A stretch of DNA of 32,163 nt from a virus. The DNA is taken from IMG/VR virus record IMGVR_UViG_3300010883_000232, positions 1-32,163 of that record. One strand, given 5' to 3'. Under the pieces are notes generated by a model. It had not been told where the DNA came from. It did no database searches and saw only the letters and a list, made by a program, of their open reading frames with translations. This document shows positions 1 through 32,163 of the stretch, one piece after another. How positions within the stretch are numbered: the first letter of the stretch is position 1; each line of letters opens with the position of its first letter. The position numbers and the translations under genes were made by a program.

Positions 1-81
1 AGCAAGGAGGTCAAGGACCGGGCACCCGGTGTTGCCGCCGCGTTTGCTAATCTCAAGTCATTGGTGGGGGATGGGGGATGA
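1..81 (+). CDS. C-terminal fragment of an unknown plus-strand protein (cut by window start)
   Basis: An open frame runs from the first base to a TGA at 79-81, giving 26 residues that end in LKSLVGDGG. The start lies outside the window, so no function can be assigned. It is supported mainly by context: its stop overlaps the ATG of the next plus-strand gene in the ATGA arrangement used throughout this genome, and a plus-strand intrinsic terminator follows shortly after. It may be the end of a longer gene or a chance open frame. Confidence 0.45.
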   Translation, partial: SKEVKDRAPGVAAAFANLKSLVGDGG

Positions 82-245
82 TTAAATTCATCATCATTGT
101 GGCGCTGGGAATCCTTATATCCATCGTATTCGCCGAACTGGCGGTGGGATGCGGGCAGGTCACCTATTTCCCGGATCATACGTGGAGGTCGAATGAATGC
201 ATATTCATCGACATCGGATCAGAAATCGTTTATGGTAAATGGTGA
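78..245 (+). CDS. Small single-span membrane or exported protein, 55 aa
   Basis: The frame starts with ATG at 78 inside the stop of the preceding frame (ATGA) and ends with TGA at 243-245. A GGTGGGGG stretch about eight bases upstream can serve as ribosome binding site. Residues 3-19 are strongly hydrophobic (IIIVALGILISIVF core), so the product is either a membrane-anchored peptide or carries a signal peptide; the remaining 35 residues are polar with two cysteines (25 and 41). No family is recognised. It is one of the few plus-strand genes in the window and is followed by an intrinsic terminator, which supports a real short plus-strand transcript converging on the lysis genes. Confidence 0.5.
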   Translation: MIKFIIIVALGILISIVFAELAVGCGQVTYFPDHTWRSNECIFIDIGSEIVYGKW

Positions 246-261
246 AGACCTCCCTGAAACT

Positions 262-290
262 GGCCCCGCACTTTCGCGGGGTCTTTTTTT
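262..290 (+). terminator. Intrinsic terminator of the short plus-strand unit
   Basis: CCCCGC (264-269) pairs with GCGGGG (276-281) around a six-base loop and is followed by seven T residues at 284-290. The orientation fits plus-strand transcription. On the minus strand the hairpin has no T-tract after it, so it should not stop the long leftward operon efficiently. It overlaps the stop codon of the convergent endolysin gene. Confidence 0.8.
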
Positions 291-732
291 ATGCCAGCGC
301 CCGTACTCGCGCAATTAGGCGCCCGCTTCTTTCGGGAAGCTGCCTCGCCCACTTGGAATCGTACATCTGGTTTGCGGCCTCGTTCATATCGCCGGCCTCG
401 ACGGCAGCGAGGAAGAGGACGAATTTTCCCATTCGATTCAGTCCCATATTATAGGTCATGTTGCAGATTACGAGTTGAAGCTCTTCTTCCAGGTCACCGA
501 AACCAGGTAACAGCTTGTGGCAATCGGTGATGGTCCAGCCGATATCCTTGGCAAACAATTCCGCTACACGTTCTTCTGAAACAGGCGTCCCAACAGGCTG
601 GTCATATTCGGGGTCATCAGGTCTAATCAAATGTCCCACGCCACATGTCTTCAAACCCAATACATCCTCATATATGGCCCCGCCCCCGGAGCCTTCATCA
701 GCCTCAAGCTCTTTGCGTAATTGCTCAATCAT
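289..732 (-). CDS. Endolysin, T4-type lysozyme (GH24)
   Basis: 147 residues, about the usual size of a phage GH24 muramidase, which cleaves the glycan strands of peptidoglycan at the end of infection. The N-terminus shows the family's catalytic layout: E13 in the DEG motif, D23 in the YED motif, and T29 just before the CGVGH motif, equivalent to E11, D20 and T26 of T4 lysozyme. There is no signal peptide or anchor, so it should depend on a holin for access to the wall. The ATG overlaps the stop of the lipoprotein gene (ATGA), making it the last gene of the lysis cassette. The TAA lies next to the convergent plus-strand terminator. Confidence 0.92.
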   Translation of the reverse strand: MIEQLRKELEADEGSGGGAIYEDVLGLKTCGVGHLIRPDDPEYDQPVGTPVSEERVAELFAKDIGWTITDCHKLLPGFGDLEEELQLVICNMTYNMGLNRMGKFVLFLAAVEAGDMNEAANQMYDSKWARQLPERSGRLIARVRALA

Positions 733-1121
733 TTCTTCACCTCTTTCTTATTCTTAGGCCGGGGACGCGCAGCGTCCTCATAGTACGAGATCAGCCCCTT
801 TTGCGCCAAGATGTAGCGGCGGATAGAGGCGAGATTCAACGCGAGTGCCTCATAATCCCGGACCGATATGGCATAAAATAAAAACGTCCCCGTCAGCTTC
901 GTGTACCTCTTCTTGAACTCCTTGAAGTTCTGGTCAGTGACCACGAACCAGGTAATATCATGCAGCTTCACTGGTTGAGGTCGTGCCTGTATCGGGATCG
1001 CACGGTCAACCTGTACGGTCTTGACCTCGATCTGTCTAAGCTTGGGCCACGAACTGCAACTACTTAACAGCAGGCAGAGCAGTGTCAGACTCAAAGCCCT
1101 GGAATAAAAGCTTAGTCCCAC
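729..1121 (-). CDS. Outer-membrane lipoprotein, spanin-like (Rz1 role)
   Basis: 130 residues from a GTG start with a GGAGGG sequence about eleven bases upstream. The N-terminus is a lipoprotein signal: a hydrophobic run to L19 and the lipobox LSSC with C22 as lipidated cysteine. It overlaps the 3' end of the membrane coiled-coil gene by 62 bases in another frame and sits directly before the endolysin, the classic relation of Rz1 to Rz. By analogy it would be the outer-membrane subunit that joins the inner-membrane partner across the periplasm and fuses the membranes during lysis. It is longer than typical Rz1 and is not proline-rich; its C-terminal half is helical (a YEALALNLASIRRYI stretch near residues 88-102), so the spanin role is inferred from context. 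Confidence 0.68.
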   Translation of the reverse strand: MGLSFYSRALSLTLLCLLLSSCSSWPKLRQIEVKTVQVDRAIPIQARPQPVKLHDITWFVVTDQNFKEFKKRYTKLTGTFLFYAISVRDYEALALNLASIRRYILAQKGLISYYEDAARPRPKNKKEVKK

Positions 1122-1449
1122 GATTAATCTTTCCCTCCACGATTTTGGGTTTAGACTGAGAAAGGCGACTTAAATCATGGCGTCTTAGTTTGCCAATCAG
1201 CTTGTTCTTGTAGTCATGCGATTTCTGTAAATTCAGTGACAGATTCTTGTTGAGCTTGCGGTACTTATTTGCGTCTGCCTTGAGCGTGTCAATCGTCTGA
1301 TCCTGCACCTTCTTTGCCATTTCCAGCTTGGCCGAGTTCTCGGTCAGGATACGGATGCGGGCCTGGGTGTCTGTGTAATACCACCACGCGCCATATCCTA
1401 TGGCGCCCGCAAGACCGAGGACGATAATCAACAGGTATATTTTCAGCAC
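1060..1449 (-). CDS. Inner-membrane coiled-coil protein, i-spanin-like (Rz role)
   Basis: 129 residues from a GTG start that directly abuts the stop of the holin-like gene (TAAGTG). Residues 3-26 form one transmembrane segment, followed by a long Lys/Leu/Asn-rich heptad region (about 30-95) typical of a periplasmic coiled coil. With the overlapping lipoprotein gene downstream and the endolysin after that, it matches the Rz/Rz1 spanin arrangement, where this subunit sits in the inner membrane. No conserved sequence family was recognised, so the assignment rests on topology and gene order. Confidence 0.68.
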   Translation of the reverse strand: MLKIYLLIIVLGLAGAIGYGAWWYYTDTQARIRILTENSAKLEMAKKVQDQTIDTLKADANKYRKLNKNLSLNLQKSHDYKNKLIGKLRRHDLSRLSQSKPKIVEGKINRGTKLLFQGFESDTALPAVK

Positions 1450-1614
1450 TTACAGTTCGCCACCTTTGTCCTTGAGGATGAAGGCAGCTATCGCCGCGGC
1501 CAGCGCGATGAACATCAGCGCCGGCTGTCCGATTATGGCAGCAATTCCGATCGCGCATATGCCAGCCGCTGCCCATGATGACGGTTCTGCTATTCGGGCT
1601 AGTATCCACTTCAT
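1450..1614 (-). CDS. Small holin-like membrane protein, 54 aa
   Basis: I choose the ATG at 1614 because AGGAG lies eight bases upstream. The frame is open further upstream, but that part is Arg/His/Pro-rich and looks non-coding. The product is a short N-terminus (MKWILARIAEPSSW) followed by two closely spaced hydrophobic segments at about residues 14-28 and 31-47, ending in the charged tail KDKGGEL. Size, topology and position just before the spanin-like pair and endolysin fit a class II holin, which would form inner-membrane lesions at lysis. Other small membrane proteins in the cassette could equally be the holin. Confidence 0.6.
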   Translation of the reverse strand: MKWILARIAEPSSWAAAGICAIGIAAIIGQPALMFIALAAAIAAFILKDKGGEL

Positions 1615-1685
1615 TTCTTTGCTCCTGGATGGTTGTCGAGGGTTTAGTTTAGTTCTGCCACGATGTCGAGTATCGCGGTATCGAT

Positions 1686-1766
1686 TCATCTCCGTAGGGA
1701 AAGTATGATCAGGGTTATGATCAGCCCGATGATCAGGGTTTCGCCTATGGTGAAGGAAAGCATCAT
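1686..1766 (-). CDS. Possible 26-aa hydrophobic peptide in the lysis cassette
   Basis: An ATG at 1766 (a second follows at once) opens 26 codons ending in TGA at 1686. The peptide is almost entirely one membrane span (LIIGLIITLIILSL) with a basic end (RR). GAGG lies a few bases upstream, and the gene fills an otherwise empty gap between two membrane-protein genes. It could be a holin regulator or antiholin-like peptide. It is too short to be sure it is translated. Confidence 0.35.
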   Translation of the reverse strand: MMLSFTIGETLIIGLIITLIILSLRR

Positions 1767-1772
1767 ACGGCC

Positions 1773-2114
1773 TCACTTTTTCGGTGGTGCTTTGTTTGCC
1801 ATCATCGCCTGGGCCCCGAAGAATGCACCCACTATGCCCGCGACGGCGATAAAATAGACCGAAGCCATATCGCCTAGGATGGCGGCGGCCTTATCGATGC
1901 CGCACACAACAGATACGACAACGCAGACGGGGTAGAGCAACATGCCCGACAGCGCATACCATGCCATGTGGCGCTGCGCGTCGGCTTTCTGGTCGCGGTT
2001 TTCCAGTGCGACCATGCGCTCACCGATTGCCATTTCCTCGTCGCTGACGACCCCATCGTCGTTGAGGTCCAGATCACTGAACGAGGAGTCCTTTTCTAAC
2101 TTTTTCTGTGCCAT
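1773..2114 (-). CDS. Membrane protein with an N-terminal EF-hand-like loop (lysis region)
   Basis: 113 residues from ATG at 2114 with GAGGG upstream. Residues 16-27 read DLNDDGVVSDEE, which satisfies the 12-residue EF-hand calcium loop: acidic or amide side chains at positions 1, 3 and 5, Gly at 6, an aliphatic residue at 8 and Glu at 12. A charged helix follows, then two transmembrane segments at about 51-72 and 81-105 and a basic tail (PPKK). The gene is in the lysis cassette upstream of the holin-like and spanin-like genes. A holin or lysis-timing role is possible from topology and place. Calcium binding is predicted only from the motif. Confidence 0.7.
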   Translation of the reverse strand: MAQKKLEKDSSFSDLDLNDDGVVSDEEMAIGERMVALENRDQKADAQRHMAWYALSGMLLYPVCVVVSVVCGIDKAAAILGDMASVYFIAVAGIVGAFFGAQAMMANKAPPKK

Positions 2115-2117
2115 AAT

Positions 2118-2294
2118 CTAACCCTCCGCGAAAGACTTAGCCATAAAAGCCTCATCGATTTCCTTGATCCGCCATTCCAGAACATGGGTTGCCGTATGCA
2201 GCGACCCGGTGCCTGTAGGCTCGTAGCGATCTTTTAGTATCTCGACCTCCAGCATTAGCGCCTTCCTGTGCTCATTCGCTTCATCGAAAGTCAT
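2118..2294 (-). CDS. Small conserved-looking hypothetical protein, 58 aa
   Basis: The favoured start is ATG at 2294 (MTFDEANEHRKA) because AAGGA lies seven bases upstream; an ATG at 2300 and a TTG at 2330 are in frame but too close to or upstream of that site. The product is charged and mostly helical (a LEVEILKDRYE stretch, then HVLEWRIKEIDEAF), with no membrane segment. It begins inside the 3' end of the 55-aa coiled-coil gene and is followed three bases later by the EF-hand gene. No function is recognised. Confidence 0.62.
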   Translation of the reverse strand: MTFDEANEHRKALMLEVEILKDRYEPTGTGSLHTATHVLEWRIKEIDEAFMAKSFAEG

Positions 2295-2448
2295 CTTCAT
2301 TTCCTTTTCGCGTTTCGAGAAGTTCTTCAAGCTCTTCGATCCGCTTGCCGAGTACTTTTAGCGTCGGGCCATCCAGCAAGCGATTTTTGAGCATTTGAAT
2401 CTCGGTTTCAAGCGCCCATTTTCGAGCGGCGAACTCCTCCGGTTTCAT
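2281..2448 (-). CDS. Small coiled-coil protein, 55 aa
   Basis: ATG at 2448 overlaps the stop of the upstream membrane coiled-coil gene as ATGA, and the frame ends with TGA at 2281-2283. The protein is rich in Leu, Glu, Lys and Arg with heptad-like spacing (RIEELEELLETRKG near its end), so it should form an amphipathic helix or coiled coil. Its 3' end overlaps the next gene by 14 bases in another frame. Without this gene the interval would be a 150-base hole in an otherwise gapless operon. Function unknown. Confidence 0.6.
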   Translation of the reverse strand: MKPEEFAARKWALETEIQMLKNRLLDGPTLKVLGKRIEELEELLETRKGNEDDFR

Positions 2449-3041
2449 TTCAATAGTGGGTTGTTGAGGGCATCTCTTAGGCGGCGGTCTAATTTCTGTG
2501 TGTGTGTATTTAGTCGAGCCTCGATGCCGTTGATCTTGGCGTCGAACCGTGTCACGGCGCTGCTTGTCTTGGCGTCAAACGTGCCGGCGGCAGAGTTCAC
2601 CTTGGCGTCTAGTCTGTCAGAAGAAGACGCTATGATGGAACGTATGAGTTTCTCTGCCTGTCTCATCGCCGCCCGCGTGTCTGCGTCTGCCGATCTGGAC
2701 CGGCGATCCACTGCGCTGATCGCCTTGTACGTCTTCGCGGTGTCACTCCGCACGTCATCGCGCAGATCGCGCGTTAGCTGCTGGATTTCAGCGACACGGA
2801 GACGCACGGAGGTCATCTCTTTCCTGACTTCATCCACAATTTTACTCTGCACTGCCAGCCGCTTGTCGAAGCCGCTCAGATCAGGCGACACGAAACCCTC
2901 AATCTTTGCTTCCATCTTTTGCCAACGCGTGTACGCTTCCATGCCGCCCCATGCGATGGAGCCCAATGTCCCGATTAATGGTAAGAGCAACAGCAGCTTG
3001 CTCCCACCGATTTTTATTCCTTTGTATTCGACCTCTGCCAT
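2445..3041 (-). CDS. Membrane-anchored long coiled-coil protein
   Basis: 198 residues. The short N-terminus (MAEVEYKGIKIGGSK) is followed by one transmembrane segment at about 16-33 (LLLLLPLIGTLGSIAWGG) and then by about 140 residues of charged heptad-rich sequence ending in arginine-rich helices. The ATG overlaps the stop of the upstream methyltransferase by one base (TAATG). I recall proteins of this layout as recurrent in marine T7-like phages between the fibre and lysis genes, but no biochemical role is established that I can cite. A tail- or lysis-associated membrane tether is possible. Confidence 0.7.
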   Translation of the reverse strand: MAEVEYKGIKIGGSKLLLLLPLIGTLGSIAWGGMEAYTRWQKMEAKIEGFVSPDLSGFDKRLAVQSKIVDEVRKEMTSVRLRVAEIQQLTRDLRDDVRSDTAKTYKAISAVDRRSRSADADTRAAMRQAEKLIRSIIASSSDRLDAKVNSAAGTFDAKTSSAVTRFDAKINGIEARLNTHTQKLDRRLRDALNNPLLK

Positions 3042-3562
3042 TACTCTCTCCCATAAAATTCTATTGGGGCAGAGGCTGCACCGCTTTGGAAGAGATAGAA
3101 CGCGCAGTTATCCTTCCCCGTCATTTTACTATCAGGAATCCATTTCACTCGGCCGACAGATACGATTTTCCTGCAACGCTCCAAATAAGGCACGGCCTGT
3201 TTCGTGTGCGCCCAATCGGCGTCGAACAGCAACCACGTCGGGGCAAGGCTGCTGAGATGAATTATCAGCCGATGCAAGACGCCACGCTCCCAGGGCGGAT
3301 TTGTAATAAAAGCATCGCTGAGACACTTGTCTATCGATAGGGCGTCGGCACAATCAATGTCGTCTCGCATTGGCTGAATGTCGAGAGCCGCGCGGCACTT
3401 CGCTCCGGTAGCTTCAAGAATGTCGATGAGGGCACCGTCCCCGGCGCACGGCTCATCGAAGAACTCTATATCTTTAATGTGCGGGAGTAGTGGCGCGACA
3501 GCGGCGGCGGGGGTCGGGTAGAAGTCTCGTGGCTTGCGCTCAAAACTGCTTCGCTTCCCCAT
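3041..3562 (-). CDS. Adenine-type DNA methyltransferase (NPPW), small
   Basis: 173 residues from ATG at 3562, which shares its A with the TGA of the preceding gene. The fold motifs of class I methyltransferases are visible: DEPCAGDGAL at 36-45 (SAM-binding motif I), D61 at the end of strand beta2, and TNPPWE at 88-93, the catalytic motif IV of N6-adenine (and some N4-cytosine) enzymes. The DFYPTP entry at 13-18 is also common in this group. The motif order I then IV differs from the beta-type enzyme at 30684-31355. No separate target-recognition domain and no partner endonuclease are seen, so it is probably a stand-alone phage modification enzyme. Confidence 0.78.
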   Translation of the reverse strand: MGKRSSFERKPRDFYPTPAAAVAPLLPHIKDIEFFDEPCAGDGALIDILEATGAKCRAALDIQPMRDDIDCADALSIDKCLSDAFITNPPWERGVLHRLIIHLSSLAPTWLLFDADWAHTKQAVPYLERCRKIVSVGRVKWIPDSKMTGKDNCAFYLFQSGAASAPIEFYGRE

Positions 3563-4824
3563 CACTTAATCCACTGACTCTCTACCATCGTATTATGAAG
3601 GCCGGCGGCCTGACCGAATACGCGGTAGCGGGTGAGCGGGTCGATCATCGACGGGCCGGGGGGCAAGGCTGCCGCACTGAAGAACGTGGCCGCTGCCGCG
3701 TCCTTGATCAGCGGCCCGGTCGCAATTTTTCCTGACAGCAAATTCATCACGACCATCGTCGTCGTCTGGCTGGCCGTAGAATATCTCTGACTAGGAGCTA
3801 TCTTAGAGACCACCTTCTGAGCAGCCGCACGGACCTTTTGTTGACGGGTCTGGCGAGGGGCGGGCTGTTCGCGTTCACGCGCCGGGGCTGTTGAAGTCTC
3901 TGGCTCTGTCGCTGTATCCGCCGCCTCGGTGGCCGGCTCTGGTCCCGGCTCAGGCTGCGGCTCTGGTTCCGCCGCCTGTACCTCTGCCTCGACCTCGGCG
4001 GTAGCTGCTGCTTCCTCTTGCTGTTGCTCCGGCGGCGGCGGTGGGGCAACCGGCTCAATAGCCGGCGGCGGTGGTGCTGCCGGCGGCGCTTGTGTTCCAA
4101 GCGTTGCGATTGTCGTGGCTGGCGGCGGTGGCCCAGCCGTCGGAGATGCCGCGACGGTTTCAGCAGGCGGCGGCGGCGGTGGAGGTGGTGCCAGGGATGC
4201 CGTTACTATCTCAGTGGCTTGGGTTATCTGATCCAATATCTGCTGTTCAATCACAGTCTGATACGAAATCGTAAGACCAGGATCCGAGAATTTTGGACCG
4301 AAAAAAGAAGTAGATCGAAACCCTGCATCTATGCCGAACAGGCTGATCTCCCCCAGCAGTACGTTGAAACTGTTGGCAGCTACCGTGTCCTGGAATGTGA
4401 AATTTTGAAGACCGCCGAAATCCAGTTCGACCTCGCGCTCGAATTTTTCGGCTAAGTTCAGGCCGTCGAATAAGGAAACCGTCAGGCGGAAAACATCCCG
4501 GCAATCCCCTGCTTGGGTCAAGGTTGTACATGACGCCAGCACTGCATTTGATGGGTGCGAGTCGACCCCCACGCTGGTCGTAAGGCTGAAGCCCTGACGA
4601 AGCTCTGCCGTCGTCAACGGAACGCTAAAGCTGCTGGTATAGGTGCCGCCGCCAGACGCCGCGTCTCCTGTACAGAATTCCCCGGCCGTACAGCCGCTTA
4701 TTGTGCTGCTGGTGGTCGAGCCGCTGGTCGTGAACTCAGATAGATTAGGCAGCACGTTGCCGGTGGTGGCCGGTTCTGCGAGAGCGGGCGTGATGAAAAA
4801 TAACAGGAGGGCCAGCCAACGCAT
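3562..4824 (-). CDS. Exported protein with a proline-rich linker, unknown function
   Basis: 420 residues with a clear Sec signal peptide (MRWLALLLFFITPALA, cleavage after ALA). The mature N-terminal part (about 17-215) is Ser/Thr/Gly-rich and beta-like with several cysteines. It is followed by a long Pro/Ala/Glu tract (about 225-330, including runs of eight, four and five prolines), then a basic segment and a more ordered C-terminus. The ATG overlaps the stop of the preceding gene by one base (TAATG), and that gene also encodes an exported protein. No enzyme motif is seen. The order export signal, folded domain, extended linker suggests an envelope-spanning or surface-displayed product rather than a cytoplasmic virion component. 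Confidence 0.75.
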   Translation of the reverse strand: MRWLALLLFFITPALAEPATTGNVLPNLSEFTTSGSTTSSTISGCTAGEFCTGDAASGGGTYTSSFSVPLTTAELRQGFSLTTSVGVDSHPSNAVLASCTTLTQAGDCRDVFRLTVSLFDGLNLAEKFEREVELDFGGLQNFTFQDTVAANSFNVLLGEISLFGIDAGFRSTSFFGPKFSDPGLTISYQTVIEQQILDQITQATEIVTASLAPPPPPPPPAETVAASPTAGPPPPATTIATLGTQAPPAAPPPPAIEPVAPPPPPEQQQEEAAATAEVEAEVQAAEPEPQPEPGPEPATEAADTATEPETSTAPAREREQPAPRQTRQQKVRAAAQKVVSKIAPSQRYSTASQTTTMVVMNLLSGKIATGPLIKDAAAATFFSAAALPPGPSMIDPLTRYRVFGQAAGLHNTMVESQWIK

Positions 4825-5360
4825 TAGTCGCCCCCATATTCTTCTGGCTCTACGGGGTCTGGCGTGGAATCGACTTCTTTTTTATCAGCCTTGACCCGCA
4901 CCGCCACGCGAATGATCGACCCTTCTGGAGATTTATCCGGGTTTGCTAACCACTTCGCCCGACTTTCGTCGCCAATGGCTCCAAGATAGGGACATGGCGA
5001 GCCTGCCTGCCAGAGACCGTTCCACACGCGAACGTCCTGGCATAAGATACTGATGCCGGCGACTTTTAGCCCCATGCCGTAGACGGATCGTGCCAGGAGG
5101 ATCAACTCGCAGTTGAAATCTCGGGTTGTCGTACCACCGCTAATACCAAACAGGCTTGTCTGCAGCGCGCCGCTGGTGCCGGTCTGGCAGATGGTGGAAG
5201 AATTCACAACGATGCTGGGGCTAGACGCAGTGGGCGGCGTCTTGTCGACGACGGTAGAACTGCTCACCGTGGCCGAACTCACCGTATCGGTCGCGGATGC
5301 GGGGAGCGCCCATAGAATGGCGAGCGCACACGCTATGGCGGCTAGTCTCTGCGGAACCAT
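4824..5360 (-). CDS. Exported protein of unknown function, Cys-containing
   Basis: 178 residues from ATG at 5360. An upstream extension of the frame would place the signal peptide internally, so this start is preferred. The N-terminus (MVPQRLAAIACALAILWALPASA) is a Sec signal with an ASA cleavage site. A Ser/Thr/Val-rich segment follows, then a compact domain with four cysteines (about residues 58, 83, 106 and 122) and a helical patch LILLARSVYGMGLKVAG. The tail is acidic (EPEEYGGD). The start lies inside the 3' end of the small membrane-protein gene, and its stop is joined to the next exported-protein gene by TAATG, so the two are probably made and used together. I recall similar sequences only as uncharacterised proteins of marine phages. 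Confidence 0.72.
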   Translation of the reverse strand: MVPQRLAAIACALAILWALPASATDTVSSATVSSSTVVDKTPPTASSPSIVVNSSTICQTGTSGALQTSLFGISGGTTTRDFNCELILLARSVYGMGLKVAGISILCQDVRVWNGLWQAGSPCPYLGAIGDESRAKWLANPDKSPEGSIIRVAVRVKADKKEVDSTPDPVEPEEYGGD

Positions 5361-5506
5361 CTCTTCACCGTGACGGTCTCCCAGAGCCGTATAATGGTCC
5401 ATATGACGCTGAGACCCGCTGCCAGCGCGGGCAACCATTCAGCCAGGGTCATGCCCACGATGAGAAAACTGGATGCGTCAAATACGGATTTGATCTGGTC
5501 GTTCAT
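5342..5506 (-). CDS. Small membrane protein downstream of the tail fibre genes, holin-like
   Basis: 54 residues from ATG at 5506, which overlaps the stop of the fibre-assembly-like gene (ATGA), to TAG at 5342. One or two hydrophobic stretches are present (SSFLIVGMTLAEWLPALAAG and LSVIWTIIRLW) and the C-terminus is strongly basic (VKRWFRRD). Small membrane proteins of this shape occur near the fibre and lysis genes of T7-like phages and are often called holins. Here it is well separated from the endolysin, and several other holin candidates exist, so the role is uncertain. The gene itself is well supported by its tight coupling on both sides. Confidence 0.65.
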   Translation of the reverse strand: MNDQIKSVFDASSFLIVGMTLAEWLPALAAGLSVIWTIIRLWETVTVKRWFRRD

Positions 5507-5841
5507 TGCGGCGTCGGCCATGTTGGGTTATCAGGATCAGCCGTATTGGCCGGAAGATCACGCAGCGTCTGGCGGTACGTTGCCCACGCCGCCGTGTCGC
5601 CCGGTGCATCGGCAACCTGTGTCCAATCCGATTGGACAAGCAGGGCGTCTCTCTGCACCCGTAAATCTGACATTGTTTTTGCCGACACTGTAAACGCAAC
5701 AACCGCGTCATCAACCCAGGTGTCGGCGGTCGTCGTGTTGTCAGCGACATCGACCCATTCCAGCGATGAATGGACTTCGAATTCCGCGCCATCTTCTACG
5801 ATCTCGCAGATTCTGGTCCCTTGGATGAGTGCCTTTTTCAT
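5503..5841 (-). CDS. Tail fibre assembly-like protein (phage tail APC domain)
   Basis: 112 residues. The second half carries the recognisable tail-assembly chaperone-like pattern: LRVQRDALLVQSDWTQVADA at about 60-79, then AWATYRQTLRDLP and NPTWPTP near the C-terminus. This domain typically sits at the end of small proteins encoded right after tail fibre genes and is thought to assist fibre folding or attachment. The first half is beta-like. The ATG shares a base with the fibre gene's TAA (TAATG), as expected for a fibre partner. Confidence 0.78.
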   Translation of the reverse strand: MKKALIQGTRICEIVEDGAEFEVHSSLEWVDVADNTTTADTWVDDAVVAFTVSAKTMSDLRVQRDALLVQSDWTQVADAPGDTAAWATYRQTLRDLPANTADPDNPTWPTPQ

Positions 5842-8327
5842 TAGCTGTACTCCCAGACAATAAGGTGCCCACTGCCGCCAGCGCCACCAGCCCGTTCTGT
5901 TGTGCCTTGATCCTGCCCGCCAGAACCGCCGCCACCGGTATTAGCCACCGCAGCGACCCCGGCAGATGTGTAAGAATTGGCAGCAACCCCGCCGCCCTCA
6001 CCGCCACCGGTGCCGCCTCGCGGATGAGATGCGCTTATCTCCGCAGTGTGACCGGGGAAGCCGGTCCCGTTATAATCTCCACCCGCTCCTGTACCACCGG
6101 CACCGCCCAATCCCGGTACTCCAGCAGTCGTGCCTCCAGTTCCGCCACCGACGCCGCCAGTGGCAGTTACAAGTGCGGCAAACGAGGACGTCGCCCCGGT
6201 CGCTCCAGCGTTATTCCCCGCCGCACCACCAGCGCCACCAGCGCCAATCGTGACCGTCGCAGACGAGGTGCTGGAGACATCAATCAATTCGTAAGCATAT
6301 CCACCGGACCCACCACCGCCGGAAGCAAAAACACCAGAGGTATCAGAAACCCCCCCGCCGCCGCCACCGCCGCCAACGACTTTAACGAGGACGGTGCGAA
6401 TGCCGCTCGGCCGTGTCCATGTCCCGCTGGAGGTGAAGACTTGCGTCGATACGATTCCACCGACTACCGCCGCAAAGGCCGGTGCTGAACCAGAGCCATT
6501 GCTTGTAAGAACATGCCCATCCGTTCCAACAGCCGTTGCAGCTACGGCACCTGTTCCGGCTCCGTATAACACTCCATCGGCAGCAAATGTTGAAGCACCG
6601 GTGCCGCCATTAGCGACAGAAAGATCAGTAGTGAGGGTCAATGATGCCAGACCTGCTGCACCAGCGATATTAACTGCACCCTTAAAGTCAACACTTAGGT
6701 CCGTTTGAGCCTCGAAAACCGAGGCGAATGTTCCTGACGCGGCATATCCAAGGATGAAGTCAGCCGTGGAGACGGCATTCGTATACATACCCCAACGCTT
6801 GCCACTCTCGCCGTTGTCTACGGTTACGAATTGTATCAATCCGTTGGGATTGGCGTTACCCGTGATCCCTTGCAACGTGAGCTTATTCTTGGAAGTTACA
6901 CCAGTTCCAGCCGTGGTCGTGGAAATCTGAACATCCGTCGTACCTGTGGGAATACCTATGACCTCAACATCAGCGTCGTTTTTCACGGTGATATCGTTGG
7001 TTGAGCCTTGTCCTGTGAGTATCAAGCCTTCAGCACTGGTATAGCCAATCGCCGCATTGTCGGCAGCGGATGTGTCACCGTCAGGCTCAAAAGTTGTTGC
7101 TGTTGCCACACCAGATGCATCAATGGTCGTGACAGTTGCAGCCGCTGGCGTTCCCGAACCGAGTATTCCGTCCAACGTGCCAGTGAATCCGGTGGCGGTC
7201 GCCTCGCCGGTTATGGTGACGCCTGTACTGGCGGTGGCTATTTTGACAGCGTTGTTATAATAGAGACTAACGGCACCATCATCGATGCACTGGATTGCGG
7301 TTTCACCGCCGTCGCCCCCCATTCTGATATTTACATTTGCCGAACCATCGATGTATAAAGCGCCGTCCCCAGCATCTCTTATATAGGAGTTCGAGCCATC
7401 GTGATAAATCTGGAGATCATTTCCGGGTTGACCCAAAATAAGTTTGGCACTGTCCGACAAAAGTAAATTGTCGGCACTCTCATCCCAGAGCATGTACCGA
7501 CCCGACGTAGCTCCAAAGAATTTTACGTCGAAGCCCGTGTCGTCGACTCCTATGCTGAGAGTCCCGTCTAGCTGAACATTCCCATCAATATCCACAGCAT
7601 CGAGATTTGTAGTCCCGTCGATATCTGCGTTACCTGAGATATCCAACGTCGCCGCGTCGAGTTCACCGGTGACCGTCAAACCCGTGGTGGACAGATCAAG
7701 CCCTTTGACGCCATTGACCGCCCAACCTAGCTGGTCGGCTCCTACGCGATACATGCCGGTATTTGGGTCTGATGTGAAGGAATAGTAGGGGAGCGAAACA
7801 GTACCATTCGAGCCTAGATGTTGCCCGGCTGATGTGGTCGATGTCGTCAGGGCATCGCCGGCTGAATTGAATAAAACGTAGGCATCTGCGACAGGTTCTG
7901 GGAATGTGGTTGACGCGCCACCAGTGTAGGTATCGGGGAATTTAAAGCTCTGCGCGATGTCACCATCACGTTCCTGCCCTGCCATCGTCAACCGGTCAAA
8001 ATCGGTTTCGATGGTGTTCGCCGCAAACGGATCGTTGGTCACATAATCGGTAGTTTGCGTGGTGGTGGTATTCCGCCTGATGTGCCACTGGACCGTGGAT
8101 GCCGGCGCCGATGCGGCGATTACCGTACCGGTAGAACCTGACCCACCGGTGACCGTGTAATGGCTGGTATAGGACTTCGTTACCTCGACACCGGTAGCGA
8201 TAGTCCGCTCGACAACGGTCAACTCGGATGCTGAACCAGTGCCCTGGAACGCGAAGGTCACCGCGAAACTGGTAACGCTGCCGTCACCTGTGTAGCTGAC
8301 TGATGTGGTTGTGGCTGAAACGCTCAT
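5841..8327 (-). CDS. Tail fibre protein with glycine-rich C-terminal domain
   Basis: 828 residues. Residues 1-150 match the T7 gp17-type N-terminus that anchors fibres to the tail (SYTGDGSVTSFAVTFAF, then a FAANTIETDFDRLTMAGQ segment). The middle is a long run of short Gly/Thr/Asp-rich beta repeats (DISGNADIDGTTNLDAVDIDG type) expected for a trimeric fibrous shaft. From about residue 636 there is a Trp/Arg strand and then about 170 residues dominated by glycine clusters (GGGGGGGG, GGGGSGG, GGAGG). Such polyglycine sandwich-like domains are known receptor-binding tips in other phages. No intramolecular chaperone domain is seen. It starts within the stop of the preceding internal virion gene (ATGA). 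Confidence 0.88.
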   Translation of the reverse strand: MSVSATTTSVSYTGDGSVTSFAVTFAFQGTGSASELTVVERTIATGVEVTKSYTSHYTVTGGSGSTGTVIAASAPASTVQWHIRRNTTTTQTTDYVTNDPFAANTIETDFDRLTMAGQERDGDIAQSFKFPDTYTGGASTTFPEPVADAYVLFNSAGDALTTSTTSAGQHLGSNGTVSLPYYSFTSDPNTGMYRVGADQLGWAVNGVKGLDLSTTGLTVTGELDAATLDISGNADIDGTTNLDAVDIDGNVQLDGTLSIGVDDTGFDVKFFGATSGRYMLWDESADNLLLSDSAKLILGQPGNDLQIYHDGSNSYIRDAGDGALYIDGSANVNIRMGGDGGETAIQCIDDGAVSLYYNNAVKIATASTGVTITGEATATGFTGTLDGILGSGTPAAATVTTIDASGVATATTFEPDGDTSAADNAAIGYTSAEGLILTGQGSTNDITVKNDADVEVIGIPTGTTDVQISTTTAGTGVTSKNKLTLQGITGNANPNGLIQFVTVDNGESGKRWGMYTNAVSTADFILGYAASGTFASVFEAQTDLSVDFKGAVNIAGAAGLASLTLTTDLSVANGGTGASTFAADGVLYGAGTGAVAATAVGTDGHVLTSNGSGSAPAFAAVVGGIVSTQVFTSSGTWTRPSGIRTVLVKVVGGGGGGGGVSDTSGVFASGGGGSGGYAYELIDVSSTSSATVTIGAGGAGGAAGNNAGATGATSSFAALVTATGGVGGGTGGTTAGVPGLGGAGGTGAGGDYNGTGFPGHTAEISASHPRGGTGGGEGGGVAANSYTSAGVAAVANTGGGGSGGQDQGTTERAGGAGGSGHLIVWEYS

Positions 8328-11263
8328 TGCCCTTGTCTCCCGACGGCTTCAATAATTTCACGGTGATCGAAAACCTTCTGTCGCAGGTCAGCGAATCTAT
8401 CCTGGTACTCTGGGTCATCCAAAAGAAACATTTTGGCGATGGCTTTATAATCGGCATCTATTGCCTTGATCAGGTCTTGTTTGATGGGCATAGACGCTTC
8501 TTTGAATGCCTTCAACGTCACAGTCTGTTCCAAGGCGTCATAGAAGGACGGTAACACCACGGTCTTGTTCCTTGCCTTCATGGACGGCGGATGGGCGGCG
8601 AACTTGACGAAAGCGTCATACTCTTCTGCTGTTAGAGGAACGCCGTCAATCTTGCGCGGTGGCATTGTCAACGGTACGCCAGCCGCCACCACCTCGACCA
8701 TGACAGGGTCGGCCTCGATCTTCTTGATGTCCTCACCGAGGATATCTGCCATGAACGGCGGCAGCAAAACCGACCTGATATTAGCACCCTTCTGGATACG
8801 GGGATTCCCGAACCGATCCCGGAGGATGGGGCCGTCAGTCTCTGTAAACGGCACCCTGCCATCCAGCTTCTTGAGCCCGGCATACAGGTCGCGTAATCCC
8901 ATCGGCTCATTGCGGTCAGGGATAATGCTGTCCATCAACGGGTTCTGGACACGCTCAATGGATGCAAGCAGGGAAGAGAATGGAACCTGTGATCCGATCA
9001 AGTCCTGCACCAACCTGGATACCGCTGTATTGCGTTCAGTGCCTGTCCGCTTGGAGATGACACCGGCAATATTAGCAAAGCCTCGCATGAAGGTTTGATC
9101 CTTCATGTAATCGAAGACGGTGTCCAGGCCCGACATCACAATGTCCTCGATCTCCTCCTGTGTGGCTGTCGGCCACCGGAACCTTTCTGCTACATCGGCC
9201 GCAATAGCCAGCACCATACTGGCGGGTTCTAGCTTGGCGTAAGAGACATAATCCACATCATCAGGATGCTGGATGTACATGTGCCCGACCTGTATCCAAC
9301 GCGGGTTCTCGACGCCCTCCTTGGGGGATACGAGAGACCACTTCTTCCACCCAAGGGATTCAAGTTGTTTCCGCATATTGCCGTCAGTGGGACCAGTACC
9401 GGTGATTCCACCATTGATGTATTCATTGGCGGCATAACCCATGGCCGCGGTGCCCATGCTGGCACGGGCGATAAGAACGTCCCGTTTAATGGGGTCTTTG
9501 GCGTTGGCGATGGCCTTAACAAAGCCGTAAGGCGAACGCTCTGCCGCCGCCTTGAAGATGTTAACCGGTGTCCGAAAGAACGGCACCAACATTCTGCCAA
9601 GCGTAGTCCCTTGAATGGAAGCACCGGCCGCACCAAGGAAACCCTCGACCGGGTTGGTAAAGGTGGCGTATTGAGCAAACTCCTCTGCCGACTTGCTGAT
9701 GTCCTCATGCCGCCCGGCGAAAACGTCATCCAGAGTCTCTGCAATGTCATCAACCGATGCGCCGTTGCGTTTCATGTCCAAGGCGCGGCGGGTGGCTAAA
9801 GAATTCAACTCCCGCCGGTACGCAACCGCCTTGAAGAACTCATCGGCAGTCATCAGGGCACGTCCAGGAAGGCGGATACCAGCACCGATATAATCCACCC
9901 ACCGCTGATGGATGGCGTCGGCGTCAGGTATCAGATTGGCGCCCGTGATCATGCGGCGTTTTGACGCCTCGATCTTGCTGGCGAGATCACGCACCTGAGC
10001 CTCTGTGCGCCACGCTTCGCCGGCGAGGCGCCAGCCATCACCGATACCCTGCACCGCACCGACCAGGTCGGAAATGGTTTCTTGCAGGTGAACCCGGTCA
10101 GCTTTTGAACCCATCACCTGACGCGCCAGACCGATGAGCCCAGCGCCGAAACGCTCTGGCACCTGCATGAACTGGAACATCGCGTTGCCGGTTATATTGG
10201 CAAAATGCGTTGCCGGCGCAGATAGTAATCCGTTGATCCACACCTCGAACCATGTGCCTTTTATCTTATCCCAGGCACCGTATGAGAACTTATTACGTTG
10301 TGCTTGCGAAGGCAAAATAAGGTAGGCATTTGCCATCTCGCGGACTGATTTGTCGCCACCGAACTGTTCCATTATGTTGGTAATACTTTGTGCGTCCACA
10401 TCTTCACCAACACCGCGGGGGATGCGGAACGCGGCCAGGGCTCTACCCGCTTCCATCTGCGCGCCCTTCATGTTGGTTTGTAACGCGCTTTGGAACGCCA
10501 GGTGCTGGCGGAACTTCAAGAGATCACGAGAATCTGTGCTGGTTGCCGCAATCTTAGCCAACCGGTTTAATTCCATGCCTGATGTGGCGATGGCCTGTAA
10601 TGATGCGGTGATCTCCTCCGCGTTCATCGCGGTGCCAACTTCCCGGCGCAGCAGCCTTTCCACCGTTCTATCCAGACCCATGCCTTTGGCAAGCGCCTGT
10701 GTCTCCTCCCATGACATCTTGCCACGGCCAGCCGCGCGACCGGCGTCCTTCCACATCTCGGCAACCTTATCGATGGTGCCCTTGAGGGCGTCGGGGCCGT
10801 CGATATTCTCCAGATTGAACTCTGCTGTCGGGATACCTTCTGCCCGTTGCGCGGTGGTGGGTGATGGGGCACCACTGGTCTTACCGGTAAGGGTGTTGTA
10901 ATCCAACACCTCCTCCGGGGTGGCTTCCCTGATAACCGTATATTCTCCGACCTGCCCAGCCGTGCGACCCTTTCCAACAACGTCATCAAGACGCTTGGTT
11001 GTCTTGGCACCACCCTGGAAAAGGCTTTTTAGGATCGTCGTGCCGACCCCGGCAACCTGGAATTCTTCTGTCTCGGGTCCGGGTTCTGGTTCCAGTAGCG
11101 AAACCGGCTCATCTATAGAGGGCGCCTCGCCAAGCAGGTTCTCTCCACCAAGATCAATATCATCCGACGCCGGGACTGCCGGCATTTGCCCATCAAAAAA
11201 CCCCGGCTGGGGGACCGGGGCTTGGTCGGGAGATGTGACTAGATCAAGAGGATTAATTGCCAT
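8324..11263 (-). CDS. Large internal virion protein (T7 gp16-like position)
   Basis: 979 residues, immediately upstream of the tail fibre gene, the place held by gp16 in T7. The N-terminal 80 residues are acidic and proline-rich, then the protein is mainly alpha-helical. Moderately hydrophobic, glycine-rich stretches occur at about 345-390 (LLSAPATHFANITGNAMFQF) and about 550-580 (AGASIQGTTLGRMLVPFFR), suitable for membrane insertion during DNA ejection. No lysozyme or transglycosylase motif was recognised, unlike T7 gp16. Its start overlaps the preceding gene by 11 bases. The role in the ejection channel is inferred from size and order. Confidence 0.72.
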   Translation of the reverse strand: MAINPLDLVTSPDQAPVPQPGFFDGQMPAVPASDDIDLGGENLLGEAPSIDEPVSLLEPEPGPETEEFQVAGVGTTILKSLFQGGAKTTKRLDDVVGKGRTAGQVGEYTVIREATPEEVLDYNTLTGKTSGAPSPTTAQRAEGIPTAEFNLENIDGPDALKGTIDKVAEMWKDAGRAAGRGKMSWEETQALAKGMGLDRTVERLLRREVGTAMNAEEITASLQAIATSGMELNRLAKIAATSTDSRDLLKFRQHLAFQSALQTNMKGAQMEAGRALAAFRIPRGVGEDVDAQSITNIMEQFGGDKSVREMANAYLILPSQAQRNKFSYGAWDKIKGTWFEVWINGLLSAPATHFANITGNAMFQFMQVPERFGAGLIGLARQVMGSKADRVHLQETISDLVGAVQGIGDGWRLAGEAWRTEAQVRDLASKIEASKRRMITGANLIPDADAIHQRWVDYIGAGIRLPGRALMTADEFFKAVAYRRELNSLATRRALDMKRNGASVDDIAETLDDVFAGRHEDISKSAEEFAQYATFTNPVEGFLGAAGASIQGTTLGRMLVPFFRTPVNIFKAAAERSPYGFVKAIANAKDPIKRDVLIARASMGTAAMGYAANEYINGGITGTGPTDGNMRKQLESLGWKKWSLVSPKEGVENPRWIQVGHMYIQHPDDVDYVSYAKLEPASMVLAIAADVAERFRWPTATQEEIEDIVMSGLDTVFDYMKDQTFMRGFANIAGVISKRTGTERNTAVSRLVQDLIGSQVPFSSLLASIERVQNPLMDSIIPDRNEPMGLRDLYAGLKKLDGRVPFTETDGPILRDRFGNPRIQKGANIRSVLLPPFMADILGEDIKKIEADPVMVEVVAAGVPLTMPPRKIDGVPLTAEEYDAFVKFAAHPPSMKARNKTVVLPSFYDALEQTVTLKAFKEASMPIKQDLIKAIDADYKAIAKMFLLDDPEYQDRFADLRQKVFDHREIIEAVGRQGQ

Positions 11264-14200
11264 TAACGCTTCCCGTCATGTTCCGGGGCATACCGTCTTT
11301 CTCGGCGGTAGAGAGGCGAGGGCCGAACCGCTTATCGTAATTGCTGAACGCCTCTAACGTTCGTCGGTTGACGCCTCGGGTTTGCGTGTCTGCCTGGGTG
11401 AGATCACCAACTCGTCGCTGGTATCTCCGAAAAGCTGCCTGAACTCGCTTGCGCTTCCCCGCCGTAAGCGCCTCCTCCCCACCTGACCCTCGGAGGTAGG
11501 CGCGGGCGGTGGCGAGCTTGCCGTCGAAGACGTCCTTGATTTTGGTTGCCTCGTCATTGAGTACCGTCCTTCGGAGTTGTGCTACGGACCCAACATACTC
11601 AGGTTTCTCTAAAAAGTCACTAGTGTGATGACGAGAATAGGAAACCACACTATCCAGGTCTATTCCCGCCGCTTCCAACGCATCGGCCAAGGCATCCTCT
11701 GTAATCCCCACCGGACCACCAGAACCGAATGACGGGTTAATATCCACAACCGTCCCGTTAGGCACTCGCTTCACGTTGATCTCGAACCCTTCAGGCAAGG
11801 CGTCGGCCACCGCTCGCAAGGCGTCCTCCGATATATCAGCGTCAATGCTCTTGATAAATGCAGAATATGTTTGGGTCATCCCCTCTGGCACCGGGTCACC
11901 ATGATTGGCGATCCTAAACACCGATGCCGCCATCGCATCTTGTCGCAGCCCGCGACCAAGCAACGACAGGAACGCTTGGCGTTCTGGCTCTGACATATCT
12001 GGTGGTAGTGGGATGCGAGCGTTTTTCGACAACTCGCCCCCAAATGTACCGAACCCCTTCTCCATCCGAGACAACCCACCGGCCTTACCGGTCACTGCTT
12101 TATAGACCACCTCGGCCACCGACTTATTACCCAGTTCCTTCTTTCGCCGGATCAGATCATCGATACTAGTGTTAACGATCTTGTCATGCTCCCGAACGGC
12201 GATAGTATCACCACGCTCACGGGCGGACCGGAGCAACCCGGCAACGCGGGCACCGACGGCACTCTGACTGGTTACAGTCTCGACAGTCGCGATAGATGAC
12301 TGGCGGAATCTGTCCAGCGTTGGTGCGAGCACTTCCTCCAGCCGTGGGTCGAGTAAGACCTCGTCGGTGAGCTTACCGCCAGGCACGTTGACGCCCGCCT
12401 CACGGAGATCATCCATAACTTTACCGAGAGCCTGGACGTAGTCATCGTTCCTTGCGTTACCCAGATCGGTGCGCTGTTGCACCCAGCCTAACGCTTGTAA
12501 CTGCCACGTCTCATATGGTGCCGCGTCTGCCGGGAGCTTGGCATTGAGACGATCACGAAGGCGAATATAGAAGTCGGACAGGACTTCATACGCAACTTGG
12601 TTACCAGCAATATCGTCACCATCGATCCCAAACGATGCCGCCACCTGCCGGTCATTGGTAGATAGCGGTGGCGAATTATCAAGCCCAAGATGGTATTGGA
12701 AAGTTCCTGAGAAATTACCGGTCTTCAATCCAGGTAGACTCTCCCCAGACAACGCTGTCCTGACCGGCGTTAAATGAGTTAACGGGGTGTCCATAGGAAC
12801 ACCGCGCCGATGCTGAGACAGCGACATCAAGGCCCGTCTAATATTCTGATGTGGGTCAGCTTGTGCGCTGGTCGCTGCAACAAGATCAATAAATTGTTTC
12901 ATCTCATCTGGGTTAAGATGAGGTAACACATCCCGAAAAGCCTCGGCAGATATCTCGTACCAATACCGAGCCCGATCAGGCAGTTTCAGGGCATCATCCC
13001 AGAACCCGATACCCCTAGGCTCAAATGTTTTTCCATCGGCGGCGAGCTTAGTAATCAATTCCCGACCTTGGGGACCGGCAGCTTCGACCGCATCATCCCA
13101 AGTGCTATCAAGATCAATCTGACTAAATGTCGCGCCGCCACCTGCCTTCTCCAGCGGCAAGGACGAATATTCTCTACCATCCGGCAAAGTCTTCGGGCCA
13201 GCCGTTGGCTCTCCACTCGCCACCCTGACCTCTGGCGGGAACGTGCCCTCCAGATCACCGTGGGTTCGCGACCGACGCAAAATATTAGTAGCCGAAACCC
13301 TCGCACCCTCCCCAGAAATCATCTCTCGCATCGTGGGATCACCCACATCCTTGGTACTCAGGCCCACCGGGAGTTGCTTGGCCCGTTGAACCGCTTGGCG
13401 GGCACCCGCATTCAATGTGCCCCATGGCACTGCCTTAACAGCTTTGATAGCCAAGAAGATTACCCCTTCAGCGGCCCCTCCTAAAACAAAACCATCAAGG
13501 GCGCTCTTAGCACGGCGCATAAACCCGGAATCATTTTCAGTCTTCCTGAAGACATTAAAAATAGTATCCGCCCATTCCTTGCGTTCAGGCCCTTTCGGGG
13601 ACAACGCGTCGAGACCTTCAATCATCGACGGTATAGTTCCAAGCATTGTCTGTTCAGTTTTCGCCGATCCGCCACCCTGGATAAAGTCAGTCAGTGCGCC
13701 CCATGCCATGCCACGCACAACTGGGTTAGCAACACCCAGCAACCGTACAGCTTGCACCGGCCCCGTTACCGCGCCAGTGCCAAACCGAGTAATACCCTCT
13801 GCAAGAGTTTTAACCCATTCGATACTGGCTTTCTCTCCAGCAAAAGCAGTGAAATCCTGGTCAAGGTCTGAAAGTCCCGGAATATTGCGTACAACCCAGG
13901 AACTCAGGGAGTTGATATTCTCTTCTATGTTTTCGCTACCGAATGCGGGGTCTCCCACGTCAAAGCCAAAACTTTCAAGAAGGCTGTATGTAGCATCCGC
14001 CGGGGCACCAATGATCATCGCCAATGCCCCGGTTGCGTCTCGTCCTGCCCTTATCATACCGCTTGCTGCACCAGACAATATATCCTGCGCAACGGACACT
14101 TCCTCTTTATCAGTCCCCGATCCATAACCAAGTCCCGCGGACCCCAGTGCGCCAACCCCTGCAACACTATCAGACGTGGATTGGGAATACCCCGGCTGGA

Positions 14201-14426
14201 ACCATTCCAGGTCAGAACCGCCCGGCCCGGCCCCCGCGATGGGCGGCGCAGGACTAGGCAGCGTTGCGCTATTAACACTCGGCCCCTGTCCCGGACTCAA
14301 ATCTGGCTTCTTATCCACCGCACCAACAGGATCAACAATAAGTGGCGCCGGCAGACTTGATGACATAGCGGCCGGGGAACCGGACTGTGCGAGGAGTAAT
14401 TCTTCATAGACATCATCTGCGTTCAT
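11253..14426 (-). CDS. Very large internal virion protein
   Basis: 1057 residues between the gp15-like and gp16-like genes, joined to both by short overlaps. The first 110 residues are low-complexity Pro/Ser/Gly; helical, partly amphipathic regions follow. A compact central region at about 485-640 looks like a separate globular domain: an aromatic helix (YWYEISAEAFRDVLPHL), FIDLVAATSAQADPHQNIRRAL, a KTGNFSGT turn and STNDRQVAASFG. The C-terminus is charged and helical. It is most likely ejected with the DNA as part of the trans-envelope channel. The central domain is not a feature of T7 internal proteins and its function is unknown. Confidence 0.7.
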   Translation of the reverse strand: MNADDVYEELLLAQSGSPAAMSSSLPAPLIVDPVGAVDKKPDLSPGQGPSVNSATLPSPAPPIAGAGPGGSDLEWFQPGYSQSTSDSVAGVGALGSAGLGYGSGTDKEEVSVAQDILSGAASGMIRAGRDATGALAMIIGAPADATYSLLESFGFDVGDPAFGSENIEENINSLSSWVVRNIPGLSDLDQDFTAFAGEKASIEWVKTLAEGITRFGTGAVTGPVQAVRLLGVANPVVRGMAWGALTDFIQGGGSAKTEQTMLGTIPSMIEGLDALSPKGPERKEWADTIFNVFRKTENDSGFMRRAKSALDGFVLGGAAEGVIFLAIKAVKAVPWGTLNAGARQAVQRAKQLPVGLSTKDVGDPTMREMISGEGARVSATNILRRSRTHGDLEGTFPPEVRVASGEPTAGPKTLPDGREYSSLPLEKAGGGATFSQIDLDSTWDDAVEAAGPQGRELITKLAADGKTFEPRGIGFWDDALKLPDRARYWYEISAEAFRDVLPHLNPDEMKQFIDLVAATSAQADPHQNIRRALMSLSQHRRGVPMDTPLTHLTPVRTALSGESLPGLKTGNFSGTFQYHLGLDNSPPLSTNDRQVAASFGIDGDDIAGNQVAYEVLSDFYIRLRDRLNAKLPADAAPYETWQLQALGWVQQRTDLGNARNDDYVQALGKVMDDLREAGVNVPGGKLTDEVLLDPRLEEVLAPTLDRFRQSSIATVETVTSQSAVGARVAGLLRSARERGDTIAVREHDKIVNTSIDDLIRRKKELGNKSVAEVVYKAVTGKAGGLSRMEKGFGTFGGELSKNARIPLPPDMSEPERQAFLSLLGRGLRQDAMAASVFRIANHGDPVPEGMTQTYSAFIKSIDADISEDALRAVADALPEGFEINVKRVPNGTVVDINPSFGSGGPVGITEDALADALEAAGIDLDSVVSYSRHHTSDFLEKPEYVGSVAQLRRTVLNDEATKIKDVFDGKLATARAYLRGSGGEEALTAGKRKRVQAAFRRYQRRVGDLTQADTQTRGVNRRTLEAFSNYDKRFGPRLSTAEKDGMPRNMTGSVNGN

Positions 14427-15940
14427 TTTGTAAACACCAAATTCCCCAACCTTTTAAGCCTAGCAACATCGCCGGCCGACAAGCCCGACATATATTTATT
14501 TATATAGACTTCGAGCTCGGCGGCTGTTTCGACTTTAATTCCAGCCAATACCTTTTTGGCGGCAGCAATATCCTTTGTCTGATCCTTCTTCTCGCCCTCC
14601 TCAAATTCCTCAATCAACTTATTGGCGCGTTCAACCGGGTCAAAAGGCTCACCCTTATCCCGCGCCTCAACCATTTCTGTCAGAACCGTAGTCCAGATGT
14701 TAGCTTGCGCCGCGTCAAATACGTCACCCTTCATACGCGCCGTGACCATGTCACCCGGCACAAACGCTGGCGATGACTTAACGATTTCCCGCGCCCGGCT
14801 AGTCCTGGCATTCAGCCTGGCGGTAAGCATAGTCATCAATTCAGCTTGATCTGTACCATTATATTCGACGATCTCGTCATGCGTGACTAAATGCGGGGTC
14901 ATCAGAATTTTCTTGCGTATTGCGATTGAGTCCTTCCGAACCAGGAACCGATTAGTGCGCCCCTCTACATCCTTGATCATCTGGTTAAAAGTACCGGGGT
15001 TCACCATCTTGTTCTTAGCTAGTTCATCGATAATGCCTCTACGCCGCTTCAGCGCGTCTTCAGCATTCTCATTGGGCTTTTCTCTATACAAATCCACTAT
15101 CAAAGCCTGGGCGCTTGTCTTGAGGTTATTATTCGTGCGGCGTTCTGTGTCAGCCGTCAATTTCGCAGATCGTTGGATATTGGTGATAGCCTTTGCTGTT
15201 AAACTAGCCTTTTTCTTTTCATCCAATTGAATCCACAGATGAAAAATGTCAAGGTCATCGAACACCTCCCTATCCATCTGCCGAAAAGCCGACACCATGG
15301 TGCCCACGGTCTGATCATTTATCCAACCGGTAACACCGCTCTCGGCGACATCCTTGACGAACTTTGACTTTAATTTAGCCCCTGCCTCAGACGTGATGAT
15401 GTGCTTTGATACAGCCAGTTTGATGGCATCCACGCCGGTGGTGGTCGCTAAAGACCAGGCAATCTTGTCACCACCTGGGGCGATACCATCCACCAGCGCA
15501 GCCAGGTTAGTATGAAGATCACCCAACATCTCGGAATAAGCGCGCTTGGTCGCAGTACCCTGGATGGAAATCTGCGACTTCCCGGAAAGCAGAGCCCACT
15601 TACTGTCAAACGCCTTCCGCACCTTCGGATGCATCGTCTTCGTGATTTCACTATAAATCTCAGTCGCGCGACCGCCGAATCCGTTCAACGCATCGATACC
15701 GGGCTGCGATTTTAATTCCGTTTCAAGCCCATGCAGTCTCAATTGTGCGTTGGTGGTTGCGGCCGTTAGTTCGCTGGATGCCTGGGCCTCAAATAAATCG
15801 TCACCAATTTTACCCATCTGCTGGAAGAAATTAGAACCAGCCTGGGCAACCTGATTATCGATGGGCACCATCGTAGGGGCAGGGACACCCGTAGTTCCGG
15901 GAATACTCGCTTGTCGCGTGTAAGTGGGGATGACAGCCAT
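14423..15940 (-). CDS. Internal virion protein (T7 gp15-like position)
   Basis: 505 residues, largely alpha-helical and rich in Ala, Lys and Glu with no membrane span. The N-terminus (MAVIPTYTRQASIPGTTG, then QAGSNFFQQMGKIGDDLFEAQ) is of the kind seen in internal virion proteins B of T7-like phages. It lies between the gp14-like gene (TAATG overlap) and the 1057-residue protein (ATGA overlap). By position it should form part of the internal core and ejection tube. Direct sequence similarity to T7 gp15 is not obvious by eye. Confidence 0.72.
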   Translation of the reverse strand: MAVIPTYTRQASIPGTTGVPAPTMVPIDNQVAQAGSNFFQQMGKIGDDLFEAQASSELTAATTNAQLRLHGLETELKSQPGIDALNGFGGRATEIYSEITKTMHPKVRKAFDSKWALLSGKSQISIQGTATKRAYSEMLGDLHTNLAALVDGIAPGGDKIAWSLATTTGVDAIKLAVSKHIITSEAGAKLKSKFVKDVAESGVTGWINDQTVGTMVSAFRQMDREVFDDLDIFHLWIQLDEKKKASLTAKAITNIQRSAKLTADTERRTNNNLKTSAQALIVDLYREKPNENAEDALKRRRGIIDELAKNKMVNPGTFNQMIKDVEGRTNRFLVRKDSIAIRKKILMTPHLVTHDEIVEYNGTDQAELMTMLTARLNARTSRAREIVKSSPAFVPGDMVTARMKGDVFDAAQANIWTTVLTEMVEARDKGEPFDPVERANKLIEEFEEGEKKDQTKDIAAAKKVLAGIKVETAAELEVYINKYMSGLSAGDVARLKRLGNLVFTK

Positions 15941-16575
15941 TAAGCAAACGCCCCGGCACGGTATGCACCGGCCATCAGAGAAGTGCCGGCACCAATGTAG
16001 CCCGCGGGTCTGAAGCTTCCGGCTTGGCCCCGGTACGCACTGGATGCGGCTCTCTCACCAGCGGCGCCCTGTTCAGCGGCAGTCGCGGCAACGTTCCCTC
16101 CGTAGAGGATAGCTAGCCTCTCTTCCGCCAAGACTCCCGCGGTATTATCGGCAATCATTGCCGGCGTATCCTGGTTGACCACAACGCCGGACGTGGCGTA
16201 ACTCGGGCCTTGCCCAGACATGGCGAGCTTGAACCTTCTTTCAAACGTCTCGGCGTCATATTGAGATTTATACCTCGCTGCCAGAGCGTTATTTTGGTTT
16301 ACTTGAGCGCGATACCCGGCCATCCCGGATTGATATTCGGCATAAGCGGAACCCTGGGCGGAGTTTGCCAACTGCATGGCGGCGGACCCAATCTGCCCCA
16401 GGGTGCTTAATGTGGTAGCCAGACTAAATGCACCGCCGGCACCGAATAACCCAGCCGTCGCCGCTGTTCCAACAGTGCCCATGACGCCAAACCCGATACC
16501 GGCGCCGACAGCGGCGACGGCTGGTACCGCGGTCGTTCCCACAAGCAAGGCTGAAGCTGTCACCGGGTCACACAT
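15940..16575 (-). CDS. Internal virion protein, gp14-like
   Basis: 211 residues from ATG at 16575 (MCDPVTASALL, a typical opening for this family). A GTG at 16584 that overlaps the upstream stop is an alternative and adds three residues. The first 70 residues are a Gly/Ala-rich hydrophobic segment, followed by a helical region (YQSGMAGYRAQVNQNNALAARYKSQYDAETFERRF) and another Ala/Gly-rich end. This pattern fits T7 gp14, which inserts in the outer membrane during ejection. It follows tail tubular protein B, the expected order. Confidence 0.8.
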   Translation of the reverse strand: MCDPVTASALLVGTTAVPAVAAVGAGIGFGVMGTVGTAATAGLFGAGGAFSLATTLSTLGQIGSAAMQLANSAQGSAYAEYQSGMAGYRAQVNQNNALAARYKSQYDAETFERRFKLAMSGQGPSYATSGVVVNQDTPAMIADNTAGVLAEERLAILYGGNVAATAAEQGAAGERAASSAYRGQAGSFRPAGYIGAGTSLMAGAYRAGAFA

Positions 16576-16580
16576 TCCAC

Positions 16581-19475
16581 TCACCCATCATTGGTCACTA
16601 GGCGTGTCATAATGGCCGTGATGTGAGAGGGCAGGGGTTGATCCTGCACTATCACAACCTGACCCTCAGTTTCCCATCCGCCTCGGAAAGTCAGCGTTTT
16701 GTCACCTGAGAACAGCGGTGGCGAACTATCCATCGGATCGGAGCCACCTCGGAAATTGATCTCATCAAGGTCGGTGGTATTCGGCCCGACCTTTGCGCCG
16801 AGAGTTTGCTTGAAGCGGATCGTCGTATCAAAAATACGCTTGGTCTTTCCCTGGGCAACACCATCGGCCGAACCTGCTTCCGGTCGCAAGGTCTTCACTG
16901 TCGCCGTTGAACCAAGCCCGATATGCACCTTGCTGACCTCCGGGGAGATCGAAGAGATGGCACCAGACGAAACCGCCTGGTTCGCATAAACCGAACCGTT
17001 GCCCAAAGAAGAAACAGTTTCACCCTCCAGATGATCAAGACCGGTGACAGAAGCAACCGCCTGTCGCACCTTCCCGCCGCTGGTATAGGTGGTAAACGCC
17101 GCGCCGTCCGTATTGAGATAAACCAGACCGCCGCTGGTGTATGCAGAATAGGCAGAGGTATCCACCCCAATCGTGAAATTATCAGCGTCAACTTTCGTGA
17201 CCGTGTAACCGTTCCCGTTTAGTTGAGTCATCCCCGCGACATCCAAGAATCCAACCTCATTGCCGGTTGTAAGGCCGTGCGCGACGACCTTGATGCTGCC
17301 TGGGTTTGCCCTTGTGGCGCCAGACACCGGCTTGCCGGCAGTCGCCATGATCTCGAACGTGTTAGTGGTTTTCTCGATTACCCGGTATCGATTGTCATTG
17401 ATCTCGGTCATGCCACCCACATCGACTATATCCACCAGATCGCCATCGCTAAATCCATGAGCCGATGCGGTAATCACAATCGGCTTTGCCTTGGTGGCGG
17501 CGGAAATCGTCACAGGGCTATCCAGCGTCAATCCGCTGTCAACGAAAAATGCATCGGACTTGACCATGCTTTCATCAACATCGAACTGGCTTTCGAGGAA
17601 CTCGACATATCTCCTGGTAATATTATTCACTGTGCGCTTGACGATCATCCATAGTTCATCTTCCCCGGAACCGGGGATGACTGACAAACTCTCGACCACG
17701 CCATGCGCTGTCGAACCAAAAGAACCGCCGAGCTTATGCCGATGCCAGGCGATGACCTGCTGGTCGCGCAGGTAGGTCATACCGACCAACTGGCCGTCAG
17801 CGCGAACACCCCAGACAACCGTCGAGGGCTCCTGTTGGTAGGCGATCTCGGTGATACCGCCCTTACCCACCTGGTTAGATAGAATTGTCAAATCTGGAGA
17901 ATTGAAAGAATCCTGTTCAAAGAGATAAGCGAACTCCCTGATCTTCCGCTGTTGGCGCTGGATAAACAGAACAATATTGTCAACTCGCAGAGGCGTATGC
18001 TTGTCTGAACCGCGGGTACCTTCCCGCACAACTCTAACATTTGTCGGCGTTAACGGAGCCGATGCCGTTGAACCGGAAATAGTGAACTCACCACCGACAG
18101 TGCCTATCGCCATGATCTTGCCGGGAGATAGCCATCGGATGACGTTGACCTGGTCAGTAGCCAGGGTGTAGATCACAGGATCATTATCCAGGGTGCCCGG
18201 TGTGTGGTTCTCGTAATCACCGGATTTGGACCCCCACAATGTTTGCGGCTTATCGGTTGATCCGGCCCAGAAGAGCCGCTGTTCATAAAATGCCGTTGTC
18301 GCGGGATATCCGGTGGTGTCGGACCAGGCACCAAGTTTCCACTTGGTTTCGGCCGACGTGCCACCTAGACCCTCCACGATATCTACCGTAATCACCGTGG
18401 TCGATGCCCTCGATGCAATCGTGCCATAACCCCACTGAATGCCACCATCTCTAAGAAATTCCCAGGTGACGGTGTTATCGACAATCTCATCTCCCTCGGA
18501 TGAGGGACCACCCGAACTGGCCGACGTACCGGCTTTAATACATCGATAAACATTCCCGGAGTTACGGGAAATCGCCTTGAGTGCGTATGCGGTCGATGCC
18601 GCCCAGGCCGTTGCCTGGTGTCCGACAGTGATCAAACGACCAACGTCAGTGGCCTGGAACCCGTCGCCACCATTAATACCGGTAGCGGCAGATGCCGTAA
18701 ATGTCACACCGGAGCCGGTAGCAGCGCCAGGCGTCATGGTGGTCGTTGCTATATTCTCTTCGATGTACGGACCATCAGTGAATGCGATGTCAGAGATCGT
18801 CCAGCTAGTATGCGCCGTTCGAGAAATTTTGCGCGGCGTGTAAGACGGGTGTGCCACATAAAGGACATCGGCTGACTGAGCGAATTGCAGGTCGGGGATA
18901 TCAGCCGTCAAAAAAGTGGTGGTGACTGTGTAAACCCTGGCAACCGTGCCGGCACTGGAATAAGCCGTATAAGCTGACCCGTTGATGTTGGTAGAATCGA
19001 CATCGGTCAATTCAAACGTATTAGTTGTCTTGCTCTTAATGACATAATACTTACCGTTGAGTTCAGTCATACCAACGACCGCAGTTATATAGACCTCATC
19101 TCCGTTTAAATAACCATGACTATTCGCAGTAATTACAACGGGGTTGGCAGCGGTTGCACCGGAAATCGTTTTGGTCGCCTCAAGGATCGCACCCTGATTT
19201 TTGTAAAATCTCATATAGAGATTCCCGAATTCGATCACATACGCCTGGGTGGTCGAGAATTCAAACGGGTACAACCGGGTTGCGTTGGCGCTGGTCTTGA
19301 CCTCTTTGACGAACCGCGAACCCGACCGTCTTGTGATACCGCCATGGGGCTGGACGATGAAATTCTCAAGCGTGGCAGCACCATTCTGATATTTGGTTAT
19401 ATCGACACGTCCGAACAAATCCTCAGACAACTCGCCAGCCGTGAAATTTGTGTTGATTATGCTGACGCGGGCCAT
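16581..19475 (-). CDS. Tail tubular protein B (gp12-like nozzle)
   Basis: 964 residues. The N-terminus has the family signature INTNFTAGELSEDLFGRVDI, then LENFIVQPHGGITRRSGSRF, diagnostic for podoviral tail tubular B, which forms the tail nozzle below tail tubular A. Inserted in the protein are three copies of a beta-rich repeat with the pattern SGAT..NP..I.A..HG...G..V.I..V.GMT..N...Y.V....T.TF.I, at about residues 101-180, 650-712 and 713-790, with a shortened echo after the third. These copies make it longer than T7 gp12 (794 aa). The ATG abuts the stop of tail tubular A (TAGATG). Confidence 0.9.
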   Translation of the reverse strand: MARVSIINTNFTAGELSEDLFGRVDITKYQNGAATLENFIVQPHGGITRRSGSRFVKEVKTSANATRLYPFEFSTTQAYVIEFGNLYMRFYKNQGAILEATKTISGATAANPVVITANSHGYLNGDEVYITAVVGMTELNGKYYVIKSKTTNTFELTDVDSTNINGSAYTAYSSAGTVARVYTVTTTFLTADIPDLQFAQSADVLYVAHPSYTPRKISRTAHTSWTISDIAFTDGPYIEENIATTTMTPGAATGSGVTFTASAATGINGGDGFQATDVGRLITVGHQATAWAASTAYALKAISRNSGNVYRCIKAGTSASSGGPSSEGDEIVDNTVTWEFLRDGGIQWGYGTIASRASTTVITVDIVEGLGGTSAETKWKLGAWSDTTGYPATTAFYEQRLFWAGSTDKPQTLWGSKSGDYENHTPGTLDNDPVIYTLATDQVNVIRWLSPGKIMAIGTVGGEFTISGSTASAPLTPTNVRVVREGTRGSDKHTPLRVDNIVLFIQRQQRKIREFAYLFEQDSFNSPDLTILSNQVGKGGITEIAYQQEPSTVVWGVRADGQLVGMTYLRDQQVIAWHRHKLGGSFGSTAHGVVESLSVIPGSGEDELWMIVKRTVNNITRRYVEFLESQFDVDESMVKSDAFFVDSGLTLDSPVTISAATKAKPIVITASAHGFSDGDLVDIVDVGGMTEINDNRYRVIEKTTNTFEIMATAGKPVSGATRANPGSIKVVAHGLTTGNEVGFLDVAGMTQLNGNGYTVTKVDADNFTIGVDTSAYSAYTSGGLVYLNTDGAAFTTYTSGGKVRQAVASVTGLDHLEGETVSSLGNGSVYANQAVSSGAISSISPEVSKVHIGLGSTATVKTLRPEAGSADGVAQGKTKRIFDTTIRFKQTLGAKVGPNTTDLDEINFRGGSDPMDSSPPLFSGDKTLTFRGGWETEGQVVIVQDQPLPSHITAIMTRLVTNDG

Positions 19476-20030
19476 CTAGTTCCTCACATCAAGCCATGAT
19501 AGCTCACTGGCGGGCAAACTTTCCTGGGCATCGATCAACCGCGCTTGTCGGATTTTAGTCATATATTTCGACTCGGCGTTTTGGGCAACAGTCTGAGACG
19601 CTGTAATGTCATATGCAATATCAGCGGCAAGGCGCAGAGAGTAAGCCTCGATAAACAAGGCGTCGAACAGATTGGCATCGGTGACCTGATGCAGATAGAC
19701 CACATCCAGCGGCGCCGATGCGTCGGAAACGATCTGTCGCCCCTCGACAGCCCACTCCTCGGTGGTATCGACCTCGATGATTCGGAGACAGTCAGCCGGC
19801 CAATCGAATGCATTCGTGTACTCGAAAACCGGCGAAATGGTGTTCGCTGCGATCTGTACACGTTTGATAGCGAAATTCCATGGGTAGTCACGCAGACACT
19901 GATCCCGCGTTTGCTCGTATAAGCGATTACAGGCGCGACCTTCCTTGGTGTCGTCCGTCAGCGCGGTAATAGTGGCGCCGCCCAGGAAAGTGATAGCGCG
20001 GTTGGCAATCTCGACAAATGTTGTTGCCAT
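19476..20030 (-). CDS. Tail tubular protein A (gp11-like adaptor)
   Basis: 184 residues, the usual size for the T7 gp11 family that forms the ring between portal and nozzle. Recognisable features are the opening MATTFVEIANRAITFLGG, the segment ACNRLYEQTRDQCLRDYPWNF (about 33-53, the conserved Y/R-D-x-x-L-x-x-YPWNFA pattern) and FDWPADCLRIIEV. GAGGGG is spaced six bases before the ATG. It lies just below an intrinsic terminator and directly before tail tubular B. Confidence 0.92.
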   Translation of the reverse strand: MATTFVEIANRAITFLGGATITALTDDTKEGRACNRLYEQTRDQCLRDYPWNFAIKRVQIAANTISPVFEYTNAFDWPADCLRIIEVDTTEEWAVEGRQIVSDASAPLDVVYLHQVTDANLFDALFIEAYSLRLAADIAYDITASQTVAQNAESKYMTKIRQARLIDAQESLPASELSWLDVRN

Positions 20031-20049
20031 CAGGAACCCCTCAAAACCA

Positions 20050-20087
20050 CAAGAAGGAAAAGGGAGAGGGCGTTACCCCTCTCCCTT
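20050..20087 (-). terminator. Hairpin terminator after the capsid-associated gene
   Basis: An 11-bp perfect stem (20060-20070 with 20077-20087) around a six-base loop is followed on the minus strand by a T-rich run (TTCCTTCTT). It begins three bases after the stop codon at 20091. It would reduce, rather than abolish, transcription into the tail genes, giving more capsid mRNA than tail mRNA, as in other T7-like phages where a terminator follows the capsid gene. The T-run is interrupted, so partial strength is likely. Confidence 0.72.
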
Positions 20088-20090
20088 AAC

Positions 20091-20585
20091 TCAGTCAAGT
20101 ACATACGCCAGATAGCCGACAAGGTCATCGCCAGAGACGATGGCCGTGTCTTGCGAGGTGGCGCGTATTTTGACCCCATCTTTGGACTCGAACACATAGG
20201 TTCCGCCGGTTAGAAGGTTGGCCGCGATGGCGCCCTCCAACGTCTGGAAACCGACGGTGTCCACGGCGAGCGCATTGATGAGACCGTCTGCATCGGCCGC
20301 GGTGGTCGATCCATCCATTGCCGTGTACGCATCCCAACCCAGGTCCAAGGTCGCTGAACCAGTGGTCCAGTTCACATAGGCCCTGGAAAGAGACGCCAAC
20401 ACACGAACCCTCCCTGGCGGGAGCTTGCCCAAGACGACCGACGATGTCGCATCGCCGGCGCCATCCTGTAAGCAAGTGAAGAACATGATCCGCATCCGGC
20501 CATGATCCTCAGTGGTGTTGTTGTTGACAACCGGGACGGCGACGGTATTGGCATACTCAGTCGAATTTTGAGTTGTAACAGCCAT
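20091..20585 (-). CDS. Capsid-associated or decoration-like protein
   Basis: 164 residues with a strong AAGGAGGG site before the ATG at 20585. The body is beta-rich with the segment LPPGRVRVLASLSRAYVNWT, a DLGWDAYTAMDG stretch and the ending LVGYLAYVLD, a pattern I recall from short proteins encoded right after the capsid gene in marine T7-like phages. It stands 14 bases after the capsid stop and before a terminator, so it should be expressed at capsid-like level. A role as head decoration or head-completion protein is inferred from this context. Confidence 0.62.
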   Translation of the reverse strand: MAVTTQNSTEYANTVAVPVVNNNTTEDHGRMRIMFFTCLQDGAGDATSSVVLGKLPPGRVRVLASLSRAYVNWTTGSATLDLGWDAYTAMDGSTTAADADGLINALAVDTVGFQTLEGAIAANLLTGGTYVFESKDGVKIRATSQDTAIVSGDDLVGYLAYVLD

Positions 20586-20599
20586 TTTTCAGCCCTCCT

Positions 20600-21481
20600 T
20601 CAGGTTGGGTCACATTCGATGTAACCGATAAGCTTTTCTTGCATACGGGTTGCACCGATGGACATGGAGTAAAAGACCTGAGTCGCGTAGTTTTTGTCAC
20701 TACGCTCACTAATCTTGACAGCGGGCTCACTTCCGATAGCAAGCTTCATGCCCGAATTTTGCCAGAACAGCACTTTGTGGTCGCTGTTACTGTCAGTCTC
20801 GATTAGCTCAGTTCTCACGAAATCAAAACCCAGAAAAGTACTAACTTCACCGTGGACGAGAGCTTTTACGACAGCATAATCGCTGCTAGTAACCTCGGTT
20901 TCGCCCAGAAGATTCTGGAGTTGCTTCGCATTGATGACGCAAGTGCGACCTTCGTCCTCGGCTTCGTTGGCGTCGAGGATTTGCTTGGCAGCGCGCAACT
21001 TGCCGACATTTAGACCGGTGTCAGCCGCGGGGCTGATACCAACCTGAACATCAACTGTGTTGCTGCTGTCATAGCTGGTCGAAGTGCCGCCGGCCACGCC
21101 CGTGTAGGCAGTGCCGTCAGCAGCGTCGATGATAGCCTCATCCATGGCCCTTCCCATAGCGGAACTCGCCGCCATGGCATAGGGACCGGAGGGGTCAATC
21201 AACATTCGGACACGATCCTCATCATCGATGAGGTCAGCCCAATCGTAGTCTACCAGAGAGACCCGACGCCTGGAATGGGGTGTGTCCATTCTCGGCGTAT
21301 CGGCGTGTCTCGTCGTGCGAACGCGAGCGGAGGTGACGCCGACCTGTTCAAAGAAAGCGTTCTTGCCAGTAACAGTCTCGACCGAGACATTGCTACGAAG
21401 GCGCGAACTTTTCTGCTGAACCAGATGTTCGACATTACCCTTATATTGCTCGACAAACGCGGTCGTGATTTGCACACTCAT
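20600..21481 (-). CDS. Major capsid protein
   Basis: 293 residues, placed between scaffold and tail genes. The sequence has features of the HK97-fold capsid family used by marine T7-like phages: a charged N-terminal helix (VEQYKGNVEHLVQQKSSRLR), an extended arm (a TRHADTPRMDTPHSRRRVSL stretch), a helix around IDDEDRVRML and a late strand FYSMSIGATRM. The ribosome binding site AGAGGAG is strong and well placed. The 112-base gap upstream, the largest in the head genes, contains a five-bp GTAGC/GCTAC hairpin (21544-21557) but no clear promoter. Residue-level homology needs a profile search. Confidence 0.88.
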   Translation of the reverse strand: MSVQITTAFVEQYKGNVEHLVQQKSSRLRSNVSVETVTGKNAFFEQVGVTSARVRTTRHADTPRMDTPHSRRRVSLVDYDWADLIDDEDRVRMLIDPSGPYAMAASSAMGRAMDEAIIDAADGTAYTGVAGGTSTSYDSSNTVDVQVGISPAADTGLNVGKLRAAKQILDANEAEDEGRTCVINAKQLQNLLGETEVTSSDYAVVKALVHGEVSTFLGFDFVRTELIETDSNSDHKVLFWQNSGMKLAIGSEPAVKISERSDKNYATQVFYSMSIGATRMQEKLIGYIECDPT

Positions 21482-21593
21482 GGTGTACTCCTCTGCGTTA
21501 GTTGAGATTAAGGTGAAAGGGTTGCCCGGTGAACGGACCCCGCGTAGCTTCCGCTACCTTCTTCGCTGGGCCGAAAAGGTTATCCAGCTTTGG

Positions 21594-22397
21594 CTATACG
21601 GTATCAGTGCCGAAAGCCAATTCCGTAAGGCGCGTCAACCTTTCGTTCAGCACCTTGTTTTCTGGGTGTGCGGAATCCATCAGAGCCGGGTTGGCCCTGA
21701 TCTCCGCAATCTGTTCTCTCGCCATTTCCGGCGTTGTTCCGAATCTGCCGGCACCCTCAACGTCCTTGAACTGAGGTCCGGTGCCTAGTTGCATACCAAT
21801 CTTGGCGAAGGCGCGTACCAGGTCTGGATTGGAACCCAGCCCCGCGGCCTCAATAGCCTGTCCCAATTCGGGTGTACCGAATTCCCGCATGGCAGTGCGG
21901 GCCGTAGCAACACGCTCATCAAAAGCGGTGCCGTATTCTGTCTTCAATTCGGCTTCCCATTTGGCGTTCTGGTCCTGCGCGCCAGCCACCTGCTCATTAT
22001 AGGTGCCCATCATCCGTTCGACAAAACTGTCGTGTAATTTCTGAGCCTGTGAGGCCGGCAGTTTCGCACCGTGGGCGGCTTCGCGGAACCAGTCAGATAA
22101 TCCCTGATCATACTGGTCGAAACCCTCGGGCGCCGCCAGATTGTAATCAGCCGCCTCTTTCGGGGTGCCCAACTTTTCCCAGCCATCCCATTCACCCAGG
22201 TCGCTATCCTCTGCCGGCAACACCACCTTATCGGCGCCGACAGCTTTCTCCAAATTGACATATGATTTCATCAGGTCTGCGTTGGACTGCCATCCCTTTG
22301 CGTCAATAACTTCCTTGTAATCATCGAGCCCGTCAGTCCAATCGGTGGAGCCTTCGGGGTTGCCCGTCAAAACGGACCCTTCTGCTTCGTCAGCCAT
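21594..22397 (-). CDS. Capsid scaffolding protein
   Basis: 267 residues, acidic and helical, directly upstream of the capsid gene and downstream of the portal region, the standard place of a podoviral scaffold. The N-terminal 30 residues are acidic and disordered; the pattern GWQSNADLMKSYVNLEKAVG, then KLGTPKEAADYNL, is typical of this phage scaffold family. The C-terminus (NKVLNERLTRLTELAFGTD) is a helix likely to bind the capsid subunit. The start overlaps the end of the Bbp19-like gene by eight bases. Confidence 0.83.
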   Translation of the reverse strand: MADEAEGSVLTGNPEGSTDWTDGLDDYKEVIDAKGWQSNADLMKSYVNLEKAVGADKVVLPAEDSDLGEWDGWEKLGTPKEAADYNLAAPEGFDQYDQGLSDWFREAAHGAKLPASQAQKLHDSFVERMMGTYNEQVAGAQDQNAKWEAELKTEYGTAFDERVATARTAMREFGTPELGQAIEAAGLGSNPDLVRAFAKIGMQLGTGPQFKDVEGAGRFGTTPEMAREQIAEIRANPALMDSAHPENKVLNERLTRLTELAFGTDTV

Positions 22398-22659
22398 CTG
22401 CTATATCTTCCTTTATGCCAAGTGTGAACGCAGTAATTTGCTCCTCATCCAGAGCCAGAATAGTTATGATCCGGCGCACCATGTCTCGACCTCCCTCCAT
22501 GTGCTGGAGTTCAGCGTCTGGTCGCACCCCGGTCATCGCATACAGACCACAAACTTTCATCAAATCCCTGAGAATTATCTGACCCTGTGGCGTATTCAGG
22601 AAGATATCCCGGTACGCCTGTAATATCTCAGATTGGACCTTATTCTGTTCTTGGGCCAT
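22390..22659 (-). CDS. Bbp19-like small protein of the head module
   Basis: 89 residues from ATG at 22659, preceded by a run of eight G that can act as ribosome binding site. The frame continues upstream but that part is read from the portal gene on another frame and looks non-coding. The pattern YRDIFLNTPQGQIILRDLMKVCG, then EGGRDMVRRIITIL, matches the small Bbp19 family named after a Bordetella phage protein. Members sit near portal and scaffold genes; their exact role is not established. It lies 19 bases after the portal gene and overlaps the scaffold start. Confidence 0.72.
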   Translation of the reverse strand: MAQEQNKVQSEILQAYRDIFLNTPQGQIILRDLMKVCGLYAMTGVRPDAELQHMEGGRDMVRRIITILALDEEQITAFTLGIKEDIADG

Positions 22660-22678
22660 CGCCCCCCCCTGGTTACAG

Positions 22679-24301
22679 TTATTGCGGTGGCGGTAGCTGC
22701 CCCGCTGCCGCCATCTCGGAAATAGTCTGGGCCGCATCGGCGGCAGGACCGGCGTTATCGACCATCTGCTGCATTTGCTGCTGCTGATTACGGGCATCGC
22801 GCATTGCCGCGATCTCATCCTCATTCCGCAAGATGCGTTGAGGCGCCCCATTGGTGTCGGCCAGGGTGCGCGTGATCTCATCGGTGTTGAAATTATCCAT
22901 GACGCTTGGATCGACAGCCGCAATCGGCTGAACCATCTCCAGGGTCCGCAAGATGCCGACGCCTTCCTCGGCCTTCATGGCGCGGCTTAATGGCGAGACA
23001 TATTCGACCTCATATTCCCCGCCGGCCTCGGCCAGAATGCCGGGGAGCGGAGGCAACAAACCCTGCTTGTCCAGGATGTCGAATTCGCGCTCGATCAACG
23101 GACCCAGCATCTCGGTCTGCTGCCGGCCGATGGTGGGAGCAAGCAAGGCACCTTTTTCCTGGGCGCGCTGCAAAACCTCTGTAGCCGTCATCGTCGGCGT
23201 CTCGACCAATATCTGGAACAGCGTTACCAGGAAGGCATCGTTGATTACCTTGCGCCGCTGATCCATCATCTCCAGACCGATGTCCACGCGGGCACCGGTA
23301 AACAGCGGTTGGACAGGTGGCTGATTACGGCCATCCAACCGGGCAAACGTAACGGCGCCGGAATTGGTATTGATGGGGAACATGACGCCTTCATCGGCCA
23401 CCAGCAAAGGAGGATCAACAACCTTCTGACCAGCGCGGATAACCGTCTTCGACATCTCGTTGATCATCTTGATATCAGGCAGGATCGTCATTGCCGGCGA
23501 TCTGCCAAAAATCTCGCGTGGTCCTGAATTATACCTGCTGACGATGTAAGGGTTGGTCGCGAATCCGCCCTCTTCAATCAGGTGTTTTGATTTGATCTCG
23601 AAATAGCCTGAGAAGAATACCGCATTTTTCCGATCACGGCGCATCGGGTCGCGATCTTCACGGGGCATCACAACATGCAATAACCTGACATTCTGATCGG
23701 GCTTGTCCTTCAGGGTCTTCCTGAAATCATCAGAAAAATCCCCTTCAGGAAACATCTTGTCCACATTCCGCGCCGACGTTTCAAACCGCCGGTAAACGGT
23801 GTCAATCATGCCGTGTTCATTTTCAGCGATAAACAGGTCGGCAAGATGGACCGACCGGTAGATTGCGCCGCGCACCGGTGCCTCATCGATAAACAAACCG
23901 GCAGTGCCAAAGGCGCCAAGAGACATATAACCCTCATGGACCTGGGACGCGAAGTTTGCTTTCGGTGAATACCGATGTGCGAACATGGCTTGCTCGACCT
24001 GGTCGAAATACTGCCGCACATCATCGTCGCGATTCAAAGCCTGGTTCGATGTCCGCAACGTATGCCACCGGGCGCCGCGAGGGGTCAGCAAACTCTCGAC
24101 GGCCGCGGCAAAACGCTCCAACGCTAAAGAAGCAGTGGCGTCAAATAGCTTGGCCGTGCGCTTGTCGCCGGCTTCCCTCTGACCGGTGAAGACAGCACTA
24201 CGCGGCAAAACACGTTCTGCGATCTCTTCCCAGTGAGATTCCCATGTGCCGCGGCTGCGCTGTAAAAGCTCGAAACGCTTGAAGATTAATCCGTTTTCCA
24301 T
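22679..24301 (-). CDS. Portal protein (T7 gp8-like head-tail connector)
   Basis: 540 residues, the size of the T7 connector family, which forms the dodecameric ring at the packaging vertex. The N-terminus RFELLQRSRGTWESHWEEIAERVLPR and the following KLFDATASLALERFAAAVESLLTPRGARWH are family hallmarks. The C-terminus is Gln/Met/Ala-rich (an RNQQQQMQQMVDN stretch), as expected for the barrel end reaching into the head. The ATG shares a base with the TGA of the preceding small gene. Confidence 0.92.
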   Translation of the reverse strand: MENGLIFKRFELLQRSRGTWESHWEEIAERVLPRSAVFTGQREAGDKRTAKLFDATASLALERFAAAVESLLTPRGARWHTLRTSNQALNRDDDVRQYFDQVEQAMFAHRYSPKANFASQVHEGYMSLGAFGTAGLFIDEAPVRGAIYRSVHLADLFIAENEHGMIDTVYRRFETSARNVDKMFPEGDFSDDFRKTLKDKPDQNVRLLHVVMPREDRDPMRRDRKNAVFFSGYFEIKSKHLIEEGGFATNPYIVSRYNSGPREIFGRSPAMTILPDIKMINEMSKTVIRAGQKVVDPPLLVADEGVMFPINTNSGAVTFARLDGRNQPPVQPLFTGARVDIGLEMMDQRRKVINDAFLVTLFQILVETPTMTATEVLQRAQEKGALLAPTIGRQQTEMLGPLIEREFDILDKQGLLPPLPGILAEAGGEYEVEYVSPLSRAMKAEEGVGILRTLEMVQPIAAVDPSVMDNFNTDEITRTLADTNGAPQRILRNEDEIAAMRDARNQQQQMQQMVDNAGPAADAAQTISEMAAAGQLPPPQ

Positions 24302-24507
24302 CAGACCCCCGTAAAGGTTGTCTTGCGTATAGCATCGACACCGCTATTACGCGGGACACCTTGTAGAACCGTTTTGCCCTGGAACGTGCCACCGCCAGTA
24401 GTCGAGGCAGCGAGGCGCTGCGCCTGATCCAGACGATTACCCAGAGAAGAAAGAGGCGACTTGACGTCAGGCTGTTGGGTCATGCGCTGAATACCGGGAG
24501 TACACAA
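24301..24507 (-). CDS. Small protein before the portal, unknown function
   Basis: 68 residues from a TTG at 24507 with AGG ten bases upstream. An in-frame ATG at 24483 lacks a ribosome binding site and would give 60 residues. The TTG start is preferred because it leaves only three bases after the preceding stop, in line with the tight packing here. The sequence is polar with a Gly/Thr-rich centre (STTGGGTFQGKTVLQG) and the ending RKTTFTGV, which resembles the GKKTLLGA ending of the neighbouring small protein. Two short proteins with similar Thr/Gly tails between terminase and portal may be head-associated. No family recognised. Confidence 0.58.
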   Translation of the reverse strand: MCTPGIQRMTQQPDVKSPLSSLGNRLDQAQRLAASTTGGGTFQGKTVLQGVPRNSGVDAIRKTTFTGV

Positions 24508-24510
24508 CTT

Positions 24511-24732
24511 TCAAGCGCCTAACAAAGTTTTCTTGCCGACATCGGCCGCGGACGTATCACCCAGAGAGCCGGTAAGGATGGTGGAACTACGCCCCTTGGC
24601 TGACAATTGCCGTCTGCGTTTCGCCGTGGCCTCTTGATTCACCACCGGATCGTCCCGCGTCGGGGGCGGCTCTGGTGGGGGCGGGAGCGGTGGAGGCTTT
24701 GGAGCTTTTGGAGCGAAGGGTCCGAAACACAT
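24511..24732 (-). CDS. Small proline-rich protein nested in the gp13-like gene end
   Basis: 73 residues from ATG at 24732 with GGAG nine bases upstream. The product starts MCFGPFAPKAPKPPPLPPPP, continues as a proline/glutamate tract, and ends in a Thr/Ser/Gly-rich segment with GKKTLLGA. It shares 146 bases with the 3' part of the gp13-like gene in a different frame. The CFGP...PP opening and the position near terminase and portal are reminiscent of small virion-associated proteins, but no function is known. Its good ribosome binding site argues for real translation. Confidence 0.6.
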   Translation of the reverse strand: MCFGPFAPKAPKPPPLPPPPEPPPTRDDPVVNQEATAKRRRQLSAKGRSSTILTGSLGDTSAADVGKKTLLGA

Positions 24733-25222
24733 GATTAAAATCTCCATCGCGCTCCAGGCGGGAACGCGTCCATGAATAACAATGATACGTCTTCCGAGAT
24801 GGCCCGTAATCCTCGACAGACGCCTCGCGGATAGCACCTAACGATTCCAACCACCTGTGGGCTATGTCATGCCCATCCATCGACCAGCAATCGCAACGCA
24901 CGGCGCCGTCATCGATCATCTGTGGCATCATTCGCCGCTTGATGTCCTTCGTCACGGCCAACGCAACCTCAGACCACCGATCGGTGGCAAACATCCAGAC
25001 AGTCCACATCAACGGGCGTGACAGAAAAGCGCCATATGCCGAAACCGGACAACCACCGGAAAGCGCAACAGTAGCAATGCCGCCAGCAGTACAGGACATC
25101 GCCGCCAAATCCTCGGCCTTACCAGACCAAATCAGCGGCATAATCTCCTCGACATCCAGATCACGCATGTTCCGCGCAATGAAAACGACATCCCCATAGA
25201 CCGCCGGCACCAACTCAGCCAA
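24587..25222 (-). CDS. T7 gp13-like virion morphogenesis protein (acetyltransferase-like fold)
   Basis: 211 residues from a TTG at 25222 overlapping the terminase stop. The first 150 residues show a GNAT-like layout of the T7 gp13 family: ARNMRDLDVEEIMPL at about 16-30, a strand pair with TVALSGGCPVSAYGAF, a central MWTVWMFATD strand and the late helix AHRWLESLGAIRE. In T7 this protein is required for internal core assembly rather than for known acetyl transfer. The last approximately 45 residues are low-complexity (Ser, Ala, Pro, Arg, Gly) and lie over the proline-rich gene in another frame, so the family domain probably ends near residue 165. Confidence 0.72.
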   Translation of the reverse strand: MAELVPAVYGDVVFIARNMRDLDVEEIMPLIWSGKAEDLAAMSCTAGGIATVALSGGCPVSAYGAFLSRPLMWTVWMFATDRWSEVALAVTKDIKRRMMPQMIDDGAVRCDCWSMDGHDIAHRWLESLGAIREASVEDYGPSRKTYHCYSWTRSRLERDGDFNHVFRTLRSKSSKASTAPAPTRAAPDAGRSGGESRGHGETQTAIVSQGA

Positions 25223-26546
25223 AAGTGTGATCCGGCGGCGTCATAACCTGACCGCCCCCAGGTAACCGGCCGGTGCGAGCGGCAACAGATAAAACATCAC
25301 CATCATCATCACGCAAACCAACGCACAAATAACGGAACGAATCGCAGGAGTGGGAACTCCAGTCATGGTTCGGCCGGTCTTTCCAATCCCCCGTCCTGTC
25401 AGAAAACTGGCGATGGTAATGCCTGAGAGCCTTGAGCCCGTCAGAACAGTTGCCGCGGTCGAAATAACACCTTGGGATCGACGCCCGTACAGCCTCAATC
25501 CCATCTGCAACAGTCAACCTGGGCACTACGGTCGGACGCACCCCTAAATTCATTAAAATCTCATAGCGAGAATTGCCAGACCCCAACTCCCTGACCATCA
25601 CATCATGGGGAAATAAATGGCGCCCGTAAGTGTAAGGACGTTCCTTCAGAATCTTGATGTAGTGATGAAGCCCCTGCCCGCTGTCCTCAAAATAATCGAT
25701 GACGCGGATAACATTCTCCCGCGGCATAACCTGGACGAACCAGATCGCGGTCGAATCCGCAATGCCTAAATCCCAGCTTGTCGTTACCTCCAGATTCGGT
25801 TCCCAGGGAATACTCCCGATGCGGCCATCGAGGTCCGCACTGTCGAGAGCCTTGGCAAAATAAGAACCGACTAATGGAGCTTGCCAATTTACCTCGAACT
25901 CCTGGTCATATTGCGACGGGTCCATCGTCACGCGAGCCGCGTCGAGCTCCGTTTGCTCCAGAACCCCCGTCTCGGATGCCGGGAAACGCATGGCAAACCA
26001 TTCAGGATTACCAGACTCCATCTCTCCCAGCGCAGTGTCGTAAATCTCCTTGAACTGATTCTCACCGCGTGGCGTCCCGATCCACAAACACTTCCCGGTG
26101 CCGAAATCAGACAGCGCAGGGCGCACGATCTCAGGAAACAACCGCGCATTCATGTCGGCATACTCATCGAGACAACAAGCGTCGAGCCTCAACCCGCGCA
26201 AACTGTCGGGATTCTCTGCCCCCAGGAGCCAGATACGGCGCCCATCAGGCAAATCACAACGCAACTCGGCCTCATTAAACTTAACACCGGGAATAACCCC
26301 GGCGTAATCCCGCAACATCACCCAGGCAATCCGCTTGGCAGCGCCATAAGTCGGCGCAATATAAGCCCCTTGTGCCCGTGGATGGGGACACGTCAGTACT
26401 TCCCGCAACAACCAGTTAATCGCCATCACCGTCTTCCCAAACCTGCGATGGCAAACTGCTACGCTGAAACGCCTCGCCCGTGCGTGAAACTCCTTCTGCA
26501 AAGGCCGCGGCGTATAGGGAATCTTGATCTGCTGAATCTCAGACAT
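25215..26546 (-). CDS. Terminase large subunit (packaging ATPase and nuclease)
   Basis: 443 residues from ATG at 26546. An in-frame TTG one codon upstream is less likely. ATPase: Walker A HRRFGKT at 33-39, Walker B CCLDEYAD with catalytic E128, coupling motif IGTPRG. Nuclease (RNase H-like): SWDLGIADSTA supplies the first acidic residue and HSCDSFRY, near residue 405, the last. The enzyme pumps DNA through the portal and cuts concatemers. It overlaps the dioxygenase-like gene by eight bases at its start and the gp13-like gene by eight at its end. The subgroup is close to podoviral terminases, but the packaging strategy cannot be read from the motifs alone. Confidence 0.95.
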   Translation of the reverse strand: MSEIQQIKIPYTPRPLQKEFHARARRFSVAVCHRRFGKTVMAINWLLREVLTCPHPRAQGAYIAPTYGAAKRIAWVMLRDYAGVIPGVKFNEAELRCDLPDGRRIWLLGAENPDSLRGLRLDACCLDEYADMNARLFPEIVRPALSDFGTGKCLWIGTPRGENQFKEIYDTALGEMESGNPEWFAMRFPASETGVLEQTELDAARVTMDPSQYDQEFEVNWQAPLVGSYFAKALDSADLDGRIGSIPWEPNLEVTTSWDLGIADSTAIWFVQVMPRENVIRVIDYFEDSGQGLHHYIKILKERPYTYGRHLFPHDVMVRELGSGNSRYEILMNLGVRPTVVPRLTVADGIEAVRASIPRCYFDRGNCSDGLKALRHYHRQFSDRTGDWKDRPNHDWSSHSCDSFRYLCVGLRDDDGDVLSVAARTGRLPGGGQVMTPPDHTFG

Positions 26547-26976
26547 CAACCCCCCCTAAAAACATGATCAACGCCCGACGATTACCGCGATGCTTCGCTA
26601 CCGAATGAACATTATCCGATACGCTGTCCCAGGTGATCAAATCGCAATAAGGAAATAACGGCGTATCAGGATCATCCTGGAAATAAAACCCGCCACCGGT
26701 AAAATCAGCATCCGGGTTCGTCAAAAGAACTCCCGCACTATACGAACACCAACTCATATGACCCTTGGCGCCCCGATCCGTATGCCAGGGATGACCCTCC
26801 AGCCTCTGCTCCACCCTCACATAAGAAGGCGCCTCAAGAGAAACAGGCCAACAGGCACCGATCTCGGCCACCACGCCGGCAAGGCGAGGGTCGGAAAACT
26901 CAAGATACCCTACCTCAGATGCAAGATCGGAAGCCTCTGAGGCCGTCAGAACCCCCTCAATATAACGCCTAGCCAA
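26539..26976 (-). CDS. 2-oxoglutarate/Fe(II)-dependent dioxygenase-like protein
   Basis: 145 residues from a TTG at 26976 that overlaps the preceding stop; no ATG is available without losing the domain. The double-stranded beta-helix motif is readable: HTD at 65-67 (first iron ligands), a GGGFYFQDD strand at about 94-102, DLITWDSVSDNVHSV with H124 as third iron ligand, and R133 or R134 in GNRRALIMFLG to bind 2-oxoglutarate. This is a minimal catalytic core. It lies between a small basic protein and the large terminase, unlike most phage dioxygenases that sit in metabolic islands. The substrate is unknown; modification of DNA, a virion protein or a host component are all possible. Confidence 0.75.
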   Translation of the reverse strand: MARRYIEGVLTASEASDLASEVGYLEFSDPRLAGVVAEIGACWPVSLEAPSYVRVEQRLEGHPWHTDRGAKGHMSWCSYSAGVLLTNPDADFTGGGFYFQDDPDTPLFPYCDLITWDSVSDNVHSVAKHRGNRRALIMFLGGVDV

Positions 26977-27181
26977 TCAACTTCCCGCCGAGACGGCGAC
27001 CGCCGCCACCAGGCGTGGCAAGCTGCGCCGCGCGAGGCGAGGGCACCTCACCCAGATGCTCATTCTCAGGCGTCGAGGGATCGTCTGCGACAAACTTGCC
27101 GTCAGAAGCGTGGGCCAGCGGTGCAGCAGCCTTCGCCGGCGCCTTCTTTGCCTTCAAAACCTTCTTCTTCAGTAAAGCCAT
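26969..27181 (-). CDS. Small Lys/Ala-rich protein with Gly-rich tail
   Basis: 70 residues with a good AGGA site seven bases before the ATG. The first 20 residues are nearly all Lys, Ala and Leu (KKKVLKAKKAPAKAAAP), histone- or DNA-binding-like; the middle is acidic and the end is Gly/Arg-rich (GGGGRRLGGKLIG). It starts a co-transcribed group with the dioxygenase-like gene and the large terminase. A head or DNA-packaging accessory role is possible, but no family is recognised. Confidence 0.6.
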   Translation of the reverse strand: MALLKKKVLKAKKAPAKAAAPLAHASDGKFVADDPSTPENEHLGEVPSPRAAQLATPGGGGRRLGGKLIG

Positions 27182-27571
27182 TTTTCTATCCTAACAGTGA
27201 TGTTGGAACCAGAGGAGACCGAAAAATCTTGAAAAACAGAGGTCGCATTTGGAGCGTGGACCCATCAATACCCCAGACCGCCAGGAAATCCGGGGGTACC
27301 CCCCCTCGGCCACGAATCCTGGACAACCGAACATTTCTGCCGATCGTGGGGTGTGTCAAGTTCCCTAACGTTCCATTGACAAACTGACAGCGGCGGGAGA
27401 CCCACGGCCTACCTCAAGGGGACAGCGAACCATCAATCATTCGCACCGGGCTCGACGGCTGACGCCAGGCCCAGGGGTAGGCCCAACGCCAGCCTAGCCG
27501 GCGGCTTCAACAGCGCCAACGTGCTTAGATTCCCTGCGCGAGAACGCGAACGAACAGCTTCAGTCCAACGC
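27182..27571. other. Largest mostly non-coding interval, between small terminase and the packaging genes
   Basis: About 390 GC-rich bases with no convincing gene. A 50-codon frame on the minus strand (27433-27585) overlaps the terminase end but has poor start context and an Arg/Leu/Pro-rich product, so I do not call it. Visible elements are a 12-bp palindrome GGGGGTACCCCC (27292-27303), TTGACA hexamers on both strands near 27355-27380 without matching -10 boxes, and short GGCCC/GGGCC inverted repeats around 27468-27484. Its place beside the small terminase makes a packaging recognition site or a late promoter the natural suspects. Confidence 0.45.
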
Positions 27572-28048
27572 TCAATTCGCCACATCCTCTGATGTAATGG
27601 CGTCGAGGCAAGCGTCGGGGATCGGCTTCGCAACGCCGACAGCCACGGGCTCCTCCTCATCCCACCCGATCACCATTGGACCGGTGTGATGCACCTCCTG
27701 CTTATCCTTGTAGCGGGTATCCAGCTTTGACAGCTTCGCCAGGGCTTGGTGCCCCATGTTATTCGCGGCAGTGACCACGGCCTGGGCTCTCTTCACATCG
27801 CCCTTGAGAGTGTTGTTGATCACACTGCGCTGGGCATCGACTGCCTCGGCGGCATGGACCATGATGCCGCGCTTTTCAGCGGCGAAACATTCATCATCCA
27901 GCTTCTTGTCCTTGATGCGCCACTTCTGGAGCGCCCTGATCGTCGGCATATGGGCATCAAGGCATACAGCCGTGATTGTTTCACCCACACTAAAGCGTTC
28001 GAGGATTTCCTCGATCATCTTATCGGTACGGATTGAAGGCGGTGGCAT
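27572..28048 (-). CDS. Terminase small subunit
   Basis: 158 residues with GAGG six bases before the ATG at 28048. The N-terminal 45 residues (a KMIEEILERFSVGETITAVC stretch, then TIRALQKWRIKD) form the helix-turn-helix of the small terminase family that reads substeps of the packaging site. A central helical oligomerisation region follows (KGDVKRAQAVVTAANNMGHQ, then LAKLSKLDTRYKDKQEVHHT), and an acidic C-terminus that could contact the large subunit. It is separated from the large terminase by about 1.0 kb, which includes two other genes and a non-coding interval. An intrinsic terminator lies immediately upstream. Confidence 0.82.
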   Translation of the reverse strand: MPPPSIRTDKMIEEILERFSVGETITAVCLDAHMPTIRALQKWRIKDKKLDDECFAAEKRGIMVHAAEAVDAQRSVINNTLKGDVKRAQAVVTAANNMGHQALAKLSKLDTRYKDKQEVHHTGPMVIGWDEEEPVAVGVAKPIPDACLDAITSEDVAN

Positions 28049-28056
28049 GTATACCT

Positions 28057-28089
28057 CAATAAAAACAGGGACCGCGTTAACGGCCCCTG
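28057..28089 (-). terminator. Intrinsic terminator between DUF6456-like gene and small terminase
   Basis: CAGGGGCCG pairs with CGGTCCCTG (one G-U pair) around the loop TTAACG, followed on the minus strand by TTTTTATT. It ends only nine bases before the small terminase start, and its T-tract overlaps that gene's leader. It separates the replication-side transcript from the packaging and structural genes. A competing hairpin upstream is described in the findings. Confidence 0.82.
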
Positions 28090-28114
28090 AGTCAGGGAGA
28101 TCGGAGGAAGTACC

Positions 28115-28128
28115 GGCACAACTGTGCC
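28115..28128. repeat. Short inverted repeat, operator-like
   Basis: GGCACA and TGTGCC are separated by two bases. The element lies in the 147-base gap between the DUF6456-like gene and the small terminase, upstream of the terminator. It could be a dimeric protein site or a small RNA hairpin; there is no independent support. Confidence 0.3.
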
Positions 28129-28195
28129 AATAGCGAATTACCTACCATCGATATGATGTCGCAACAAGACGAACAAGAACAGAACATCAACATAA

Positions 28196-28711
28196 TCACA
28201 CCACCTTGTAGAACCCGACAAGGCCATCCAGCGCGAGGCGCAACGCCACCATGCCATCCTGTTCAGGCCGTTTGGACATCTTCACGCCTTTCCAGCTACC
28301 GGCAGTGAAACCCTCACCGACCACATGCTCGATAATATCCGACAGAGGTGCGCCTACATACACCAGGGCAGCCCGAACACGCTGCTTCGACAACTGGATA
28401 GCCTCGGCTGCTTCCATCGGCATCTCTCCACCGGATGGCGCATTATTATATCTGACCTGGGCATACGTTGCGGCGAGGTTCGCCCTCCGGTACTGCCCGG
28501 CAAAGATATCCGCCGCTATGTACTGCGTGTCGGATATCGACCCGCGACTACGGTAAGTCTCGATAGGATCGATGGCGGTATTCCGCAGCGCCTTAACACC
28601 AGCGATTGGTGTTTCGATCTCGACATACGATCCATGCTGCTGCTGTTCAGCCGGACCATAATCCGACCTCGTAGTTTCCTTCGGCTCCCCCTTCTTATTC
28701 TTCTTACTCAT
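28196..28711 (-). CDS. DUF6456-like protein (probable DNA-related, unknown)
   Basis: 171 residues from ATG at 28711 with AGGTGG just upstream; a GTG two codons earlier is less likely. After a basic, disordered start (MSKKNKKGEPKETTR) comes a domain with the pattern of DUF6456: RNTAIDPIETYRSRGSIS, Q-x-x-AAD-x-F-x-x-x-YRRA, SKQRVRAALVYVG and a C-terminal LRLALDGLVGFY. I know this domain mainly from alphaproteobacterial proteins of unknown function, so it is a clue to the host. It is linked through a TAATG overlap to the repeat-rich segment and the helicase. Confidence 0.65.
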   Translation of the reverse strand: MSKKNKKGEPKETTRSDYGPAEQQQHGSYVEIETPIAGVKALRNTAIDPIETYRSRGSISDTQYIAADIFAGQYRRANLAATYAQVRYNNAPSGGEMPMEAAEAIQLSKQRVRAALVYVGAPLSDIIEHVVGEGFTAGSWKGVKMSKRPEQDGMVALRLALDGLVGFYKVV

Positions 28712-28827
28712 TACCACCTGTCCTGTCTCGTTTTACGTCCCATCAAGACTGGCGAGACAGCAGGACCGTCTATAGACGGTCCCTGTCTTGTCTCGCCATA
28801 TGGGCAATTGCGCGAGACATGTCCCAT
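28711..28827 (-). CDS. Possible 38-aa mini-gene in the repeat segment
   Basis: ATG at 28827 shares a base with the TGA of the 12-codon frame before it, and its TAA shares a base with the ATG of the DUF6456-like gene (TAATG). The peptide starts MGHVSRNCPYGETRQ and ends MGRKTRQDRW; it reads through the CTGTCTCG repeats and the palindrome, which contribute its TRQ repeats. The ribosome binding site is weak. It may be translated only to carry ribosomes across the segment, or may be chance. Confidence 0.33.
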   Translation of the reverse strand: MGHVSRNCPYGETRQGPSIDGPAVSPVLMGRKTRQDRW

Positions 28828-28861
28828 CAACTGTCTCGCGCCTGTCTCGCACCTGTCTCGC
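28723..28861. repeat. Cluster of seven CTGTCTCG motifs (iteron-like)
   Basis: Copies on the plus strand are at 28723-28730, 28789-28796 (TGTCTCGC), 28831-28839, 28842-28850 and 28853-28861; reversed copies are at 28752-28760 and 28812-28819. The last three plus copies are spaced exactly 11 bases apart, one DNA turn. A ten-base repeat GTCCCATCAA also occurs twice (28737-28746 and 28821-28830). The cluster lies between the helicase-primase and the DUF6456-like gene. Iteron-like origin or multi-site protein binding is the main reading. Confidence 0.75.
28751..28797. repeat. 47-base inverted repeat with a perfect 20-bp palindrome
   Basis: The centre GGACCGTCTATAGACGGTCC (28763-28782) is a perfect palindrome. 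It is flanked by CAG on the left and CTG on the right, and outside these by GGCGAGACA (28751-28759) and TGTCTCGCC (28789-28797), which pair again. In RNA it would fold as a long hairpin with a UAUA loop and a small internal loop; no T-tract follows, so it is not an intrinsic terminator. It may be a cruciform, an RNase III site or a protein site. Confidence 0.8.
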
Positions 28862-28865
28862 TCAT
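28827..28865 (-). CDS. Possible 12-aa leader-like peptide after the helicase
   Basis: ATG at 28865 shares its A with the helicase TAA and is preceded by GGAGG at a good distance. Twelve codons (MSETGARQARDS) end in a TGA that overlaps the next ATG. The three tandem CTGTCTCG repeats form its coding sequence. The strong start signal suggests ribosomes do initiate here, though the peptide may have no function of its own. Confidence 0.3.
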   Translation of the reverse strand: MSETGARQARDS

Positions 28866-30664
28866 TATATCCTCCAAATACTTTCACTATTTCCAGCAAA
28901 TTTGCTGCCTTTGATGAGGTCGATCTTTGCTCTATCGACTACTTTTCTGGTTCCCGCCGACACCACATCTGCGCCATCGTCCTTTGGTGGCATGATCCCG
29001 TTCCTGACACACCACGTTCTGATGTCTGTCATTGAGATGGATGCGACATCGGCGCCGTTATGCCCTACAGGCCGTCTACTGACATTGATTGCCAGGTTGT
29101 CATATGCCTCTACGATGGCGTCTCTGAAGTTGGATCGATCATCGCCTCTCTTACTGGTTTCTTTCGTGACGCCTGATATATCCCAGCCGTCTTGCGTGAG
29201 GGCGCATTGGATGGGGGAGAACTCCTCGGCATTGAGGTGGGTGCGAAGCCTGTGTTTGGTGAAGTTGAGGACGAACCCTTCGCCGTTATCTTTCGGGCGG
29301 TCGAGGCGCAGGACGGTGTCCAGCTCCCATTCCCTTGTGTTGCTGCCGTATGATCTGCCTTCCGCGTGACCTGTATGGTGCACCCATATCTGTGCGATGT
29401 AACGATTTGTCAGGCTTTTCATCAATTTTTTGATGGGTTCCCAGCTTTCCTCTTCTTTCATATCGCCCGACAACAGGCACATTATGGAGTCGAAGATGAT
29501 GACGTTGGGCTGATACAGGTCGATCTGGCGTTCCAGCCATGCCTGGCCTTCATCGTTGTTCAGAGGCGGGATGTCCTCGCCATCGGCTTGTAGGCTGTCA
29601 CGGTTGAGCCCGAATACCTGTGCGCTCTCACCGTAGAGGTTGGCTACCTGTTGTGTTCGTTCCTTGAAGGTTTCCCGCGGCATTTCACCATCGATGTAGA
29701 GTACGCGGCACGGTCTGCCACCTTTCCAGTTCAGGAAATCTTTGCCGGCGGCTATGGCTGTCGCCATGTTGAGGGCGAAGAGCGTCTTCCCCAGCCCTGT
29801 TGGCGCATAGATCATCCACCTTGAGGTCGTACACATCACGGTGCCCATGAGGTAGTCTCTGGGCGGCATCTCTTTCTTCAGCCACGCTGCGAGGCTTTCC
29901 TTTGCTGGATCGTTTGGTCGTATCTGCGAAATCAATGTGCGTATATCGTTACGCTGTATCCACTGGACGATGTCATCCTTGTCGTTGAGGTTTTTGCATA
30001 TGTCGGCGGTGGTGATGGATGCCGCGATGCCTGTGAGTTTCTCGGCAACCGCCGCCATGTGTTTGCGTCCAGGATCATCGTTATCCGGTATCAGGATGAC
30101 GTGCTTGCCGGCGAAGTGTTCATTGAGTTCCTGTTGCCAGTTACCTGCGCCACCTGGGTTGCAGGTTGCGGGATAACCGGCGCGGTTGAGTGCCTCGACA
30201 CCCTGTTCACCCTCGACAACGATGATGCTTTCGTAGGTATGCCAGTGATGAAGTTGATACGGCAGACGGGTAACGCCATCCATGTTGTGGCTGTCGAGGC
30301 CGTGTTGGCGGAACGTCTTGCCACCGTCTGGGTCAGGCAACCGATCGACCACGAATGCCGGCGTTCCGTTCTGGTCCCTGTATATGTGTTGTCTGGGGTT
30401 AGGGTAGTCCGGGGGGAATGCGATATCGCCGCTATATTCACTGACCTTGTGTTGTTTGACGGCGCCGACGCGGAGCATGGCTTCATAAACAGCGTCTTGG
30501 CTACACCCTGCATGGCAATGCCACAGGACCATGTCATCCTCGCCGTCACTGATGGACAGGGACGGGGTGCGGTCCTTGTGTGCCGGGCAGCGCGCGGTGA
30601 AGGAGCCGTCGCTGTTAAGCCGGGCCTTTTCCAGGTGTGAGGCTATTTCTTTTGCTGTTGGCAT
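28865..30664 (-). CDS. Primase with TOPRIM and RecA-like helicase domain
   Basis: 599 residues, ATG at 30664. Zinc-binding domain: C26-P-A-H29 and the CHAGC motif (C50, C54), as in phage and plasmid primases. TOPRIM: VVEGEQG at about 148-154 and IPDNDDPGR at about 192-200, the acidic residues that hold metal ions for primer synthesis. ATPase: APTGLGKT near 284-292 (Walker A) and VIIFDS near 388-394 (Walker B), resembling the RepA/AAA_25 group rather than the DnaB or T7 gp4 hexamer. It would prime and unwind the phage origin. The C-terminal 100 residues are less conserved. Its stop is joined to the repeat segment, a plausible site of action. Confidence 0.9.
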   Translation of the reverse strand: MPTAKEIASHLEKARLNSDGSFTARCPAHKDRTPSLSISDGEDDMVLWHCHAGCSQDAVYEAMLRVGAVKQHKVSEYSGDIAFPPDYPNPRQHIYRDQNGTPAFVVDRLPDPDGGKTFRQHGLDSHNMDGVTRLPYQLHHWHTYESIIVVEGEQGVEALNRAGYPATCNPGGAGNWQQELNEHFAGKHVILIPDNDDPGRKHMAAVAEKLTGIAASITTADICKNLNDKDDIVQWIQRNDIRTLISQIRPNDPAKESLAAWLKKEMPPRDYLMGTVMCTTSRWMIYAPTGLGKTLFALNMATAIAAGKDFLNWKGGRPCRVLYIDGEMPRETFKERTQQVANLYGESAQVFGLNRDSLQADGEDIPPLNNDEGQAWLERQIDLYQPNVIIFDSIMCLLSGDMKEEESWEPIKKLMKSLTNRYIAQIWVHHTGHAEGRSYGSNTREWELDTVLRLDRPKDNGEGFVLNFTKHRLRTHLNAEEFSPIQCALTQDGWDISGVTKETSKRGDDRSNFRDAIVEAYDNLAINVSRRPVGHNGADVASISMTDIRTWCVRNGIMPPKDDGADVVSAGTRKVVDRAKIDLIKGSKFAGNSESIWRI

Positions 30665-30683
30665 ACCCGCCGCCTGTAGCCGG

Positions 30684-31355
30684 TCATAGTAACATCTCCT
30701 GTATAGCCTTTTTGGGCGGCTCTATGAACAAATCCGGCTCTGCATATGCCTGTTCGATCCGCTTGCAGGCTATGTCGAAGTATTTTGGCTCTAGTTCAAT
30801 GCCGATGAACTTGCGGCCCAGTTTGGCGCAGGCAACGCCCGTGGTGCCGCTGCCCATGAAGGGGTCGAGGATGGTGTCGCAGTCAATCGGCAGACGGCCT
30901 ATGCACCACCGCATTAGAGCCAGCGGCTTTTGTGTCGGGTGGTCTTTGTGTAAGCCAGACGGGGATAAGTCAAAAATCCGTGAAGCCTCGCGCCATTGGG
31001 AACACCAAGCTATCTCACAATCATTGAAGTGCATTCCCCGAATTGCCTTATTCCAGATATACATTTGTTTTGTTCTGGGTAATAAATCCAGATAGTAGTT
31101 TGCACCCCAGAAAATCTGGTATTTGGACATTCCGCGCATTAGGTCGATATGCCCTGCCGTGATCGGCTTGTCCCATTCCTGCGTTTTATCGCTATCAAAC
31201 GGGCGGGCCGCATTTGTCCCGCGATTATTCCAGTCGCCCAACCCATAAGGCGGGTCAGTAACTACCGCGTCCACCTTGTCCAGCGTCGGCAGGATTTCCA
31301 GACAATCCCCTTGATACAGGGTGGCATCGCCTATGATTGTCGGCGTATGACTCAT
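30684..31355 (-). CDS. DNA methyltransferase, beta-type (DPPY)
   Basis: 223 residues. The catalytic motif DPPYGLG at 34-40 comes first and the SAM-binding motif DPFMGSGTTG at about 160-170 last, the circularly permuted order of the beta class of N4-cytosine or N6-adenine methyltransferases. HPTQKPLALM precedes the SAM motif, as is typical. The short central region (about 45-150) contains the target-recognition part. No restriction endonuclease is adjacent, so it is an orphan phage enzyme, probably protecting phage DNA or marking it for regulation or packaging. AAGG and GCGGAA lie before the ATG. Confidence 0.88.
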   Translation of the reverse strand: MSHTPTIIGDATLYQGDCLEILPTLDKVDAVVTDPPYGLGDWNNRGTNAARPFDSDKTQEWDKPITAGHIDLMRGMSKYQIFWGANYYLDLLPRTKQMYIWNKAIRGMHFNDCEIAWCSQWREASRIFDLSPSGLHKDHPTQKPLALMRWCIGRLPIDCDTILDPFMGSGTTGVACAKLGRKFIGIELEPKYFDIACKRIEQAYAEPDLFIEPPKKAIQEMLL

Positions 31356-31398
31356 GCTATTTCCGCCTTCCGGCGTTTAAAATTACTGTAAATGCCCA

Positions 31399-31758
31399 TT
31401 AAAACGGTATCTCATCATCAAGTCCGAAATCCTTGTGGAAATTGTCATCGGGGTGACGCTGGTTCTCGAACCATTCTGCCCGGTTCTCTGCGAATGCGCT
31501 GATGATGATGGAACCGAATATCATCAACTGGCCCTTATCGAGGGCGCGCAGATCGTGCTGGTCTATGCTGTCGAGATATGAGCCAGCCTTCTTTACGGCT
31601 TCCCAGAGCGGTGCGTCTTCATCCTGTTCCAGATGGTGTCCGGTCATCATGTGCCCCTTTGAACAATAGAACGTTAATCCCCGTCCGTTTTTATGGCCGA
31701 AACCACGCGTGGCCTTAAAACAGACGGGGCAGAGCTTGTTGTGTTTTATGTATTCCAC
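31399..31758 (-). CDS. Small zinc-finger protein with SSB-like acidic C-terminus
   Basis: 119 residues from a GTG at 31758 inside the end of the upstream gene. Residues 10-38 hold a zinc ribbon-like pattern: CPVC, then YCSKGHMMTGHH. The centre is helical (EDAPLWEAVKKAGSYLDS, later QLMIFGSIIISAFAENRAEWF). The last residues GLDDEIPF mimic the conserved DDDIPF tip of bacterial single-strand DNA-binding proteins, used to recruit replication partners. The zinc ribbon could bind DNA. Located in the replication cluster between the Pro-rich protein and the DNA methyltransferase. No family recognised. Confidence 0.65.
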   Translation of the reverse strand: MEYIKHNKLCPVCFKATRGFGHKNGRGLTFYCSKGHMMTGHHLEQDEDAPLWEAVKKAGSYLDSIDQHDLRALDKGQLMIFGSIIISAFAENRAEWFENQRHPDDNFHKDFGLDDEIPF

Positions 31759-32163
31759 GCACCTACCGGAGGTGCGACGGCGACAGGTGGAGCCACCGCG
31801 GGCATTGGGGCAGGTTGAGGTACAGGTGCCGGCGCACTGGGCACGGGCGTGGGAGCCGGTGCTGGAGCCATGGGCGGTGGTGCAGGGGCAACGGGCTGCG
31901 CTTGTGGTGCGAAACACGCAGGTTGCTGGACCCACTGGACGATCTCGAAATTGGGCACTTGGGTTGAATTCTGTCCGGTAGATGTCAGCGTGGCGCCGGT
32001 CAGCCTGATCAGCGGATACAGGCCGGGGTTTTGTGGTGCCTGTTGCGCGATGACGGCCGCAATCTGGCAGAACCCTTTCCATGTTCCTGTCGAGGCCTGC
32101 TCCCAACATGCGGCGTTTTCATTATCCAGAGCCATGGGGATGCGGACGGCTTCCGCCCATCCG
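31746..32163 (-). CDS. Replication-region protein with Pro/Ala-rich tail, cut by window end
   Basis: The frame is open to the right edge. An ATG exists at 32135, but it lacks a ribosome binding site and the codons upstream (GWAEAVRIP) read naturally into it, so the true start is probably outside the window. The visible ordered part (to about 85 residues) includes TWKGFCQIAAVIAQQ, YPLIRLTGATLTSTGQNST and VPNFEIVQWVQ, beta-like and possibly OB-fold-like. The last 50 residues are nearly all Pro, Ala and Val, like a flexible linker. Its stop overlaps the GTG of the zinc-finger gene. A nucleic-acid-binding role is only a guess from context. Confidence 0.6.
   Translation of the reverse strand, partial: GWAEAVRIPMALDNENAACWEQASTGTWKGFCQIAAVIAQQAPQNPGLYPLIRLTGATLTSTGQNSTQVPNFEIVQWVQQPACFAPQAQPVAPAPPPMAPAPAPTPVPSAPAPVPQPAPMPAVAPPVAVAPPVGAWNT

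Follow-up and report, generated by a model that had tools for sequence, protein, structure and literature searches.

A repeat array behind a phage primase-helicase gene as a probable iteron replication origin, with the adjacent enzyme as its proposed reader

In the PICI/SaPI elements SaPIbov1 and EcCICFT073, the iteron origin lies directly 3' of the initiator gene and is bound by the C-terminal domain of the initiator (PMC7581432, which cites Ubeda et al. 2007; PMC6092414). In phage P4, a single polypeptide, the alpha protein, unites a Toprim-type primase, a helicase and a winged-helix domain that binds repeats at the origin (PMC4234260). A stem-loop located just 3' of the primase-helicase gene has been described for both pRN1 ORF904 and Bordetella phage BIP-1, where the structure is kept and the sequence is not, and the pRN1 stem-loop is experimentally required for pRN1 replication (PMC4234260). 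At the putative origin of SCCmec Cch2, repeats in direct and inverted orientation closely follow the helicase gene, and the direct ones are bound by the C-terminal domain of Cch2; replication in vivo was not shown in that study (PMC7581432). Finally, RSF1010 oriV combines iterons with primase stem-loops (PMC4234260).

The stretch of DNA analyzed here, referred to as the window, comprises 32163 bases and is a virus record of IMG/VR. A primase-helicase gene and a DUF6456 gene, both as the earlier sequence-only reading had named them, enclose a non-coding gap of 152 bp in it. The features of the gap and its neighbors are as follows.

28196..28711, minus strand: DUF6456 gene (27.7 bits, cut-off 26.3), a neighbor and not the partner of the array
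28713..28864, minus strand: non-coding array, proposed iteron replication origin, filling the gap from the helicase stop to the DUF6456 start
28724..28730, minus strand: last repeat copy, adjoining the DUF6456 start
28750..28798, no strand: long inverted repeat, with opposed units at 28753-28759 and 28789-28795 around the palindrome
28763..28782, no strand: perfect 20-bp palindrome GGACCGTCTATAGACGGTCC with the apex CTATAG
28813..28819, plus strand: inverted core copy, within a 10-bp inverted repeat (arms 28810-28819 / 28832-28841)
28832..28860, minus strand: the unit GCGAGACAG three times in direct orientation and 11-bp phase (cores 28832-28838, 28843-28849, 28854-28860)
28865..30664, minus strand: primase-helicase, proposed initiator, with a Zn-ribbon and Toprim (both under the Pfam cut-off) and a RepA-like AAA_25 helicase

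The core TGTCTCG is present seven times within 28724-28860, five times in one direction (28724, 28789, 28832, 28843 and 28854 on the + strand) and twice reversed (28753-28759 and 28813-28819 on the - strand). The sequence-only reading had reported seven copies of the full sequence in this five-plus-two arrangement; the count holds for the cores, and only five of the seven match the full CTGTCTCG, the deviating copies being those at 28789 (TTGTCTCG) and 28813 (ATGTCTCG). The exact 11-base phase of three copies and the perfect palindrome between opposed copies were both borne out, and the enclosing inverted repeat measures 49 bp with 10-bp arms (28750-28759 / 28789-28798). The palindrome is the longest perfect one in the window, the next being 14 bp. 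A repeat-pair scan over 180-bp stretches puts the array first among the repeat clusters of the window, with a score of 68 and the runner-up at 20, and 20 first-order Markov sequences of the same length gave maximum scores of 8-14, which agrees with the earlier description of the array as the densest non-coding structure in the window. Direct repeats of one short unit are clustered at a single locus, as in iteron origins, and a candidate initiator gene is adjacent, in that the helicase gene abuts the array and encodes a C-terminus predicted to be a winged helix.

Similar to PICI/SaPI, the proposed iterons of the window lie immediately 3' of a putative initiator-helicase gene, and an element-specific unit recognized by the C-terminal domain of the helicase is proposed here as well. 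In contrast, the Rep helicases of SaPI are DUF927 or D5/Primase_Cterm proteins and the primases of SaPIbov1 and SaPI5 belong to the AEP family, whereas the window enzyme combines an AAA_25/RepA-like helicase with a Toprim primase. Furthermore, two iteron sets flank an AT-rich region in PICI/SaPI, an arrangement not found in the window, whose array holds a long hairpin. Due to the Toprim and RepA-like enzyme and the lack of an AT-rich core between two iteron sets, the window array is not PICI-type by membership. While P4 resembles the window in its one-polypeptide enzyme, it has an SF3 helicase and its ori and crr are separate sites, both unlike the window. The position of the stem-loop is shared with pRN1, which differs in having an AEP primase, an SF3 helicase, no iterons and no specific binding shown for pRN1 (PMC4234260), and the position of the direct and inverted repeats is shared with SCCmec Cch2, which differs in having a D5-type helicase and a separate primase-polymerase (PMC7581432). 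The helicase domain of the window is a weak sequence relative of RSF1010 RepA (1g8y, E 0.012); in RSF1010, however, iteron binding (RepC), helicase and primase are distributed over the separate proteins RepA/RepB'/RepC (PMC4234260). The best reading is that the array would work as the origins of PICI/SaPI, P4-alpha and pRN1 do, the enzyme here being of the Toprim and RepA-like (SF4) kind.

The place and architecture of the array are kept in related genomes and its letters have changed in concert, so the conservation that the sequence-only reading had named as a check on the origin idea is found for layout. Four viral contigs encode helicases that are 95–97% identical to that of the window, and the array is retained in L003, L004 and L006, the three whose sequence extends into the gap. 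The same place is occupied in L007, L019, L020, L021/L022, L023 and L085. In L007 (55% identity) the layout is as in the window with the unit GCGGGACAG, and the palindrome GGACCGTCTATAGACGGTCC is replaced by GGACACCCTTTAGGGTGTCC, in which both arms are altered. L019 contains a mix of GAGACAG and TGTCCCG, and the units are AGTTGCACC in L020, AACACCGAA in L021/L022 and AACCACGCA in L023. Inspection by eye indicates a CTATAG-like apex (CTTTAG, CTTAAG) in the DUF6456-side hairpin of most close relatives. Between the window and L085, 70.6% of aligned bases are conserved in the array, 60.1% in the helicase gene and 55.1% in the spacer before the small terminase gene (TerS). When viral contigs were scanned for exact occurrences of the palindrome with its flanks, only four relatives were returned, all already known, and a DNA similarity search of phage records gave matches solely near the methyltransferase gene. 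A scan of bacterial genomes yielded mostly short N-terminal matches and one useful array (L029).

The association of the array with the helicase gene extends beyond these relatives. A strong repeat cluster lies at most 300 bp after the stop codon in 24 of 77 primase-helicase loci that are non-redundant at 60% identity, where 0.82 would be expected from the cluster density elsewhere (p about 7e-27); because the cluster cut-off was our own choice and the loci were found by sequence similarity, 24/77 is no estimate for nature as a whole. In the redundant set, arrays are found at 30 of 103 helicase ends versus 10 of 710 other ORF ends of the same loci (Fisher p 6e-21). Arrays follow the helicase gene in Microbacterium phage BirdInFrench (GTGTGACAG), Wolbachia phage WOVitA1 (AAGATGGCAAG), Idiomarinaceae phage 1N2-2 (GCGGTACA), Rhizobium phage RHph_Y3_1 (GTTCCCA), Salinibacter plasmid pSR14 (GGTGGTCCAGG) and a gammaproteobacterial contig (AATAGCAGG). 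The array is also the top repeat cluster genome-wide in RHph_Y3_1 (87, next 16), 1N2-2 (76, next 31) and pSR14 (79, next 28). The WOVitA1 array (L042, 4752-4960) is directly 3' of the RepA gene and is a candidate phage WO origin. Of the 77 loci, 45 lack a strong array both 5' and 3' of the helicase gene and eight have one on its 5' side, so the 3'-array rule is lineage-dependent. The 5' arrays are located 30-600 bp upstream of the helicase gene (L109, L122, L130, L156, L107, L038, L055 and L095), and the helicases of these lineages have a median length of 589.5 versus 650 aa; these lineages possibly use a separate iteron-binding protein, as in RSF1010.

These results bear on the possibility that the array is a multi-site operator, at which a regulator such as the DUF6456 protein would bind and control DUF6456 and the late genes. 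In the window and its closest relatives the array immediately precedes DUF6456, and GafA, whose homologues are annotated under the domain family of DUF6456, induces its own promoter and binds DNA with its C-terminal part, while an N-terminally truncated GafA still induces the gafA promoter (PMC9638019). However, the array does not accompany the DUF6456 gene. In L060, L065 and L072 a gene intervenes between the two, and the array still adjoins the stop codon of the helicase gene. No array precedes those DUF6456 genes for which no helicase was detected (L016, L070, L071, L073, L076 and L079), and L017, a further such locus, offers little upstream sequence to inspect. Conversely, arrays exist where DUF6456 is unannotated, as it is not named in the gene lists seen for BirdInFrench, WOVitA1, RHph_Y3_1, 1N2-2 and pSR14, nor was it seen in the gammaproteobacterial contig. 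No sigma-70-like promoter was found in 28000-29100, and the described GafA site is 75-125 bases upstream of TerS and not at the array (PMC9638019). Consequently, an operator is considered unlikely.

The DUF6456 protein is phage-encoded beside the small terminase gene, which is the next gene in the window, and relatives are found in P0003, L016, L017 and L059-L080. GafA, an activator of the gene transfer agent RcGTA, makes contact with the omega subunit of RNA polymerase (PMC9638019). Due to its phage encoding next to the small terminase, the DUF6456 protein may be a phage late-gene activator, which would bear on the source of GafA. A terminator-like hairpin followed by TTTTTATTGA is located at 28066-28089 on the minus strand, between the DUF6456 and terminase genes.

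The part of the helicase proposed to recognize the repeats is its C-terminal domain.

28868..29152, minus strand: C-terminal domain (residues 505-599), predicted winged helix, proposed to bind the iterons

The AlphaFold model of this domain alone has a pLDDT of 84, and the whole-protein model is of low confidence outside some parts. Both models contain, in order, a helix, a short strand, two helices and a two-stranded wing. In structure comparisons the domain aligns with winged-helix domains of other proteins, MCM4 and the origin recognition complex among them (Z up to 8.9). A Foldseek search with the domain returned no significant single family (best E 0.35), and for this reason the fold class alone is claimed. 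The window and L085 have the exact unit GCGAGACAG in common, and their C-termini are 50% identical (60% over the last 37 residues). In contrast, L020 has about equal identity to the window in the AAA domain (69%), but its C-terminus is 38% identical (last part 36%) and its unit AGTTGCACC is unrelated. L072 and L021 share CACCGAA and a similar C-terminus and differ in gene order. Across the 435 pairs compared, at least 30% of the repeated hexamers were shared only where the C-termini are similar. Judged from these sequence comparisons, the repeat unit tracks the predicted winged-helix C-terminus of the helicase, partly via phylogeny, because whole proteins diverge together by descent.

Strand composition has also been probed. 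GC skew is higher downstream than upstream of the array at 14 of the 20 loci with arrays (p 0.011), a modest effect, and no such rise is observed at 42 array-less helicase loci (p 0.86). The skew also rises at the array in the window and its close relatives, despite the genes around the array pointing one way in the window, L003 and L020. Cumulative GC skew, which the sequence-only reading had named as a means of locating the origin, gave a divided answer: the detrended minimum of the window, a partial genome, is near the array (29015), but RHph_Y3_1 and pSR14, both complete genomes, have their skew extremes away from their arrays. Consequently, skew is taken as supporting and not decisive, and the local shift alone is used as evidence. 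Base composition is also uneven beside the array.

28853..28952, no strand: AT-richer flank, candidate unwinding region (GC 0.40 versus a window mean of 0.55)

This flank is mostly the coding 3' end of the helicase gene and falls in the lowest 0.9% of the window, which is not extreme. GC within the window array is 0.46-0.58, the AT-richer part lies to one side, and AT-rich stretches are found near arrays in other lineages too.

Two further explanations were weighed. An RNA element, in which the helicase-DUF6456 transcript would fold into conserved hairpins that serve attenuation, processing or translation coupling, is very unlikely. The predicted fold is strong (-68.7 kcal/mol, z -6.5), with six pairs showing compensatory changes and a G-U wobble in L003, but the dyad symmetry of the DNA gives equal compensation, and direct phased copies are present besides the inverted ones, as duplex binding sites would have. 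Furthermore, an Rfam search of the region matched no family, the hairpin has no U-run after it on the coding strand, and such an element would leave unexplained why repeat units and helicase C-termini go together. A packaging start (pac or cos) recognized by the small terminase two genes downstream is highly improbable: the TerS start is 0.7 kb from the array in the window, but about 2.5 kb and several genes separate the two in RHph_Y3_1, arrays follow helicases in many other settings, and the unit goes with the helicase C-terminus. A transcription terminator was rejected, as the weak T-run after the palindrome is on the + strand alone, which carries no gene here. A hidden small gene was also rejected; a 38-codon frame (MGHVSRNCPY...) across the array is open in the window and L003, and a 2-base insertion in L004 shifts its 3' end (by eye). 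Separately, an ATG shares bases with the helicase stop (TAATG) and has GGAGG in front of it (28863-28876, minus strand), which opens a short frame through the first repeats; this is probably coincidence because GGAGGATA also encodes conserved residues of the helicase end.

The choice between a replication origin and a multi-site operator, which the sequence-only reading had left open, now falls much more clearly on the origin, given the conserved place and architecture, the position of the array behind the helicase, the tracking of the unit with the C-terminus and the skew shifts. The array is most probably the iteron replication origin of this phage, which its own adjacent primase-helicase would recognize. 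We infer the binding by the C-terminal domain, the origin function and the order of events, which would be as follows. First, the short repeats would be bound as iterons by the C-terminal winged helix of the primase-helicase, whose gene lies immediately upstream. Next, several helicase copies would gather on the repeats, the phased direct ones and the inverted ones alike, and the DNA would melt at the hairpin and the neighboring AT-richer stretch. Finally, the same polypeptide would both unwind and prime. With enzyme and site adjacent and evolving together, the repeat unit would therefore serve as a private code, which could turn over fully as the layout stays constant.

To our knowledge, the origins of most phages are unknown. 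The system in the window is probably a variant of the known iteron-origin type, and a widespread one; the findings suggest that 3' iteron placement, at least, is far more common than so far described. We tentatively propose, as something short of an even bet, that Toprim/RepA-type primase-helicases of tailed phages and plasmids form, together with a 3' iteron origin, a widespread and so far undescribed class of self-contained, co-evolving replicons, whose repeat codes would be read by the recognition helix of the winged helix and would turn over fully among relatives, a turnover possibly driven by the avoidance of cross-replication between co-infecting phages. A protein-DNA recognition code can be tested directly on the natural series of enzyme-unit pairs, and a rule that places the origin at the array following the primase-helicase stop codon would yield testable origin predictions for numerous phages and plasmids, Wolbachia phage WO among them.
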